Below the pieces are notes generated by a model that did no database searches, was not told the origin of the DNA, and saw nothing but the letters and a program-made list of their open reading frames with translations. A DNA stretch of 64,000 nucleotides from Acidipropionibacterium jensenii DSM 20535 (lineage in GTDB: Bacteria > Actinomycetota > Actinomycetes > Propionibacteriales > Propionibacteriaceae): positions 1-64,000 of the forward strand of contig NZ_AUDD01000006.1 in NCBI RefSeq assembly GCF_000425285.1. Reading direction: 5' to 3'. Positions 1-64,000 of the stretch are shown piece after piece (position 1 is the stretch's first letter; the number at the start of each line of letters is the position of its first letter). The translations under genes and the position numbers were made by a program.

Positions 1-354
1 TTCATGACCCGGGCTCTGACCTTCTTCGAATCCATCGGGGTCGCCGTAAAGGCCGTGATGACCGACAACGGGGCCTGCTACCGGTCCCGGGTCTTCAGCC
101 AGGTCCTCGACGACGCCAAGATCGGTCACAAGTGGACCCGGCCGTACCGGCCTCAGACCAATGGGAAGGTCGAACGGTTCAACCGGTCCCTGGCCGCCGA
201 GTGGGCCTACGCCCGCGACTACACCAGTGAAACTGAACGCGAAGCGGCCTACACGGAATGGTTGCATCACTACAATCACCACAGACCCCACACCGGTATC
301 GGCGGCCAGACCCCCTCAGAACGTGTTCACAACCTCACGGGGAAGTACATCTAG
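1..354 (+). CDS. IS481/IS3-type transposase, C-terminal part (cut by window edge)
   Basis: The frame is open from base 1, so the start lies outside the window and only about 117 residues are visible. They form the end of an rve integrase core. An Asp in MTDNG and a Glu in GKVERFN are separated by 35 residues, the DD(35)E spacing of this transposase class. The end HHYNHHRPHTGIGG-TPSERV is typical of IS481 transposases. The protein would cut and rejoin element ends. I could not identify the terminal inverted repeat downstream, so the right edge of the element is not fixed. It sits at the edge of a region full of gene fragments. Confidence 0.85.
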   Translation, partial: FMTRALTFFESIGVAVKAVMTDNGACYRSRVFSQVLDDAKIGHKWTRPYRPQTNGKVERFNRSLAAEWAYARDYTSETEREAAYTEWLHHYNHHRPHTGIGGQTPSERVHNLTGKYI

Positions 355-543
355 CGCCGCGCGATTGCCTACCTCTTCTCGCAGGCACGCTGCTGGAATA
401 GGTTCTACCCGCTCGTAAGGGAGCCCACTGCCGATGGGATTCGTGCCGCGTTGTCCCTTGCAGATACCTGACCGCATAACAGTCCCCTTCCCGCAACGTA
501 GCGCTTCGCGATGCTGCTGTGCGGTCGATCGGAAGATGCCCGC

Positions 544-1115
544 ATGGACGTCGCCGCCTTCGTAATCTCCTGCCTCTCACTTGTCGTTGCCGGGCTCGGC
601 ACCTGGTTGGCGAATGCTCGCGCCAAGGAAGCGCTTGAGGAGTCTCGGCGTGCGGCTGCCGATGCGTGCTGGTCCAAGCTCCAGGAGGCGGTGCAGCGCC
701 TCGTCGGCTTCGATCCCGCAGCTGAGCCAATCAACGATCGCCTGACAAATCCTCGCATCGCGATGATGGAGCTCGTCGAAAAGCTCGGCGACGAGTGGAA
801 AGGTCTCGATCTATGGCTCGACTCCGAGCGGACCCTCGGCGCTACCTTCGGCCGGCTAGTCATGGAGCAGGCGAGGCCGGACGACTCGATCGACCGGCGA
901 CTGAAGAGCCTGAACCTCTCATGTCCTGGGCGCAGGTGCTCGGCCAAAACCTCCGCTACCTCCGGTCAAAGGGTCATGACGGCCCGGAGCTCAGCGAGCT
1001 CACCGAGCACGTCACGAGCATGACCCTCAGCGTTCACGAGCAGCAGGGCTGGGAGCTGCCTCGTACGTCCAACCCACGGATCCGTCCGCTCGACGAGGAC
1101 CTCCCACGGTCATGA
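544..1115 (+). pseudogene. Hypothetical membrane-anchored protein, frameshifted
   Basis: Reading from ATG 544 gives a short N-terminal membrane segment (about residues 4-22) and then a soluble helical region up to about base 910. The frame then turns into low-quality sequence and ends at 1023. The neighbouring frame continues in a convincing protein-like way from about 910 to TGA 1113, including SWAQVLGQNLRYLRSKGHDG and a following helical stretch. One frameshift near 890-925 would join them into a protein of about 190 aa. I do not recognise the family. It may be a real frameshift or a sequencing error. It lies between a transposase end and a truncated mug gene, so it is probably part of a mobile cargo. 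Confidence 0.4.
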
Positions 1116-1259
1116 AGGCGGGCTCGGGTTGATGCCCACGATGAGCAGGCGCACCAGGCCCGCGGACTCGGCATCGCCGGGCAGCGGCGGGGGCCGGCGC
1201 CAGGGCCGCCAGGCGGCGGGCAGGCGGGATTCGGAGCCGAGGGGAGCGGTGGGCGACAT
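1110..1259 (-). pseudogene. Truncated start of a mismatch-specific uracil-DNA glycosylase (mug-like)
   Basis: On the minus strand an ATG at 1259 opens 49 codons ending with LVRLLIVGINPSP and a stop at 1110. Mug/thymine-DNA glycosylases begin with this pattern: a poorly conserved leader, then a strand and the GINPS/GINPG active-site motif that binds the flipped base. The usual continuation after GINPSP (about 130 more residues) is missing. The homology breaks at about 1117, so foreign DNA probably joined here. The piece cannot encode a working enzyme. The identification rests on one short motif plus its position near the N-terminus. Confidence 0.5.
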
Positions 1260-1318
1260 GGGACCAGCCCAGGCGCGCCTCGGGACCGGGCCCGAGGCGC
1301 ACCCGCGGTGGGCGGGGC

Positions 1319-3076
1319 TCAGATGAGGCCGTGCTCCTCGAGGAGCTGGCCGATCTCCCCGTGCTCGAGCCTGCCGCGCAGGTAGCCGCGCAGCGCGGCC
1401 GGGCCGGGCATCTCCACCTTCTTGCCGTCGCGCATGCGCGACGAGGCCTCGAGCAGGTCGCGCACATCGTACGTGGAGCCCCAGGTCTCCGGCACGCCGC
1501 GCTCCACGTCGAGGAGTTCGTAGACGGCCTCCATGCCGGTGCGCACCGAGTACTCGGTCGTGAAGATCGTGTCGCGGCCGGTCTCCGCGAACTGCCCGAG
1601 GAACGCGAAGTTCGCCGCTCCCTCCGGCACGACCTGCGGCCGGTCACCCGCGCGGCGGGGCATGAAGAAGCTCGTCACGTAGGGCATCATGACCGGCACG
1701 CACCGGGCGCCGGTCGCCGCGAGCTCGGGGATCTCCTCGACGGGCACGCCCAGGTGGTAGAGCCACTCCTGGGTGATCTCCTCGCCGGTGCACTGCGCCA
1801 GTGGCTTCTTCACGTAGTCGCCGTCGACGTCGACGAACAGTCCGTAGACCCAGACGACGATCTGATCCTTCGGCTGCTTCTTGAAGTGCGGCTGGCGATT
1901 GACCGTCCAACTCAGCAGCCAGGAGGAGTCCTCGGCGGTGACGATGCCGCCGGTGACCACGCGGCCGCTGAACGGATCGCGCTGGGCGATGCGCTCGATG
2001 TAGGCGGGGATGCGCTCATCAAGCGTCGTGACGGTGGCCGATTCCCACTTCGTCTCCTCGATCGAGGAGCAGAAGACCTCCGGGCGCCCGAACGCCGTGT
2101 CCTTCTTCGCGATGCGCTTCCACAGGTCCCAGGCCGGGGCCGGGCCCTCGTTGAGGGCGGCGGGCGTGTGGTGGTCGCCGTCATCGGAGTTGTCCACGAG
2201 CGAGCCGATCGTCATGAGCGCGAGGTCGTGCGCGCCGAGCTCGATGGTCTCCTCGGCGCCGTCGCGGCGGCAGCGGATCGCGGTGGCGCGGATCTCGCCG
2301 TTGCGGTGGGCGAAGTCCACATCGAGGACCTCGGTGCCGGAGCGGAAGACGACGCCGTGCTCGGTGAGGTAGTGCATGAGCGGCAGGACGAAGGACTCGT
2401 ACTGGTTGTACTTCGTGAACTTCAGCGCCGTGAAGTCGGGCAGCCCGCCGATGTGGTGGATGAAGCGGTGGAGGTAGAGCTTGAACTCGAGCGCGGAGTG
2501 CCACTCCTCGAAGGCGAACATCGTCCGCCAGTACATCCAGAACGGCGAGTCGAGGAACTCGCGGCCCATCACCTCGTCGATGCGCTTGCCCTCCATCTCG
2601 GAGCGCTCGGCGAGGAAGATCTTCAACAGGTCCTTCTGCGCCCGCTTCGGCAGGTCGAAGCGGCCCTCGTGGCCGGCGTCCTCGCCCCGGCGCACGGTGG
2701 CGCGGCGCAGCGAGTAGTTGGGGTCGTCCTTGTTGAGCCAGTAGAACTCGTCGAGCACGGAGGCGTCCTCGAGCTCCAGGGAGGGGATGGAGCGCATCAT
2801 GTCCCACAGGCACTCCATGTGGTTCTCCAGCTCCCGGCCGCCGCGGATGACGAAGCCCTTCTCCGGGACGTCGAGGCCGTCGAGCGCACCGCCGGCTATC
2901 CCGCCCTTCTCGAGGATCGTGACGTTGGCGCCGGGGACCCCGGCGTCGCGGATGAGGAAGACGGCCGCCGCGAGCCCGGCCAGCCCGCTGCCGACGATGT
3001 AGGCCTTCGTCTCCTGGGCGTGCCGCGCGGGGCGGGGGCGCGCGAATGCCTCGTAGTTGCCTGCCGTGTGTTCCAT
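1319..3076 (-). CDS. ohyA: Oleate hydratase (myosin-cross-reactive antigen family)
   Basis: 585 aa, the usual size for the family. It hydrates the cis-9 double bond of oleate or linoleate to 10-hydroxy fatty acids, using FAD as a structural cofactor; this is a membrane-associated detoxification step. A dinucleotide-binding GSGLAGLAA motif lies near residues 29-37, followed by EKGGIAGGALDG. The family-typical core with FEEWHSALEFKLYLHRF and FLGQFAETGRD is present. ATG 3076 has a GGAAGGACGG ribosome site. The gene is divergent from a TetR regulator with a palindrome between them, so induction by fatty acids through that regulator is likely. It lies within an island with gene scars on both sides, which suggests transfer. 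Confidence 0.95.
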   Translation of the reverse strand: MEHTAGNYEAFARPRPARHAQETKAYIVGSGLAGLAAAVFLIRDAGVPGANVTILEKGGIAGGALDGLDVPEKGFVIRGGRELENHMECLWDMMRSIPSLELEDASVLDEFYWLNKDDPNYSLRRATVRRGEDAGHEGRFDLPKRAQKDLLKIFLAERSEMEGKRIDEVMGREFLDSPFWMYWRTMFAFEEWHSALEFKLYLHRFIHHIGGLPDFTALKFTKYNQYESFVLPLMHYLTEHGVVFRSGTEVLDVDFAHRNGEIRATAIRCRRDGAEETIELGAHDLALMTIGSLVDNSDDGDHHTPAALNEGPAPAWDLWKRIAKKDTAFGRPEVFCSSIEETKWESATVTTLDERIPAYIERIAQRDPFSGRVVTGGIVTAEDSSWLLSWTVNRQPHFKKQPKDQIVVWVYGLFVDVDGDYVKKPLAQCTGEEITQEWLYHLGVPVEEIPELAATGARCVPVMMPYVTSFFMPRRAGDRPQVVPEGAANFAFLGQFAETGRDTIFTTEYSVRTGMEAVYELLDVERGVPETWGSTYDVRDLLEASSRMRDGKKVEMPGPAALRGYLRGRLEHGEIGQLLEEHGLI

Positions 3077-3124
3077 GGTCCGTCCTTCCCGACGCGTGCC
3101 GGACGGCGGTCATCCGGCCTCGTA

Positions 3125-3140
3125 ATTGAGTGTACTCAAT
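3125..3140. promoter_or_regulatory. Palindromic operator between ohyA and the TetR gene
   Basis: ATTGAGT-GT-ACTCAAT is a perfect 7-bp inverted repeat in the 87-bp divergent spacer. Half-site copies recur just downstream (TGAGT at 3143-3147 and ACTCA at 3169-3173). It lies upstream of the TACAAT -10 element of the TetR gene (3152-3157) and in the probable ohyA promoter. A TetR dimer bound here could repress both genes. Confidence 0.6.
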
Positions 3141-3163
3141 AATGAGTCGACTACAATCGCGGT

Positions 3164-3811
3164 ATGAGGACTCAAGATGCCATGCGGCACGGGCAAGCGG
3201 CGGCGCCGGGCAGGCGCGAGCGGGCGAAGGCGGACAAGCGCGCCCGCATCCTCGCCGCGGCGCGCGCGCTGTTCGAGGAGCGCGGGTTCGAACGGACCTC
3301 GATGAGCGAGGTCGCGCGCGCCGCGGATGTGGCGCAGGGGACCGTCTTCCAGTACGCGGCCACGAAGGCGGAGCTGCTCATGATGGTCGCCGAGGCGCTC
3401 TGGGGCGCCCACGAGCAGGCGAACACGGCCCCGCCGCGCTCCGCGCCGGCGGCGGGGGAGCCCGCGGCCCAGATCGCGGCCCTTATCTCGCCGTTCGTCG
3501 CCGCGATGCGCCGCTGGCCCGAGCCCACGACGTGGGTCGCCCGCGAGATCCTCTTCGGTGCGGATATGCCGCACCGCCAGCGGGTCCTCGGCCGCGTCGA
3601 GGGGCTCGAGGAGCAGATCGCCGCGCGCCTGCGCCACGACCGGGCCGGCGCCCCCGGCGCGGCTGCGGCAACCGGCGCCCGGCTCATCGTCACCGGGGTG
3701 CTCGCCGAGCTCAACCGCTCCCGGCGGGTGCGCATCGACGGCGAGGACGTCGATCTGGTGCTCCGCCGGCTCATCGACCTCGTGGTGGCGGGGGCGGGCG
3801 CCGCCCGGTGA
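3164..3811 (+). CDS. TetR/AcrR family transcriptional regulator
   Basis: 215 aa. An N-terminal helix-turn-helix spans about residues 24-68: RILAAARALFEERGF, then SMSEVARAADVAQGTVFQYA. A variable ligand-binding helical domain follows. The start at 3164 is supported by a TACAAT -10 hexamer beginning exactly 12 nt upstream (3152), the spacing expected for a leaderless mRNA; no Shine-Dalgarno sequence is visible. It is divergent from oleate hydratase and most likely represses it and itself through the palindrome at 3125-3140, with a fatty acid as a plausible inducer (inference). The 3' end runs into unrecognisable remnant sequence. Confidence 0.85.
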   Translation: MRTQDAMRHGQAAAPGRRERAKADKRARILAAARALFEERGFERTSMSEVARAADVAQGTVFQYAATKAELLMMVAEALWGAHEQANTAPPRSAPAAGEPAAQIAALISPFVAAMRRWPEPTTWVAREILFGADMPHRQRVLGRVEGLEEQIAARLRHDRAGAPGAAAATGARLIVTGVLAELNRSRRVRIDGEDVDLVLRRLIDLVVAGAGAAR

Positions 3812-3972
3812 CCCGGAAGCCGTCCGGGCCGTTCGGGCCGCCGCTGGCACCGGCCGGCGCCGCCGCGATTGCCCACCGCGCGGCCGGCAGGCGCGTGCCC
3901 GCCACGGTCGTGTAGGGCCCCACGGTCAGGTCCTCGCCCAGCAGGGCGGGGGCGATGGCGCCATCGGAGAAC

Positions 3973-4140
3973 TCCACTGCCGGAGATGTCGTTGTCCTCG
4001 TAGACCCCTGCTGGAGTCCATCCTCTAGCCTTGATGAGCGCCTCGGCGTTCTCCCTGTGGCGGTCCACACCCAGGCGACGGTTCTCGCGATCCTGAGAGA
4101 TCCGCAGGTAGACGGCGGCCCGCCGAGGCTCAGCACTCAT
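3973..4140 (-). pseudogene. Large serine recombinase (phage-type integrase), N-terminal stub
   Basis: About 56 codons from ATG 4140 match the start of a phiC31-type large serine integrase: RAAVYLRISQDRENRRLGVD with the catalytic Ser in RISQD, then the allele-typical ALIKARGW and VYEDNDISGSG. The frame is lost near 3973. The large DNA-binding C-terminal half (normally 350-450 aa) is absent, so it is inactive. Downstream, 3771-3972 encodes nothing I can recognise. It shows that an integrative element once sat here and was mostly deleted. Confidence 0.7.
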
Positions 4141-4215
4141 GGAGCCAATGGACGTCAAAGGTTATTCGGCTACGGAACGTGGTGGAGTTCCGGTTTAACG
4201 TCTAGCGTTCATGAC

Positions 4216-4323
4216 GGTGACCGTCGTGGTCAGCACAGCATCCGCATCAACGCGCAATGGCGTCTCTGCTTCGTCTGGGGAGAGGGAGGTGCGGACAGTG
4301 TCAAACTCGTCGACTACCGCTGA
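4216..4323 (+). pseudogene. HigB/RelE-type toxin, C-terminal remnant
   Basis: The frame ending at TGA 4321 encodes GDRRGQHSIRINAQWRLCF followed by a stretch ending KLVDYR. This is the well-conserved C-terminal third of HigB mRNA interferases (GQ-SIRIN-QWRICF-W...VDYH). The first 55-60 residues are missing: upstream sequence in this frame is unrelated. The remnant overlaps the higA start by 26 bases, as in intact higBA operons. The remaining piece has no complete RelE fold and should not be toxic. Confidence 0.7.
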
Positions 4324-4618
4324 GAGCGACCTGATCGAGCCGATCCATCCGGGAGAGATCCTGATGGAGGATTTCATCGAGGGCTTCGGGATCACGCAGA
4401 ACAAGCTCGCGGTGTCGATTGGCATTCCGCCGCGGCGAATCAACGAGATTGTGCACGGCAAGCGTGGCATCACTGCGGACACGGCGATCCGGCTGGCGCG
4501 GTACTTCGGGACGTCCGAGGAGTTCTGGATGAACCTGCAATCGAACTACGAGTTGCGCATGGAGCGGCGTGCACTGCGGGACACCGTCGCGTCAATCACA
4601 CCACTGCGGGGCGCATGA
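4298..4618 (+). CDS. higA: HigA family antitoxin (XRE helix-turn-helix)
   Basis: 106 aa from GTG 4298, preceded by GGGGAGAGGGAGG; a longer reading from ATG 4211 would cover the toxin remnant and is less likely. The signature IHPGEILMEDFIEGFGITQ is followed by an HTH (KLAVSIGIPPRRINEIVHGKR) and the family C-terminal part with LARYFGTSEEFWMNLQ. Such proteins bind and neutralise HigB and repress the operon. Its partner gene is truncated, so this is probably an orphan antitoxin. The 280 bases after it up to yefM hold no gene I can support. Confidence 0.85.
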   Translation: MSNSSTTAESDLIEPIHPGEILMEDFIEGFGITQNKLAVSIGIPPRRINEIVHGKRGITADTAIRLARYFGTSEEFWMNLQSNYELRMERRALRDTVASITPLRGA

Positions 4619-4853
4619 ACGATTTCTCCGACTACGCGCCTGGCTTGCACTCGTCAGGTCCTGACTATCCCTCGAAACGCGTTCAGCCTAGCCGGACGAT
4701 GCCGATGCGCTTGCAGCCATCTTGGCTGTGCGCACAGAACCGGTCTTCAGCGTGATCAACGCGAGGAACGGGGTCGAGTTCCGTCACCGAAAAACGTCAT
4801 CGGGTATGACGTGGCGGACAGGTCCTGCGCGCCGTCGACCATCGACGCACCAG

Positions 4854-4874
4854 TGGTACCATAATCTCGTACCA
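4854..4874. promoter_or_regulatory. Probable YefM-YoeB autoregulatory operator
   Basis: A perfect palindrome TGGTACCA (4854-4861) is followed after six bases by a second, partial copy CGTACCA (4868-4874). It lies 26 bases upstream of the yefM start. YefM proteins bind palindromes with a GTAC-type core in their own promoters, so this is a good candidate operator. The assignment is by position and symmetry only. Confidence 0.5.
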
Positions 4875-4899
4875 GAGACGCACGAGGAGGATCGTGATC

Positions 4900-5160
4900 A
4901 TGTCTATCAGTGCCAGCGAGGCGCGCAGGACGCTGTTCCCGCTCATCGAGCGCATCAATGAAGACCGCGAGGCCATCGAGATCGTCTCCCGCAAGGGCAA
5001 CGCAGTGTTGATGCCCGCCGACGAGTACACGGCCTGGCAGGAGACGGCCTATCTGTTCCGCTCACCTGCGAATGCTCGGCGACTGCTCGATGCCTACGAG
5101 CGTGCCCGCGCTGGGAAGGTCGAGACGCACGCCCTCGACCGTGCGGACGAGGATGCTTGA
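4900..5160 (+). CDS. yefM: YefM/Phd family antitoxin
   Basis: 86 aa starting MSISASEARRTLFPLIERIN. ATG 4900 is preferred over GTG 4894 because GAGGAGG (4884-4890) is better spaced from it. The N-terminal half is the DNA-binding YefM/PhdYeF domain, with the typical VMPADEYTAWQETAYLFRSP. The C-terminal part is acidic and probably unfolded until it wraps around the toxin. The stop is directly followed by the yoeB GTG, so the two are translationally coupled. It probably represses its own promoter through the upstream palindrome. Confidence 0.92.
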   Translation: MSISASEARRTLFPLIERINEDREAIEIVSRKGNAVLMPADEYTAWQETAYLFRSPANARRLLDAYERARAGKVETHALDRADEDA

Positions 5161-5415
5161 GTGCGGCTGGTCTGGGACCCGTCTGCATGGGAGGACTACA
5201 CGCACTGGCAGACCATCGATCGTCGCGTGCTGAAGCGAGTCAACACGCTCATCGACTCCTGCCTTCGTGAGCCGTTCGCTGGTATCGGGAAACCGGAGCA
5301 GTTGAAGTATGGCGCGCAGGGGGCATGGTCGCGCCGTATCACCGATGAGCACCGGCTGGTGTATCTCGTCGACGGGGATGACCTCGTGATCCTCCAGGCC
5401 CGCTACCACTACTGA
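5161..5415 (+). CDS. yoeB: YoeB family ribosome-dependent mRNA interferase toxin
   Basis: 84 aa from GTG 5161, immediately after the yefM stop. The start RLVWDPSAWEDYTHWQTIDR and the end RITDEHRLVY...ARYHY are diagnostic. The conserved Glu (EPFAGIGKPE), Arg (SRRITDEHR) and terminal His-Tyr needed for mRNA cleavage on the ribosome are all present, so the toxin looks active. Length matches the family (84 aa in E. coli). The imperfect hairpin formed by GGAGACTC (5463-5470) and GAGTCTCC (5492-5499) could be its terminator. Confidence 0.95.
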   Translation: MRLVWDPSAWEDYTHWQTIDRRVLKRVNTLIDSCLREPFAGIGKPEQLKYGAQGAWSRRITDEHRLVYLVDGDDLVILQARYHY

Positions 5416-5664
5416 GCTGAACCTGGTCAAGTGCTGCCTTGATGCGTGACGTGTGTGACTGTGGAGACTCCGACATCTCCCACTGAGAAGTGAGTCTCCC
5501 GGACCTGGCCCGGCTTGAACGGGCTGCCTCCCTCTCCGAACAGTGGGCGGGCCGCACCCTTACCGGGTAGATGCGACTAGGGCAGGCTCAGTACGGACCA
5601 TACAAGGTGGAGATCGTTGACTACCACTGACAGGATCAAACCGAATCACACGGTGGGAGGTCAC

Positions 5665-6204
5665 ATGACCGGACAACAGGCGCAGATACCACTGCTTTTG
5701 CGCGAGCCGCTGCCGGGGGACGAGGTCTCTGTGCGGGCAGCTCAGGCCGAGCTCGCCGCAGAGGACTTCGACTTCATGCTCGGGAAGAAGGGGCAGTCCT
5801 GGAGCGAGTATCTGCGCGACACCGATCGGGTCCGCCGTGGCGTGGGACTCGCCGAGGGCAGAGTTCCGGCCACGATGCTCGTCGCGGTGGTCAGTGAGCA
5901 GATCGTCGGCCGTGTCCACATGCGTCATGCACTCACGCCCTCGCTGCTGCGCGAGGGCGGGCACATCGGATTTGCGGTTCGGCCCGCCTTCCGCCGTCTC
6001 GGATATGGATCGGAGATGCTGCGCCAGGGCCTGGAGATCCTCAGCGGTCTGGGTGTGGAGCGGGCGCTCGTCACCTGCGATGACGTCAACCGGGGATCGA
6101 TCGGCGTCATCGAGTGCAATGGTGGCGCACTGGAGAACACCGTGACTCTCGAGAACGGACGGTGCGAGCGCCGGTACTGGATCAGCACGCACCGACGCGA
6201 TTGA
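5665..6204 (+). CDS. GNAT family N-acetyltransferase
   Basis: 179 aa from ATG 5665, chosen because GGTGGGAGG ends six bases upstream; a TTG at 5617 is a weaker alternative. The GNAT fold is visible: a strand with VGRVHMRHALTP, GHIGFAVRPAFRRLGYGSEML (the acetyl-CoA pyrophosphate loop, R-x-x-G-x-G/A type), then ALVTCDDVNRGSIGVIECNGG and the terminal RRYWI strand. It should transfer an acetyl group from acetyl-CoA to an amine; the substrate cannot be read from the sequence. It resembles the single-domain YpeA/ElaA-like predicted acetyltransferases. No operon partner is evident. Confidence 0.85.
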   Translation: MTGQQAQIPLLLREPLPGDEVSVRAAQAELAAEDFDFMLGKKGQSWSEYLRDTDRVRRGVGLAEGRVPATMLVAVVSEQIVGRVHMRHALTPSLLREGGHIGFAVRPAFRRLGYGSEMLRQGLEILSGLGVERALVTCDDVNRGSIGVIECNGGALENTVTLENGRCERRYWISTHRRD

Positions 6205-6251
6205 GCTGCTCGACATCGGGCTGATGACGACTCCTCCAGTACCCTTCGACC

Positions 6252-6821
6252 ATGACCCAGCACCCTTTGGCCCCGGACGCGCCCGGCCAGCCGGGGCCAG
6301 GGGCCTCCCCATGGCAGCAGCCCTACCCAGGGATGGCTCCCCAATAGCCGGCCTTGCCGTACCTGGCCGCGCAGCTGCCCCAGCGGTATCCGACCCCGCG
6401 GTATCCGACCCCGCAGTATCCGACCCCGCATCCGGCGCTGCCTCTGATGGGCGCCGTGGATCTCACGATCCAGGGTTCCGTGATGACCTCGAACATGATC
6501 ACCCCGACCGTGGTCATCAACGGCCACCACATCGGTGCTCACTACGGATGGCAGAGGATCACGGTGCCCGCCGGCCCGGTCCACGTGGACGCCTTCGCCC
6601 AGTGGACGCGCACCTACGGCCAGGCATCCCTGGACTTCCAGTTGGCTGCGGGTCAGTGCGTCCCGGTCTTCTACGCCGCACCCATGCACCAGTTCTCGAC
6701 CGGTTCGATCGGGCATGTCAGGCAGCAGCGCAAGGGCATGGGCCCGTTTCTCATCATCATGGCCGTCCTGGCGGTCGTGCTCGCGCTTGTCGTGACTCTG
6801 AATCTTCGGGCTCTGGGTTGA
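6252..6821 (+). pseudogene. Proline-rich membrane-anchored protein with an in-frame TAG stop
   Basis: From ATG 6252 a Pro/Gln-rich leader of 31 codons (starting MTQHPLAPDAPGQPG) ends in TAG at 6345-6347. The same frame then continues without break to 6821. The sequence across the stop reads MAPQ-stop-PALPYL, so one CAG to TAG change in a Gln codon explains it. After the stop come three pentapeptide repeats (RYPTP, RYPTP, QYPTP), a soluble beta-rich domain with VVINGHHIGAHYGWQRITVP, and one C-terminal membrane helix (about the last 28 residues). Restart from TTG 6354 or an internal ATG could still give the core. Function unknown. Confidence 0.6.
6384..6428 (+). repeat. 15-bp tandem repeat coding for (R/Q)YPTP
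   Basis: Three back-to-back 15-bp units, CGGTATCCGACCCCG twice and CAGTATCCGACCCCG once, keep the reading frame of the proline-rich gene. They encode a YPTP-type linker. Confidence 0.85.
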
Positions 6822-6849
6822 TCTGGGACCCGGTTCCTATCATTCGGGC

Positions 6850-8745
6850 ATGAGCTTCCCTGGCATGGTCCGTACCGGCGGGATGCGGCGGATCGACGAG
6901 ACCGCCCAGCGCGCCATCAACGCCCAGGCTCCCCGGATCGAGAACCTGCGCGGTCGGGCGATGAGCCTGTTCGCTCCTTATCGGGGCCGCATCGCGGTCA
7001 CCTGCATCATCGTGGTGGTGAGTGCGGGACTGGGAGTCATCCCGCCGCTGCTGGTCAAGAGGGTCTTCGACGAGGCTCTCTTCCCACCCGGCAGTCATCC
7101 GGTGATGGGTCTGTTGGCCGGACTGGTGGCGGCGATGATCGGCTTCTACCTGCTGGCGGCCGCGCTCAACGTGTTCCAGACCTGGCTCACCGCAACGGTG
7201 GGCAACTCGGTGACCGGCGACCTGCGGGTCAGGCTCTACGAGCACCTCCAGGAGATGGAACTGGGGTTCTTCACCCATACCCGCACCGGCGTTATCCAGT
7301 CACGGCTGCAGAACGACGTCGGCGGGGTCTCCAGCGTGCTCACCTCCACCGTCACCTCGATCCTCGGCAATGCCGTCACCGTGATCGCGTCCCTGGTGGC
7401 CATGGTGCTCATCGACTGGCGCCTCACCGTGGTCGCCGTCATCCTGATGCCCGTCCTGGTCGTGGTCCAGCGCAGGGTCGGTCAGATCCGCGCCCGGATC
7501 GCCGGCCAGACCCAGGAGTCGTTGTCCGAACTCACCGCGATCACCCAGGAGACGCTGTCGGTCTCGGGGGTGCTGCTCGCCAAGTCGTTCAACCGGCAGG
7601 CCGCCGAGGCCGCCCGGTACCGGACCGAGAACCGGAACCAGGTCGGTCTGCAGGTCCGCCGTGCGATGAGCGGGCAGAGCTTCTTCGCCGTCGTCCAGGT
7701 TCTGATGGCGTCGGTGCCGGCCATCATCTATCTGCTCGCCGGATGGCTGATCATCGGCGGCTGGTCCGGTCTCACCGCCGGCGCCGTGGTGGCCTTCACC
7801 ACCGTCCAGGCGAGGCTGCTGAACCCGCTGGTCGGCCTCATGCGGGTGACCCTGGAGGTCCAGACCTCCCAGGCCCTGTTCGCCCGGATCTTCGAGTACC
7901 TCGACCTGGTTCCGGCGGTCCGCGACAGGCCCGACGCCTGCCCGGTCGCCGAGGCCCCCGGACCCCGCGGGCGCATCGTCCTGGACGCCGTCACCTTCCG
8001 GTACCCCGACGCCGCCCCCGGCTCCAGGCCGACCCTCGACGATGTGAGCCTGGTCGCCGAACCGGGTCAGCACATCGCCCTGGTCGGACCCTCGGGATCG
8101 GGGAAGTCCACCATCCTCTCCCTCATCTCACGGCTCTACGAGGCCTCCGAGGGCCGTGTCGTCTACGCCGGTGCCGATGTGCGCACCCTTCAGTCGGCCT
8201 CCCTGATCGACGACATCGGGATCGTCTCCCAGGAGACCTACCTCTTCCACGCGAGCATCGCCGAGAACCTGCGCTACGCCCGGCCCGGGGCCTCCGACGA
8301 GGAGCTGATCGAGGCGTGCACCGCCGCCAACATCCACCACGTCATCGTCGGCTTCGAGCACGGCTACGACACCGTGGTGGGGGAGCGCGGGTACCGCCTC
8401 TCCGGAGGCGAGAAGCAGCGCATCGCGATCGCCCGGGTCCTGCTGAAGGATCCGCCGGTGCTCCTCCTCGACGAGGCGACGTCCTCCCTCGACACGGTCT
8501 CCGAGCACCTGGTCCAGGAGGCGATCGACGCCCTGGCCCACGGCCGCACCACGCTGACCGTTGCCCACCGGCTGTCGACTGTCGTCGACGCCGACCTGAT
8601 CCACGTCATCCGGGACGGCCGCATCATCGAGAGCGGCGGCCACGCCGACCTGATGGCCCGGGGCGGGCTCTACGCCGAGCTGGCCGCCCAGCAGCTCGCC
8701 GGGGGTGTCGCCATCCGAACACCGGCGACCGGACGGACGTCGTGA
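6850..8745 (+). CDS. ABC exporter half-transporter (fused permease and ATPase)
   Basis: 631 aa: six membrane helices in the first 330 residues, then a nucleotide-binding domain. Walker [11 protein letters not shown]-loop SQETYLF, signature LSGGEKQR, Walker B VLLLDEATSSLD and switch His in VAHRLS are all intact. This is the MsbA/LmrA-like type IV exporter layout (drug, lipid or peptide export); one chain probably homodimerises. ATG 6850 has no ribosome site but a TATCAT hexamer exactly 12 nt upstream, so the mRNA is probably leaderless. Substrate not predictable. The downstream gene is a broken cyclotransferase-like gene. Confidence 0.93.
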   Translation: MSFPGMVRTGGMRRIDETAQRAINAQAPRIENLRGRAMSLFAPYRGRIAVTCIIVVVSAGLGVIPPLLVKRVFDEALFPPGSHPVMGLLAGLVAAMIGFYLLAAALNVFQTWLTATVGNSVTGDLRVRLYEHLQEMELGFFTHTRTGVIQSRLQNDVGGVSSVLTSTVTSILGNAVTVIASLVAMVLIDWRLTVVAVILMPVLVVVQRRVGQIRARIAGQTQESLSELTAITQETLSVSGVLLAKSFNRQAAEAARYRTENRNQVGLQVRRAMSGQSFFAVVQVLMASVPAIIYLLAGWLIIGGWSGLTAGAVVAFTTVQARLLNPLVGLMRVTLEVQTSQALFARIFEYLDLVPAVRDRPDACPVAEAPGPRGRIVLDAVTFRYPDAAPGSRPTLDDVSLVAEPGQHIALVGPSGSGKSTILSLISRLYEASEGRVVYAGADVRTLQSASLIDDIGIVSQETYLFHASIAENLRYARPGASDEELIEACTAANIHHVIVGFEHGYDTVVGERGYRLSGGEKQRIAIARVLLKDPPVLLLDEATSSLDTVSEHLVQEAIDALAHGRTTLTVAHRLSTVVDADLIHVIRDGRIIESGGHADLMARGGLYAELAAQQLAGGVAIRTPATGRTS

Positions 8746-8761
8746 AGCACACTGGACCGCG

Positions 8762-9361
8762 ATGAACGCCGATCACGTCTGGTACGTCAGTTACGGGTCG
8801 AACATGAACGCGTCCCGGTTGGCCTGCTACCTCCAGGGTGGCCGGCCGCCCGGTGCGCGGGTCAGCTACCCCGGAGCCCGCGACCACACCCCGCCGGTCG
8901 CCGACGCCGCGGTGATGCTTCCCGGGCGGCTGTTCTTCGCCGGCACATCCTCGGTCTGGGGAGACGGGATGGGCTTCTACGACCCCGACTGCCAGGGCCC
9001 GACACCCGGTCGCGCCTAACTCATCAGCACCGAGCAGTTCGTCGACGTCGCCACCCAGGAGATGCACCGGGAACCGGGAGGCAGCAGTCCGCTGGAGGCG
9101 GTGGTGAGGGCCGGGGTGCCCGGCGGTCGCCATGTCGCGGGCCCCGGCCGCTACGAGACCCTGGTCCGGGTGGGCCAGCGGGAGGGGGTCGCGATGCTCA
9201 CCTTCACCTGTCCCGAACGCGCAGCGGACGTGGTGCCCAACCAGCCCGAGCAGCGCTACCTGCGGATGCTCAGCGAGGGCCTGTCCCAGGCCCACGGCTG
9301 GAGCCCGGCGCGCTGCCGGCGGTACTTCGCCAGCTGCGGGGTCGACGACGCCGTCGCCTGA
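8762..9361 (+). pseudogene. Gamma-glutamylcyclotransferase-like protein interrupted by TAA
   Basis: ATG 8762 opens a frame with WYVSYGSNMNASRL near its start, the YGSN motif of gamma-glutamylcyclotransferase-fold proteins (some actinobacterial members are labelled histone deacetylase). A TAA at 9017-9019 stops it after 85 codons, but the same frame continues to 9361 with good protein sequence (ISTEQFVDVATQEMHREPGG and onward to a total of 199 codons). The context -GRA-stop-LIST- suggests a TAC (Tyr) to TAA change. No restart site with a clear ribosome site is visible, so the gene is probably inactive in this strain, unless the base is a sequencing error. Confidence 0.65.
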
Positions 9362-9447
9362 GGCCTCTCTCCGGACACCCGGGACGAAACCCTCTGCCAC
9401 CTAGAGTGGTCCGGGACCGTCGCCGGCCGGACAACAGGAGGACCACG

Positions 9448-9825
9448 ATGGCTCAGGCCAGACGCGCGAACGTCTCTGACTACTACTCGAAACTGCCCGG
9501 GGTGGCTCAGCCGCACCTGGGCGAGCTGCGACGACTGTGCCAGCAGGAGCTTCCCCGTGCCGAGGAGGTGCTCCACTGGAACACCCCGGCATTCGTCCAG
9601 GACGGCACCCGGCTGGTGATGCTGCAGTCGTTCAAGAAGCACGCCTCACTGAGGTTCCCCACCCGGTACTTCTCCACCGTGGCGGAGGACGTCGCCTCGG
9701 CGGGATTCGATGCCGGAGCCGGCTTCATCAAGCTGCCCTACGACACCGGGCTTCCGGTTGATCTGCTGAGTCGGCTCATCGCCGGGCGCCGCGACGAGTT
9801 CGAGTCCACCGGGGCGGCGTGGTGA
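9448..9825 (+). CDS. DUF1801 domain protein
   Basis: 125 aa from ATG 9448 behind an AGGAGGACC ribosome site. The domain spans most of the protein: VSDYYSKLPGVAQPHLGELR, then EEVLHWNTPAF and ASLRFPTRYF. These small alpha-beta proteins (YdhG/YdeI-like) have no firmly established biochemical function. The stop overlaps the GTG of the next gene (ogt) by GTGA, so the two are translationally coupled. This might hint at a role near DNA alkylation repair, but that is inference. Confidence 0.85.
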   Translation: MAQARRANVSDYYSKLPGVAQPHLGELRRLCQQELPRAEEVLHWNTPAFVQDGTRLVMLQSFKKHASLRFPTRYFSTVAEDVASAGFDAGAGFIKLPYDTGLPVDLLSRLIAGRRDEFESTGAAW

Positions 9826-10349
9826 GTGCCGGGACCGAGGCCCTCGAGGCCTCCTACCGCATCCTCCAGACCCCGATCGGAGCGCTGCTGGTGGCCTCGA
9901 CCGGCCGGGGACTGGTGCGGATCGCCTTCGACAACGAGGACTTCGACGATGTGCTGGACACGCTCTCGCGGACCCTCGGCGCCGGCCTGAGTCAGAACCC
10001 GGAGCGCCTCGAGGACGCCGCCCGGCAGATCGATGAGTACCTCACCGGGGGGCGACGGACCTTCGACCTGACGGTCGACCCGACCGTCCTGGTCGGGTTC
10101 CGGGGCGCCGTGCAGGCCGATCTTCCCGCAATCGCCTATGGCACCACGGCCACCTACAGCGAGGTCGCCGCACGACTGGGCCGGCCTCGCGCGGTGCGGG
10201 CGGTCGGCAGCGCATGTGCCACCAACCCCGTGCCCCTGGTGCTGCCCTGCCACCGGGTGGTGCGCAGCGACGGTCAACTGGGCGGCTACCGCGGCGGGCT
10301 GGCGACCAAGGCCTTCCTGATCGCGCTGGAGGCCGACACGGCACGCTGA
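9822..10349 (+). CDS. ogt: Methylated-DNA--protein-cysteine methyltransferase
   Basis: 175 aa from GTG 9822, overlapping the previous stop. It removes methyl groups from O6-methylguanine by transferring them to its own cysteine. The active site PCHRVV is present in the run VPLVLPCHRVVRSDGQLGGY, preceded by the DNA-binding helix with YSEVAARLGRPRAVRAVGSA (arginine finger in the PRAVR stretch). The N-terminal ribonuclease-H-like half is of normal length. A suicide enzyme acting in the cytoplasm on alkylated DNA. Confidence 0.95.
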   Translation: MSAGTEALEASYRILQTPIGALLVASTGRGLVRIAFDNEDFDDVLDTLSRTLGAGLSQNPERLEDAARQIDEYLTGGRRTFDLTVDPTVLVGFRGAVQADLPAIAYGTTATYSEVAARLGRPRAVRAVGSACATNPVPLVLPCHRVVRSDGQLGGYRGGLATKAFLIALEADTAR

Positions 10350-10444
10350 ACCCACCGGGTGCGGCCGGCCCTGGTGCCGGTGTGCGTTCTGTCGGTCCTC
10401 GTCGTGTCGGTTCGCAGCCCTGCTGGTCCTCCTTCTGGCGGACC

Positions 10445-11011
10445 TCAGGCCTGCCACTGGATGCCGGCCCCGGCGAACTCCTGGATCACCGCCGGGACGG
10501 CGTCGGGGTGCACCGCCGCGGTCAGGGGGCCCAGAACCCGGGTGGAGAACCCCTCGTGGGCGGCATCAAGTGCGGTGGCCCGCACGCAGTAGTCGGTCGC
10601 GATGCCGCAGACGTCGACCCGGTCGATGTCGTGGTCCCGCAGCCATCGCGCCAGCGTCACCCCGTCGTCACCACCGCCGATCGTGCCCTCGAAGCCTGAG
10701 TAGGCGGCCCGGTAGGAGCCCTTGTCGAAGACGGCGTCGAACCGACTGCCCCCCAGCGCGGACTGGAACTGTTGGCCGGGAGTACCCACCACGCAGTGCG
10801 GCGGCCAGCTGTCGATGAAATCGGGATGGTCGGAGAAGTGATCGCCCGGGTCGATGTGGTGATCGCGGGTGGCGACCAGTGCGCTGTACCCGTGGTCGGA
10901 CTCCAGCAGCCGGGCGACATTCGCAGCCACAGCGCTTCCGCCGTCCACCCCCAACGATCCGCCCTCGCAGAAGTCGACCTGGACGTCGACGACGATGAGT
11001 GCCGTGGCCAT
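10445..11011 (-). CDS. pncA: Nicotinamidase (isochorismatase-fold amidohydrolase)
   Basis: 188 aa. It converts nicotinamide to nicotinate in NAD salvage. The catalytic Asp is in LIVVDVQVDFC, the Lys in VFDKGSY and the Cys in GIATDYCV. The metal-binding Asp/His set appears in TRDHHIDPGDHF. The same family activates pyrazinamide in mycobacteria. ATG 11011 has GGGAGAA upstream. The 285 bases between it and the histidine kinase gene hold no gene I can support, only short repeats such as two CAACCGGT copies near 11067-11087. Confidence 0.93.
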   Translation of the reverse strand: MATALIVVDVQVDFCEGGSLGVDGGSAVAANVARLLESDHGYSALVATRDHHIDPGDHFSDHPDFIDSWPPHCVVGTPGQQFQSALGGSRFDAVFDKGSYRAAYSGFEGTIGGGDDGVTLARWLRDHDIDRVDVCGIATDYCVRATALDAAHEGFSTRVLGPLTAAVHPDAVPAVIQEFAGAGIQWQA

Positions 11012-11296
11012 GAGTTCTCCCAGTCTGGTGACAACAGTCAGGAATGAACCTAGTCGGGCCGGTCAACCGGTTGGGTCGCTCAACCGGTCCCGCCGGTCGG
11101 GCGACTGCAACCCCCGGCCGAGGCTGACCGAAAGTCGGGTCCGGGACCGGCAAAGTCCGGACGAAAGTTGCTGGTCAGATGGCCTTCGAGGGAGTTGAGT
11201 GGGTGGTGTCGGGTCCCTGGCCCGACGAGGGATCTGGGGACTACGGCGTCCCGGTCGGCCAGCCGTTGGTCGACCAGGACGCGCGTGGCCGGAGCC

Positions 11297-12529
11297 TCAG
11301 GCCGCGAGATCCTCGGGCAGACTCAGCGTCGCGATCCAGCCATCCCTGCCGGGCGCCGGTTGGGCCGACACCGAGCAGTGCAGTTCCTCCGCCTTCTCCC
11401 GAAGACCGCGAATGCCGAGCCCTGTGGACACGTCGAGTCCGGCCCTGGCCTTCTCGATGGTGTTGCTGAGGGTGATCTGCAGGACGCCGGAGCAGGTACT
11501 CGCGCGGATCGTCACCCGGGAGCCCAGCCCGCCGTGTTTGACGGCATTGGTGACCGCCTCGCTGAGGAACCGTTCCAGCAGGAGCCGATGATCCTCCGGG
11601 GGAACCAGGGAGGCCGCGTCGGGACTGATGCTGATGGTCACCTCGTCCCCGATCGCCTCCAGATCCTGGGCCGCATCGGTGATCATCGTCTCCACGGGCT
11701 CGGCCCGGGGGGCGCCCGAGACGGGTACCGGTGATCCGATGACCGGGTCGCCCTCGCCGTCGAGCAGGCGCAGCACCCGCCTCAGTTCGTCGAGAGCCTT
11801 GCGGCTGGTGGTCTCGACGGTCTCCAGCAGGGCCGCGTCCTGATCGGGATCCTGCTGGTGGCTCGGCCGTCTGGTGCGAGCGGCCGCCAGGGCGGCGATG
11901 ATCACGGTGAGCTCGTGGGCGACGTAGTCGTGCATGTCGTGGGCCAGACGCTGGCGCTCGTGCTCGGCGGCCTGTTCGGCCTGCTTCTGGATGGCGGCGA
12001 TGCGTCTGTCCTGGAGACGCCGTTCGGCCCGGGACCCGAGCAGGGCGCGCAGGGCCATTCCCAGGGCCGTGCTGGCCGAGAGCAGGAAGGCACCGGTCCA
12101 CAGGATCGGCACCGGGGTATGGACCCACTGGATCCACCGGATCGCGATGCCAATGGTCCCCACCACCATCACGACACCGTTGATGATGATGAACGGCAGG
12201 GTGCAGGTGGCCGTAACAGCCACACACACCAGCGGGCTGACCAAAACGGTGGGAGCGATACTCCCACTAACGATGGTGACTGGAATCGCGAGCCAGGCCA
12301 GTACAGCTCCGATCCTGGGGAACCAGCACACGATCCCCAGGGCCAGCCCACCCAGGACGACACGGAGAAGGTCCACGAAGGAGCCGTGGGATCCGAGCCT
12401 CGTCGATGCGCCGACGAGATCATCCATGTTGAACAGCAGGGCGAAACAGGACACCACGATGGCCACCGGGCGCGGCACGCGATGAGGAACTCGCCAGAAT
12501 CCCTCTCGCGCAGCCGCGTCCGATGTCAT
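11297..12529 (-). CDS. Two-component sensor histidine kinase (HisKA_3, NarL type)
   Basis: 410 aa. Residues 1-165 hold several membrane helices with almost no extracellular domain, suggesting detection of a membrane or lipid-borne signal. The DHp helix has the phospho-acceptor His near residue 200 (RLAHDMHDYVAHEL). The HATPase_c domain shows an N-box (LSEAVTNAVKHGG) and a G-box (STGLGIRGLREKAEEL). It lies 45 bp behind a small secreted-peptide gene on the same strand, and its probable partner regulator is divergent at 12936. The resulting pair is DesK/LiaS-like in layout. Confidence 0.92.
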   Translation of the reverse strand: MTSDAAAREGFWRVPHRVPRPVAIVVSCFALLFNMDDLVGASTRLGSHGSFVDLLRVVLGGLALGIVCWFPRIGAVLAWLAIPVTIVSGSIAPTVLVSPLVCVAVTATCTLPFIIINGVVMVVGTIGIAIRWIQWVHTPVPILWTGAFLLSASTALGMALRALLGSRAERRLQDRRIAAIQKQAEQAAEHERQRLAHDMHDYVAHELTVIIAALAAARTRRPSHQQDPDQDAALLETVETTSRKALDELRRVLRLLDGEGDPVIGSPVPVSGAPRAEPVETMITDAAQDLEAIGDEVTISISPDAASLVPPEDHRLLLERFLSEAVTNAVKHGGLGSRVTIRASTCSGVLQITLSNTIEKARAGLDVSTGLGIRGLREKAEELHCSVSAQPAPGRDGWIATLSLPEDLAA

Positions 12530-12574
12530 GTCCTGTGATGTCCTGTCAATCAGTCTCGCCCGGCCAGCCGGGGT

Positions 12575-12754
12575 TCACCGGCAGTAGGCAGGCAGCCAGA
12601 AGCAGATCATGGAGGAGAGCCCCTGGGTCGAGACCGTCGAGGTTGATCCCCGATTGGAGCTGACCGGAGCGGCATTGGCCGGCAGTGCCCCGAGGCCCAG
12701 GGAGGCGCCGAGCAGGCAGGCGGCGACGATGGAGGCGAGTGAACGACGTCTCAT
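12575..12754 (-). CDS. Small secreted peptide (59 aa) in the two-component locus
   Basis: ATG 12754 has a good ribosome site (GGAGAAA, seven bases upstream). The product has a classical signal peptide: MRRRS, a hydrophobic core, then ALPANAAP with cleavage after ANA. The mature part is about 31-32 residues, rich in Ser/Thr, and ends in the hydrophobic stretch MICFWLPAYCR with two cysteines seven residues apart. It sits on the same strand as the kinase gene, 45 bp ahead of it, so the two are probably cotranscribed. It could be a signalling peptide sensed by the kinase, an antimicrobial peptide, or a stress-induced small protein. I recognise no family. Confidence 0.65.
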   Translation of the reverse strand: MRRRSLASIVAACLLGASLGLGALPANAAPVSSNRGSTSTVSTQGLSSMICFWLPAYCR

Positions 12755-12935
12755 GGCAGTTTCTCCTGTGCTGTTGAAAAAGATCGTGAAAGGGAGTTCT
12801 TCGGAACCCGTGATTCGTGGGGGCTTCCCGACCCGATGGCCCACCCGGCGCGAGTCGTTGTGAAGAAGCTAGCACCCGGAAGAAGGGATTCTCCCTCTGC
12901 CGCTCCCATCTGCACCCACCCGATACGCTGAGCGC

Positions 12936-13661
12936 GTGGGGAAGCTGAGAATACTTGTCGTCGACGACGATCCGGTGCTGCGTGAGGGGCTCGCTGCGCT
13001 GCTGCGGTTCGACCAGGGTCTGGACACCGAGGTGGTCGGGACTGCCCGAGACGGTCAGGAGGCTCTGGTCCGCTGCATCGCCGACCCGCCGGACGTGGTG
13101 GTGATGGACATCAGGATGCCGCGGATGAATGGCATCGAGGCCACCCGAAGAATCGTCCGGGAGCATCCCGAGATCAAGGTGCTGGCCCTCACCACCTTCA
13201 CCACCCAGGAGTACGTCGCACCGATGCTCGCGGCAGGGGCGAGTGGCTACCTGGTCAAGGACAGCACCGATGAACTGGTCGGGGCGGTCCAGGCCGTTCT
13301 CACCGACGAGTTCTACATCTCCCCGAAGGTCTCCAGCGTCCTGGTGAGAATGGCGATGGATGACCAGTCCAAGACGTCGACTGCCTCTCCCGAGGCGTGC
13401 GGCGGGCCCGGACCGGACCTCGATCCGCCGACGCGTCACCGCCTGATTCTCACCGATCGTGAGGAGGAGTCGGTGCGGTGGCTGGCTCACGGATACTCCA
13501 ATGCCGAGATAGCCTCCGCCATGGGGGTCTCGGTCGGGTCCATCAAGGGCTACCTCGCCAGGGCCGCTGAGAAGATGGGGGTGCGCGATCGCGTCCAACT
13601 CCTCATCCTGGCGACCCAGCTCGGCATGGTGACCCCGCGGATTGACGACGAAGGGCTGTGA
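12936..13661 (+). CDS. Response regulator, NarL/LuxR family
   Basis: 241 aa. The receiver domain (about 1-125) has the acidic pocket LVVDDDPVLREG, the phospho-acceptor Asp in VVMDIRMPRMNG and the Lys in GYLVKDS. The C-terminal LuxR helix-turn-helix is LTDREEESVRWLAHGYSNAE followed by IASAMGVSVGSIKGYL. The GTG start at 12936 has a TACGCT hexamer exactly 12 nt upstream (12924), so it is probably leaderless. The gene is divergent from the secreted-peptide and kinase genes and is the obvious partner of that kinase. The MHS transporter downstream may be cotranscribed or a target. Confidence 0.92.
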   Translation: MGKLRILVVDDDPVLREGLAALLRFDQGLDTEVVGTARDGQEALVRCIADPPDVVVMDIRMPRMNGIEATRRIVREHPEIKVLALTTFTTQEYVAPMLAAGASGYLVKDSTDELVGAVQAVLTDEFYISPKVSSVLVRMAMDDQSKTSTASPEACGGPGPDLDPPTRHRLILTDREEESVRWLAHGYSNAEIASAMGVSVGSIKGYLARAAEKMGVRDRVQLLILATQLGMVTPRIDDEGL

Positions 13662-13738
13662 CCCCGAGGCGTCTCTTCGGAGACACCGCTATTCGGAGAC
13701 GCCACAGGGACAGCAGCGACACGGCAGGGGAGCACATC

Positions 13739-15256
13739 ATGGGAACCACAGATGACTCGGGAGTCGCAGCGCAACCGGGGCAGACCGGCGGCCGTCGACG
13801 CCTGGAGGTCTCCGACGTCACCGTCGTGAGGCCCGAGGTGTTGAGGAGGACACTCGCCGGGACGATCGTCGGCAACCTCATGGAGTGGTACGACATCGGG
13901 GTCTACGGCTATCTCGCCGTGATCATCGGGAGGATGTTCCTGCCCGGAGGATCCACCACCGCCCAGAACCTGTTCTCCCTGGGGGTCTTCGCCGTCACCT
14001 TCATCGCCCGGCCCCTCGGCGGGGTGGTGCTCGGCCAGTTCGGCGACCGGATGGGCCGCCAGAAGGTGCTGGCCTTCACCCTGCTCATGATGGCCTCGGC
14101 CACCTTCCTCATCGGCATCCTGCCGGACTACGCGAAGATCGGCTTCTGGGCGCCGATCCTGCTCATCGTGCTCAAGCTCCTCCAGGGGTTCTCGACCGGC
14201 GGGGAGTACGCCGGCGCCACCACCTTCCTCACCGAGTTCGCCCCCGACCGGCGCCGCGGATTCCTCGCCTCGTTGCTGGACGTGGGTTCCTACCTCGGAT
14301 TCGCATCCGGAGCGGCGGTCGTCTCGATCCTCCAGCTGACACTCTCGCCCTCCTTCATGGAGGGGTGGGGATGGCGCATCCCCTTCATGCTGGCACTGCC
14401 CTTCGGCGTCGTCGCGCTGTACTTCCGCTCCCGGATCGAGGAGACCCCGGCCTTCCAGGAGGCGCAGAAACTCCAGGAGAGCGAGGCCGCGACGGGTCCC
14501 CGCTCGGTGCGTTCCCTGATCGGCGCCTTCTGGCGGGAGATCCTGGTCGCCATCACCCTGGTGGCCGCCGCCAACACCGCCGGATACGCCCTGACCAGCT
14601 ACATGCCGACCTATCTCACCAGCACCCTGGGCTATGACGAGACCCACGGCAATCTGCTCACCCTGCCGGTCCTGGTCGTGATGTCGCTGTGCATCCCGCT
14701 GGCCGGTGCCCTCTCCGACCGGATCGGCCGTCGCACGGTGCTGCGGATCGCCTCGGTCGGCGGGGTGGTGCTCGCGATTCCGGCCTTCCTGCTGATGATG
14801 CACGGGGTGATCTGGTCGACCCTGCTCGGTCTGTTCGTGCTGTCGGTGCCGGTGGCCCTCTACGTCTCCAATCTGGCCTCCTGCCTGCCCGCACTGTTCC
14901 CCACCTCCTCGCGCTACGGCGGGATGGGAATCTCCTACAACGTGGCGGCGGCACTGTTCTCGGGAACCGCCCCGTTCATCATGGAGGCCCTGGTGGCGAT
15001 CACCGGCGAGCCGCTGGCGCCCGCCTTCTGGGTGATCCTCACCTCGATCGCCGGATTCATCGCGATCTTCTTCTTGCCGGAGTCGGCGCGCCGTCCGCTG
15101 CCGGCCGCGATGCCGGCCGTCTCCACCCCGGCCGAGGCCCAGGCCCTGGTCGACGGACAGGACGACAACCCCGACCTGGACGTCGACGAGCTGTTCCGGC
15201 GGTTCGACGAGGAGAGAGACGTCACCACATCCGGATCGGCCTCCGGGTCGCGCTGA
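13739..15256 (+). CDS. MFS transporter, metabolite:H+ symporter (ProP/MHS) family
   Basis: 505 aa from ATG 13739 (AGGGGAG upstream); an upstream in-frame start at 13658 is unlikely. Twelve membrane helices. Typical MHS features: NLMEWYDIGVYGYLAVIIG in helix 1, RPLGGVVLGQFGDRMGRQKV in loop 2-3 and QGFSTGGEYAGATTFL in helix 4. Family members import proline, betaine, citrate, alpha-ketoglutarate or shikimate with protons. The precise substrate is open. It follows the response regulator by 77 bp on the same strand. The cytoplasmic tail is acidic. Confidence 0.88.
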   Translation: MGTTDDSGVAAQPGQTGGRRRLEVSDVTVVRPEVLRRTLAGTIVGNLMEWYDIGVYGYLAVIIGRMFLPGGSTTAQNLFSLGVFAVTFIARPLGGVVLGQFGDRMGRQKVLAFTLLMMASATFLIGILPDYAKIGFWAPILLIVLKLLQGFSTGGEYAGATTFLTEFAPDRRRGFLASLLDVGSYLGFASGAAVVSILQLTLSPSFMEGWGWRIPFMLALPFGVVALYFRSRIEETPAFQEAQKLQESEAATGPRSVRSLIGAFWREILVAITLVAAANTAGYALTSYMPTYLTSTLGYDETHGNLLTLPVLVVMSLCIPLAGALSDRIGRRTVLRIASVGGVVLAIPAFLLMMHGVIWSTLLGLFVLSVPVALYVSNLASCLPALFPTSSRYGGMGISYNVAAALFSGTAPFIMEALVAITGEPLAPAFWVILTSIAGFIAIFFLPESARRPLPAAMPAVSTPAEAQALVDGQDDNPDLDVDELFRRFDEERDVTTSGSASGSR

Positions 15257-15268
15257 GGCCGGTCGACG

Positions 15269-16123
15269 ATGTCACGAGTCTCCAGAGCCAGGGTCGCCGC
15301 GAGCGTCGAGCGGTACTGGGCCGACCAGGTCGAGCTCATGAGATCCCTGCCCGACGACCTCGCGCAGCGCCAGGCCGACGCCGTCCACGATCTGCGCGCG
15401 GCCGGACGCCGACTGCGCGCCACCATCCGGATCTACCGCCCGCTGCTGCACCAGAAGCAGGCGGTCCGGCTGCTCGACGAGCTCAGTCACTACAACGACG
15501 TCCTCGGGCGGGCACGCGACGCCGAGGTCGCCACCCAGCACGTCGCCGAGGTGCTGGACGCCGTCCCGGAGGGATCGGAGCTGGCCGGCGCCCGGGATCT
15601 GATCGATCGGCTCCGCCAGGAGCAGGAGCGCACCGCGAGGACGGCCGAGGAGATGGTCCACTCGCCGGCCGCGACCGCGCTGGTCGATGCCCTTGCGACG
15701 TTCTGCACCGACCCGTGGCGCAAGTCGGTGGGACGCGGCGGACGGGGACCCGGCCGGTCGCGGATCCTCAAGCGGGTGGCCTGGGCCGAGAGCCGGGCGA
15801 TGGCCGTCTGGGAGCAGTTGGACGGAGCAGGACTGGTGAGCCCGACGCTGGCTCCCACCCGGCACCGGCTGCGACGCCGGATCAAGGCAGCCCGCTACGC
15901 CCACGAGTCCCTCACAGACACCGTGAAGGGCGCTGCCCAGCGCGCCGAGGCCTTCGCCCGGGCCTCCGACGTCCTGGGACAGATGCAGGACGCCGTGGTC
16001 CTCGAGGGAGTGCTGGCAGCCGACGGCGGGGAGGCCGCCAGGACGGTCCTGGCGGTGCTGCGGGAGCGCAGTGAGCAGGCCGCCGGGCAGGCGACCGCGA
16101 TCATCGGCGAGGCGCTGTCGTGA
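15269..16123 (+). CDS. CHAD domain protein
   Basis: 284 aa, all-helical, starting at ATG 15269, 12 bp after the transporter. The CHAD pattern of conserved histidines and basic residues is clear: VHDLRAAGRRLRATIRIYRP near residue 40, then LSHYNDVLGRARDAEV, and RRRIKAARYAHESL in the second half. CHAD proteins bind inorganic polyphosphate through this basic groove and often sit on polyphosphate granules. Propionibacteria store polyphosphate, so such a role is plausible (inference). No CYTH triphosphatase domain is fused. Confidence 0.85.
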   Translation: MSRVSRARVAASVERYWADQVELMRSLPDDLAQRQADAVHDLRAAGRRLRATIRIYRPLLHQKQAVRLLDELSHYNDVLGRARDAEVATQHVAEVLDAVPEGSELAGARDLIDRLRQEQERTARTAEEMVHSPAATALVDALATFCTDPWRKSVGRGGRGPGRSRILKRVAWAESRAMAVWEQLDGAGLVSPTLAPTRHRLRRRIKAARYAHESLTDTVKGAAQRAEAFARASDVLGQMQDAVVLEGVLAADGGEAARTVLAVLRERSEQAAGQATAIIGEALS

Positions 16124-16275
16124 TCTGCCGCTTCCCGGTCCCGCCGGCAGGTCGAGCACGTCTCACCGGCAGGTCGAGCCGGGCTGCCGCGGATCCCCGG
16201 ATGTGGCACCATTGGCGGTGCGCTCGCACAGGGCGGGTTTGCGGCCTTCACGGCTCCAGCGCAGGAGGGGTCCAC

Positions 16276-16311
16276 GTGACACAGACTGAACTCGATACTG
16301 CGGCGGAGTGA
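16276..16311 (+). other. Possible 11-codon leader ORF
   Basis: GTG 16276 follows a strong AGGAGGGG ribosome site and opens 11 codons ending in TGA at 16309-16311. The next gene starts six bases later at GTG 16318, which has no ribosome site of its own. The mini-ORF could couple translation to the downstream gene. It may also be chance, because only the ribosome site supports it. Confidence 0.3.
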
Positions 16312-16317
16312 TCGGCA

Positions 16318-16728
16318 GTGTCCCAGTACGCCCCCAATGATGTGCTCTCCCAGCTGGTAGGCGACCGGTTGCGGGCCCTCGAGATTGCGGCCGGCGAACC
16401 CCTGCGGCTGGTGTTCAGCAAGCCCGGACGGTCCACCGACCGGGTCCTCAGCAGTCGCGCGTGGCCGAGCATCGAGCGCTCCGGCGGTACCTGGCGCGAC
16501 GGCGACACCGGATACACGGATCTGCTGCGCCAGCTCATCGGGGCCGAGGTCACCGGCACCCGGGAGCAGAGTCGCAAGGGCCTGCGCATCGACCTCACCC
16601 GCGGGCACCTCATCATCAGTCCGAGACGGGCCGACCCCTCGCGGGAGATCGCGCTGCTGTCCGGCTTCGAGGACGGGCGCTGGATGGCCTGGTGGCCCGG
16701 CGACTACGCATTCGAGGATCTCGTCTGA
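16318..16728 (+). CDS. Hypothetical protein, 136 aa
   Basis: The frame from GTG 16318 is a compact soluble alpha-beta protein with no signal peptide or membrane segment. Notable parts are LQLVGD-like helix 1 (VLSQLVGDRLRALEIAAGE), a central region with SIERSGGTWRDGDTGYTDLL, and a C-terminal GLRIDLTRGHLIISPRR and WMAWWPGDYAFEDL. The last motif resembles a generic actinobacterial family of small proteins and possibly some immunity proteins. I do not recognise a function. The coding statistics look genuine. Translation may be coupled to the mini-ORF at 16276. Confidence 0.65.
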   Translation: MSQYAPNDVLSQLVGDRLRALEIAAGEPLRLVFSKPGRSTDRVLSSRAWPSIERSGGTWRDGDTGYTDLLRQLIGAEVTGTREQSRKGLRIDLTRGHLIISPRRADPSREIALLSGFEDGRWMAWWPGDYAFEDLV

Positions 16729-16838
16729 GACACCGGTCAAGGATCTCGGCCGTGACTCGTGTCGAGGAGCTCGACGGGGTGATCGGGCTCGCAGGCGCCG
16801 ACCACCGTTCACTCACGCGATCCCCATTCGCTCACTGA

Positions 16839-16884
16839 TCCCGTACCCTCAGCCGATCATCTCCCGTACCCTCAGCCGATCATC
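16839..16884. repeat. Exact 23-bp tandem duplication at the HAD gene 3' end
   Basis: Bases 16839-16861 and 16862-16884 are identical. The second copy contains the last codons and stop (16872-16874) of the minus-strand HAD gene; the first copy is its duplicate just beyond. The duplication therefore leaves the protein unchanged. Confidence 0.9.
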
Positions 16885-17507
16885 GCCAGCAGATCGGTGA
16901 GGGCCGAGATCACGACGCTGCCCTCCGGAAGCCGCGGGACCGGCGTCTCCTCCCCGTCGGGAACCAGCAGGGCGCCGGCCAACCCGGCCGCCGCCGCGGC
17001 CTCGACGTCGATCGGCCGGTCGCCGACGCACAGCACCTGGTGCGCAACCAGATGATGGCGTCTCATCAGGAGCAGGTTCATCGCCGGACTGGGCTTGCGC
17101 GGAAAGCCGTCGGGGGCGCACACCATGTCGTCGGGTCGCAGCCCCAGGGCGTCGAGCAGCGCCTGGGCGCTCGTCCGGTCACGGTGGGTCGCCACCAGGT
17201 TGAGCCCGCCGGCGGCATGGACCGCGGCCATCACCTCCACCGCACCGTCCATCACGGGAGCGGGATGGATTGCCCACCGGTGCTTGAGCGCGCTGTAGGC
17301 CTCGTCGAGCCGGGAGCGGTCGACGCCGTGGCGGGTGGCCAGCACATCAATGGCGTGGGCGATCGACTCCGCTCTGAGCAGGGACACCCGGTGGATCTGC
17401 TCCGCTGCCGGGTGCGGCCCCCAGACGGCCTCCGCCAGGGCGCGGTCCACCTCCGGATAGGTGTCGATGAGGGTTCCACCCATGTCCCAGATGATCGTGT
17501 TCATCAC
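16872..17507 (-). CDS. HAD superfamily hydrolase
   Basis: 211 aa. Motif I is IIWDMGGTLIDTYPE at the N-terminus. The first Asp is retained but the usual second Asp of DxDxT is Gly (DMGGT), seen in some HAD phosphatases and also in less active members. Motif II is VATHRD (Thr), motif III the Lys in FPRKPSP, motif IV VGDRPIDVEAA. A small helical cap follows motif I. It is a phosphoglycolate phosphatase-like enzyme that would dephosphorylate a small metabolite; substrate unknown. The loss of the second Asp makes activity less certain. It is divergent from the Pth2-like gene. Confidence 0.85.
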   Translation of the reverse strand: MMNTIIWDMGGTLIDTYPEVDRALAEAVWGPHPAAEQIHRVSLLRAESIAHAIDVLATRHGVDRSRLDEAYSALKHRWAIHPAPVMDGAVEVMAAVHAAGGLNLVATHRDRTSAQALLDALGLRPDDMVCAPDGFPRKPSPAMNLLLMRRHHLVAHQVLCVGDRPIDVEAAAAAGLAGALLVPDGEETPVPRLPEGSVVISALTDLLAMIG

Positions 17508-17571
17508 CGACCAGTGTGGCAGAGCGGCGGTGGTGGCGTCCTGCCAGGCACGGGTAGCCTCGGCGGACGTG

Positions 17572-18234
17572 ATGGACGAGGATGAACCCGATCCGTGGGC
17601 GATGCAGCTGGTCGTGATGCGCGACCGGCACCTGCCGGCCCGTCAGGTCGACGTCTGCGAGGCGGCGGCCAGAGCCGTGGTCACCCTGCTGGACGACCCC
17701 CGCGCGGCCGAGGGCGGACCCTGGTTCCAGGCCGTCCGGCACTGGAACGACGACCGGATCCGCAAACTCGTCCGCCGCGCGGACGGCAAGCGGTGGACCG
17801 ACGTCCAGGGACTCGACGGGGTCACCGTCGAACAGGCCGGGGTCGAGGGGTTTGGTCCCGCCGCCGTGCGCGCCTTCCCGCCCGCCCCGGTTCATCCGCT
17901 GCCCAAGATGCTGGACAAGCTGCAGGTCTCCGGCACACATTTTCCCGACGAGGGGACCAGCGCCACCGTCGGCGCCGTCGTGACGATCGAGATCAACCCC
18001 GCGCTGGAGATGACCACCGGAAAGATCGCCGCCCAGTGCGGGCACGCCGCCCAGATCGCCCTCCAGACGATGCCTGATGCCGTCCGGGAGGTCTGGCGCG
18101 CCGACCGGTTCAGGGTCCGGGTGGTCACCGCCACCGAGCCTCAGTGGCGGGACGCCGGCCGCCCGGTCTCGATCGTCGACGCCGGGTTCACCGAGTTGGA
18201 CGGACCGACAGAGACCACCCGCGCCCGGTGGTGA
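17572..18234 (+). CDS. Peptidyl-tRNA hydrolase Pth2-like protein
   Basis: 220 aa from ATG 17572 (GTG 17569 is also possible). The C-terminal half carries the Pth2 signature: TTGKIAAQCGHAAQIALQTM, followed by RVRVVTATEPQW and SIVDAGFTELDGPTETTRA. Pth2 releases peptides from prematurely dissociated peptidyl-tRNA. The actinobacterial version has an added N-terminal domain of about 120 residues with QLVVMRDRHLPARQ and a conserved WFQAVRHWNDDRIRKLVRR. It probably acts in addition to the bacterial-type Pth1. Function by family only. Confidence 0.8.
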   Translation: MDEDEPDPWAMQLVVMRDRHLPARQVDVCEAAARAVVTLLDDPRAAEGGPWFQAVRHWNDDRIRKLVRRADGKRWTDVQGLDGVTVEQAGVEGFGPAAVRAFPPAPVHPLPKMLDKLQVSGTHFPDEGTSATVGAVVTIEINPALEMTTGKIAAQCGHAAQIALQTMPDAVREVWRADRFRVRVVTATEPQWRDAGRPVSIVDAGFTELDGPTETTRARW

Positions 18235-18261
18235 GAACGGCGCCTCCGGTAGCATCTGGGC

Positions 18262-18780
18262 ATGGCACAGCTTCTCCTCACTGCAGTCGGCGAAGATCGT
18301 CCAGGAATCGTCTCATCGGTGGCCGCCGAGGTCGCTCAGCACGGCGGGAACTGGCTGGAGAGCCGGATGGCTCTACTGGCCGGGGCATTCGCCGGAATCG
18401 TGCTCGTCGACATCCCCGATGACCGGGTCGACGAGTTGCGCACCGGCCTGGCAGGCCTGGCGGGGGAGGGCCTGGATGTCACCGTCACCCCGACCCGGCC
18501 GATCGTGCACCCCGACCAGGCCATCCTGTCGGTGCGTCTGATCGGCCATGACCGGCCCGGCATCGTCAGCCAGGTTACCGGGGCGCTGGCCGGGTTGGGA
18601 GCCACCATCGACGATCTGGACACCGGGGTGCGCGACGCCCCGATGGGTGACGGGGTGCTGTTCGAGGCCTCGGCGAAGGTCAGGCTCACCACCGCCACCA
18701 CCGTCGACGACCTGCGGGCCGCCCTGGAGGCGATCGCCTCGGAGCTGATGGTCGACATCGACATGGTCGAGGCGGACTGA
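18262..18780 (+). CDS. Two-ACT-domain protein (GcvR-like)
   Basis: 172 aa made of two ACT domains: residues 1-80 (LTAVGEDRPGIVSSVAAEVA) and 85-170 (VRLIGHDRPGIVSQVTGALA). ACT domains bind amino acids. This layout is that of GcvR, which modulates glycine-cleavage regulation in proteobacteria; in actinobacteria the partner is unknown. ATG 18262 has a TAGCAT hexamer exactly 12 nt upstream and no ribosome site, so the mRNA is probably leaderless. No DNA-binding domain is present. Confidence 0.85.
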   Translation: MAQLLLTAVGEDRPGIVSSVAAEVAQHGGNWLESRMALLAGAFAGIVLVDIPDDRVDELRTGLAGLAGEGLDVTVTPTRPIVHPDQAILSVRLIGHDRPGIVSQVTGALAGLGATIDDLDTGVRDAPMGDGVLFEASAKVRLTTATTVDDLRAALEAIASELMVDIDMVEAD

Positions 18781-18838
18781 CCAGATCCCAGGGACTCAAC
18801 CGGCCCGGACCCCAACCGGCGGCCCGGACCTCCTGTCG

Positions 18839-19645
18839 TCAGGGCCTCGACCCGCGCCAGGTGTGGGTGCTCTCGGCCTCCTCCAGCTGATCCCTGAAGC
18901 GGCGGCGGAAGCCGGGGGAGCCGGCGCGATCGTCGTCGCGCTCCCGGACCATCCGGGTGCGGGCGTCCACCAGCACGCAGTTGCTGCAGATGTAGTTCAT
19001 CGGGAGCTGCCAGATGAGGCAGCAGGAGGACCGGACGAAGGGACCACGGGGAGTCCCCGAACCCACCAGGTCCGGTGTGGTCAGCAGATCCGCACGCAGT
19101 TTCGCGGCGCGCCCGGACAGGTCGGGGCGTGCCGCCGCGATCACCCCGCAGGCACCGGCCACCGCGGCGGCGACGTCGCCGATGAGGACCTTGCGGGACA
19201 GCCCGAAGACCTGTGCGATCACCGACACCAGGGGAAGGACCAGACCGTCCAGCGCCGCTGCCGGATCGGCGTCGACCGGTGCGCGGGTGGTGGCCAGCGG
19301 GATCAGCCCCCGCTCGACCCGTCGCAGCCAGGTGGTCTGCGGATCGGGAGCCAGCGTCGCCGCGTCCAGCACGGCCGCTCCCAGCACCGGGGAGATCAAC
19401 CGGGAGAACAACCCCAGGGCCATAGTGGAAGCCACGGCCCGGATCTGACGGGGCGAGGTGCCCACCCCGCCGATCGCCAGCCGGGTGTTCTCGACCCTCT
19501 CCCGCAGCACCGGCGGCGCGGACATCGCCGACAGCGGTATCCAGTCACCGGGCCCCCGATGATCCACGAGTTCGAACCCCGGCCCGAAGACGTCGGCGGC
19601 GAAGGATCGGGTCGCACCTTCGCCGGCCGCACGCTGCTCGCTCAT
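18839..19645 (-). CDS. (2Fe-2S)-binding protein, FhuF C-terminal domain type
   Basis: 268 aa from ATG 19645, with AAGGAGCC upstream; the longer frame to 20188 is a shadow over the divergent dehydrogenase. The C-terminal CC-x10-C-x2-C motif (SSCCLIWQLPMNYICSNCVL) is the [2Fe-2S] ligand set of FhuF ferric-siderophore reductases. The first 200 residues are helical and typical for this family in actinobacteria. It probably reduces ferric iron in siderophores in the cytoplasm. It is not next to a siderophore transporter here. Confidence 0.8.
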   Translation of the reverse strand: MSEQRAAGEGATRSFAADVFGPGFELVDHRGPGDWIPLSAMSAPPVLRERVENTRLAIGGVGTSPRQIRAVASTMALGLFSRLISPVLGAAVLDAATLAPDPQTTWLRRVERGLIPLATTRAPVDADPAAALDGLVLPLVSVIAQVFGLSRKVLIGDVAAAVAGACGVIAAARPDLSGRAAKLRADLLTTPDLVGSGTPRGPFVRSSCCLIWQLPMNYICSNCVLVDARTRMVRERDDDRAGSPGFRRRFRDQLEEAESTHTWRGSRP

Positions 19646-19730
19646 CGTGGCTCCTTCCGGGAGGGATCGCTGCGAAGAGGCACACCGGAGGGACAGCGGA
19701 TCCACAGCCGAGGCCCGGTACACTGCCTGA

Positions 19731-20936
19731 ATGGTAGGCCGCCGCACCGTCATCGCAGCGATTCCCCTTCTTCTTCTGGGAGCCTGCACCAGACCCTCCA
19801 CCAGCACCTCCACGGTGTCGCCGACACCCTCGGACCCCGCCACCTCCGAGGCGCCCCCGCCATCGTCGACCAGCTCCTCGGGCTCGCCCTCTGCCTCGGC
19901 CGGTGGTTCGAGCGCATCGGCGCCCCCTGCGAAGGGCTCCGCGTCGGTGGTCCGCACCCTGGCGACCGGACTCAACGTGCCATGGGGAATGGCCCGGCTG
20001 CCCGGCGGTGATGTCCTCGTCACCTCCCGGGACACCGCCGCCATCACCCGCGTCGCGGTCAGGAACGGTGCGACAACCGCCCTGGGCACCGTCTCGGAGT
20101 CGGTGAGCAACAAGAACGCCGGCGGAGAGGGCGGACTGCTCGGGATCGCCGTCTCCCCGCGGTTCGCCTCCGACCGGCAGATCTTCATCTACCACTCCAC
20201 CGACTCCGATAACCGGATCGCCCGGCTGAGCTACGACGAGTCCGCCGCCCCCGGACGCCAGCTGTCGGGCTACACCGCCGTGCTGACCGGGATCCCCCAC
20301 TCGAGCAACCACAACGGCGGCGGGCTGGCCTTCGGCCCCGACGGCTCCCTGTTCGCCAGCACCGGCGACGCCTACCAGCCGGCCCACTCCCAGGACCGCG
20401 GCAACCTGGCCGGCAAGATCCTCAGGATCACCCCGCAGGGCCGCCCCGCCTCCGGCAACCCGTTCGGCGGGTCACCGGTGTGGACGATGGGTCACCGCAA
20501 CGTCCAGGGCCTGGGATGGGACTGGGCCGGCAGGATGTGGGCCTCGGAGTTCGGCGAGAACAAGGCCGATGAGCTCAACCTCATCCAGAAGGGCCACAAC
20601 TACGGCTGGCCGGTCGTCGAGGGTCGGGGAGGAGACGCCCGCTTCACCGATCCGGTCGCCCAGTGGGGGACCGACGTGGACTCCCCGAGCGGCATCGCCG
20701 TCGCCGGCGGGTCGGTGTGGATGGCGGCTCTGCGTGGACAGCGGCTGTGGCGCATCCCGCTGGACGGCACCCGCCCGGTGGCCGCCCCGCAGAGTTTCCT
20801 GGACGGCGCGCACGGCCGGCTGCGAAGCGTCCTGGCCCTGGACGACCAGACCCTGCTGGTGGGCACCAGCAACACCGACGGCCGAGGCGACCCGCGGTCC
20901 GGCGACGACCGTCTGCTGGAGCTTCGGATCAGCTGA
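19731..20936 (+). CDS. PQQ-type glucose/sorbosone dehydrogenase, lipoprotein
   Basis: 401 aa. The signal peptide has a lipobox (LLLLGAC, Cys at about residue 19), then a Ser/Thr/Pro-rich linker to residue 68 and a six-bladed beta-propeller of the GSDH family: NVPWGMARLPGGDVLVTSRD, GGEGGLLGIAVSP, HNGGGLAFGPDGSLFASTGD, and MGHRNVQGLGWDW. It would be anchored outside the membrane and oxidise aldoses or similar; whether it binds PQQ is not settled for Gram-positive members. ATG 19731 has TACACT 12 nt upstream, so probably leaderless. A GATCAGCTGATC palindrome spans the stop. Confidence 0.85.
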   Translation: MVGRRTVIAAIPLLLLGACTRPSTSTSTVSPTPSDPATSEAPPPSSTSSSGSPSASAGGSSASAPPAKGSASVVRTLATGLNVPWGMARLPGGDVLVTSRDTAAITRVAVRNGATTALGTVSESVSNKNAGGEGGLLGIAVSPRFASDRQIFIYHSTDSDNRIARLSYDESAAPGRQLSGYTAVLTGIPHSSNHNGGGLAFGPDGSLFASTGDAYQPAHSQDRGNLAGKILRITPQGRPASGNPFGGSPVWTMGHRNVQGLGWDWAGRMWASEFGENKADELNLIQKGHNYGWPVVEGRGGDARFTDPVAQWGTDVDSPSGIAVAGGSVWMAALRGQRLWRIPLDGTRPVAAPQSFLDGAHGRLRSVLALDDQTLLVGTSNTDGRGDPRSGDDRLLELRIS

Positions 20937-20950
20937 TCTGGGGCGGTGCG

Positions 20951-20973
20951 ATATCAATGAGGCATATCAATGA
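20951..20973. repeat. 13-bp-period direct repeat upstream of the aldo/keto reductase
   Basis: ATATCAATGA occurs twice (20951-20960 and 20964-20973), one helical turn plus two bases apart. It lies 30-50 bases before the start of the aldo/keto reductase and could be a regulator site. No regulator is adjacent. Confidence 0.4.
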
Positions 20974-21004
20974 TGTCGACACGTCAACCACTTCAGGAGT
21001 GCAC

Positions 21005-21976
21005 ATGGTTCATCTCGCCGGAAAGACACTGGACGTCCGCCCCCTGGCCCTGGGTGGAAACACCTTCGGCTGGACCAGCGATGAGAAGGAGTCGTTCGCG
21101 GTCCTCGACGCCTTCGTCGCCGCCGGCGGCGCCCTCATCGACACCGCAGACGGGTACTCGGCCTGGGCGCCGGGCAACCAGGGTGGCGAGTCGGAGACGA
21201 TCATCGGCCACTGGCTGAGGGCCAGAGGTAGTCGCGACAAGGTGATCATCGCCACCAAGGTCGCCACCCACCCCCAGTTCAAGGGCCTGGCGCCGAGCAC
21301 GATCGCCGCCGCTGCCGACGCCTCGCTGGCACGACTGGGCACCGACCACATCGATCTGTACTACGCCCACTTCGACGACCCCTCCCAGACCGTGCTGGAC
21401 ATGGCGACCGCCTTCGACCAGCTCGTGCGGCAGGGCAAGATCGGCCACATCGGGCTGTCGAACTTCTCGGTGGCCCGGGAGCGCGGGTGGTTCGAGGTCG
21501 CCGAGCGCGAGGGACTCGCCCTTCCGGTCGCCCTGCAGCCTCAGTACAACCTGCTCCACCGCGGGGATGTGGAGGGCGGCGACGGCTACGGCGCCCTGGC
21601 GGCCGAGAAGAACCTGGCGCTCTTCCCCTACTTCTCCCTGGCCTCCGGGTTCCTCTCCGGCAAGTACACCAGCGTCAAGGACCTCAGCGGTGCCGCGCGC
21701 GGCGCGATGATCTCCGACTACCTGTCCGACGAGACCGCCACCCGGGCCGCCTTCGAGGTCATCGACGTGGAGCGGCAGATCGCGGCCGGCCACCATGCCG
21801 AGGTGACCAGCGTCTCGCTGGCCTGGCTGCTGTCGAAGGGAGTCACCGCCCCGATCGCCTCCGCCCGAGTGCCCGGTCAGCTCTCCGCCCTGTTCGCGGG
21901 GACCGAGCTGACCCTCGCCGATGACGAGGCCGCGGCTCTGGACAGGGCCTCCTCTCCCTTCGTGGGTCGCCCCTGA
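21005..21976 (+). CDS. Aldo/keto reductase
   Basis: 323 aa from ATG 21005, with AGGAG seven bases upstream. A TIM-barrel oxidoreductase using NADPH. Catalytic tetrad: Asp and Tyr in LIDTADGYSAW, Lys in VIIATKVATH, and the His position in DLYYAHFDD. The C-terminal cofactor stretch ...GVTAPIASARVPGQL is typical. It is of the YajO/Tas-like group that reduces aldehydes or ketones; substrate open. The gene stands alone after the sugar dehydrogenase; a tandem repeat follows its 3' end. Confidence 0.9.
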   Translation: MVHLAGKTLDVRPLALGGNTFGWTSDEKESFAVLDAFVAAGGALIDTADGYSAWAPGNQGGESETIIGHWLRARGSRDKVIIATKVATHPQFKGLAPSTIAAAADASLARLGTDHIDLYYAHFDDPSQTVLDMATAFDQLVRQGKIGHIGLSNFSVARERGWFEVAEREGLALPVALQPQYNLLHRGDVEGGDGYGALAAEKNLALFPYFSLASGFLSGKYTSVKDLSGAARGAMISDYLSDETATRAAFEVIDVERQIAAGHHAEVTSVSLAWLLSKGVTAPIASARVPGQLSALFAGTELTLADDEAAALDRASSPFVGRP

Positions 21977-22005
21977 CGCCGACGGCGGCCCGCTCGGGGC
22001 TGTGC

Positions 22006-22100
22006 GGTGACTGTCGGGACGGTGTGGTGACTGTCGGGACGGTGTGGTGACTGTCGGGACGGTGTGGTGACTGTCGGGACGGCGTGGTGACTGTCGGGGC
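22006..22100. repeat. 20-bp tandem repeat array, five copies
   Basis: GGTGACTGTCGGGAC recurs at 22006, 22026, 22046, 22066 and 22086, each followed by GGTGT or a close variant, giving an exact 20-bp period. The array lies between the aldo/keto reductase (ends 21976) and tpx (starts 22170). There are no variable spacers, so it is not a CRISPR. It is a simple minisatellite that may differ in copy number between strains. Confidence 0.92.
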
Positions 22101-22169
22101 CGGGTGCCGGGTGTTCGTCTGCGGCGCAAGGCGTTGCGGCCCGACAGCGGAGTCACAAGAATGGGGATC

Positions 22170-22673
22170 ATGGCCGAAACTAAGTTCCAGGGAAATCCCA
22201 TTCACACCATCGGACAGCTGCCCGAAGTGGGGTCGGTGATCCCCGCGTTCACCCTCGTCGGATCCGATCTCAGCGACGTCACCAGTGACTCGCTGAAGGG
22301 CACCAGGCTCATCCTCAACATCTTCCCGAGCCTGGACACCGGCACCTGCGCCACCAGCGTCCGGGTCTTCAACAAGAAGGCCGCTGAGGTTCCCGACGCC
22401 ACCGTGCTGTGCATCTCCGACGACCTGCCCTTCGCCCAGGCGCGGTTCTGCGGCGCCGAGGGGATCGACAACGTCACCACCGCATCGGGATTCCGCTCCT
22501 CCTTCGGCAATGACTTCGGGGTCACGATGACCGACGGCCCGCTGAGGGGCCTGCTGGCCCGCTCGGTGGTCGTCGTCGACGGTTCCGGCACCGTCCTCTA
22601 CACCCAGCTGGTCTCCGAGATCGCCAAGGAGCCCGACTACGAGGCGGCCCTGGCGGCTGCCAAGAAGGCCTGA
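22170..22673 (+). CDS. tpx: Thiol peroxidase
   Basis: 167 aa from ATG 22170, matching the family length and start (MAETKFQGNPIHTIGQLPEVG); ATG 22161 is a possible alternative. An atypical 2-Cys peroxiredoxin that reduces hydrogen peroxide and lipid hydroperoxides with thioredoxin. The peroxidatic Cys is in SLDTGTCATSV and the resolving Cys in ARFCGAEG. It acts in the cytoplasm. The gene follows a 20-bp tandem repeat array, which may lie in its promoter region, and converges on the sugar dehydrogenase at a shared hairpin. Confidence 0.95.
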   Translation: MAETKFQGNPIHTIGQLPEVGSVIPAFTLVGSDLSDVTSDSLKGTRLILNIFPSLDTGTCATSVRVFNKKAAEVPDATVLCISDDLPFAQARFCGAEGIDNVTTASGFRSSFGNDFGVTMTDGPLRGLLARSVVVVDGSGTVLYTQLVSEIAKEPDYEAALAAAKKA

Positions 22674-22715
22674 ACCGGGTCCTCGCCCCGCTGTCGGTCT
22701 GCCGGGACCCGGTTC
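22672..22715. terminator. Hairpin between convergent tpx and UDP-sugar dehydrogenase genes
   Basis: GAACCGGGTCC (22672-22682) pairs perfectly with GGACCCGGTTC (22705-22715). The arms start inside the tpx stop codon. It lies between two convergent genes and has no U-run, as often in high-GC bacteria. The loop of 22 bases is long. Confidence 0.6.
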
Positions 22716-22737
22716 GCGGTCCCGGGGGGTCGAGCGA

Positions 22738-23913
22738 TCAGTCGCTGCCGAAGAGGTCCCTGGTGTAGACCTTCTCGGCGACGTCGGTCAGCTCCGGGGT
22801 GATCCGGTTGGCGACGATGAGGTCGCAGTCGCGCTTGAAGGCGTCCAGGTCGTGGGTGACGGTCGACCGGTAGAAGTCCGTGCCCTCGAAGGTGGGCTCG
22901 TAGACCACCACCTCGATCCCCTTGGCCTTGATCCGTTTCATGACTCCCTGGATCGACGACGACCGGTAGTTGTCGGAGCCGGCCTTCATCACCAGTCGGT
23001 AGATCCCGACCCGCTTGGGGTCCCGGGAGACGATGTCGGCTGCGACCCAGTCCTTGCGGACCGTGTTGGAGTCCACGATCGCACCGATCAGAGTCTGCGG
23101 GACGTCCTGGTAGTTGGCCAGCAGCTGGCGGGTGTCCTTGGGCAGGCAGTAGCCGCCGTAGCCGAAGGAGGGGTTGTTGTAGTGGTCGCCGATCCGGGGA
23201 TCCAGGCACACCCCGTCGATGATCTGGCGGGTGTCCAGTCCGCGCTTGGCCGAGTAGGTGTCCAGTTCGTTGAAGAAGGAGACCCGCATCGCCAGGTAGG
23301 TGTTGGCGAACAGCTTGGTGGCCTCGGCCTCGGTGGAACCGGTGAGCAGCACCGGGACGTCGGTGTCGGCGGCTCCCTCCAGGAGCATGTCGGCGAACTT
23401 GCGGGCCCGCTCGTCATGGCCGCCGACGATGATCCGCGAGGGATGCAGATTGTCGGTCAGGGCCTTGCCCTCGCGGAGGAACTCCGGGGAGAAGATGATG
23501 TGCAGGCCCGGGTGCTCGGCACGGGTCTGCTCGGTGAACCCGACGGGGACGGTCGATTTGACGACGACGGTGGCCTGCGGGGCCAGCTCCTCCACCTGCT
23601 TGATGACGGCGTTGACCGAGGAGGTGTCGAAGTAGTTGGCCTGGGGGTCGTAGTTGGTGGGGGTGGCGATCACCACGTAGTCGGCGCCGGGATAGGCCTG
23701 GTCGGCCGCAACGGTGGCGCGCAGGTCGAGGTCCCGGTCGCCCAGGAACTCCTGGATCTGGGGGTCGACGATGGTGGTGTGGCCGGCATTGACCAGATCC
23801 ACCCGCTCGGCGTCGATGTCGACCGCCACCACCTCATTGTGCTGGGCCAGCAGGACGGCCATCGCCATCCCGACGTAACCGAGTCCGGCAACCGCGATTC
23901 TCGTCTTCACCAT
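22738..23913 (-). CDS. UDP-glucose 6-dehydrogenase family protein
   Basis: 391 aa from ATG 23913 (GGGGAG upstream). It would oxidise UDP-glucose, or a related sugar nucleotide, to its uronic acid with two NAD+. N-terminal Rossmann motif [17 protein letters not shown], middle domain with the catalytic Cys in [16 protein letters not shown], and a C-terminal domain with [17 protein letters not shown]. This short form resembles streptococcal Cap3A/HasB. No polysaccharide cluster lies nearby, so its product may feed a cell-wall glycan made elsewhere. UDP-ManNAc dehydrogenase is a less likely alternative. Confidence 0.88.
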
Positions 23914-24009
23914 GTACTCCCCTGGGGATGGTTTGTGCGCCCCGTTGATGTCGGGCGAAAGTCTAGGGGACCCGGGCGGTGAAGGTGCGACTCCGAATAG
24001 TGTGGCGGC

Positions 24010-24936
24010 ATGGACTGCATCACACTGGTGGCCGATGACGGTGCCGATCTCGACGTGCTGGTCTGGGAACCGCCGGGCGAACCCAGAGGGGTCGTGCAGA
24101 TCGTCGTGGGGATGTGCGAGTACGCGGCCCGTTACGACGAGTTCGCCCGACGGCTGGCCGCCGACGGCTGGCTGGTGGTGGCCGGCGAGAACCGCGGCGA
24201 GGGCCCCAGAGCCCTGGCGACCGGCGAGCTCGGCCAGCTGCCCGATCGTGGCTTCCACCAGCTCCTCGACGACATGTCGACGGTCATCGACCACTTCCGC
24301 ACCGGGCCGCACCCGCTGCCCTGGGTGCTTGTCGGCCACTCGATGGGGTCCTTCCTGGCTCGCATGATGGCCGCCCGGCGGGGCCGCGAGATCGCCGCCC
24401 TGGTGCTGGTGGGCACCGGCGGTTCCCTCGGCCCGGTCGAGTCGGTGGGCATCGGGATCGCCGAGGTCGAGGTCGCCCTGGGCGGGGAGGACCGTCCCAG
24501 CCGCCTGATGAACCGCCTCACCTTCGGCACCTTCAATGCCGGCTTCAGGCCCGCCCGGACGAGATTCGACTGGCTCTCCCGCGACCACGCGATGGTCGAC
24601 AGGTACCTGGCCGATCCGTTGTGCAACTACATCTGCAGCGCCGGGTTCTACCGCGAGCTGCTCATCCTGATGAGGTCGGCCAACAGCGTCGACGTGCTGC
24701 GGGCGACCCCTCCCCAGCTGCCTGTCGGCCTGTTCAGCGGGGCCGCCGACCCGGTCGGCTCGGCCGGTCGCGGGGTGCATCAGGTGGCCCGCCGACTGCG
24801 CGCCAGTGGGGTCCGCCGGGTCGATGTGGTGCTCTATCCGCAGGGTCGCCACGAGATCCTCAACGACATCAACCGCGGCCAGGTCCACGATGAGATCTGC
24901 CGGTGGATCGACGAGACGGTGGGCGTCACGGTGTGA
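24010..24936 (+). CDS. Alpha/beta hydrolase (lysophospholipase/monoglyceride lipase-like)
   Basis: 308 aa. Nucleophile elbow GHSMGSFLA near residue 110; oxyanion region [23 protein letters not shown]; catalytic Asp probably in [13 protein letters not shown] and His in YPQGRHEIL. The fold is like the PldB/monoacylglycerol lipase group. Cytoplasmic, no signal peptide. ATG 24010 has no ribosome site but a TAGTGT hexamer exactly 12 nt upstream, so the mRNA is probably leaderless. From its end to 25062 there is no gene; the cobalamin riboswitch follows. Confidence 0.85.
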
Positions 24937-25062
24937 GCCCGCTCACACCTGCGCCGGTCGGGCCGCGGACCGGTCCGCCGGCCCGCGCGCACGGGTCCCG
25001 AGGGGCCGCCCCACAGGGGCACCCCGGCGGTGGCGGCGCAGGCCTTCCGGATACGATGGAGC

Positions 25063-25301
25063 TGCTGGTGCCGGAGCTGTCAACGCAGTTTCGGCCACAA
25101 GAGGGAAGCCGGTGGAATTCCGGCGCTGCCCCGCAGCGGTGAGTGGGAACGACATCACCATCGCCGCCGGGTCCGCGGTTCAGATCGCGGGCGTGACGGT
25201 GATCAAGCACTGGGCTCCGGTCCGGGAAGCGGTGACGTAGGACCTGCCGTCGGCCTGGTGCCGATGGGCGGGGTGCCCACAAGTCCGAATACCTGCCAGC
25301 A
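25063..25301 (+). promoter_or_regulatory. Cobalamin (B12) riboswitch upstream of mutA
   Basis: The B12 box AGCCGGTGGAATTCCGGC-CTGCCCCGCA lies at 25107-25135 (GGGAAGCCGGTG preceding), and the 3' conserved element AAGTCCGAATACCTGCC at 25281-25297. The P1 stem TGCTGG (25063-25068) pairs with CCAGCA (25296-25301), bounding the aptamer. Length, order and spacing match the adenosylcobalamin class. About 95 bases follow to the mutA start at 25397 and should hold the expression platform; I could not decide between transcription termination and ribosome-site masking. It controls a B12-dependent enzyme. Confidence 0.92.
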
Positions 25302-25396
25302 CGTCTTCGCACCGCCGCGTGCGATGCGGTACCGCGGGCCTCGAGGGGAGGTCTTCGGCACATGTCCATCCACAGCGGAGCAGGAGTCTGCAGAGT

Positions 25397-27300
25397 ATGA
25401 CTGATCCCGACAACCCCGGCGAGTCGGCAGTGTCCGACGTTCCCGAGGCGCTCACCCTGGCCGGCGATTTCCCGGCCCCCTCCCAGGAGCAGTGGGAGAA
25501 AGAGGTGGCCAAGGTTTTCAACCGTGGTCGCCCCGAGGGCAAGCAGCTCACCTTTGCGCAGTCGTTGAAGCGCATGGAGCCCACCACCGTCGACGGTGTG
25601 CAGTTCGAGCCGATGTACACCAGGGATGACGCCCCCGAGAGCCTCGGTGCTCCCGGCGTCGCCCCGTTCAGGCGCGGCACCACCATCAAGACCGGTGACA
25701 TCGACGCGTGGGATGTTCGCTCCCTCCACGAGGATCCCGACACCGATTTCACCCGCAAGGCGATCATCGCCGACCTCGAGCGCGGCGTCACCTCCATCTG
25801 GCTGCGCGTCGGAGCCGACGCCATCAAGCCCGAGGACATCGCCGGAGACCTCAAGGACGTGCTGCTGAACCTGGCCAAGGTCGAGGTCTCCAGCCGCGAC
25901 GACCAGGCCGCTGCGGCCAACGCCCTCCTCGACATCTACGCCTCCTCGAAGCAGGCCCCCGAGGAGCTGTCCTTCAACCTGGGCATCGACCCGATCGGCT
26001 TCGCCGCCCTCAACGGCGGGAAGGCCGACCTGTCGGGGCTCGCCGGCTGGGTCGAGAAGACCAAGCCCTACAAGAACTCGCGGGCCCTGGTGGCCGACGG
26101 GACCATCTATCACAACGCCGGTGCCGGCGACGTCGCCGAGCTCGCCTGGGTGATCGCCACCGCCGTCGAGTACGTGCGCGCCCTCGTCGAGCAGGGAGTC
26201 TCCGCCACCGACGCCTTCGACGCGATCAACTTCCGCGTCACCGCCACCCACGACCAGTTCCTCACCATCGCCCGGCTGCGTGCCCTGCGTGTGCTGTGGA
26301 ACCGGATCGGTGAGGTCTTCGAGGTTCCCGAGGATCACCGCGGAGCCCGTCAGCAGGCCGTCAGCAGCTGGCGCGAGCTCACCCGCGACGATCCCTTCGT
26401 CAACATCCTGCGCGGCACGATCTCCACCTTCGGTGCAGCTGTCGGCGGCGCCGAGGCGATCACCACGCTCCCCTTCGACGGAGCCATCGGCCTGCCGAAG
26501 AACCAGTTCACCCGACGGATCGCCCGCAACACCGGCATCGTGCTGTCCGAGGAGTGCAACATCGGGCGGGTCAACGACCCGGCAGGTGGCTCCTTCTACG
26601 TCGAGTCGCTCACCAAGACCCTCGCCGAGGCGGCCTGGAGCAAGTTCCAGGAGGTGGAGGCGGCCGGTGGTTTCGCCGCCTACCTCGCCAGCGGAAAGGT
26701 CGTCGAGGAGCTCGACGGCCTGAACGCCGAGCGGGCCAAGCGCCTGGCCACCCGCAAGCAGCCCATCACCGCCGTCTCGGAGTTCCCGATGATCGGGGCC
26801 CGTTCGGTGGAGGCCAAGCCCTTCCCGGACGCCCCTGAGCGCAAGGGACTGGCCTGGCACCGCGACTCCGAGGTCTTCGAGGCCTTGGTCGACCGGGCCG
26901 GCAAGGCCGCCGAGCGCCCGAAGGTGTTCCTGGCCTGCCTGGGCACCCGGCGCGACTTCGGCGCCCGCGAGGGCTTCTCGGCCCCGATGTGGCACATCGC
27001 CGGCATCGAGACCCCCGAGGTCGAGGGCGGTTCCCTCGAGGAGGTCGTCGCAGCGTTTAAGGCCTCCGGGTCCACCGTTGCCGACCTGTGCTCGAACAAG
27101 AAGGTGTACGCCGCCCAGGGCCTGCCAGCCGTCAAGGCACTCAAGGAGGCGGGCGCCAAGAAGGTCTACCTGTCTGGCGCCTTCAAGGAATTCGGCGATG
27201 ACGCCGCGGAGGCCGAGCAGGTCTTCGACGGTCGGGTCGCCATGGGGATGGACGTCGTCTCGGTCCTCTCCGACACTCTGGACACGTTGGGAGTTGCCAA

Positions 27301-27304
<4 letters not shown>
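25397..27304 (+). CDS. mutA: Methylmalonyl-CoA mutase small subunit
   Basis: 635 aa from ATG 25397 (AGGAG ten bases upstream), close to the 638 aa of the Propionibacterium shermanii protein. It forms a heterodimer with MutB that interconverts succinyl-CoA and (R)-methylmalonyl-CoA, the rearrangement step of the propionate-forming Wood-Werkman cycle. The N-terminal TIM barrel and the C-terminal flavodoxin-like domain are both present, but the small subunit's DxHxxG-type cobalamin ligand His is absent (it reads [13 protein letters not shown]), as known for the non-catalytic subunit. The stop overlaps the mutB GTG (GTGA). Controlled by the riboswitch at 25063-25301. Confidence 0.97.
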
Positions 27305-29493
<2,189 letters not shown>

Positions 29494-29541
29494 TCGGCTG
29501 ACCGGGGCGCGGTCCCGGCACCACCGGTCCTGAGTGCGACA

Positions 29542-29591
29542 CGACGAGACGGCCGGCTCCGGGAGAGATCCCGGAGCCGGCCGTCTCGTCG
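29542..29591. terminator. Perfect 23-bp stem-loop after mutB
   Basis: Bases 29542-29564 pair perfectly with 29569-29591 around a GAGA loop. It has no following T-run, as in many high-GC actinobacterial terminators. It separates mutAB from meaB, which then needs its own promoter or depends on readthrough. Confidence 0.8.
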
Positions 29592-29763
29592 CACCGGGGC
29601 CCTGCCGGTCGTGGTCCCCGGCGCTGCGGCATCTGGACGGGTTCAGGCCCGACCGGACATGTGCGCGAACCGATCAGCCCCATGAACGACCTCGTGGGTG
29701 AACGACCCGGTGGGTGAACGATACGGTGGGGGGAGTGTCCCCAAGGATGGAGGAACTGGCCCG

Positions 29764-30792
29764 ATGAAGATCGACGTACCGGAACTGGTCAAGCAGGTGC
29801 TTGCCGGCGACCGGATGCACATAGCTCGCGCTCTCACCCTGGTCGAGTCCAGCAGACCCGACCACCGGGAGAAGGCCCACGAGATGCTGCGGCTGCTGGC
29901 CCCGCACACCGGCAATGCGATCCGGGTCGGCATCTCCGGCGTCCCGGGGGCGGGCAAGTCCACCTTCATCAACAAGATGGGCTGCAAGCTCATCGATGAG
30001 TACCACCACAAGATCGCCGTCCTGGCGGTGGACCCCTCCTCCAGCCGCACCGGCGGATCGATCCTGGGCGACCGCACCAGGATGGGTGACCTGGCCAACC
30101 GCGACGAGGCCTTCGTGCGCCCGTCCCCCTCGGGAGGACACCTCGGCGGGGTGGCCAGGGCCACCCGTGAGGCGATGATCGTGATGGAGGCCGCCGGATA
30201 CGGGGTCGTCATCATCGAGACGGTCGGCGTGGGCCAGTCCGAGGTCGCGGTGGCCGGGATGGTCGACACCTTCCTGATGCTGGCCGTGACCGGCACCGGG
30301 GACCAGCTGCAGGGGATCAAGAAGGGCATTCTCGAGCTCGCCGACGTGGTGGCCGTCAACAAGGCCGACGGCGACAACGCCGGAAATGCCCGCGTCTCGG
30401 CCCGCGACCTGTCGATCGCGATGAAGCTGGTCTCCTCGGACGCCGACAAGCGTCGGGTCCCGGTGCTCACCTGCTCGGCCTACACCGGGTCGGGGCTGGA
30501 CGACGTCTGGCAGGCGGTGCTGGACCATCGCGCCTACCTGGAGAAGGACGGATCCCTCACCCGCCGCCGGATCTCCCAGCAGCGCGAGTGGCTGTGGAAC
30601 ATGGTCGAGAACGAGGTCCTCGAGTCGCTGAGAACCGACCGGACGATCCAGGCCGCCGCCGAGTCCATCGAGGCGGGGCTGGGCACCGAGGCCACCAACG
30701 CCCTGGACGGTGCCTCACAGATCCTTCAGCTGTTCGCCAAGCGGGTCCCGGACATGTCCTGGGCCCACGGCGAGATGCACGCCGGCAGCTGA
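29764..30792 (+). CDS. meaB: Methylmalonyl-CoA mutase-associated GTPase (MeaB/ArgK)
   Basis: 342 aa from ATG 29764, about 30 residues longer than the short family members. A SIMIBI-class G protein chaperone that gates delivery of adenosylcobalamin into the mutase and protects it. Walker A GVPGAGKSTF, the VDPSSSRTGGSILGD base/switch II region, and NKADGD for guanine recognition are intact. The N-terminal helices and C-terminal dimerisation arm are present. It lies 270 bp after mutB, past a strong hairpin. The spacer contains a short direct repeat (GGTGGGTGAACGA type) near 29695-29723. Confidence 0.95.
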   Translation: MKIDVPELVKQVLAGDRMHIARALTLVESSRPDHREKAHEMLRLLAPHTGNAIRVGISGVPGAGKSTFINKMGCKLIDEYHHKIAVLAVDPSSSRTGGSILGDRTRMGDLANRDEAFVRPSPSGGHLGGVARATREAMIVMEAAGYGVVIIETVGVGQSEVAVAGMVDTFLMLAVTGTGDQLQGIKKGILELADVVAVNKADGDNAGNARVSARDLSIAMKLVSSDADKRRVPVLTCSAYTGSGLDDVWQAVLDHRAYLEKDGSLTRRRISQQREWLWNMVENEVLESLRTDRTIQAAAESIEAGLGTEATNALDGASQILQLFAKRVPDMSWAHGEMHAGS

Positions 30793-30874
30793 GCCCGGTC
30801 CGCCGGGCGGCCGCCGGGTACTCCACCGGGGGAGCGGGGCTCCCCGCCGGCCCGGGGTTCAGCTGCGGGCCGGG

Positions 30875-31102
30875 TCACCAGGGGACGTCGATCTCTCCCA
30901 GCTCCACCGTCTGGTGGACCTCCTGGTCGCCGCTTCGCACCGCGACGTCGTCGCCGGGATGGAGCTGGCGGCCGCGCCGGGTCTCCTGCTCCCCGTTGAC
31001 ATAGACCAGACCCTCGGCGATCAGCTCCCGGGCCCGGCCCCCCGTCTCGGCCAGATTGGCGAACTTGAGGAACTGTCCCAACCGGATCATGTCGTCGCGC
31101 AC
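30875..31102 (-). CDS. S4-domain RNA-binding protein
   Basis: 75 aa from GTG 31102, with GAGGGGG just upstream (GTG 31105 is equally possible); the longer reading from 31195 is not supported. It is a single S4 domain: IRLGQFLKFANLAETGGRARELI, GLVYVNGEQETRRGRQLHPGDDV. These small proteins (RqcP/YaaA-like) bind structured RNA such as tRNA on stalled ribosomes or rRNA. There is no catalytic domain. Confidence 0.85.
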   Translation of the reverse strand: MRDDMIRLGQFLKFANLAETGGRARELIAEGLVYVNGEQETRRGRQLHPGDDVAVRSGDQEVHQTVELGEIDVPW

Positions 31103-31117
31103 CACCCCCTCAGTCTC

Positions 31118-31155
31118 CCACAGTGCCGAGAAGGCCCCACAGTGCCGAGAAGGCC
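31118..31155. repeat. Exact 19-bp tandem duplication
   Basis: CCACAGTGCCGAGAAGGCC is present twice back to back (31118-31136, 31137-31155) between the S4 gene and the terminator. The second copy overlaps the left arm of that terminator. Confidence 0.85.
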
Positions 31156-31192
31156 GCGTCGCGTGGTCCCTGTGACCATGCGACGCGGCCTT
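31150..31192. terminator. Strong terminator hairpin after the amino-acid ABC operon
   Basis: AAGGCCGCGTCGC (31150-31162) pairs with GCGACGCGGCCTT (31180-31192), and an inner TGGTC/GACCA stem continues it to about 19 bp with one G:U pair and a five-base loop. The operon on the minus strand ends at 31254, so this is its probable terminator. Confidence 0.75.
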
Positions 31193-31253
31193 CACGATGA
31201 CCCGCCCGGATTCACGGGGTCGCGACCCCGTGCGCCGATGACCTGGTAGGGGC

Positions 31254-32075
31254 CTACAGGACCGACCGGAGGAAGTCCTGGAGGCGCGGGGACTGCGGAT
31301 GATCGATGACCTGGTCGGGCGGGCCGGACTCCACGACCACCCCGCCGGCCATGAAGACCACCTGATCAGCCACCTCCCGCGCGAAGCCGAGCTCGTGGGT
31401 GACGACCACCATCGTCATCCCGGAACGCGCCAGATCCTTGATGACGGCCAGCACCTCGCCGACCAGCTCCGGGTCGAGGGCCGAGGTGGGCTCGTCGAAG
31501 AGCATCAGCTCCGGGTCCATCGCCATCGCCCGGGCGATTGCCACCCGCTGCTGCTGGCCGCCCGACAGTTCCGAGGGGTAGTGGCTGGCCCGGTCGGCCA
31601 TCCCGACCCTCTCCAGGAGATCCACGGCCCGGGTGCGGGCCTGGGCGCTCGGCACCCCGGCGACATGGATCGGAGCCTCCATGACGTTCTGGAGGGCGGT
31701 CATGTGGGGGAACAGGTTGAACCGTTGGAAGACCATCCCCACCCGGGCCCGCTGGGCGGCGATCTGACGCTCGGTGAGCCGGGCCAGGCGGCCGTCTGGC
31801 AGTGCCTTCTCGGCGAACCCGACACGCTCCCCGCCGACCCGGATCTCGCCGGCCTCGAAGGTTTCCAGCTGGTTGATGCAGCGCAGCAGGGTGGACTTCC
31901 CGGATCCCGAGGGTCCCAGCAGCACGCACACCTCGCCGACGCTGACATTCAGGTTGATCCCCTTGAGGATGTGCAGGGCGCCGAACTCCTTGTGGAGGTC
32001 GGTGATCGCCACCATCGGGGAGCCCAGCGGCGGACGCTGCTGGGAGCCGCCCGTCGTCGACATCGTGGTACTCAC
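31254..32075 (-). CDS. Polar amino-acid ABC transporter ATP-binding protein
   Basis: 273 aa from GTG 32075, overlapping the permease stop by GTGA. GlnQ/HisP type: Walker [11 protein letters not shown]-loop [12 protein letters not shown], signature LSGGQQQR, Walker [13 protein letters not shown], switch His VVTHELGFA. The [18 protein letters not shown] tail is typical. It powers import through the permease and binding proteins encoded upstream. The first 20 residues are an extra low-complexity leader; an internal ATG ([11 protein letters not shown]) could also serve as start. Confidence 0.95.
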
Positions 32076-33022
32076 TGCTCGACCTCCAGTGACGGGTTGG
32101 TGTGGGCGGTGCCGGCGGCGTTGATGGCCGCCTGCCGGTTGCGCCGTTTGGAGCCGCCGGTGGTGAAGCCGCGGCCGTAGTAGCGCTCGAGGTAGTGCTG
32201 CCCGACCATCAGCACGCTGGTCATCACCAGGTACCAGAAGGCCGCCACGATGAGCAGCGGGATCGGCGCGTAGATCCGGTTGGCGATGGCATTGGTGGCG
32301 AACTGCAGATCCAGGGTGAACGGCACCGCCAGCACCAGGGAGGTGGTCTTCAGCATGCCGATCGTCTCATTGCCCAGCGGCGGGATGATCACCCGCATCG
32401 CCTGGGGGATGATGATCCGCCGCAGGATGAGGGAGGGCTTCATGCCCAGGGCCTTGGCCGCCTCGGGCTGGCCGGAATCGACCGACTCCAGCCCCGAGCG
32501 GATGATCTCGGCGAGGTAGGCGCCCTCGTTGAGTCCCAGGCCGATGACCGCGGCCGCGAAGGCCCCGATCAGCTTGCCGGTCTCGAAGGTGATGAACTGC
32601 GGGCCGAAGGGGATGCCGATCCCCAGGACCGGGTAGAGCACCGCGACCAGCCCCCAGAAGATCAGCTGGGTGTAGACCGGGATGCCTCGGAAGATGAAGA
32701 TGTAGGCCCACGAGACGCCCCGCAGGACGGGGTTGGACGCGGTCCTCATGATCGCCATCACGAGGGCCAGGATGGTGCCCAGGATCATCGAGCAGACGGT
32801 CAGCAGCAGGGTGTAGCCGATACCTTCGATCACCTTGACGTCGCGCAGGTACATCCAGACGATCGGCCACTTGAAGTTCGTGTTGGTGATCAGTCCGTGG
32901 ATCAGCATCAGCGCGAGCACCGCGACGATGATCGCGGCGACGACGGTTCCCGGGTGAAAGACCTCTTTCGCCTGGATCCGGTTGGGGATCCGGGCGTGTT
33001 CCTGGTGTGCCATCGTGATCAC
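32072..33022 (-). CDS. Polar amino-acid ABC transporter permease
   Basis: 316 aa from GTG 33022, overlapping the binding-protein stop. One N-terminal membrane helix then the five-helix HisM-type permease core with the EAA loop [20 protein letters not shown] (followed by AAKALGM). The C-terminal cytoplasmic tail is long and basic. It forms the membrane channel with one ATPase; a second permease is not encoded here, so it likely homodimerises. Confidence 0.93.
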
Positions 33023-33960
33023 TTCACCGCGGGGTTGATCTCGGACTTCGCGATCATTCCGCTCTCATTGCCCCAGGTGGCGAGGATCTTCTTCATGGTC
33101 CCGTCGTCGATGAGCTTCTGGGTCGCGGCCTGGACGGCCTTGGACAGCCCGCCGTCGTTCTTGGCGGTGACCACCCCGAAGGGCTCGGCGTCGGTGATCC
33201 CGCCGAGCTGCTCGAGGGCGCCGTTGGTCTGCTCGATCGCGTAGGCGATGATCATCGAGTCGGCGTAGGTGACGTCGGCCTTGCCGCCGATGACATTGGT
33301 GGTGGCATCGGTCTGCGCCTTGTAGGACAGCACATTGGTCTCCTTCTTGCCGGAGGCCTTGCAGGCGGTGGACTGCTTCTGGGCGTCGGCCTCCTCGGAG
33401 GTACCAGTCTCCAGGGCGACCGTGACCCCGCACAGGGAGTCGGCCGGGACCTTCTTCGGATTGCCCTTGAGGACCGCCTTGGCCATCCCTGCGGTGAAGT
33501 AGGAGACCAGATTGACCTGCTTCTCACGCTCCGAGGTGATGGTGAAGGACGCCACCGACATGTCGTACTTGGGGCCGACGGCGGGGATCAGGGTGTCGAA
33601 GGTGGCATTGGTGAAGGTCACGTTGACCCCCATCAGCTTGCCCATCGCCTTCGCGTAGTCGACGTCGTAGCCGATGATCGTCTTGCCGTCGGCGTCGATG
33701 AACTCGGCCGGGGCGTAGCTCGCATCGGTGCCGATGGTGATGGTGCCCTTGCTGGCGATCGACGCGGGAACGAGCTTGGCGATCGCGTCGTCCTTCTGGA
33801 TCGAGTCGATGAGTGCCTTGCTGGAGGGGGTGGACGCCGATCCCGAGGCGCTGCCCGCTCCGGTGGTCGAGGAGTCGGAGGCGTTGGTGCATCCGGTCAG
33901 TGCCATCGCCGCTGCGACGACGACGGCTGCCAGAGTGCGGGGAAATGTGAGTGTGCCCAT
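33019..33960 (-). CDS. Amino-acid ABC transporter binding lipoprotein 1
   Basis: 313 aa with a lipobox (MALTGC, Cys near residue 24). Type-II periplasmic-binding fold: VPASIASKGTITIGTDASYA, IGYDVDYAKAMGKLMGV, DMSVASFTITSEREKQVNLV and CGVTVALETGTSEE. It captures a polar amino acid and hands it to the permease. It is very similar to the next gene upstream; the C-terminal third is nearly identical at DNA level. Specificity unknown: glutamine, glutamate or cystine are all possible. Confidence 0.93.
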   Translation of the reverse strand: MGTLTFPRTLAAVVVAAAMALTGCTNASDSSTTGAGSASGSASTPSSKALIDSIQKDDAIAKLVPASIASKGTITIGTDASYAPAEFIDADGKTIIGYDVDYAKAMGKLMGVNVTFTNATFDTLIPAVGPKYDMSVASFTITSEREKQVNLVSYFTAGMAKAVLKGNPKKVPADSLCGVTVALETGTSEEADAQKQSTACKASGKKETNVLSYKAQTDATTNVIGGKADVTYADSMIIAYAIEQTNGALEQLGGITDAEPFGVVTAKNDGGLSKAVQAATQKLIDDGTMKKILATWGNESGMIAKSEINPAVK

Positions 33961-34003
33961 GAGAACTTCCTGATCGTCGCGCGATGTGCCGTGTGGGAGG
34001 GGC

Positions 34004-34942
34004 TTACTTGACGCTGGGGTTGATCTCGGACTTCGCGATCATTCCGCCCTCGTTGCCCCAGGTGGCGAGGATCTTCTTCATGGTCCCGTCGTCGATGAGC
34101 TTCTGGGTCGCGGCCTGGACGGCCTTGGACAGCCCGCCGTCGTTCTTGGCGGTCGCCACCCCGAACAGGGCGGCGTCGGTGATCCCGCCGAGCTGCTCGA
34201 GCGTGCCGTTGGTCTGCTTGATGGAGTAGGCGATGATCATCGAGTCGCCGAAGGAGACATCGGCCTTGCCGCCGATGACATTGGTGGTGGCCTCCGGCAG
34301 AGTCTTGTAGGAGAGGATGTTGGCCGGCTTCTTGCCGGCACTGGTGCACTCCTTGGACTGCTTCTGGGCCGAGTCGTCCTCGGAGGTGCCCGTCGAGACG
34401 GCGACGGTGACCCCGCACAGCGAGTCGGCCGGGACCTTCTTCGGGTTGCCCTTGAGGACCGCCTTGGACATGCCCGCGGTGAAGTAGGAGACGAGATTGA
34501 CCTGCTTCTCGCGCTCGGCGGTGATGGTGAAGGCGGAGACCCCCATGTCGTACTTGGAGCCGATCGAGGGGAGCAGGGTGTCGAAGGTGGCATTGGAGGG
34601 GGCCACCTTGACCCCCATCAGCTTGCCCATCGCCCTGGCGTAGTCGATGTCGTAGCCGATGATCGTCTTGCCGTCGGTGTCGGCGAACTCGGCCGGGGCG
34701 TAGTCGGCGCTGGAGCCGATCGTGATGGTGCCCTTGCTGGCGATCGATGCGGGGACCAGCTTGGCGATCGCGTCGTCCTTCTGGATCGAGTTGATGAGGG
34801 CGTCATTGGCCTTGGCCATGCTGGAGGAGGTGGCGCTCGGACCCGAACCGCCGGACTCCTGCTGGGATGCATTGGTGCATCCGGAGAGGGCCAGGGCGAG
34901 AACGACCAGGCCGATGGGGGCGAGGCGGGTGAGCTTGTTCAT
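34004..34942 (-). CDS. Amino-acid ABC transporter binding lipoprotein 2
   Basis: 312 aa from ATG 34942, first gene of the operon. Lipobox LALSGC. It shares the architecture and most of the sequence of the downstream protein (QKDDAIAKLVPASIASKGTI and the whole DNA block from 34018 to about 34150 against 33033 to 33165). Differences cluster around the ligand pocket (for example YAPAEFADTDGK against YAPAEFIDADGK), so the pair may bind different amino acids. Only 43 bp separate the two. A promoter is visible just upstream. Confidence 0.93.
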   Translation of the reverse strand: MNKLTRLAPIGLVVLALALSGCTNASQQESGGSGPSATSSSMAKANDALINSIQKDDAIAKLVPASIASKGTITIGSSADYAPAEFADTDGKTIIGYDIDYARAMGKLMGVKVAPSNATFDTLLPSIGSKYDMGVSAFTITAEREKQVNLVSYFTAGMSKAVLKGNPKKVPADSLCGVTVAVSTGTSEDDSAQKQSKECTSAGKKPANILSYKTLPEATTNVIGGKADVSFGDSMIIAYSIKQTNGTLEQLGGITDAALFGVATAKNDGGLSKAVQAATQKLIDDGTMKKILATWGNEGGMIAKSEINPSVK

Positions 34943-34986
34943 GGAACTTCCTTGGGAGGGGGCGCCGGTCGACGCCGCTGAACACA

Positions 34987-35015
34987 TAATTATGCATCAA
35001 CGCGAATACTTGCAA
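34987..35015 (-). promoter_or_regulatory. Promoter of the amino-acid ABC operon
   Basis: On the minus strand TTGCAA (35015-35010) and TAATTA (34992-34987) are separated by exactly 17 bases, 45 bases ahead of the first gene. Both hexamers are close to the vegetative sigma consensus. A/T content is unusually high for this genome. Confidence 0.6.
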
Positions 35016-35115
35016 CTCGGCGCGGGTGATGTCACCAAACTGCAACACACAGGGTGCAGCACGCGGTCGCGTGGGCGTGCGGCAACACGCGGACGCCGGC
35101 AGATGGACCGGGGCC

Positions 35116-36633
35116 TCAGATCCATCCAAACAGCGGCGGGAGCGCCAGGGCGACGACCAGCGCCCAGATCCCGAATGCGGGGACGGCGACGCACTGCCAG
35201 CGCTCGAGCCTGGTGGAGGCGGCGACCGCGCGGTCTCGACGTCCCAGACAGATCCGCAGGTACCACCACCCGGAGACTGATAGATGGGCCAGCAGCAGGA
35301 CGTTGCAGCCCAGCCCGGCGATCTTGTTCGGGGACGGCCCCCACTCCGCCAGCCGCCCGGCCATCGCCCACAGCATCACCAGGTCGACCGCCAGGGACAC
35401 CACGATCAGGCCCAGCTGCATCCAGTCCAGTGCGGGGCTGCGCCGCTCCGAGCTGCGCGCGGACACCGTGAACAGCACGATCGCGGCGACCGCGATGAGG
35501 ACGGCGTCGAAGATGATGAGGACATTGCGGTCGGTGGTGACCGGATTGCCGGTGACCACCAGCACGACCAGGAAGACCAGCAGGGCCAGCCCCAGCAGGG
35601 GGGTGAACACGGCGGTGAGCACCGGTGCCATGTTCTCGATCACCGACTTCTTGTGCTCGACCAGCCAGGCGCACACGATGACGGCCCCGGCGGCCCCCAT
35701 CGGCAGCACCCAGCCGAGCACGTCGTCGATGGTCGACATGGGAATGTCGATCGCCCTGAAGATGGCGACCACGACCCCGGTCAGCGCCCCGCCGCTCAGG
35801 GCGATGAGGACGTAGTAGAGGGCGGCCTCGCCCAGGAACCGCACCCAGTCCATCCATGCTCCCAGGTGTCGCCACCGCGGACCCAGGTAGGCGATCGCCG
35901 TCACCGCCACCAGGGCGATGGGCAGATGGATCGCGGTGAGCCAGAAGGTCTGGCCGTGTGCCCCGGCGGGAAAGACGTTGACCAGGACCGCCGAGCCGGC
36001 GAAGACCGCCAGCAGGGTGGCGATCCCGCCGATCCCGCCGATCCGCTGGATCCGCCTGGTTGCGGGGGTGCGGGTCCGCCAGTGTCCGAGCAGGAGGAGG
36101 CAGATGAGCGGCGGCAGGACCAGCAGACCGATGTTGCGCGGGTAGAACCGCGCGCCGGTGGCGTCGTCGAGGAGAGCCATCGGCAGTCGTGCGGCCAGGC
36201 TCGCGATGACGGCCAGCAGGAGGGCCGGGAGCAGGCTGACCAGCTGTCGGCGGGCGGATCTGCCGCCGGGTGCCGGATCCGTGGAGGACGCGGCCGACTG
36301 CTCGTCGGCGCCCAGCACGAGCTGTCTCCACAGCCGGTCGGGGTGGACCCGGGTGAACTCCCGGCCGACCTCGTCGCGGGGGCCGATCCGCTTGACGGCG
36401 ATGAGGAAGGCCTCGTCGGGGGTCAGTCCCAGGGCCCGCAGGTCGGCGGTCTCGGCCTCGAGGTGATCGGTGAGCTCGTCGACGTCGTCTGCGCTGATCC
36501 CGGGCCGCCCGCTCATCAGCCTGCGCCACTGGGCGATGTTCTCGGCGATGTCCGGCCCGACCGTGGGGCCGTCCGTGGCGCCGACTGTGAGGTCGTTCGA
36601 GGGGCCGTCCGTGGAGCCGACGGTGGTCGCCAT
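35116..36633 (-). CDS. Permease-prefix-domain membrane protein
   Basis: 505 aa. Residues 1-30 hold low-complexity repeats (STDGPS, GATDGPT). Residues 30-95 form a helical permease prefix domain (ISADDVDELTDHLEAETADL) usually found with ABC or toxin-related membrane proteins. About 10-11 membrane helices follow to residue 505. No catalytic motif. It is encoded directly after a PadR gene (one base between stop and start), a pairing often seen for PadR-controlled membrane stress systems. Role unknown. Confidence 0.8.
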   Translation of the reverse strand: MATTVGSTDGPSNDLTVGATDGPTVGPDIAENIAQWRRLMSGRPGISADDVDELTDHLEAETADLRALGLTPDEAFLIAVKRIGPRDEVGREFTRVHPDRLWRQLVLGADEQSAASSTDPAPGGRSARRQLVSLLPALLLAVIASLAARLPMALLDDATGARFYPRNIGLLVLPPLICLLLLGHWRTRTPATRRIQRIGGIGGIATLLAVFAGSAVLVNVFPAGAHGQTFWLTAIHLPIALVAVTAIAYLGPRWRHLGAWMDWVRFLGEAALYYVLIALSGGALTGVVVAIFRAIDIPMSTIDDVLGWVLPMGAAGAVIVCAWLVEHKKSVIENMAPVLTAVFTPLLGLALLVFLVVLVVTGNPVTTDRNVLIIFDAVLIAVAAIVLFTVSARSSERRSPALDWMQLGLIVVSLAVDLVMLWAMAGRLAEWGPSPNKIAGLGCNVLLLAHLSVSGWWYLRICLGRRDRAVAASTRLERWQCVAVPAFGIWALVVALALPPLFGWI

Positions 36634-36634
36634 C

Positions 36635-37000
36635 TCAGATCCCCGCCGCGGGGATGGGGGAGTCGCCGGCCGCGGTGGGCAGTAGGACTCCGAGGGTGGA
36701 GATCACCAGCCGCCACTGGCAGACGTGGGTCTCGAGCTCGCTGCGTCCGGTCTCGGTGATGTCGTAGTACTTGCGACGGCGTCCCTCCGGCGAGACTCCC
36801 CACCGCGACGAGATGAGCCCCTGCTGCTCCAGACGGTGAAGCAGCGGGTAGAGCATCCCCTCCTTCCACTCCAGCTGACCGCCGGAGGCCTCGGCGATGC
36901 GTCTGAGCAGCGAGTAGCCGTAGTCCTGCCCGTGACTCAGCACCCCGAGGACGATCGGGGTCGCCGAGGCGGCGACCAGCTCCTTGGAGACCTGCATCAT
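36635..37000 (-). CDS. PadR family transcriptional regulator
   Basis: 121 aa from ATG 37000 (GAGGTA upstream); ATG 36997 also possible. Winged-helix with LGVLSHGQDYGYSLLRRIAE, EWKEGMLYPLLHRLEQQGLI and SRWGVSPEGRRRKYY, then the C-terminal dimerisation helix. It should repress its own operon with the downstream membrane protein, through the TACCT/AGGTA inverted repeat that sits just before the start. Confidence 0.93.
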   Translation of the reverse strand: MMQVSKELVAASATPIVLGVLSHGQDYGYSLLRRIAEASGGQLEWKEGMLYPLLHRLEQQGLISSRWGVSPEGRRRKYYDITETGRSELETHVCQWRLVISTLGVLLPTAAGDSPIPAAGI

Positions 37001-37091
37001 TACCTCACAGTCCTAGGTATCAGATCTCCTGAAGCCTAGCACCGTGAGGTAACCCGTCGGCACGGTGAGGGACCGGCACCGTGAGGCAACC
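37001..37091. promoter_or_regulatory. PadR operator candidate and short repeats
   Basis: TACCT (37001-37005) and AGGTA (37015-37019) form an inverted repeat adjacent to the padR start. Further upstream, three imperfect copies of GCACCGTGAGGTAACC start near 37039, 37058 and 37075, about 18-19 bp apart. These could be further regulator half-sites or simple repeats. Confidence 0.45.
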
Positions 37092-37119
37092 GGTCAGCAC
37101 CTGGTGGGAGGCGGTGGAC

Positions 37120-37974
37120 TCAGCCGCGCCTCGACCAGCCGAGCCGGCGTCTCAGGGCGCCGATCGGCAGGCAGATGAGGTAGATCACGAAGCTGATGGT
37201 GGTGACATAGGGGCTGATCGGCAGGCCCGGCCCCAGGGACAGCAGGATGCCTCCCACTGCCGCGGTGACGGCGAAGGCGATCGACAGCAGGGACAGTGTG
37301 GTGGGTCTGGCCGTCACCCGGGCGGCCGCCGCGGTCGGGGTGATGAGCAGGCTGAGCACCAGCAGGGCGCCGACCAGCTGGATGGCCATCGCGGTGGTGA
37401 GGCCGAGCAGCACCATGAAGACGATCGACAGGGTGCGCATCGGGACCCCGCGTGCCTTGGCCACCGCCGGATCGGCGGAGGCGAAGAACAGCGGTCGCCA
37501 GATCATCGCCAGGGCCAGTGCGACCAGTCCGGCGACCAGGCACAAGGTGGTGAGCTGGGTGCCGTCGACGGCGACGATCTGTCCGGTGAGCAGGCCGAAC
37601 TTGTTGGACGAGCGTCCCTTGTAGAGGCTGAGGAAGAGCACCCCGATGCCCATCCCGAAGGGCAGCATGATGCCGATCGAGGCGTTGCGGTCCTTGGCGC
37701 GCACCCCCAGCAGGCCGAGGATCACGGCGGCGACCAGGGATCCGACGACGGCTCCGCTGGTGACGCTGAGGCCAAAGAACAGTGCGACCGAGGCTCCGGC
37801 GAAGGACAGCTCCGAGGTGCCGTGGACGGCGAATGCCAGATCGCGGGCGTGGATCATCGGGCCGATCAGTCCGGCCAGCACGCCGAGCACCACGCCGGCC
37901 AGGATGGACCCGCTGACCAGCGGGACCAGCTCGGTGAAATTGGTGAAGTTGAGGATGACGCTGATGTCAGTCAC
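37120..37974 (-). CDS. Metal (Zn/Mn) ABC transporter permease
   Basis: 284 aa from GTG 37974, overlapping the ATPase end by eight bases. ZnuB/MntB type, about nine membrane helices, with HARDLAFAVHGTSELSFAGA and LVGALLVLSLLITPTAAAARV. It forms the membrane path of the metal importer with the ATPase and binding protein upstream. No metal-specific residues can be assigned with confidence; zinc is favoured because of the Zur-like box at 39912-39926. Confidence 0.92.
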   Translation of the reverse strand: MTDISVILNFTNFTELVPLVSGSILAGVVLGVLAGLIGPMIHARDLAFAVHGTSELSFAGASVALFFGLSVTSGAVVGSLVAAVILGLLGVRAKDRNASIGIMLPFGMGIGVLFLSLYKGRSSNKFGLLTGQIVAVDGTQLTTLCLVAGLVALALAMIWRPLFFASADPAVAKARGVPMRTLSIVFMVLLGLTTAMAIQLVGALLVLSLLITPTAAAARVTARPTTLSLLSIAFAVTAAVGGILLSLGPGLPISPYVTTISFVIYLICLPIGALRRRLGWSRRG

Positions 37975-38836
37975 GGGTTCCTGCCTGGTGCTCTCCGTGT
38001 TCGTGGGGCCCGTGCTCCTCGTCGGCCAGCACGACGATCCGGTTGTTGCGCCGGAACACCTGGACCGGGGAGCCGTAGAGCTCGCTGAGGGTCTCCGAGC
38101 GCATCACCTCGTCGGGGGTGCCGACCAGCACCCGCCCGCCGGCCACATAGGCGACTCGGTCGATGTAGGGCAGCACCGGGTTGATCTCGTGGGTGACGAA
38201 GAGCACCCCGATCTCATGGGCCCGGCGCGCCTGGTCGATGAGGAGGGTGACCTCGTCCTGGTGGCGGATGTCCAGGCTCAGCAGCGGCTCGTCGCACAGC
38301 ATCAGGGCCGGGTCGGTGACCAGGGCCTGGGCGATTCGCAGGCGCTGCTGCTCGCCTCCCGACAGCTGGGAGATCGGGGCCTCGGCGTAGGAGGTGGCGC
38401 CCACCTGCCTGATGGTGTCGTCGACCTTGCGGCGTCGCGCCCGGGAGGGCCATCGCGGACCCCAGCGGTGCCCGTCGACCCCCATCGTCACCAGGTCGCG
38501 GCCCCGGATGGGGGCCAGGGTGTCCATGGCGCGCTGCTGGGGGACGTAGCCGATGTCGGCCGAGCCCTTGGTGACGGGGTGGCCGGCGACCGTCGCGGTG
38601 CCGGCCGACAGGGGGATCTGGCCGAGCAGGACCCTCAGCATGGTGGTCTTGCCGGCGCCGTTGGGCCCCAGCACGGCGACGAACTCGCCGGTGTGGACCG
38701 TGAGGTCCACGTCATGCCACAGCACCCGGTCGCCGAAGGTCACCTCGGCCCCCTTGAGCTGGGCGGCCTGGGAGCGGGTGTCCGGGTCTGACGGTTCGGT
38801 CCCGTGACCGGACGGAACGGGTGTCTGTGCGTCCAT
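37967..38836 (-). CDS. Metal (Zn/Mn) ABC transporter ATP-binding protein
   Basis: 289 aa. Walker A GPNGAGKTT, Q-loop region YVPQQRAMD, signature LSGGEQQRL, Walker B LMLCDEPLLSLD and switch His VTHEINPVL. A His-rich C-terminal tail (EEHGPHEHGEHQ) may hold metal. GGAGACTCA precedes ATG 38836. It is separated from the binding-protein gene by two stem-loops, so its level is probably lower. Confidence 0.93.
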   Translation of the reverse strand: MDAQTPVPSGHGTEPSDPDTRSQAAQLKGAEVTFGDRVLWHDVDLTVHTGEFVAVLGPNGAGKTTMLRVLLGQIPLSAGTATVAGHPVTKGSADIGYVPQQRAMDTLAPIRGRDLVTMGVDGHRWGPRWPSRARRRKVDDTIRQVGATSYAEAPISQLSGGEQQRLRIAQALVTDPALMLCDEPLLSLDIRHQDEVTLLIDQARRAHEIGVLFVTHEINPVLPYIDRVAYVAGGRVLVGTPDEVMRSETLSELYGSPVQVFRRNNRIVVLADEEHGPHEHGEHQAGTRD

Positions 38837-38851
38837 TGAGTCTCCAAAGCT

Positions 38852-38930
38852 GTCTGGGCCGCGGGAGACCCCGCGGCCCAGACGATGATGATATCGGGAG
38901 TTGTTCCCGGTCCGATCCCTCAGGATCGGA
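38852..38930 (-). terminator. Two intercistronic stem-loops behind the metal-binding protein gene
   Basis: GTCTGGGCCGCGGG (38852-38865) pairs with CCCGCGGCCCAGAC (38870-38883), a perfect 14-bp stem. TCCGATCC (38911-38918) pairs with GGATCGGA (38923-38930), a perfect 8-bp stem. Both lie between the binding protein and ATPase genes and could act as a partial terminator or a 3' RNA stabiliser, giving more binding protein than transporter. Confidence 0.65.
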
Positions 38931-38935
38931 TTACT

Positions 38936-39886
38936 TCACTTGGACAGTGCCTCGGAGATGTGGGTGATGGTGTCGCCGACGAACTGCGAGTAGCTGGTGA
39001 CTCCCTCGGGGAAGGTCTCGGTGACGCCGACGTTCGGCACGTCCACCTTCTTGGCCGCGGCCTGGAGCAGCTTGGTGACGTCGTCGGAGGTCTGTCCGTT
39101 GACGACCAGCAGGCCCGCCTTCTTGGTGGTGAGGAGCTGAGTGGTCTCGTTGATCACCTTGACCGAGGGGCCGGCGTCGGTCTCGGCCTGCTCGACGAAC
39201 TGCTCGGGGGTGATGTTCTTGATCCCCATGTCGGTCAGCAGGTATCCGGCGACGGGCTCGGTGGCCACGGCGCTGAGATTCTTGTGGGCCGCTCCGGCGG
39301 TCTTGGCCCGCTCCTTGAGCTTGGCTATCTCGGAACCGAAGGACTGCGCGTTCTTGGTGTAGTCGGCGGCGTGGCTCGGGTCGGCCTTGCCCAGATCGGT
39401 GGCGACGACCTCGGCGACCTTGCGGGCGGTGTCCATCGAGTAGAAGACGTGCTCGTTGAACCCCTCCACCGAGGAGTTGAAGCCGGAGATCTTGACGGCG
39501 TCGACGAGGGTGGCGCTGCTGCCCTTGGCCAGGGTCGATGCCCAGTCGTCGTACCCGCCGCCGTTGACCAGGGCGATCTTCGCGTTGCTGAAGGTGAGCT
39601 TGTCCTTGGCGGTGGCCTCGTAGTCGTGCGGGTCCTGGGCGGGGCTGATGATCACGGAGGTGACCTCGACGTGATCCCCGCCGACCGCCTCGGCGACCGA
39701 TCCCCAGACGTTGGTGGAGGCGACGACCTTGACCTTGCCGGCAGCGGAGGAGCCGGAGCTCGCGGAGCCGGCGGCGTCAGCTGATCCATTGCCCGAGCAG
39801 GCCGCCAGACTCAGCGGCAGCGCAGCGACCGCCACGGTCGCCAGCACCCGGCGCGAGATGGAGTGTGTCAGGAAACGGGATGACAT
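38936..39886 (-). CDS. Metal (Zn/Mn) ABC transporter substrate-binding lipoprotein
   Basis: 316 aa from ATG 39886, with GAGGA upstream; the in-frame TTG at 39898 is unlikely. Lipobox SLAAC (near residue 30). ZnuA/TroA family: VVASTNVWGSVAEAVGG, SPAQDPHDYEATAKDKLTFS, a His in NEHVFYSMDT, and TEPVAGYLLTDMGI. The family's His-rich loop is missing, and the usual third His position is Glu, so the metal could be zinc or manganese. Expression probably follows Zur, from the box at 39912-39926. Confidence 0.92.
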   Translation of the reverse strand: MSSRFLTHSISRRVLATVAVAALPLSLAACSGNGSADAAGSASSGSSAAGKVKVVASTNVWGSVAEAVGGDHVEVTSVIISPAQDPHDYEATAKDKLTFSNAKIALVNGGGYDDWASTLAKGSSATLVDAVKISGFNSSVEGFNEHVFYSMDTARKVAEVVATDLGKADPSHAADYTKNAQSFGSEIAKLKERAKTAGAAHKNLSAVATEPVAGYLLTDMGIKNITPEQFVEQAETDAGPSVKVINETTQLLTTKKAGLLVVNGQTSDDVTKLLQAAAKKVDVPNVGVTETFPEGVTSYSQFVGDTITHISEALSK

Positions 39887-39911
39887 GTATGTCCTCAATT
39901 CGTGTTGTAAC

Positions 39912-39926
39912 TGAAAACCATTATCA
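39912..39926. promoter_or_regulatory. Zur-like operator upstream of the metal transporter
   Basis: TGAAAACCATTATCA is a near-palindrome of the TGAnAATnATTnTCA type bound by Zur (Fur family zinc repressors). It lies 26 bases ahead of the binding-protein start, in the promoter region. Confidence 0.7.
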
Positions 39927-40026
39927 AGTCATCTCGACGCGGAGGCAAATCCGCGTCGTGGCGCGGGCCCAGCTGCGTGGTGGCGGCGGCCCGGGGGTGC
40001 GTGGTGCGCGCTGCCCGGGGCGGGGC

Positions 40027-40578
40027 TCAGCCGAGCAGGTCGGAGCTGGAGGTGATCTCGATCTGCGGGGAGTAGAGGCCAATCAGCCGCAGTGCCGCCG
40101 CCTGGTTCTCGGGTGTGGATCCGGCGCACCCGTCGGAGACCACCTGGACCCACGCCCCGGCGTCGGCCGCCGCCAGGGCCGTGGAGATGACGCAGCAGTC
40201 GGTGGCCACCCCGACCAGCGCCAGGTGAGGTGTCGGGCCGGTGATCCCGGCCAGCTGGGGGCCCCACTTGCCGAAGGTCGTGAGGTCCAGGCCGGGACGC
40301 CGCGACCAGCCGCGGGCGGCGTCGACCAGATCGAAACAGGGGTCATCGTCCGGACGGTCGGCGAAGCTCCAGCGATCGAAGTAGTCCGCCCAGGCCCCCG
40401 GGTGCTCGCTGCCGGGCAGCCATCTGGTCACCAGCACCCGGTCTCCGAAGCGCTCGGACAGCCGTCCGATCGGTCCGACCACGGCCTCGAAGTCGTGGGC
40501 GCACCACGGCGAGGAGGGATCGGCGAAGATCCGCTGGGGATCGATGACGACCAGCCAGGGCAGATCGAATCCGGACAT
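40027..40578 (-). CDS. Cysteine hydrolase, isochorismatase fold
   Basis: 183 aa from ATG 40578, overlapping the permease stop by four bases. Catalytic triad: Asp in LVVIDPQRIF, Lys in LTTFGKWGPQ, Cys in GVATDCCVISTAL. It would hydrolyse an amide, as N-carbamoylsarcosine amidase or ureidoacrylate amidohydrolase do. Coupling to an NCS1 permease suggests use of an imported nitrogen heterocycle or carbamoyl compound. Confidence 0.9.
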   Translation of the reverse strand: MSGFDLPWLVVIDPQRIFADPSSPWCAHDFEAVVGPIGRLSERFGDRVLVTRWLPGSEHPGAWADYFDRWSFADRPDDDPCFDLVDAARGWSRRPGLDLTTFGKWGPQLAGITGPTPHLALVGVATDCCVISTALAAADAGAWVQVVSDGCAGSTPENQAAALRLIGLYSPQIEITSSSDLLG

Positions 40579-42032
40579 CAGAACGACTCCTGGTGGCGGA
40601 CCCGGGAACGCCGGGCGAGGAAGGTCACCAGGAATCCCAGCACCAGGGCGGCGATGACCCCGATATTGGCCCACGCCCAGGAGCCCTCCCTGCCGCCCAG
40701 GCCCAACGGCCCGAGGAGGTATCCCTGCCAGTCGTTCCAGCCGACCCCGGGGTACTGGTTGATGACCAGACCCCAGCCGATCGCGGTGACCACGACGAGG
40801 GTGATCAGGGAGACCCAGTCCACCGCACCGTACCGACCCTCGGGGCGGAACAGATCTGCGTCGTCGTAGGCCCGGCGCCGCAGCGCGATGTCGGACATCA
40901 TGATCCCCGCCCAGGCCGCCAGCGGAACTCCCAGGGTGACCAGGAAGGACTGGAAGGGGGAGATGAAGTTCGGGGCGAGGAAGACCACGTAGATGGTGCC
41001 GACGGTGAGGATGACACCGTCGATGAGGGAGGCGGCGGGCCTGGGGATCCTGATCCCGAGGCTGAGCAGGGTGAGGCCGGAGGAGTAGATGCCGTTGATC
41101 GCCCCCGACAGCAGGGAGAGCACCGCCACCACCAGGAAGGGCACCAGGAACCAGGTCGGCAGGATCGTCGCGAGGGCGCCGACCGGGTCCACCTGGACGG
41201 CCTCGGACAGGTTCTTCGAGGAGCCCACCAGCAACAGGCCGAAGGTGATGAGGAAGACCGGTCCGAGGGACCCGCCGAAGGTGTTCCAGAACACGATCGA
41301 GCCGCCCCGGGCCTCGCGGCTCTGGTAGCGCGACCAGTCGGCGGCGATGTTGACCCAGCCCAGCCCCATCCCCGTCATCACCATGGTCAGCGCCCCGACC
41401 ACCGACTGCCAGGGTCCCGACGGGATGGCCGCGACGGCGTCCCAGTGGATCGCCCGCACCGCCATCACGAGGTAGATGATCGTCACGATGCCGGTGACCC
41501 AGGTGAGCACCGACTGCATCCTCATGATGATGTGATAGCCGGCCACCGCCCCCAGCACGATGAGCAGGGCGACGACGATCGCGGCGATGACCTTGACCGT
41601 GGTCCCGGAGCTCCAGCCGAGTCGGGAGAAGACCGTCGCGGTGGCCAGCACCGCGCTGATCGCCAGGGAGGTCTCCCAGCCGATCGAGGTGATCCAGGAG
41701 ATGATGCCCGGAACCTTGTTGCCCTGCACCCCGAAGGCCGCCCGGGAGGCGACCATGGTCGGCGCCGAGCCGCGCTTGCCGGCGATCGCGATCACCCCGC
41801 AGAAGATGAAGGAGACGACGACTCCCAGCAGGGTGGCGACCGTCGCCTGCCAGAAGGAGATCCCGAAACCGAGCACGAATGCCCCGTAGGACATCCCGAA
41901 CACCGAGATGTTGGAGGCGAACCATGGCAGGAACAGATTGCGCGGCCTGGCGGTGCGCTCGGATTCCTCGATGATCTCGATCCCGGTCATCTCGATGCCT
42001 GCGGAGCGACGTGTCGACTCAGATGCGGACAT
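40578..42032 (-). CDS. NCS1 family permease (cytosine/purine/hydantoin/allantoin type)
   Basis: 484 aa from ATG 42032, preferred over ATG 42038 because AGGAG then sits seven bases upstream. Twelve membrane helices with RPRNLFLPWFASNISVFGMS at the start, ASRAAFGVQGNKVPG and WETSLAISAVLATATVFSR. The family imports nucleobases, hydantoins, allantoin or pyridoxine by Na+ or H+ symport. The downstream hydrolase may process the substrate. Confidence 0.9.
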   Translation of the reverse strand: MSASESTRRSAGIEMTGIEIIEESERTARPRNLFLPWFASNISVFGMSYGAFVLGFGISFWQATVATLLGVVVSFIFCGVIAIAGKRGSAPTMVASRAAFGVQGNKVPGIISWITSIGWETSLAISAVLATATVFSRLGWSSGTTVKVIAAIVVALLIVLGAVAGYHIIMRMQSVLTWVTGIVTIIYLVMAVRAIHWDAVAAIPSGPWQSVVGALTMVMTGMGLGWVNIAADWSRYQSREARGGSIVFWNTFGGSLGPVFLITFGLLLVGSSKNLSEAVQVDPVGALATILPTWFLVPFLVVAVLSLLSGAINGIYSSGLTLLSLGIRIPRPAASLIDGVILTVGTIYVVFLAPNFISPFQSFLVTLGVPLAAWAGIMMSDIALRRRAYDDADLFRPEGRYGAVDWVSLITLVVVTAIGWGLVINQYPGVGWNDWQGYLLGPLGLGGREGSWAWANIGVIAALVLGFLVTFLARRSRVRHQESF

Positions 42033-42095
42033 GGTCATTCTCCTGGTGGGCGGCGGACGGCTGCATGCGCGCCCAATTGTGTCAGCCCAGCGGTC

Positions 42096-42860
42096 TCAAC
42101 GGGAGGAGTAGCGGCGTCGTGCCACCAGGACACCGATCAGCACGGCCAGCATGCCCCATCCGAGAACGAGGAGGATCGCAGTCCGACGTGAGATGTCGAT
42201 GAAGAGGATGCTCGCCGGATCGTGGTAGAGAAGCCGCCAGGGGCCACTCAGGGGATGGAGTACCTGAATGGCGGTCCGTCCCGTTCCCACGTACATGAGA
42301 ACGGCCATGAAGGATCCAGCCATAACCAGCAGCACCACGAGGGCGGTCCTCGCCGACCATCCGCAGGCGTGGCAGAGAAGGGCGGTCGCCAGGGTGGCGA
42401 CGACGATCACCATGGTCGAGACGCCCGCCTCGCGCAGCGGATCGGCTCCTGCGAGGGAGAGGGCCGGAAGACCATCGCGCAGCCAGCCGCCCAGCCCGAC
42501 CAGCGCGGCGACCAGGCAGCTGCCGGCCGCCAGCAGGAGGGAGGCGGCGAGGGCGCAGGCCAGGTCGAGGGCGATGCGGGTGTGTCCATGGGTCCCGCAG
42601 AGCCGCTGTTCGCGGTCCAGACCGGCGTCCCGGTCGGCTCCGCACAGCGACGCGGTGATCGCCACCGCGGCCAGCCCTCCCGGCCAACGGCACAGTGTCA
42701 GGGCGGTGGTGGCTGCCCCGATGGGGTTGATGGCGGAGAGTCCGTCGATGAGCGGTCTCCACAGGCCGAGGATCCCGCCGGTGATCAGGGTCGCCGTCAG
42801 GAGTCGTCTCGTCCTCAGCCGACGAATGGCGATGAGGACACGGGTGTGCAGCTCGGTCAT
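42096..42860 (-). CDS. ABC-2-type permease-like membrane protein B
   Basis: 254 aa from ATG 42860, overlapping the preceding gene by ATGA. Six membrane helices, ending IGVLVARRRYSSR. Sequence resembles no named exporter closely. Together with the 388-aa membrane protein and the ATPase it likely forms one exporter, the last part of the five-gene operon that starts at 46244. The role in export or immunity is inferred from context. Confidence 0.75.
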   Translation of the reverse strand: MTELHTRVLIAIRRLRTRRLLTATLITGGILGLWRPLIDGLSAINPIGAATTALTLCRWPGGLAAVAITASLCGADRDAGLDREQRLCGTHGHTRIALDLACALAASLLLAAGSCLVAALVGLGGWLRDGLPALSLAGADPLREAGVSTMVIVVATLATALLCHACGWSARTALVVLLVMAGSFMAVLMYVGTGRTAIQVLHPLSGPWRLLYHDPASILFIDISRRTAILLVLGWGMLAVLIGVLVARRRYSSR

Positions 42861-44023
42861 CGATAGCAGTCCTCCTGCTCCGAGACTCCGGAGACGAGCC
42901 AGCCCTTCTCGTTCTTCACCATGCAGAGCCCCATCTGCGAGCCGTTCACCCGCACCTGAGCGTGTCCCTTGTCGTCGACGCGGTCCAGCAGGACGGTGGC
43001 TCCGGACGGCAGACTGGCGAAGGCCCAGACGGAGTCTCCCAGGGTTCTTCGCGCCGAACCGTCCACCGACAGCCTGTCGGCCCGGCTGGAGTTGGTGCGC
43101 AGGGAGAGCAGGAAGTCCTCGGCCCTCTGTTGGGGTGATGTACCGGCAAACCGCTCGAGCAGGAGGAAGGGCCGTGCATTCATCGGAACGGTGGCGGTCG
43201 CCAGGCCGGGGATCACAGCTCCGGCGGCCAGGCAGCCCGCCAGGGGGATGGCGATCCATCCGCGCAGGCTCCGCCGCCGGTCCCCCCGGGTGGCCGTGGT
43301 GGTGGTCCGGGGTTCGCGGAGAGCGGGGCGGGAGAACAGGGCGTTGAGGGCGACCACCGTCCAAACTGCCCCAGAGAGCAGACAGAGTTGCAGGACCCGC
43401 GTCCCGTAGGGGTAGTAGATACTGGGGGCGGCGTGCAGGGCGCGCAGAGCCGCGGTGGGCAGCAGTACGCGCACCAGGTCGAGGACAGGATTGTCGGGCA
43501 GGTACACCAGCGCCAGGGCGACTCCCACGGCAGCCACAGCCAGACCTATGGCTGGTCCGATACGTACCGCGTGGATCAGGGCTGCGGCCCAGGCTGTGAC
43601 GAGGAGGCCGCGCAGCAGGATCAGCCCGATACTTGCCGGCCATGGGGCCAGAGCCGTCACCGTGAGAGCCGGGCCGAGCCGGGACAGGGCCAGTGACGCC
43701 CCACCGGCGAGCAGGCACCAGGCGAGAGCGAGAGTGCAGGCCACCAGAAGGCGCTGGGCGGTCCACCGGCGCTCGTCCAGGCCGGTGGACCGGCGATCTC
43801 GGCGAATGGAGTCCTGGGCGTCGGGTCCGAATACCCAGAAGGAGATGAGCACGCAGGTGGCGGGCAGGATCTGGTCGGCCATCGAGTCGAAACCGCCGAG
43901 CACTTGGCGCCAGTTGAGGGTGACGCCCTTGATGACGCCCATCCAGGCAGCGACGACGGCCCACACGGCCAGCCCGACCACCAGGAGCGGCGAGCGCAGC
44001 GCGATGCGCCATGCGGTGCGCAT
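42857..44023 (-). CDS. ABC-2-type permease-like membrane protein A
   Basis: 388 aa, directly after the ATPase (a one-base overlap of stop and start regions). Six to seven membrane helices in residues 1-280, with FGPDAQDSIRRDRRSTGLDE between helices 2 and 3. The last 110 residues are soluble and extracytoplasmic: FLLLERFAGTSPQQRAEDFL, then a small domain with two Cys (MGLCMVKNEKGWLVSGVSEQ and EDCYR). Such a domain might bind the secreted partner. No known family recognised. Confidence 0.75.
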   Translation of the reverse strand: MRTAWRIALRSPLLVVGLAVWAVVAAWMGVIKGVTLNWRQVLGGFDSMADQILPATCVLISFWVFGPDAQDSIRRDRRSTGLDERRWTAQRLLVACTLALAWCLLAGGASLALSRLGPALTVTALAPWPASIGLILLRGLLVTAWAAALIHAVRIGPAIGLAVAAVGVALALVYLPDNPVLDLVRVLLPTAALRALHAAPSIYYPYGTRVLQLCLLSGAVWTVVALNALFSRPALREPRTTTTATRGDRRRSLRGWIAIPLAGCLAAGAVIPGLATATVPMNARPFLLLERFAGTSPQQRAEDFLLSLRTNSSRADRLSVDGSARRTLGDSVWAFASLPSGATVLLDRVDDKGHAQVRVNGSQMGLCMVKNEKGWLVSGVSEQEDCYR

Positions 44024-44721
44024 CAGGTGAGGCCGATCGCGGAGAAGTACAGGTCCTCGATGGTGGCTCCCTCGGCGAGGTCGGCGGTGGCGCCTCCAAG
44101 GATCTGTTCGCCGCCGTTCATCATGACGTAGGAGTCGCAGATCTGCTGCACCTCGTGGAGCATGTGGCTGGACAGCACGATGGCGTGGCCGGCCGCCTTG
44201 AGATTGGCGACGATCTCGCGGAACCGGTGCAGGAAGACTGGATCGAGTCCGTTGGTGGGCTCGTCGAGAACGATGACGGGGGAGGAGCAGACGAGAAGCC
44301 GGGCGATCCCCAGGCGCTGCCTCATGCCTTGGCTGTACTTGGAGTAGTGCAGCCGGGAGTCCTCCAGCTCGACGTTCGCCAGGGCTGCGGCGATGCGTCC
44401 GATGCGTTCGGAGTACCCGCCACTGAAGGCCCGCAAATTCTCCCGTGCCGACAGGAACGGGTAGAAGGCGGGTTCCTCGATCATTCCGGTGATCGACACC
44501 TCGGGGCCCAGCCGTACGGGCTCCTTCCCGCCGACCGTGAGGGTTCCCGATGCGATCGACGCCAGCCCGCAGATCATCTTGAGCTCAGTGGTCTTCCCGG
44601 CCCCGTTGGCGCCGACCAGCCCGAGGCACGAACCCGCTTCCACCGTGAAGGTGACCGGCCCGATGCGCGACCCGTTGGAGAAGGTGTGCGAGAGTCCGGA
44701 CACCGCAAGGGTGCTGCTCAC
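44023..44721 (-). CDS. ABC transporter ATP-binding protein (bacteriocin-type operon)
   Basis: 232 aa from GTG 44721, which overlaps the previous stop by GTGA as elsewhere in this operon; ATG 44736 is an alternative without a ribosome site. Walker A GANGAGKTTELK, signature reading YSQGMRQRLG in place of LSGGQ, Walker B VIVLDEPTNGLD, switch His LSSHMLHEV. This CcmA/BcrA/LanF-like type serves lantibiotic immunity or ABC-2 exporters. Confidence 0.92.
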   Translation of the reverse strand: MSSTLAVSGLSHTFSNGSRIGPVTFTVEAGSCLGLVGANGAGKTTELKMICGLASIASGTLTVGGKEPVRLGPEVSITGMIEEPAFYPFLSARENLRAFSGGYSERIGRIAAALANVELEDSRLHYSKYSQGMRQRLGIARLLVCSSPVIVLDEPTNGLDPVFLHRFREIVANLKAAGHAIVLSSHMLHEVQQICDSYVMMNGGEQILGGATADLAEGATIEDLYFSAIGLT

Positions 44722-45806
44722 GGGTTCTTCCGCCATTCGACGTGGCCGTCGGGATACAGCAGCACGAGGGCACCGGACGCGGTGAATCGGGAGGCGATAG
44801 CGCCCTTGTAGGTGGTCCGGATTCTCCCGTTCGCAGTGGACACCGCGATACCCTGAGGAGTCCGGAAACTGGCCGTCGACCCGTCGCGGGACGCGGTCGG
44901 AATTGACTCCGTCGGTTCCTTCACGGTTCGCAGAAGAGCTCCCTTGGAACTGAAGAACCTCAGGACCGAGGTGTAGCTGGTCGTGGCTCCGAGACTGGCG
45001 CTGAGCGATGCGGTGATGAAACCGGTGCGGCTGATGGTGCAGGCTCCCAGATCGTTGGCCGTGACGCCCAGATCGAGGGGCAGGGTTCTGCCCTGCTGAT
45101 CGACCAGCCGTGCCTGTTCGCCGATGGGGACGAGGGATGTCCCGTTGGGGCCGACGCAGTTTCCGCCCTCGCCCGCGATCTTGAACGGATGACCCAGGGA
45201 CGGCTTGCCGTTGACCTGTGTGGCCACGGTGGCCCAGGTGGTACTGCCCTCGGTCGTCGTGATGACCCCGGGGCCGTCCTGCGTACCGCCCCAGGTGGGG
45301 GCGCGGCCGGGAATGCGGATCGGGGCCGACTCACCTGTGGCGGTGGCCCAGGTGGCTTTCGTGGTGCCGTCCTTGGAGGTGCGCAGGACGAGTACTGCCC
45401 CGCCCAGTCGTACCGGGGCCCACAGCTGGAAACCGTCGGCGAGGGGGACAGCGGGCTGGCCCCTGAGGAGTGGGGTGGGGGTCTTCACCACCGGCGAGTT
45501 CCATGCGTCGATGTCACCGGTGAGGATCGCGTTGGGGCACGAGTCGACGCAGACGGCGTTCGTCCTGGAGGACGGCCCCATCCACACCGTCCGGCCCGAG
45601 GAGGCGATCCCGCGGGTGCTGTCGGAGCTGGCGATCACCGCGCCACTGTCGTCGGCGGCGAGGAACATGAACGGTGTCAACGCGTCCTTGCCGGTGCTGA
45701 GATCCTCGGGGGACGGGCTCGAGGCGGACTGCGGCCTGAACAGCAGTACCGCCGCGATCACGACTACGACCGCGGCGACACTGCTCACGAGGGCTTTCTT
45801 CTTCAT
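44718..45806 (-). CDS. Membrane-anchored secreted protein, possible beta-propeller
   Basis: 362 aa. A single N-terminal membrane helix (residues 4-23) without a clear cleavage site is followed by about 340 extracytoplasmic residues. It contains repeated Gly/Trp/Thr-rich strands (VIASSDSTRGIASSGRTVWM, FQLWAPVRLGGAVLVLRTSK, PDGHVEWRKNP), suggesting a beta-propeller or beta-sandwich. Two close Cys are in NAVCVDSCPNA. It starts 12 bp after the small secreted protein gene. I know no homologous family with an assigned role; a surface receptor or immunity partner is one guess. Confidence 0.7.
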   Translation of the reverse strand: MKKKALVSSVAAVVVVIAAVLLFRPQSASSPSPEDLSTGKDALTPFMFLAADDSGAVIASSDSTRGIASSGRTVWMGPSSRTNAVCVDSCPNAILTGDIDAWNSPVVKTPTPLLRGQPAVPLADGFQLWAPVRLGGAVLVLRTSKDGTTKATWATATGESAPIRIPGRAPTWGGTQDGPGVITTTEGSTTWATVATQVNGKPSLGHPFKIAGEGGNCVGPNGTSLVPIGEQARLVDQQGRTLPLDLGVTANDLGACTISRTGFITASLSASLGATTSYTSVLRFFSSKGALLRTVKEPTESIPTASRDGSTASFRTPQGIAVSTANGRIRTTYKGAIASRFTASGALVLLYPDGHVEWRKNP

Positions 45807-45818
45807 GGTTGTGCGGGC

Positions 45819-46244
45819 TCAGAAATTCTTCCTGGCGGCGGTGCACTGAGGATCGACACCGGAACGATCGAAGATGGCCGTCCAGAAGATGGACTCATGA
45901 TCAATAGGGCGAGTCTTGGCGTTCTGCATTCCGGTGTGGCCGTTTCCGAAGGGCATGCTGTCGGGTGAGTTCCATGCCCACTTCTGAGTAGCACCAGAGT
46001 AGAGCCTGATGTTGACATTGTTCTTTCCGCCGGTCGGCGTGCCATTGATGGTCCAGCTCGCGAGCTTCCAGACGTGGTAGCCACCACTGTCGCTGTATGT
46101 GGCCTGCGCGTTGAGATTGTTTCCGCTCGCGGAACAACTCCCGGTTGCGGTGTAATTGCCTGCCTCGGCTGCGGTGGGGACCCCCACAGCCAGAGCGATC
46201 GCGGCGGCAACGGCACCCGCCGCCCTCCATCGTGTGATGAGCAT
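45819..46244 (-). CDS. Small secreted protein, candidate bacteriocin or signal protein
   Basis: 141 aa from ATG 46244 (AGAAAGG upstream). The signal peptide (MLITRWRAAGAVAAAIALAVG, cleavage after AEA) leaves a mature protein of about 113 residues. It has two Cys (near its start in TGSCSASG and near its end in DPQCTAARKN), and a Trp/Asn/Gly-rich core (VWKLASWTINGTPTGGKNN, KWAWNSPDSMPFGN). It heads a five-gene operon with a surface protein and ABC exporter. The set resembles lactococcin-972 clusters in layout only, not in sequence. Small secreted proteins of a similar look exist in Streptomyces, without known function as far as I recall. Confidence 0.75.
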   Translation of the reverse strand: MLITRWRAAGAVAAAIALAVGVPTAAEAGNYTATGSCSASGNNLNAQATYSDSGGYHVWKLASWTINGTPTGGKNNVNIRLYSGATQKWAWNSPDSMPFGNGHTGMQNAKTRPIDHESIFWTAIFDRSGVDPQCTAARKNF

Positions 46245-46628
46245 ATCGGACCTTTCTCGAACTGTCTGGTGTGACGCTAGCACCGTCCATGGATACGGAG
46301 TTTCTGCCATCGGCATCTTGGTCGAAAGTCACGGAATCAGGAGAGACGGTTTCCTTTTTCTCGGCATCTTGGTCGAAAGTCACGGCATCGGGAGGCGCAT
46401 GTCGTTGGTGCCCACATCGCTGGAGTGAGGCCCACCTCGATCCAGGCTCCGCCGAAGTCCGCGAACTGGGGTCACGGGGCATGGACGCGACGGTTGTCCG
46501 ACGGGAGTCACCTCGGTGGCCGGGATGGTTGACTCGCTGCATGTCGTCGGCGTTGTTCAGTGTGCGATCGTCGGTTGAGTTCACCCGAGGATCGAACACA
46601 TACCGCCCGGCGGGACTATCGTCCCGTC
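46245..46628. other. 384-bp divergent regulatory region between the secreted-protein operon and putA
   Basis: No gene is supported here. It contains the 25-bp direct repeats at 46310-46385, a TAGCGT hexamer on the minus strand about 35 bases from the small-protein start, and a TATCGT hexamer 12 nt before putA. A minus-strand open frame through the repeats looks like a translated repeat rather than a gene. Confidence 0.6.
46310..46385. repeat. 25-bp direct repeats upstream of the secreted-protein operon
   Basis: Two exact copies (46310-46334 and 46361-46385) share the core CATCTTGGTCGAAAGTCACG and start 51 bp apart, five helical turns. The 26 bp behind each copy are partly similar, so the unit may be a decayed 51-bp duplication. 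The location suits regulator binding sites for the operon. Confidence 0.8.
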
Positions 46629-49600
46629 ATGGGCACCCACGGCACTGACCATGACGACCGCCACGACGAGAACCCCGAGGATTCCTGGAGCTCTGCCGGT
46701 CCCCGTCCGGCCGAACTCGCCGATGAGGCCGTCCAGCTCGCCCGTCGATGGGCCCTCGACAACTCTTCGCAGCAGGGCCGGGCCGGATCGCAGCAGCGCC
46801 GGACCGGGACCGTCGCACGGTGGCGCGGGATGCTCCCCCGGGACCGCAGCAGAGTCGCCGCGACCCTGCTCTCCCAGGTTCTGAGGGAACCCTCCGGGCT
46901 GCCCTTCACCGTGGAGTTCATCGACCGGGTGATGCGCCCCGAGGATCCCGGCACCGCCGCGGCGGCCTTGGCGCGACTGTCCCGCACCGACGCATCCTTC
47001 CTTCCCCCGGTCCTGCGCGCCGGGGTCCGGATGGCCGGCCGGACCGCCCCCCACGCCCCCCGCCTGGTGGTCGGCCTGGCCCGTGGCGTGCTGCGACAGA
47101 TGGTCGGACACCTCATCATCGACGCCCGCCCCCGGGCACTCGGCCGCGCCCTGCGCCGGCTGCGCAAGGACGGTGTGAGGCTCAATCTCAACCTGCTCGG
47201 CGAGGCGGTGCTCGGCGACCGGGAGGCCGCCGCCCGACTGGCCGGCACCAAGAGGCTGCTGGCCCGCGACGACGTCGACTACGTCTCGGTGAAAATCTCG
47301 GCGGTGGTCAACCAGCTGGACCTGTGGGCCCACGACGCCACCGTCCAGGAGGTCGCCGACCGGCTCGCACCGCTGTTCAGACTGGCCGCCCGCTCGGCCA
47401 CCGCCAAGTTCATCAATCTCGACATGGAGGAGTACCACGACCTGGACCTCACCATCGACGTCTTCCAGAACCTGTTGGACCGCCCGGAGTTCCTGACCCT
47501 GGAGGCCGGCATCGTGCTGCAGGCCTACCTCCCCGACTCCCTGGCCGCCGCCCAGCGGCTCACCGCATGGGCCGACCGGCGCACCGCCCGAGGGGGAGCC
47601 GGCATCAAGATCCGGCTGGTCAAGGGAGCCAACCTGCCGATGGAGAAGGTCGACGCCGAGCTGCACGGCTGGGCCCAGGCCCCCTGGCACTCCAAGGTCG
47701 CCACCGACAGCAACTACCTGCGCGTCCTGGACTGGGCGCTGACCCCCGAGCGCACCCGATCGGTGCGCTACGGGGTGGCCGGGCACAACCTGTTCTCCAT
47801 CGCCATGGCCAAGCTGCTGGCCGATCGGCGCGGGGTCGGCGACCGGGTCGAGTTCGAGATGCTGCTCGGGATGGTCCCCGACCAGGTCGAACGGGTCGGT
47901 GCCGATGTCGGCGGGGTTCTGCTGTACACCCCGGTCGTCCATCCCGACCACTTCGACGTCGCCATCTCCTACCTGGTGCGACGCCTCGAGGAGGGGGCCG
48001 CCGCCGAGAACTTCATGTCGGCGGTCTTCGAGCTCGGCCGCGACCCGGACCTGTTCTCCCGCGAGGAGGCCCGGTTCCGCGCCGCCCTCGACGGCCTGAC
48101 CCGCACCGTTCCGGCGCCCAACCGGCACCAGGAGATCGACCGGGTGCCCGACCCGGCCGATGGCTACCGTCCCAGTACCGACTCCGACCCGGCCCTGGCC
48201 CCGGTGCGCGAGTGGGCCGCCGAGGTGGCGGCGGTGATGGACCACTGCCGACTGGGAGCCACCACGGTGGCCTCCCACCACCTCGCCAGCGTCGAGGAGG
48301 TCGACGACGCGGTCGCGACTGGCCTGGCCGCCCAGCCGGGCTGGAACGGTCTGGGCGCCGCCCGCCGTGCCGAGATCCTGCGGGAGGTGGCCGCCGAGTT
48401 CGCCCGACGTCGCGGGGACCTGCTGGCGATCGCCGGCGCCGAGACCGGCAAGATCGTCGCCGAGGGGGATGTCGAGATCTCCGAGGCGATCGACTTCGCC
48501 ACCTGGTACGCCAACCACGCGATCGGCCTGGAACAGGTGGACGGGGCGACCTTCACCCCGCCCCGGCTCACGGTGGTCGCCCCGCCGTGGAACTTCCCGC
48601 TGTCCATCACCGCCGGATCGGTGCTGGCCCCGCTGGCCGCCGGATCGGCGGTGCTGCTCAAGCCGGCCCCGCAGGCCCGACGCTGCGCCGCGGTGATCGC
48701 CGAGTGCCTCTGGGGGGCCGGGGTCCCGCGCGAGGTCCTCCAGCTGGGCGACGCCGCCGAGGACGAGGTGGGACGCCGACTCATCAGCCATCCCGACGTC
48801 GAGCGGGTCATCCTCACCGGGGCCCATGACACCGCGACGCTGTTCCGCTCCTGGCGCCACGACCTGCCACTGCTGGCCGAGACCAGTGGCAAGAACGCCA
48901 TCATCGTCACCGAGAACGCCGACTACGACCTGGCCGCCGCAGACATCGTGCGCTCGGCCTTCGGCAACGCCGGCCAGAAGTGCTCGGCCGCCTCCCTGGT
49001 GATCCTGGTAGGTCAGGCCTACCGGTCGAAACGGCTGCGCCACCAGATCCTGGACGCCGCGGCCTCCCTGCGGCTCGGCGACCCCAGTGACCTGGCCACC
49101 CAGCTCGGGCCCCTCATCCAGCCCGCCGAGGGCAAACTCCTCGAGGGCCTCACCACCCTGGACCCCGGCCAGACCTGGGCCCTGAGACCCCGCCGGATCG
49201 ACCCCTCGGGCCGGTTCTGGAGTCCCGGCGTGCGCGCCGGGGTGAGGCCGGGGGACCGCTACCACCTCACCGAGTACTTCGGCCCGATCACCGGCATCAT
49301 GTCAGCCCCCGACCTGGCCACCGCCGTCTCCTACCAGAACGGCACCCCCTACGGCCTGACCGCCGGTATCCACTCGCTGGATCCCGCCGAGATCTCCTGG
49401 TGGCTGGACCACGTCCAGGCCGGAAATCTGTACATCAACCGCGGCATCACCGGTGCGATCGTGGGCCGTCAGCCCTTCGGCGGGTGGAAGAAGTCGGCGG
49501 TCGGCCCCGGCGCCAAGGCCGGCGGCCCGAACTATCTGGCCGTGCTCGGCTCCTGGGCTCCGGCCGAACCGAGGACCCCGGCCCCCGACGGCCCGCTGTC

Positions 49601-50192
49601 GCCGCGGGTCGAGCAGTTCCTGTCCCACATCGCCCATCGCCGGGCCGAGGCCGTCCGGGAGGGATGGCTGTGGGACGCCGCCCACCGCGACGCCGCCGCC
49701 TGGGCCCACGAGTTCGGCATCGCCCGGGACATCGGCGGTCTGATCCACGAGCGCGACGAGTTCCGCTACCGACCCGCCGCGACCCTGATCCGGATCGGCC
49801 CCGACGCCGATCTGAGTGACGCCGCCCGCGCCTGCAGCGCCGGCCTGCTGGCCGCCGGCCCGGTGCTCTCGGTGAGCCTCGACCCGCGGGTCGACCCGGT
49901 CCTGGCCAGTGCCCTGACCGCTCTTGGGGTGGTCTGCGATGTCGTCGCCCAGCCCGACTGGCTGGTCTCGATGGGCGCCCCCGGAGCCCCTCGCAGGGTC
50001 CGACTGATCGGCGCCGACCCCACCGAGGTCGCCGCGGCCACCGCGGGCGACCCCGATCTGGCGGTCTGGTCCTGGCCGGTCACCGCCGCACCCAGGGTGG
50101 AGCTGCTGGCCTTCCTGCGCGAGCAGTCGGTGTCCCTGACCGCCCACCGGTTCGGCACCCCGAGCGCCGAACTGGCCGAGCTGGCGATCTGA
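46629..50192 (+). CDS. putA: Bifunctional proline dehydrogenase / glutamate semialdehyde dehydrogenase
   Basis: 1187 aa from ATG 46629, supported by a TATCGT hexamer exactly 12 nt upstream (leaderless). It converts proline to glutamate in two coupled steps. The FAD-dependent ProDH barrel covers about 90-480 (LGEAVLGDREAAARL, DYVSVKISAVVNQL, RLVKGANLPME). The aldehyde dehydrogenase covers about 540-1000 with VVAPPWNFPLSI, AETSGKNAIIV and the catalytic Cys in GNAGQKCSAASLV. A C-terminal tail of about 200 residues follows. The N-terminus lacks a DNA-binding RHH domain, so it is not an autorepressor. It is transcribed alone. Confidence 0.96.
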   Translation: MGTHGTDHDDRHDENPEDSWSSAGPRPAELADEAVQLARRWALDNSSQQGRAGSQQRRTGTVARWRGMLPRDRSRVAATLLSQVLREPSGLPFTVEFIDRVMRPEDPGTAAAALARLSRTDASFLPPVLRAGVRMAGRTAPHAPRLVVGLARGVLRQMVGHLIIDARPRALGRALRRLRKDGVRLNLNLLGEAVLGDREAAARLAGTKRLLARDDVDYVSVKISAVVNQLDLWAHDATVQEVADRLAPLFRLAARSATAKFINLDMEEYHDLDLTIDVFQNLLDRPEFLTLEAGIVLQAYLPDSLAAAQRLTAWADRRTARGGAGIKIRLVKGANLPMEKVDAELHGWAQAPWHSKVATDSNYLRVLDWALTPERTRSVRYGVAGHNLFSIAMAKLLADRRGVGDRVEFEMLLGMVPDQVERVGADVGGVLLYTPVVHPDHFDVAISYLVRRLEEGAAAENFMSAVFELGRDPDLFSREEARFRAALDGLTRTVPAPNRHQEIDRVPDPADGYRPSTDSDPALAPVREWAAEVAAVMDHCRLGATTVASHHLASVEEVDDAVATGLAAQPGWNGLGAARRAEILREVAAEFARRRGDLLAIAGAETGKIVAEGDVEISEAIDFATWYANHAIGLEQVDGATFTPPRLTVVAPPWNFPLSITAGSVLAPLAAGSAVLLKPAPQARRCAAVIAECLWGAGVPREVLQLGDAAEDEVGRRLISHPDVERVILTGAHDTATLFRSWRHDLPLLAETSGKNAIIVTENADYDLAAADIVRSAFGNAGQKCSAASLVILVGQAYRSKRLRHQILDAAASLRLGDPSDLATQLGPLIQPAEGKLLEGLTTLDPGQTWALRPRRIDPSGRFWSPGVRAGVRPGDRYHLTEYFGPITGIMSAPDLATAVSYQNGTPYGLTAGIHSLDPAEISWWLDHVQAGNLYINRGITGAIVGRQPFGGWKKSAVGPGAKAGGPNYLAVLGSWAPAEPRTPAPDGPLSPRVEQFLSHIAHRRAEAVREGWLWDAAHRDAAAWAHEFGIARDIGGLIHERDEFRYRPAATLIRIGPDADLSDAARACSAGLLAAGPVLSVSLDPRVDPVLASALTALGVVCDVVAQPDWLVSMGAPGAPRRVRLIGADPTEVAAATAGDPDLAVWSWPVTAAPRVELLAFLREQSVSLTAHRFGTPSAELAELAI

Positions 50193-50195
50193 GGC

Positions 50196-51263
50196 TCAGC
50201 GTCGGGGGTCGATGGCGATCTTGATCCCCAGGTGGGACCGCACCGCATCGATCCCCTTCGGCCACTGGGACAGCCCGAAGGTGTGGGTGACGATCGGCGT
50301 CTCGTCGATCACACCGGCTGCCAGCAGCCGGACGGCGTCATGGACGTCGGCCCGTCGGGCGTTGGAGCCTCCGGAGACCGTCAGCTCCTGGTAGTGCACC
50401 GTGTTGGGGGTGAGAAGCGACTGGGAGTCCTTCGGGAATCCGGCGAACCAGCTCACCCGGCCACCGGGGGCCGCCAGCTCCAGGGAGGTCTCGGCCAGCT
50501 CCGTCCGCCCGATCGCGACCACCACCACATCGGCCCCCCAGCCGCCGGTGAGGTCGGCGACCCTGTCCGCGAGCTCCTCGGGCGCCACCCCGGTCGCTCC
50601 CAGTCCGCGGGCCACCGCGCGCCGCTCCTCGTGGCGGTCGCACAGGATCACCCGGGCCGCACCGCCGGCCAGGGCCAGCTGGGTGTGCAGCAGCCCGATC
50701 GGTCCGCCACCGATCACCACCACCGTCTCGCCCGGATTGACCCCGCCGTGCCGGTGGTGCCCGTTGAGCACGCAGGACAGCGGTTCGGCCAGGGCCAGCC
50801 GGGCAGCGGGCAGCTCGGTGGGGGAGACGATGACATTTCCCCGTGCCACCGCCCGGGCCGGCACCAGCAGGTAGGGGGCCAGGCCCCCGTCGATCCCGTA
50901 CCCGACCAGCTCGAGACCGCTGCACAGGTGCTCCCGACCGATCAGGCAGGCCCGGCAGCATCCGCACGAGACGACGATGGAGACCGTCGCCTGGCGTCCC
51001 ACCACCAGATCGGCGCCGCCCGGTGAACCGGCCACCCCCTCGCCGATCGCGGCGATCCGGCCGGCCACCTCATGACCGAGGGTCGCCCCCGGCCTCACCC
51101 CGCTGGTCTTCTCCCCCGAGATGATGCGCAGGTCGGTGCCGCAGATAGTCGTCGCCTCCACCGCCAGCAGCACCTCGCCGGGTCCGGGGGAGGGGACCGG
51201 CTTGTCGACCAGGGCGACGTCGCCGGGGCCGCGCAGGGTGAGGGTGGGCATGGTTGAGGTCAT
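50196..51263 (-). CDS. Zinc-dependent alcohol dehydrogenase (polyol dehydrogenase type)
   Basis: 355 aa from ATG 51263 with GGGAGGATC upstream. A medium-chain dehydrogenase: catalytic Zn ligands in TTICGTDLRI and GHEVAGRI, four Cys for the structural Zn (CGCCRACLIGREHLC), NAD(P) motif VVVIGGGPIGLLH, and the DRHE acid after strand 2 suggesting NAD+. It belongs with sorbitol, threonine and galactitol-phosphate dehydrogenases. Divergent from the ketose kinase, it likely oxidises a polyol such as threitol or erythritol to a ketose (inference). It ends head-to-head 3 bp after putA. Confidence 0.9.
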   Translation of the reverse strand: MTSTMPTLTLRGPGDVALVDKPVPSPGPGEVLLAVEATTICGTDLRIISGEKTSGVRPGATLGHEVAGRIAAIGEGVAGSPGGADLVVGRQATVSIVVSCGCCRACLIGREHLCSGLELVGYGIDGGLAPYLLVPARAVARGNVIVSPTELPAARLALAEPLSCVLNGHHRHGGVNPGETVVVIGGGPIGLLHTQLALAGGAARVILCDRHEERRAVARGLGATGVAPEELADRVADLTGGWGADVVVVAIGRTELAETSLELAAPGGRVSWFAGFPKDSQSLLTPNTVHYQELTVSGGSNARRADVHDAVRLLAAGVIDETPIVTHTFGLSQWPKGIDAVRSHLGIKIAIDPRR

Positions 51264-51349
51264 CTCGGTGATCCTCCCGGTTGGCATGTCGCAGGCGCGG
51301 GAACGGACCGATGGTCCCGCTTGTTGATCCGAACTTCTCATGATTTGAT

Positions 51350-51416
51350 GTGAAAAGGCTAGTCCTGAACGTGAAAAAACGACATGATCGGGATCGATCA
51401 CAGCTGATCGGATCCC
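51350..51416. promoter_or_regulatory. Operator candidates between the dehydrogenase and the ketose kinase
   Basis: GTGAAAA occurs at 51350-51356 and 51371-51377, 21 bp apart. CGATCA (51395-51400) and TGATCG (51405-51410) form an inverted repeat within a longer imperfect one (GGATC...GATCC). A TTCTCA-N7-ATGTGAAA element at 51335-51356 resembles the one at 54615 before the isomerase. DeoR-type repressors bind such direct repeats. Confidence 0.45.
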
Positions 51417-51455
51417 GGTTGCATGCTTCCTCCCCAGACAGAAGTGGAGACGTGG

Positions 51456-53156
51456 ATGACCCGAGTACTCAACGACCCCGATGACTTCCCCGCCCAGGCG
51501 GTGGCCGGCCTGGCCAGTGCCTTCCCCCAGCACCTCAAGCCGGTCTTCGGCGGGGTGGCCAGGGCCACTGTCACCCGCCCCGGCAAGGTCGCCCTGGTGG
51601 TGGGAGGAGGGTCCGGCCACTACCCGGCCTTCGCCGGATGGGTCGGGCAGGGATTCGCCGATGGCGCGGTCTGCGGCAATATCTTCTCCTCCCCCTCGGG
51701 CGCGCAGGCCTACTCGGTGTGCAAGGCCGCCGACCGCGGCGCCGGGGTGCTCATCGGCTTCGGCAACTACGCCGGCGACGTCCTCCAGTTCGGCCAGGCG
51801 GCCGAGCGGCTCAAGAGCGAAGGGATCGACACCCGCTGCCTGCTGGTCACCGACGACATCGCCTCGGCCGGCCCCGACGACCTGTCCCGCCGTCGCGGCA
51901 TCGCCGGGGACCTGCCGACCTTCAAGGTGACCGGTGCCGCCTGCGAGGCCGGTCTGGGCATTGACGAGGTGGTCGAGGTCTTCAACCGCGTCAACCACCG
52001 GACCCGGTCCTTCGGGGTGGCCTTCAAGGGCTGCACCCTGCCCGGCGCGGACCAGCCGCTGTTCCGGGTCGCCGAGGGCCGGATGGGTGTCGGGATGGGG
52101 ATCCACGGCGAGCCCGGCATCCACGACGCGGATCTGGGCACCGCCGACGACCTGGCGCAGATGCTGGTCGACGGCCTGCTGGCCGACCGTCCCGAGGACG
52201 CCGGAGTCCGGGTGGTGCCGATCGTCAACGGGCTGGGCGACACCAAGTACGAGGAGCTCTTCGTCATCTGGAACGACATCCGCCGGCGCCTGGTCGAGGC
52301 CGGTCTGGAGGTCGTCGACCCCCAGGTCGGCGAGTTCGTCACCAGCCTCGACATGGCCGGACTGTCGCTGACCCTGGTGTGGCTCGACGAGGTCATCGAG
52401 CCGCTCTGGCTGGCCCCCTGCGACACCCCCGCCTACCGCCGCGGGGCGATCGGCGAGGTGGAGCTCGACACCGCCGAGCTGTCCCAGCAGGCGGAGGCGG
52501 TGACCGTCGCGACCCCCGGCAGCCCCGTCTCCCAGGAGGTGGCCGGCACGGTCGTCGGCGCCCTGGACCTGATGAGGTCGATGCTGGTCGAGCGCCAGGA
52601 CGAGCTCGGACGGCTGGACTCGATCGCCGGGGACGGGGACCACGGCATCGGGATGGCCCGCGGATCGGCCGCCGCCGTGCAGGCGGCCCGGGAGGTCGCT
52701 GCCGAGGGGGCCGGGGCGCTCACCACCCTGGCCGCCGCCGGGGCGGCCTGGTCGGAGCAGGCCGGCGGCACCTCGGGGGCACTGTGGGGGGCCGCACTCA
52801 CGGCCTTCGGCTCGGCCCTGGGCGACGATCAGCCGTGCCGTCCGGAACTCGTGGTGCGGGCGGCCGGCGCCGCCCTGGAGGCGGTCACCCGGCTGGGCGG
52901 CGCCCAGCTCGGGGACAAGACGATGGTCGACGCCATGGAGCCCTTCGTGAGGACCCTCCAGGGGTCGACGGCCGACCTGCCCACCGCCTGGGGGGCAGCC
53001 GTGCTGGCCGCCGACCAGGGGGCGCGGTCGACCGCCGGCATCGTGGCCCGGCTGGGACGCTCCCGGCCCCTCGGCGAGAAGTCCCTGGGCACCCCGGATC
53101 CCGGGGCGGTCTCCTTCGTCGAGGTCGTGCGCGCCGTCGGCAGCGTGATCGGCTGA
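51456..53156 (+). CDS. Fused DhaK-DhaL ketose kinase (dihydroxyacetone/erythrulose kinase type)
   Basis: 566 aa from ATG 51456 (GGAG upstream), the start matching DhaK proteins (LNDPDDFPAQAVAGL). The DhaK domain (1-330) has GGGSGHYPAFAGWVG and the substrate-linking His in GMGIHGEPGI. The ATP-binding DhaL domain (about 370-560) has SIAGDGDHGIGMARG and LGDKTMVDAMEP. Single-chain ATP-dependent kinases of this kind phosphorylate dihydroxyacetone or, with RpiB-like isomerases nearby, D- or L-erythrulose. The latter fits the isomerase at 54732. Confidence 0.92.
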   Translation: MTRVLNDPDDFPAQAVAGLASAFPQHLKPVFGGVARATVTRPGKVALVVGGGSGHYPAFAGWVGQGFADGAVCGNIFSSPSGAQAYSVCKAADRGAGVLIGFGNYAGDVLQFGQAAERLKSEGIDTRCLLVTDDIASAGPDDLSRRRGIAGDLPTFKVTGAACEAGLGIDEVVEVFNRVNHRTRSFGVAFKGCTLPGADQPLFRVAEGRMGVGMGIHGEPGIHDADLGTADDLAQMLVDGLLADRPEDAGVRVVPIVNGLGDTKYEELFVIWNDIRRRLVEAGLEVVDPQVGEFVTSLDMAGLSLTLVWLDEVIEPLWLAPCDTPAYRRGAIGEVELDTAELSQQAEAVTVATPGSPVSQEVAGTVVGALDLMRSMLVERQDELGRLDSIAGDGDHGIGMARGSAAAVQAAREVAAEGAGALTTLAAAGAAWSEQAGGTSGALWGAALTAFGSALGDDQPCRPELVVRAAGAALEAVTRLGGAQLGDKTMVDAMEPFVRTLQGSTADLPTAWGAAVLAADQGARSTAGIVARLGRSRPLGEKSLGTPDPGAVSFVEVVRAVGSVIG

Positions 53157-53163
53157 GGAGGTC

Positions 53164-53667
53164 TCAGTGAGCGGTGACCGGGGGCTTGGCACTCCAAGGG
53201 AAGACGATCCACCGGTCGACCGTCTTCCACTGGTAGTCCGGGTGGGCCACCGTGCCCGGCTTGGTGTACAGCACCGCCGAGCGGACCTCGGCGCCGTAGC
53301 CGCTCAGCAGCTGGAGGACCAGCGCCAGGGTGCGCCCCGAGTCGGCGACGTCGTCGACGACCAGGATCCGCTTGCCCTTGATCGAGGCGGTGTCGAGCAT
53401 CGGGGCCAGCAGCACCGGGTCGGGCAGTGTCTGGTTGACGTCGGTGTAGAACTCGACGTTGACCGCATCGGTGAGCTTGACGCCCAGGGAGTAGGTGAGG
53501 GCACCGCCCAGCAGCATCCCTCCCCGGGCGATCGAGATGAGCACCTCGGGGTGGAATCCGGAGTCGGCGATCTGCTGGGCGAGCTCCTCCTGGGCGGTCC
53601 CGAACCTAGACCAGGTGAGGACCTCCTTGTCGACGACGTCGGAGGAATCGGCATGATAAGCGGTCAT
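53164..53667 (-). CDS. Purine-type phosphoribosyltransferase
   Basis: 167 aa from ATG 53667; TAGTGT lies 13 nt upstream, so it may be leaderless. PRPP-binding loop RILVVDDVADSGRTLALVL, PPi loop SIARGGMLLGGALTY and VDRWIVFPWS. It resembles GPT/XPT-type or hypoxanthine phosphoribosyltransferase of actinobacteria (nucleobase salvage). It converges on the ketose kinase with seven bases between; unrelated to sugar catabolism. Confidence 0.88.
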   Translation of the reverse strand: MTAYHADSSDVVDKEVLTWSRFGTAQEELAQQIADSGFHPEVLISIARGGMLLGGALTYSLGVKLTDAVNVEFYTDVNQTLPDPVLLAPMLDTASIKGKRILVVDDVADSGRTLALVLQLLSGYGAEVRSAVLYTKPGTVAHPDYQWKTVDRWIVFPWSAKPPVTAH

Positions 53668-53748
53668 AGGCACCACACTACCGAGATCGACGCACCTCTC
53701 CGGCCCCGCGACCACGGCCGTCGGACCGGTTCATGAAGGGATGGGACC

Positions 53749-54579
53749 ATGCCCAGTAGTGCAACCGACCAGTCGGGCAGGCGCGGACAGGACGGCCCGC
53801 GGGGCCGCCAGCTGGCGATCGCCGAGACGGTGATCCGCAACGGCTCGATGAGCGTCGAGGACCTGGTGAGCCTCACCGGGGTCTCCGCGATGACGATCTA
53901 CCGGGATCTGTCGGTGCTGGAGGACAGCGGCGTGCTCACCAGACATCGCGGCCAGGTGGTCGCGGTGGCCAGCGGGCTGCACGAGGCGGATGCCGACTTC
54001 CGGCTGGAGCAGTCCTCGGCGGAGAAGCAGTCGGTGGCCGCCGAGGCCGCCACCCTGGTCACCAACGGCTGCTCGCTGATGCTCGACGACTCCACCTCGG
54101 GGGTCTGGCTGCTGCGCGCCCTGCCTGACATCAGCAATGTCACGGTGGTGACGAACTCCCTGCTGGTGGCCGATGAGGTGGCCGCCTGCCGTGGCGCGAA
54201 GCTGGTCGTCACCGGCGGGGAGTACCAGGCCTGGGCGCACTCCCTGATGGGGCCGACGGCGGTGCGGACCATCCGGTCGATGCACGCCGACCTGGCCTTC
54301 GTCTCAGCCTCGGGGATCTTCGAGATGGGCTGCTACCACCCCTACCAGGAGGTGGTCGAGGTCAAACGGGCGATGCTCGACTCCGCCGAGACCAGGGTGC
54401 TGCTGCTGGACCACACGAAGTTCAACCGACGCGCCCTGTTCAAGTTCGCCGACCTCCAGGAGTTCGACCACGTGGTGGTCGATGACAAGTCCTCCCCCGA
54501 GATGCTCAGCCACCTGCGGGAGACCGGCGTCCAGGTGAGCGTGGCCCCCTCGCCGGGCGGCGACGGCGGCCGCCGGTGA
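53749..54579 (+). CDS. DeoR/GlpR family transcriptional repressor
   Basis: 276 aa. N-terminal HTH (about 20-75): AIAETVIRNGSMSVEDLVSL, GVSAMTIYRDLSVLEDSGVL. The DeoR C-terminal sugar-phosphate domain includes MLDDSTSGVWLLRAL, VVTNSLLVADEVA and DHTKFNRRALFKFADL. The effector is usually a phosphorylated ketose or polyol. It is the only regulator in the locus and probably controls both the divergent dehydrogenase/kinase region and the isomerase operon downstream. Confidence 0.93.
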   Translation: MPSSATDQSGRRGQDGPRGRQLAIAETVIRNGSMSVEDLVSLTGVSAMTIYRDLSVLEDSGVLTRHRGQVVAVASGLHEADADFRLEQSSAEKQSVAAEAATLVTNGCSLMLDDSTSGVWLLRALPDISNVTVVTNSLLVADEVAACRGAKLVVTGGEYQAWAHSLMGPTAVRTIRSMHADLAFVSASGIFEMGCYHPYQEVVEVKRAMLDSAETRVLLLDHTKFNRRALFKFADLQEFDHVVVDDKSSPEMLSHLRETGVQVSVAPSPGGDGGRR

Positions 54580-54610
54580 GCCGCCGGTCCCGACCGATCC
54601 CCGATCGCTC

Positions 54611-54660
54611 ATAGTTCTCACACGTTTCATGGTGTTTTTGTCACAAGCTGTGTTAGTTTT
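54611..54660. promoter_or_regulatory. Promoter/operator region ahead of the RpiB-type isomerase
   Basis: CACA-AGC-TGTG (54642-54652) is an 11-bp palindrome, preceded by TTCTCACACGTTTCATGGTG (54615-54634), which resembles the element at 51335. The stretch is unusually T-rich for this genome. It lies between the DeoR gene and the isomerase and is a likely binding site for that repressor. Confidence 0.5.
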
Positions 54661-54731
54661 AGCGCCATCAGGGCGATTCGCCCTGGCGGACCGCAAGGCC
54701 CGTTCCGAACGCAAGGAGGCTCGGAGGAGCG

Positions 54732-55223
54732 ATGGGATTCACAATCGTGGTGGCCGGAGACCCGGCCGGAGTGGACTACAAGGAGGCCATCAAGGCCGAT
54801 CTCGAGGCCGATCCGCGGGTCGACGAGGTCATCGATGTCGGTATCACCCCTGGTGAGAAGACTCTCTACCCGCACATCGGTGTCGCGGGTGCCCGAGTGA
54901 TCGCCGAGGGCAGGGCCGACCGGGGGATCTTCATCTGCGGAACTGGGATGGGGATGGCCATCTCGGCCAACAAGGTTCCCGGGATCCGGGCGTGCACCGC
55001 CCATGACAGCTTCTCGGTCGAGCGACTCATCATGTCCAACGACGCCCACGTGCTGTGCCTGGGGGAGCGGGTGATCGGACTGGAGCTGGCCCGTCGACTG
55101 GCCCGCGAGTTCCTCGACTACACCTTCGACCCGACCTCTCACTCGAAGGCCAATGTGGACCTGATCAGCGAGTACGAGGCCAACGCCGGCGGCCAGATCG
55201 CTGGAGCCGGCCAGGACTGCTGA
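54732..55223 (+). CDS. RpiB/LacAB family sugar-phosphate isomerase
   Basis: 163 aa from ATG 54732 behind GGAGGAGC. Catalytic Cys in FICGTGMGMAISANK; phosphate-binding and family motifs GVAGARVIAEG and CTAHDSFSVERLIMSNDAHV, LGERVIG. The family interconverts ribulose 5-P/ribose 5-P, but close relatives beside DhaK-type kinases isomerise D-erythrulose 4-P to D-erythrose 4-P. That second role suits the neighbours, including transketolase at the end of the locus. Confidence 0.9.
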   Translation: MGFTIVVAGDPAGVDYKEAIKADLEADPRVDEVIDVGITPGEKTLYPHIGVAGARVIAEGRADRGIFICGTGMGMAISANKVPGIRACTAHDSFSVERLIMSNDAHVLCLGERVIGLELARRLAREFLDYTFDPTSHSKANVDLISEYEANAGGQIAGAGQDC

Positions 55224-55278
55224 GACCCGTCGGCGTGTCCGGCCCTCCGAGTGAGGTGCGGACGCGCCGGCCCAGACC

Positions 55279-55300
55279 GGGTCCGCCACGACGCGGACCC
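55279..55300. terminator. Stem-loop between the isomerase and the membrane protein
   Basis: GGGTCCGC (55279-55286) pairs perfectly with GCGGACCC (55293-55300) around a six-base loop. No T-run. Probably an intercistronic terminator or attenuator. Confidence 0.5.
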
Positions 55301-55440
55301 AGCCTCGCGAGCCGCACCTGTGACGGTGCGACGCAGGGCCACCCCGGTTCGTCGCCATCGGCGCGACGGGGTCACGCCGCGGCATCCGGCCGACGGTGAC
55401 ATGAGCGCGGGCCGCACCCGCCTGACCACTAGGGACACTG

Positions 55441-56520
55441 ATGTTCACAGCTTCGTTGGGAGTCTTCATCTTCGGACTCCTCGCTGCGATCGCGGGAGGC
55501 GCCGTCGGCGCAGCGATCGGCGGCAACTACGCATTCGTGATGACCGGCTTCATGGTGCTGGTCTCGTGGGGCATCTTCGCCGCCACGGGCAACACCTTCG
55601 GCTTCGACTTCCTGGCCTTCGGTCCGTTCTTCGGCCCGTACGTGGCCTTCGCCGGCGGTGTCGCCGGCGCGATCTACGCCACCTACAAGGGCTACATGAC
55701 CGACGGAAAGGATGTGAACTCGCCGCTGGCCGGACTCGGCAAGCCGGACGTCCTGATGGTCGGTTCGCTCTTCGGCGTGTTCGGCTACCTGGTCCAGATC
55801 GGGATCTCCTACATCCCCTGGTTCGGCAAGCACACCGACTCGGTGGCTCTCACCGTGCTCATCTCGGGCCTGGCGGCCCGCTGGATGTTCGGCGGTGTCA
55901 AGAAGCAGCAGCTGTTCACCGGGTCGATGCACAACCCCGAGCTGTTCCACGAGGACGCCTCCTCCTTCCCCGCCAAGATCAAGCCCGGACCCAACGGCCG
56001 CTGGCTCGAGTGGCAGGAGAAGCCCTCCCAGCTGATCACCATCGGCTCCCTGTTCGGCATCTTCGCCGGTGCCGCCTCGATCTTCCTGGCCGCCAATGTC
56101 GGCGCCTACCTCACCTCCCGCGGGCTGCCCAACCACCTGGCCGCCGCCAATGCCAACAGCTTCGCCTTCGGCATCTCGGCGATCATCATCCTGTTCCTCA
56201 TCACCAACCGGAACATGCCCGTCCAGCACCACGTCACCAATATCGCCGGCCTGGCAGCCGTGCAGTTCTTCCCGCTGCTGATGGGCAGCACCTTCGCATC
56301 CTTCAAGTGGACCGCCACCAGCACCTGGGACTCCCACACCTGGCTGATGGTCGTGGTGGCCCTCATCATCGCTGCCGTCGCCGGCATCGTCGCCGCGGTG
56401 CTCGCCGAGCTGGCCGCCCGCCTCTGGTACAACCGTGGCACGAGCCACATCGACCCGCCTGCCGCCGCCATCTGGATCTCGAACACCCTGGTGGTCACCC
56501 TGGCCGCCTGGATGTCCTGA
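55441..56520 (+). CDS. Orphan multi-spanning membrane protein, candidate sugar/polyol transporter
   Basis: 359 aa from ATG 55441 (AGGGACA upstream). About nine or ten membrane helices: GLLAAIAGGAVGAAIGGNYA, GPFFGPYVAFAGGVAGAIYA, SLFGVFGYLVQIGISYI and others, with a soluble loop around residues 155-200 (HNPELFHEDASSFPAKIKPG). No ABC, MFS, PTS or SSS signature. No other transporter is encoded in the locus, so it may carry the substrate. I do not recognise the family. Confidence 0.75.
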   Translation: MFTASLGVFIFGLLAAIAGGAVGAAIGGNYAFVMTGFMVLVSWGIFAATGNTFGFDFLAFGPFFGPYVAFAGGVAGAIYATYKGYMTDGKDVNSPLAGLGKPDVLMVGSLFGVFGYLVQIGISYIPWFGKHTDSVALTVLISGLAARWMFGGVKKQQLFTGSMHNPELFHEDASSFPAKIKPGPNGRWLEWQEKPSQLITIGSLFGIFAGAASIFLAANVGAYLTSRGLPNHLAAANANSFAFGISAIIILFLITNRNMPVQHHVTNIAGLAAVQFFPLLMGSTFASFKWTATSTWDSHTWLMVVVALIIAAVAGIVAAVLAELAARLWYNRGTSHIDPPAAAIWISNTLVVTLAAWMS

Positions 56521-56565
56521 CCCGTCCACTCGTGCTGCGGACCTCCCGCCGACCAGGAGAACTCA

Positions 56566-57420
56566 ATGAATGACATCGTGAACGCCCCGACCACCTTCCA
56601 GCAGGCCTATGTCTTCGACATGGACGGCACCATCTACCTCGGTGACCACCTGCTGCCCGGGGCCAAGCGGATGATCGAGGAACTGCGTCGGCGGGAGATC
56701 CCGGTCCGATTCCTGTCCAACAACCCCACCAAGGATCCCCACCAGTACGTCGAGAAGCTGGCCCGGCTGGGACTTCCCACCGAGGTCTCCGACATCTCGA
56801 ACACCGTGGTGACCACCACCAACTGGCTGAGGGCCAACCATCCCGATGCCACCGTCTTCGCGATATCCGAGGAGCCGTTGAAGCGCAGTCTGCGCGAGGC
56901 GGGGATCCGGCTGTCGGAGGACCCCACCGAGATCGACATCGTGGTCGCCTCCTACGACCGGCAGTTCGACTACCGCAAACTCCAGATCGCCTTCGACGCC
57001 ATCTGGTTCCACAAGCGGGCCTTCCTCGTCCAGACCAACCCGGACCGGTTCTGCCCCTTCCCGGGGGGACGCGGGGAGCCCGACTGCGCGGCGATCACCG
57101 CGGCCATCGAGGCCTGCACCGGGACCACCTGCCAGGTGAACCTGGGCAAGCCCTCGCCGGTGATGCTCACCGCAGCACTGGAGGGTCTGGACGTCGCGGT
57201 GGAGGACTGCGTGATGGTCGGCGACCGGCTCCAGACCGATATCCAGATGGCTCTGGACACCGGGATGGGATCGGCCTGCGTGCTCACCGGGGAGGCCACC
57301 GCCGACGATGTCGCGGCCCTCGACCGGGCCCACCGCCCGACCTGGGTGCTGGACCGGATCGACCGGCTCATCCCGGCTTCGGTGTGGGACGAGCTCGGAT
57401 GGAGCGACGACGACCAGTGA
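56566..57420 (+). CDS. HAD-IIA (NagD/AraL-type) sugar phosphatase
   Basis: 284 aa from ATG 56566 (AGGAGA upstream). Motif I YVFDMDGTIYLGDHLLPGA, motif II FLSNNPTK, large C2 cap, motif III Lys in NLGKPSPVM, motif IV VMVGDRLQTDIQMA. NagD/AraL enzymes hydrolyse several sugar phosphates. In Bacillus subtilis AraL sits in the ara operon beside araM, as here; it is thought to relieve sugar-phosphate stress. Confidence 0.92.
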   Translation: MNDIVNAPTTFQQAYVFDMDGTIYLGDHLLPGAKRMIEELRRREIPVRFLSNNPTKDPHQYVEKLARLGLPTEVSDISNTVVTTTNWLRANHPDATVFAISEEPLKRSLREAGIRLSEDPTEIDIVVASYDRQFDYRKLQIAFDAIWFHKRAFLVQTNPDRFCPFPGGRGEPDCAAITAAIEACTGTTCQVNLGKPSPVMLTAALEGLDVAVEDCVMVGDRLQTDIQMALDTGMGSACVLTGEATADDVAALDRAHRPTWVLDRIDRLIPASVWDELGWSDDDQ

Positions 57421-57515
57421 CCTCCCGGGACGGGACGTCACCCTCGAGCAGACCTTCTGCTCATCCCCTGTTGTGTTCCGGTGCCCAGTGACGGGCGCCC
57501 TCAAAGGAGAGATTC

Positions 57516-59078
57516 ATGATTGACAACGGACCCTACGTTCTCGGCATCGACTACGGCACCGAGTCGTGTCGAGTGGCCATCTTCGACCTGGCCGGCCGAC
57601 CGCTGACCTTCGCGGCCACCCCCTACCCGACGAACTTCCCGCACCCCGGCTGGGCCGAGCAGGACCCGGAGGACTGGTGGAAGGCCCTGCAGGCCAGCGC
57701 CCACCGGGCGATCTCCAACGCCGGGATCTCCCCCTCGGCGATCGCCGGCATCTCCTACGATGCGACGACCTTCACGATGGTCACCCTGGACTCCAAGGGG
57801 GAGTCGATCCGGCCGGCGATCATGTGGATGGACAACCGCGCCACCACCCAGGCGGCCCGCGCTGAGCAGTCCGACTCCGTCGCCCGGCTGATGAACAACG
57901 GCGGCAAGGGCGCCGCCCCCGCCGAGAACTTCCCCTTCAAGGCCGCCTGGCTCAAGGAGCACGAGCCGGAGAACTACGCCCGCGCCGCCCACATCGTCGA
58001 TGCCGCCGACTGGGTCACCTACAAGCTGACCGGCGAGTGGACCGCCAACATCAACACCCACTCGATCCGCTCCTACTACAACCGGGCCCAGGGCGGCTGG
58101 CCGGTCGACTTCTACGAGGCCGTCGGCTGCGGTGATCTGTTCGAGAAGGTTCCCGAGCGGGTCGTCAACCTCGGCGAGCAGATCGGCGTGCTCGGCACGA
58201 TTCCCGCCCAGCTGCTCGGCCTGCGTCCCGGAATCCCGGTCGCCCAGGGCCCCGGCGACGCCTGGGCGGGCCAGATCGGCCTGGGGGTGCTGAGCCCGGG
58301 CACCTTCGCCCTCATCACCGGTTCCTCCCACGTGCTCAGCGGTCAGAGCGACCGCGAGATCCACGGCGAGGGGTTCTGGGGGTCCTACACCGACGCCGTG
58401 GTTCCCGGACAGTTCACCGTCGAGGGTTCCGGGGTGTCGACCGGATCGGTCCTCAAGTGGTTCAAGGACAACTTCGCCTCCGACGTCGTCGCGGCCGCCG
58501 AGAAGGTCGGGCTCAACCCCTACGACGTCCTCAACGCCCAGTCCCGCGACATCCCGATCGGATCCGACGGGCTGATCGTCAACGAGTACTTCCAGGGCAA
58601 CCGGACCCCCTACACCGACTCCAAGGCGCGCGGCATCATGTGGGGGCTGTCCCTGGCCCACACCCCGGCGCACGTCTACCACGCCATCCAGGAGGCCGTC
58701 TGCTACGGCATCGGCCACTCGGTCAAGGCCTTCAAGGATGCCGGCGTCAATGTCGAGAAGATGGTCGCCTGCGGCGGTTCGACCAAGAGCCGCGACTGGA
58801 TCCAGATGCACTCCGACGTCACCGGCGTGCCGATCGCACTCACCGAGGTGGGCGACGCCGTCGTCCTGGGCACCTGCATGATCGCCGCCGTCGGCGCGGG
58901 CCTGTACAAGGACCTGCCGGAGGCCGGTGCCAACATGGTCCATGAGATCGACATCATCGAGCCCGACCCGCAGCGTCACGAGCAGTACCAGTTCTACCTG
59001 GACAAGTACATGCGCTCCTTCCCGCTGATGCAGTCGCTGATCCACGAGCTCGTCGATCACGAGGCCGCCAAGCACTGA
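57516..59078 (+). CDS. FGGY family carbohydrate kinase
   Basis: 520 aa from ATG 57516 with AAAGGAGAG upstream. Phosphate motifs GIDYGTESCRVAIFDLAG and GSSHVLSGQSD; FGGY signature region with VACGGSTKSRDWIQMHSDV. It has a ribulokinase/xylulokinase-like architecture, but the ketose or polyol substrate is unclear. Close placement to an AraM-type dehydrogenase suggests it might phosphorylate a polyol (inference). It is distinct from AraB further down. Confidence 0.88.
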   Translation: MIDNGPYVLGIDYGTESCRVAIFDLAGRPLTFAATPYPTNFPHPGWAEQDPEDWWKALQASAHRAISNAGISPSAIAGISYDATTFTMVTLDSKGESIRPAIMWMDNRATTQAARAEQSDSVARLMNNGGKGAAPAENFPFKAAWLKEHEPENYARAAHIVDAADWVTYKLTGEWTANINTHSIRSYYNRAQGGWPVDFYEAVGCGDLFEKVPERVVNLGEQIGVLGTIPAQLLGLRPGIPVAQGPGDAWAGQIGLGVLSPGTFALITGSSHVLSGQSDREIHGEGFWGSYTDAVVPGQFTVEGSGVSTGSVLKWFKDNFASDVVAAAEKVGLNPYDVLNAQSRDIPIGSDGLIVNEYFQGNRTPYTDSKARGIMWGLSLAHTPAHVYHAIQEAVCYGIGHSVKAFKDAGVNVEKMVACGGSTKSRDWIQMHSDVTGVPIALTEVGDAVVLGTCMIAAVGAGLYKDLPEAGANMVHEIDIIEPDPQRHEQYQFYLDKYMRSFPLMQSLIHELVDHEAAKH

Positions 59079-59101
59079 GCTGTCAGAAGCACTGAGCTGA
59101 C

Positions 59102-59121
59102 CGGGCCCCGCGGGGGCCCGG
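59102..59121. terminator. GC-rich stem-loop behind the FGGY kinase
   Basis: CCGGGCCCC pairs with GGGGCCCGG around a three-base loop. It follows two copies of AAGCACTGAGCTG (59070-59082, 59087-59099), the first of which contains the kinase stop codon. Confidence 0.5.
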
Positions 59122-59179
59122 GCAGCACCGGGCAGTGCGAGCAGCACAGCACGCGCGGCACAGCACGCAACGCACTGGA

Positions 59180-59218
59180 CCCATCGGTGGCCGGTCGCAC
59201 AGACCGGCCACCGATGGG
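59180..59218. terminator. Perfect 17-bp stem-loop ahead of the AraM-type gene
   Basis: CCCATCGGTGGCCGGTC (59180-59196) pairs with GACCGGCCACCGATGGG (59202-59218) around GCACA. It lies 34 bases before the start of the next gene. It could terminate, attenuate or stabilise the RNA. Confidence 0.7.
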
Positions 59219-59251
59219 GGCCAGTCCCACAGTTTCCACGAGAGGAATGAC

Positions 59252-60613
59252 ATGTCCGAACTTATTGAGAGAGCTCTTGCCGACTCCGACGACACCGATG
59301 TGGTGGTCATGGGGCACGGAGTCCTCGACCAGACGGGACCCGTCTTCACGAAGCTCTTCGGCGATGCCAAGGCGATCATCATCGCCGACGGCAACACCTG
59401 GGGGGTCGCCGGCGAGGCGGTGAAGGCCTCCCTGACCGGGGCCGGCGTCGAGCTGGTCGAGCCGATGATCTTCCCGGCCCACCCCACCGTCTACGCCGCC
59501 TACGAGAACGTCCAGAAGATCCGCGACCACCTGGCCGGCCTCGACGGCGTGATCGCCTGCTCGATCGGTTCGGGCACCCTCAACGACCTCACCAAGCGCG
59601 CCTCCGACGAGCTCGGACGACGCTACATGAATGTCTGCACCGCCGCCTCGATGGACGGCTACGCCGCCTTCGGCGCCTCCATCACCGAGAACGGCTTCAA
59701 GCACACGATGAGCTGCCGGGCCCCCCAGGCCCTCATCGCCGACCTGCCGACGATGGCCGGGGCGCCGCAGCGGTGCACCGCCACCGGGCTGGGCGACCTC
59801 ATCGAGAAGGTGCCGGCCGGGGCCGACTGGATCATCGCCGACGAACTGGGCATCGAGCCCATCGACAAGGAGGTCTGGGATCTGGTCCAGGGGCCCCTCC
59901 CGCAGGCCATCTCCGACCCCAAGGGCCTGTCGGTCGGCAAGCCCGAGGCTCTGGAGGGCCTGGTCGAGGGCCTGGTGATGTCGGGTCTGGCGATGCAGAA
60001 GTACCGGATCAGCTCCCGGCCCGCATCCGGGGCCGGCCACCAGTTCTCCCACACCTGGGAGATGGAGAAGCTCGGGATGGATCAGGAGCCCCCGCTGACC
60101 CATGGCATGAAGGTGGGCCTGGGCACCATCGCGGTGCTGGCCCTGTGGGCCGAGATCCTCACGATCGACTTCAGCAGCCTCGACATCGACGCCGCCGTCG
60201 CGAAGTGGCCCAGCGCCCAGGAGATGGAGGCGAAGGTTCGCCGCAACTTCACCGGCGACATGCTCGAGCCCGCCGTCAAGCAGACGATGGACAAGTACCT
60301 CACCGCCGACCAGTTGCGCGAGCGTCTCGAACTGGTCGCCCAGAAGTGGCCCGAGATCCAGCGCCGCTGCGCCGACCAGGTGATGCCCGCCGAGCGGGTC
60401 GAGAAGATCCTCAAGGAGGTGGGCGGGGTCTACCATCCCGGCCAGATCGGCCTCACCGAGGAGCGCTTCCACCAGACCTACTTCCGCTGCCAGATGATCC
60501 GGTCGCGCTACACCCTGCTGGACTTCCTGCTGGAGGCCGGCGTCCTCCAGGAGGAGGTCGACAAGCTCTTCGTCGGCGACGGGTTCTGGGCCAAGCGCCC
60601 CTGGAAGCACTGA
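59252..60613 (+). CDS. sn-Glycerol-1-phosphate dehydrogenase family protein (AraM/EgsA type)
   Basis: 453 aa from ATG 59252 (AGAGGAA upstream). Iron/zinc-containing dehydrogenase fold: IIADGNTWGVAG, the NAD loop CSIGSGTLNDLTKRA, metal-binding Asp in AASMDGYAAFGASIT, His in GAGHQFSHTWEME and in LTHGMKVGLGT. B. subtilis AraM reduces dihydroxyacetone phosphate to glycerol 1-phosphate. It is about 60 residues longer than that enzyme. In this locus, oxidation of a phosphorylated polyol is a plausible role. Confidence 0.9.
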   Translation: MSELIERALADSDDTDVVVMGHGVLDQTGPVFTKLFGDAKAIIIADGNTWGVAGEAVKASLTGAGVELVEPMIFPAHPTVYAAYENVQKIRDHLAGLDGVIACSIGSGTLNDLTKRASDELGRRYMNVCTAASMDGYAAFGASITENGFKHTMSCRAPQALIADLPTMAGAPQRCTATGLGDLIEKVPAGADWIIADELGIEPIDKEVWDLVQGPLPQAISDPKGLSVGKPEALEGLVEGLVMSGLAMQKYRISSRPASGAGHQFSHTWEMEKLGMDQEPPLTHGMKVGLGTIAVLALWAEILTIDFSSLDIDAAVAKWPSAQEMEAKVRRNFTGDMLEPAVKQTMDKYLTADQLRERLELVAQKWPEIQRRCADQVMPAERVEKILKEVGGVYHPGQIGLTEERFHQTYFRCQMIRSRYTLLDFLLEAGVLQEEVDKLFVGDGFWAKRPWKH

Positions 60614-60622
60614 TCAGACGAC

Positions 60623-60648
60623 GGTCGGGGCCGTCCGCGGCCCCGACC
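60623..60648. terminator. Stem-loop between the AraM-type gene and araB
   Basis: GGTCGGGGCC (60623-60632) pairs perfectly with GGCCCCGACC (60639-60648) around a six-base loop. Confidence 0.55.
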
Positions 60649-60685
60649 CTCACCCGCTCACATTCCCACACAGAGGTAGGAAGCC

Positions 60686-62416
60686 ATGTCCCAGAAGTAC
60701 ATCATCGGTCTCGACTACGGCACCCTGTCCGGCCGCGCCCTGGTGGTGCGGGCCAGCGACGGTGCCGAGATGGGCACCGATGTCCACGACTACCCGCACG
60801 CGGTGATGGACCGCACCCTGGATGCCGCCGACGGGCAGAAGCTGCCGCCGGACTTCGCCCTGCAGTCTCCCGCCGACTACATCGAGACCCTGGAGCACAT
60901 CGTCCCGGGCGCCCTCAAGGACGCCGGGGTCGACCCGGCCGATGTCGTCGGCATCGGTCTGGACTTCACCTCCGCCACCGTGCTGGCCTGCCGGTCCGAC
61001 AGCACCCCGCTGTGTCTGAGCGAGGAGTTCGCCAATGAGCCGCACGCGTGGGTCAAGCTGTGGAAGCACCACGGCGCCCAGGACCAGGCCGACCGGATCG
61101 TCAAGCTGGCCCAGGTGCGCCGTGAGCCGTGGTTGGCCCGCTACGGCGGGATCCTGTCCGCCGAGATGCTGATGCCGAAGGTTCTGGAGACCCTGGAGTG
61201 GGCGCCGCGGGTCTACGACGCCGCCGACGTCTTCGTCGACGCCCTGGACTGGCTCACCTGGACCCTCACCGGCACCCTCACCTTCGCGGCCGGGGACTCC
61301 GGGTACAAGCGAATGTTCCAGGACGGGAAGTACCCGTCGAAGGAGTTCCTGCGCAACCTCAACCCTGAGTTCGAGGATGTCTTCGAGACCAAGATGAACG
61401 CCCCGGTGCTGCCCCTGGGTGCCCGGGTCGGCGGCCTGACCGCCGAGTGGGCCGCCCGGCTCGGACTGCCGGAGGGGATCGCGGTGGCCTCGGGCAATAT
61501 CGACGCCCACGTCACCGCCGCCGCAGTCCAGGCGGTCGAGGACGGCCAGATGACCGCCATCATGGGCACCTCCGCCTGCTACATCGTGCCGGGACCCGAG
61601 CTCAAGGAGGTCCCCGGCATGTTCGGGGTGGTCGACGGCGGCGTCGTCGACGGCTCCTGGGGGTTCGAGGCCGGCCAGACCGCGGTGGGCGACATCTTCG
61701 CCTGGTTCATCGACAACTGCGTGCCGCAGTCCTATCTCGACCAGGCCGCCCGGCGGGGGATCAGCGTCCATGACCTGCTCACCGAGAAGTGCCGCGACCA
61801 GGAGGTCGGCGCGCACGGGCTGATCGGGCTGGACTGGCACAACGGCAACCGCTCGGTGCTGGCCGACGCCAACCTGTCGGGCCTGATGGTGGGACAGACC
61901 CTCACCACCACCCCCGAGGACCAGTACCGGGCCCTGCTGGAGTCCACCGCCTTCGGCGCCCGCACCATCATCGAGTCCTTCCGCCAGGCCGGGGTGGCGA
62001 TCAACGAGCTGGTGGTGGCCGGCGGCCTCACCAAGAACGGCTTCCTCATGCAGCTGCTCTGCGACATCTGCCGGGTGCCGCTGTCACTGGGTCTGACCAC
62101 TCAGCCGGGGGCCCGCGGATCGGCGGTCTTCGGTGCGGTGGCGGCCGACGTCTATCCCGACGTCAAGGCGGCCGCTGCGGCGATGGGGGCCAAGGAGGAG
62201 GGGGTCTACCAGGTCGACGAGGAGCGCGCCGGCCAGTACGACGAGCTCTACCGCGAGTACCAGATCCTGCACGACTACTTCGGTCGGGGAGCCAATCCGG
62301 TGATGCACCGGCTCAAGGAAATCCGCCGGGCCGCGCACATCCGGGCCGAGAAGAAGCGCGGACCGCTGCTGCGGCGGGCCGGGGACCACTCGGAGGACGC
62401 CTACCTCAATGACTAG
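60686..62416 (+). CDS. araB: L-ribulokinase
   Basis: 576 aa from ATG 60686 (GAGGTAGG upstream), similar in length to E. coli AraB (566). Typical AraB motifs: YIIGLDYGTLSGRALVV, GIGLDFTSATVL, FANEPHAWVKLWKHHGAQ, GTSACYIVPG, and GGLTKNGFLMQLL. It phosphorylates L-ribulose (also ribitol and related ketoses) to the 5-phosphate. No L-arabinose isomerase lies in the window. The stop overlaps the araD start by eight bases. Confidence 0.95.
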   Translation: MSQKYIIGLDYGTLSGRALVVRASDGAEMGTDVHDYPHAVMDRTLDAADGQKLPPDFALQSPADYIETLEHIVPGALKDAGVDPADVVGIGLDFTSATVLACRSDSTPLCLSEEFANEPHAWVKLWKHHGAQDQADRIVKLAQVRREPWLARYGGILSAEMLMPKVLETLEWAPRVYDAADVFVDALDWLTWTLTGTLTFAAGDSGYKRMFQDGKYPSKEFLRNLNPEFEDVFETKMNAPVLPLGARVGGLTAEWAARLGLPEGIAVASGNIDAHVTAAAVQAVEDGQMTAIMGTSACYIVPGPELKEVPGMFGVVDGGVVDGSWGFEAGQTAVGDIFAWFIDNCVPQSYLDQAARRGISVHDLLTEKCRDQEVGAHGLIGLDWHNGNRSVLADANLSGLMVGQTLTTTPEDQYRALLESTAFGARTIIESFRQAGVAINELVVAGGLTKNGFLMQLLCDICRVPLSLGLTTQPGARGSAVFGAVAADVYPDVKAAAAAMGAKEEGVYQVDEERAGQYDELYREYQILHDYFGRGANPVMHRLKEIRRAAHIRAEKKRGPLLRRAGDHSEDAYLND

Positions 62417-63173
62417 TCCCGCCACCCCGAAGCAGATCCGGATCGCCGACCTGTCTGCCCGGACCCAGGCGCAGATCCACGCCGCCCGGGAGAAGGTGGC
62501 CCGACTCCACGGGGAGCTGATCCGCTGGAACCTGGTGGTCTGGACCGCCGGGAATGTCTCTCAGCGGATCCGCTGCGCCGAGGAGGCCGGCACCGACCTG
62601 CTGGTCATCAAGCCCTCCGGGGTGCCCTACGAGCTGCTCACCCCCGATGCGATGGTGGTCTGCGACCTGGCGGGCCACAAGGTCGACGACGGGACCGACG
62701 CCTCGCTGCGCCCGTCCTCCGACGTCTTCGCCCACGGCTACGTGTACCAGCAGATGGCGGAGGTGGGCGGGGTGGTCCACACCCACTCCACCTTCGCCAC
62801 CGCCTGGGCGGCCCGCCACCAGCCGATCCCGTGCGTGCTCACCATGATGGCCGACGAGTTCGGCGGCGAGATCCCGGTGGGACCGCTGGCCGTGATCGGC
62901 GACGACTCGATCGGGCGGGGAATCGTGGAGACCCTGCGGGGATCCCGGTCCCGGGCCGTGCTGATGGCCAACCACGGCCCGTTCACGATCGGCGTCGACG
63001 CGACGGCTGCCGTCAAGACCGCGGCGATGTGCGAGGAGGTGGCCCACACCGTCCAGGTTTCTGCACAGATGGGTGAGCCCGTCCCCATTCCCCAACACAC
63101 CATCGACCGTCTGTACGCTCGATACCAGAACGACTACGGGCAGCACGAACCGAGCCCGGCTGGCAACGCCTGA
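62409..63173 (+). CDS. araD: L-ribulose-5-phosphate 4-epimerase
   Basis: 254 aa from ATG 62409. Class II aldolase/adducin fold with Zn ligands in VVHTHSTFAT and VLMANHGPFTIG and the acid near FGGEIPVGP. Converts L-ribulose 5-phosphate to D-xylulose 5-phosphate, which enters the pentose phosphate/transketolase route. Overlap with araB indicates strict co-translation. Confidence 0.94.
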   Translation: MTSPATPKQIRIADLSARTQAQIHAAREKVARLHGELIRWNLVVWTAGNVSQRIRCAEEAGTDLLVIKPSGVPYELLTPDAMVVCDLAGHKVDDGTDASLRPSSDVFAHGYVYQQMAEVGGVVHTHSTFATAWAARHQPIPCVLTMMADEFGGEIPVGPLAVIGDDSIGRGIVETLRGSRSRAVLMANHGPFTIGVDATAAVKTAAMCEEVAHTVQVSAQMGEPVPIPQHTIDRLYARYQNDYGQHEPSPAGNA

Positions 63174-63184
63174 GGTTTTATCAC

Positions 63185-63215
63185 GCCCCGGTCCGGTCCT
63201 GGACCGGGCCGGGGC
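63185..63215. terminator. Stem-loop between araD and transketolase
   Basis: GCCCCGGTCCGGTCC and GGACCGGGCCGGGGC form a 15-bp stem with one G:U pair and a one-base centre before opening of the loop. Another of the intercistronic hairpins of the locus. Confidence 0.6.
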
Positions 63216-63239
63216 ACACCAATGAGAGGACATCACAAA

Positions 63240-64000
63240 GTGGCACATCTTGAATGGACTGAGACGGACGCGAAGGCCGTGGACACGGCCCGGGTGCTGG
63301 CCGCCGATGCCGTGGAGAAGGTCGGAAACGGCCACCCCGGCACCGCGATCTCGCTGGCCCCGCTGGGCTACCTGCTCTACCACAAGGTGCTCAACATCGA
63401 CCCGGCCGACGAGAAGTGGCTGGGACGCGACCGGTTCGTGATGTCGGCCGGCCACTCCTCGCTGACCCAGTACACCGAGCTCTACCTGGCCGGTCTCGGC
63501 CTGGAGCTGTCGGACCTGGAGTCCCTGCGCACCTGGGGGTCGCTGACCCCCGGCCACCCGGAGTACGGCCACACGCGGTTCATCGAGACGACCACCGGCC
63601 CGCTGGGCGCCGGCGTCTCCAATGCGGTCGGGATGGCGATGGCGGCCCGCCGTGAGCGCGGCCTGCTCGACCCCGACGCCCCCGCCGGGACCAGCCCCTT
63701 CGACCACTACATCTACGCGATCGCCGGGGACGGCTGCCTGCAGGAGGGAGTCTCCGCCGAGGCCTCCTCGCTGGCCGGCACCCAGGAGCTCGGCAACCTC
63801 ATCCTGTTCTACGACGACAACCGGATCACCATCGAGGGCGACACCAAGATCGCCTTCACCGAGGACGTCTGCGCCCGCTACCGGGCCTACGGCTGGGATG
63901 TCCGGACCGTCGACTTCACCCACGGCGGCACCCACTACTCCGAGAACGTCGACGCCCTGGCCGAGGCCATCGAGGCCGCCAAGGCTGTCACCGACAAGCC
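63240..64000 (+). CDS. tkt: Transketolase, N-terminal part (cut by window edge)
   Basis: GTG 63240 (GAGAGGA upstream) opens a frame that continues beyond base 64000, so only about 253 residues are seen. They form the thiamine-diphosphate domain: GNGHPGTAISLAPLGYLLYH, TTGPLGAGVSNAVGMAMAAR, and AGDGCLQEGVSAEASSLAG for the TPP-binding GDG motif, then LFYDDNRITIEGDT. It would exchange two-carbon units between pentose and tetrose/hexose phosphates and so ties xylulose 5-P and erythrose 4-P from both arms of the locus together. Confidence 0.95.
   Translation, partial: MAHLEWTETDAKAVDTARVLAADAVEKVGNGHPGTAISLAPLGYLLYHKVLNIDPADEKWLGRDRFVMSAGHSSLTQYTELYLAGLGLELSDLESLRTWGSLTPGHPEYGHTRFIETTTGPLGAGVSNAVGMAMAARRERGLLDPDAPAGTSPFDHYIYAIAGDGCLQEGVSAEASSLAGTQELGNLILFYDDNRITIEGDTKIAFTEDVCARYRAYGWDVRTVDFTHGGTHYSENVDALAEAIEAAKAVTDK

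What the first reader, a model, noticed from the sequence alone, without database searches (positions are those of the whole stretch)
42096..46244. Five-gene operon exporting or guarding an unrecognised small secreted protein
Seen: five overlapping or nearly touching minus-strand genes. They encode a 141-aa protein with signal peptide and two Cys, a 362-aa membrane-anchored extracytoplasmic protein, an ABC ATPase with a SQG-type signature, and two membrane proteins, one with a C-terminal extracytoplasmic domain also bearing Cys. Known: small secreted protein plus surface protein plus BcrA-like ABC transporter is the layout of bacteriocin and immunity clusters such as lactococcin 972. Inference: this is a bacteriocin-like or competition/sensing system of a new sequence family.
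Basis: partly seen in the sequence, partly recalled or inferred. Interest (0 to 1): 0.75.

Follow-up and report, generated by a model that had tools for sequence, protein, structure and literature searches.

The report
Mobile operon with guarded secreted protein
A five-gene cluster that moved recently between two dairy-type propionic acid bacteria makes a small secreted protein together with a membrane pump of the kind that can protect bacteria from their own toxins, so it may be a competition system built from protein families without a database name, but no activity has been shown.

Summary
In detail: five tightly packed minus-strand genes at 42,096-46,244 encode a 141-aa Sec-type secreted protein (P0001), a 362-aa membrane-anchored protein (P0002), an ABC ATPase (P0003) and two membrane proteins (P0004, P0005).

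New evidence. (1) The cluster is a 4.6-kb island. It is absent from the same site in two relatives, and 99.9% identical between the window's genome and A. thoenii DSM 20276, although surrounding DNA differs by about 20%: a recent exchange between species. (2) An unnamed distant actinobacterium (G404) has homologues of P0002, P0003 and P0004 in the same order, plus a membrane protein in the fifth place. (3) P0001 belongs to a sparse, unnamed family of small secreted actinobacterial proteins with two invariant cysteines. Its other known members do not sit beside this transporter, and G404 has no such gene.

Best reading: a bacteriocin-like or competition unit, P0001 being the secreted effector and P0002-P0005 a LanI/LanFEG-like guard. 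This is inference from anatomy; a pure resistance or envelope-stress module is the main rival. By the tests run here it is neither lactococcin 972 nor a member of the LanFEG model family.

The parts
45819..46244 (-). P0001, 141-aa secreted small protein (Sec-type signal, mature about 113 aa, pI 9.1, two Cys); proposed secreted effector
   Evidence: relatives in G566 (E 4.2e-10), G488 and Nonomuraea
44718..45806 (-). P0002, 362-aa protein with N-terminal membrane anchor and extracytoplasmic body (CVDSC motif); proposed LanI-like binder/sensor
   Evidence: homologue P0008 in G404, C-x3-C-P motif kept, z 6.9
44023..44736 (-). P0003, ABC ATPase (GANGAGKTT, MIEEPAFY, YSQGMRQRLG)
42857..44023 (-). 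P0004, ABC permease-like membrane protein with C-terminal extracytoplasmic domain, Cys367/Cys386
   Evidence: homologue P0009 in G404, z 12.1, same Cys pair
42096..42860 (-). P0005, second membrane protein, permease-like
   Evidence: counterpart P0010 in G404 by position, weak sequence support (z 2.6)
46310..46394 (-). two 34-nt direct repeats (94% alike), 51 nt apart, 65 nt upstream of P0001; candidate regulatory sites
   Evidence: their 23-nt core, at up to 2 mismatches, occurs only here in G000 and G003 among 5 genus genomes
42040..46615 (.). inferred extent of the accessory island, absent from the site in G001 and G004
40750..49249 (.). recombination tract: 47 mismatches in 8,500 aligned bases to G003, against 1,013 in 4,950 outside

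Best explanation
It is a mobile interbacterial-competition unit. P0001 is exported through Sec as a basic, probably disulfide-closed, beta-rich 12-kDa protein that acts on the envelope of close relatives (inferred). P0002, anchored outside the membrane, binds or senses P0001 or its target complex, as LanI does for lantibiotics (inferred). P0003 with P0004 and P0005 forms a heteromeric ABC transporter that removes P0001 from the producer's own membrane, as LanFEG does (inferred). Shown here: gene order, signal and anchor stretches, ATPase family, conservation of P0002-P0004 in order in a distant genome, membership of P0001 in a wider secreted family, and near-identity of the whole unit across a species boundary.
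For: Anatomy. Best NCBIfam model of P0003 is TIGR03740, lantibiotic protection ABC ATPase, E 1.6e-45. In G404: ATPase 44% identical over 222 residues; P0004 homologue BLASTP E 3e-7, z 12.1; P0002 homologue z 6.9. P0003 and the G404 ATPase share GANGAGKTT and MIEEPAFY, not seen in the 14 other ATPases printed (16 asked for, two gave no row). Island present in 2 of 5 genus genomes and absent from the intact site in 2 of 5. Near-identity across a species boundary. Lower GC3 in the operon (0.72-0.87) than in its two neighbours (0.92, 0.95). Precedent in the same genus: propionicin T1 is Sec-secreted and followed by an ABC gene proposed to give self-protection (PMC5756557, passages).
Against: No activity data. 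Relatives of P0001 in G566 (3), G488 and the Nonomuraea record have no such transporter next to them in the stretches read. The G404 block has no P0001 homologue. P0003 scores half of the TIGR03740 cut-off (155.5 against 309.75), and P0004/P0005 match no model. P0002's homologue is weak by BLASTP alone (E 0.009) and P0005's is not significant (E 1.1). Fold predictions are poor (mean pLDDT 53.4 and 34.9), so neither fold could be compared.
Confidence: 0.42

Rival explanations
1. A resistance or envelope-stress module: P0002-P0005 protect the cell against peptides made by other bacteria, and P0001 is a secreted decoy or wall-binding helper, not a toxin.
For: Transporter block occurs without P0001 in G404; P0001 relatives occur without the transporter; LanFEG-like transporters also serve in resistance operons without bacteriocin genes (PMC5786555, passages); recent transfer fits resistance as well as attack.
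Against: No two-component system or regulator gene lies in the operon, unlike the Cpr-type resistance operons of PMC5786555; the secreted gene is first and 12 nt from P0002, which suggests they act together.
Confidence: 0.33
2. A surface signalling or developmental unit: P0001 is a secreted signal or matrix/lectin-like protein, and P0002-P0005 take it up, sense it or handle a lipid-linked ligand.
For: P0001 is all-beta by a low-confidence prediction; its family occurs in larger-genome actinobacteria in 1-3 copies; nearest solved ATPases include ABCA lipid transporters and NosF, which are not bacteriocin systems.
Against: Patchy, recently exchanged distribution is more typical of competition genes than of development (general knowledge).
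Confidence: 0.15
3. An exporter dedicated to P0001 (type I-like secretion).
For: Co-location only.
Against: P0001 has a Sec-type signal stretch; the ATPase is of the BcrA/LanF kind, without an added peptidase domain.
Confidence: 0.05

Closest known systems
Propionicin T1 / thoeniicin 447 locus (pctA + ABC gene, A. thoenii)
   Same: Sec-secreted small positively charged bacteriocin gene followed by an ABC transporter gene proposed for self-protection, in the same genus (PMC5756557, passages)
   Different: Mature peptide 65 aa; one downstream ABC protein (424 aa, recalled). Sequences were not in hand to compare
LanI/LanFEG lantibiotic self-immunity
   Same: Anchored binder plus one ATPase and two membrane proteins (PMC5786555, passages); P0003's best NCBIfam model is TIGR03740
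   Different: Below the model cut-off; P0002 shows no lipobox; P0004 has an added extracytoplasmic domain; no lantibiotic genes recognised by eye among the genes called in the window (a rough caller that can miss small genes)
Lactococcin 972 clusters
   Same: Unmodified beta-sandwich bacteriocin (PMC9964109, passages) with membrane protein and ABC genes (layout recalled)
   Different: P0001 shows no match to that family in Pfam; it is longer and has two Cys (length and Cys content of lactococcin 972 recalled)
Cpr-type lantibiotic resistance operons
   Same: LanFEG-like transporter outside a biosynthesis cluster (PMC5786555, passages)
   Different: No two-component system here; a secreted protein gene instead

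Membership tests
Lactococcin 972 bacteriocin family | Bacteriocin matches the Pfam/NCBIfam lactococcin 972 model | tested here: not met
   P0001: 0 Pfam families at E<=1 and one weak RpfC hit (E 0.014, far below cut-off) in NCBIfam; among 6 family members only unrelated weak hits
Lactococcin 972 bacteriocin family | Sec signal peptide and adjacent ABC/membrane genes | tested here: met
   (signal judged from hydropathy and cleavage motif, not by a trained predictor)
LanFEG lantibiotic immunity transporter | ATPase reaches the TIGR03740 cut-off | tested here: not met
   155.5 bits against a cut-off of 309.75; still the best of 194 models at E<=1
LanFEG lantibiotic immunity transporter | Two six-helix permeases LanE and LanG matching their models | tested here: not met
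   P0004 and P0005: 0 families in Pfam and NCBIfam at E<=1; P0004 has an added C-terminal extracytoplasmic domain
LanFEG lantibiotic immunity transporter | Lies in a lantibiotic cluster (precursor, modification genes) | tested here: inconclusive
   none recognised by eye in the first 90 residues of genes called in the 64-kb window; no model search was run and small genes can be missed
LanFEG lantibiotic immunity transporter | Expels the antimicrobial from the producer's membrane | not testable with these tools
   needs a bench assay
Propionicin T1 | Sequence similarity of P0001 to PctA and of P0003-P0005 to the PctA-linked ABC protein | not tested
   sequences not in hand; mature lengths differ (PMC5756557)
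P0001 family (two-Cys 'DPxC' secreted proteins, defined here) | Recovered by a profile of the other members; two invariant Cys | tested here: met
   single-sequence hit E 4.2e-10 in G566; jackknife E 1.3e-11 for P0001, best of 2,000 shuffles 0.21 (rows had been chosen for likeness to P0001); both Cys invariant in 6 of 6

The most novel reading that the evidence does not exclude
P0002-P0005 is a previously undescribed, reusable self-protection cassette of Actinomycetes whose first gene slot is exchangeable: a 141-aa two-Cys antibacterial protein in Acidipropionibacterium, and possibly a 24-residue coupled peptide (L111:241-315) in G404. The P0001 family would then be a new class of unmodified antibacterial proteins spread through Actinomycetes.
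Probability: 0.15. Interest if true: 0.75.

Novelty: new variant of a known kind. Interest (0 to 1): 0.45.

Why it matters
If right, it adds an unnamed class of secreted antibacterial protein and an unnamed guard transporter in dairy-type bacteria, where narrow-spectrum inhibitors are sought. It also gives a clean natural case of a competition operon crossing a species line by recombination in its flanking core genes. Even if the function is different, two protein families (P0001, P0002) and a transporter type without a database model are defined, with conserved residues to test.

Tried and rejected
Weak hits not accepted. P0001 in the family search matched 5 of 198 genomes at E<=0.01, of which only G000 and G003 over full length; of the other three I looked at L008 (no similar secreted gene), L007 and L009 were not examined. 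In the order search it matched 2 of 293 (G000, G003). In the class search 222 of 394 genomes had a hit at E<=1, by their look mostly signal-peptide or chance matches, few examined; of the five other genomes whose surroundings I read (G566, G488, G565, G712, G680), G566 and G488 were accepted (G488 had only E 0.03 alone), the others not. The Nonomuraea hit was E 0.6 alone and is accepted on the profile. The profile A1 matched 5 of 296 class genomes; three of these (G000, G566, G488) had supplied its rows, G594 is a zincin-like protein by eye, G617 looks like a divergent member and was not used. P0002 matched 3 of 147 family genomes; the third, G197 (L012), covers 67 residues and was not accepted.

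ATPase neighbours: 111 of 197 genomes had an ATPase hit at E<=1e-35. Besides G404's I read the surroundings of seven hits, six from other genomes and G000's own paralogue on C10; none showed the block. For the two low-GC ones (L113, L114) my gene calling was poor, so a miss is possible there. P0004 alone matched only itself among 296 class genomes at E<=0.001; since it shows no G404 row, such a search can miss true homologues or did not sample them. The two-row profile A3 gave three further weak partial hits (58-95 columns, E 2e-4 to 0.01) among 163 genomes, not examined, and nothing in the two other genomes of G404's order. No plasmid hit for P0002, P0004, P0009, P0007, the G488 member, the 24-aa peptide or the intergenic region; none in phages for P0001; none in viral contigs for three family members or the repeat.

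Structures: P0001 alone mean pLDDT 53.4, no PDB match at E<=0.001; P0002 mean pLDDT 34.9, not searched further. Sequence profiles A1-A3 find no convincing PDB relative (A1's best E 0.17). The near-palindromic ~40-bp repeat at the right edge was considered as a transposon end; it looks like a dispersed REP-type element. Nine literature searches, four of them with listings cut short, listed no paper whose title or abstract start describes this operon; only PMC5756557, PMC9964109, PMC6920887 and PMC5786555 were opened, as passages.
Full report
What is there. Five minus-strand genes at 42,096-46,244 are confirmed with the sizes given: spacing is +12, -19, -1 and -4 nt. P0001 is a Sec-type secreted protein (mature about 113 aa, 12.2 kDa, pI 9.07; Cys37, Cys134), P0002 has a single N-terminal hydrophobic anchor, P0003 is an ABC ATPase, P0004 and P0005 are polytopic membrane proteins, and P0004 ends in a presumably extracytoplasmic domain with Cys367 and Cys386. 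My rough gene caller missed P0001 and P0002 in the window and took an opposite-strand ORF instead; homologues decide for them. The consensus scan found no sigma-70 promoter and no terminator. Two 34-nt direct repeats, 51 nt apart, lie 65 nt upstream of P0001; their 23-nt core, at up to two mismatches, occurs only there in G000 and G003 among the five genus genomes.

Where it is. The window is G000:C6. The other genus genomes were given without names; the contig lengths of G001 (3,651,382) and G004 (3,432,872) equal those of A. acidipropionici CGMCC1.2230 and A. virtanenii JS278 in a published table (PMC6920887, passage). G000, at 3.03 Mb, is most likely A. jensenii (inference from size and elimination).

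A recently exchanged island. Across 42,040-46,615, G000 and G003 differ at 5 of 4,576 aligned bases plus one 3-bp indel; across 40,750-49,249 at 47 of 8,500; further out in the same alignment at 1,013 of 4,950, with 455 gap columns. The five genes carry 3 synonymous and 0 non-synonymous codon differences and the indel is one codon in P0004. So the operon and about 1.3 and 2.6 kb of neighbouring DNA moved between the species recently, by recombination in the flanks (inference from the pattern). In G004 and G001 the permease gene and the proline-dehydrogenase-like gene (names by eye) are divergently transcribed across about 288 and 246 bp with no operon between. Similarity to the window ends at 41,995 or 42,009 and resumes at 46,865, with short matches at 46,686-46,733 and 46,616-46,633. 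In G002 the locus is rearranged. GC3 is 0.72 for P0001 and 0.82-0.87 for P0002-P0005, against 0.95 and 0.92 in the two neighbours: probably foreign origin, with P0001 the most different.

P0001 family. P0001 has no Pfam or PADLOC hit at E up to 1, one weak NCBIfam hit (E 0.014, far below cut-off) and weak PDB hits (best 7ona_A, named SAKe6AC, E 0.0042 over 36 residues). A relative was found by single sequence in G566 (E 4.2e-10, three copies in all, two in tandem); G488 and a Nonomuraea gerenzanensis record were weak alone (E 0.03, 0.6) and joined on their full-length likeness. A profile of the other five recovers P0001 at E 1.3e-11, G488 at 2.7e-8 and Nonomuraea at 5.8e-10 in turn, with best shuffled scores of 0.21, 0.11 and 0.007 (the decoy set also held a shorter copy of one member, which scored high as it should; the rows had been chosen for likeness to P0001, so this is not fully independent). 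Both Cys and the C-terminal F-D...D-P-x-C motif are invariant in 6 of 6. The family is rare in the sample: its profile matched 5 of 296 class genomes, three of which had supplied its rows. None of the relatives outside Acidipropionibacterium has the transporter beside it in the stretches read.

Guard block. The best ATPase hit outside G000 in 197 class genomes is in G404. There the ATPase (44% identity) is preceded by a P0002 homologue (26% in the alignment, shuffle z 6.9, same C-x3-C-P motif; BLASTP alone only E 0.009) and followed by a P0004 homologue (BLASTP E 3e-7, z 12.1, same C-terminal Cys pair) and a membrane protein in the place of P0005 (z 2.6, BLASTP E 1.1, so by position only). P0003 and the G404 ATPase share GANGAGKTT and MIEEPAFY, which the 14 other ATPases printed do not. 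G404 has no P0001 homologue upstream; a 24-codon ORF with a ribosome site, its stop overlapping the start of the P0002 homologue, is there instead (L111:241-315), with a TTGACA/TACGAT pair (by eye) from L111:165. I cannot say that it is a gene.

How it most likely works. The closest working model is lantibiotic self-immunity, LanI plus LanFEG (PMC5786555, passages), and propionicin T1, a Sec-secreted bacteriocin of A. thoenii followed by an ABC gene proposed to protect the producer (PMC5756557, passages). By analogy P0001 is the secreted effector, P0002 the anchored binder, P0003-P0005 the pump. Every functional step is inference. Membership is not claimed: the lactococcin 972 model and the TIGR03740 cut-off were tested and not met.

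Against. P0001 relatives live without the transporter and the transporter lives without P0001, so the pairing may be opportunistic and the transporter may protect against something else. Absence counts come from samples of the class, and single-sequence searches there are not sensitive.

Noticed in passing
window 46556-46610: Near-palindromic ~40-bp repeat at the right edge of the island, with several diverged copies in both orientations on G000 contig C31 and others on C2 and C11 (REP-like).
   Followed up: partly
L111:241-315 (G404): 24-codon ORF starting GTG with GGAGG upstream, its stop overlapping the start codon of the P0002 homologue; no match in plasmids.
   Followed up: partly
window 4-354 and L117:4-354: The same transposase-like fragment begins contigs C6 and C10 of G000, so the window seems to start at an insertion-sequence assembly break.
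   Followed up: no
L051:1264-3146 (G617): A divergent P0001-like secreted protein lies directly after a nucleobase-permease-like gene; in the window a permease of that look follows the operon. Probably coincidence.
   Followed up: no
window 4894-5415: Two small adjacent genes that look like a YefM/YoeB-type toxin-antitoxin pair (by eye).
   Followed up: no
L042:7756-8685 (G566): Two tandem P0001-family genes followed by an unrelated 255-aa gene; a third copy in L043:9045-9509.
   Followed up: partly
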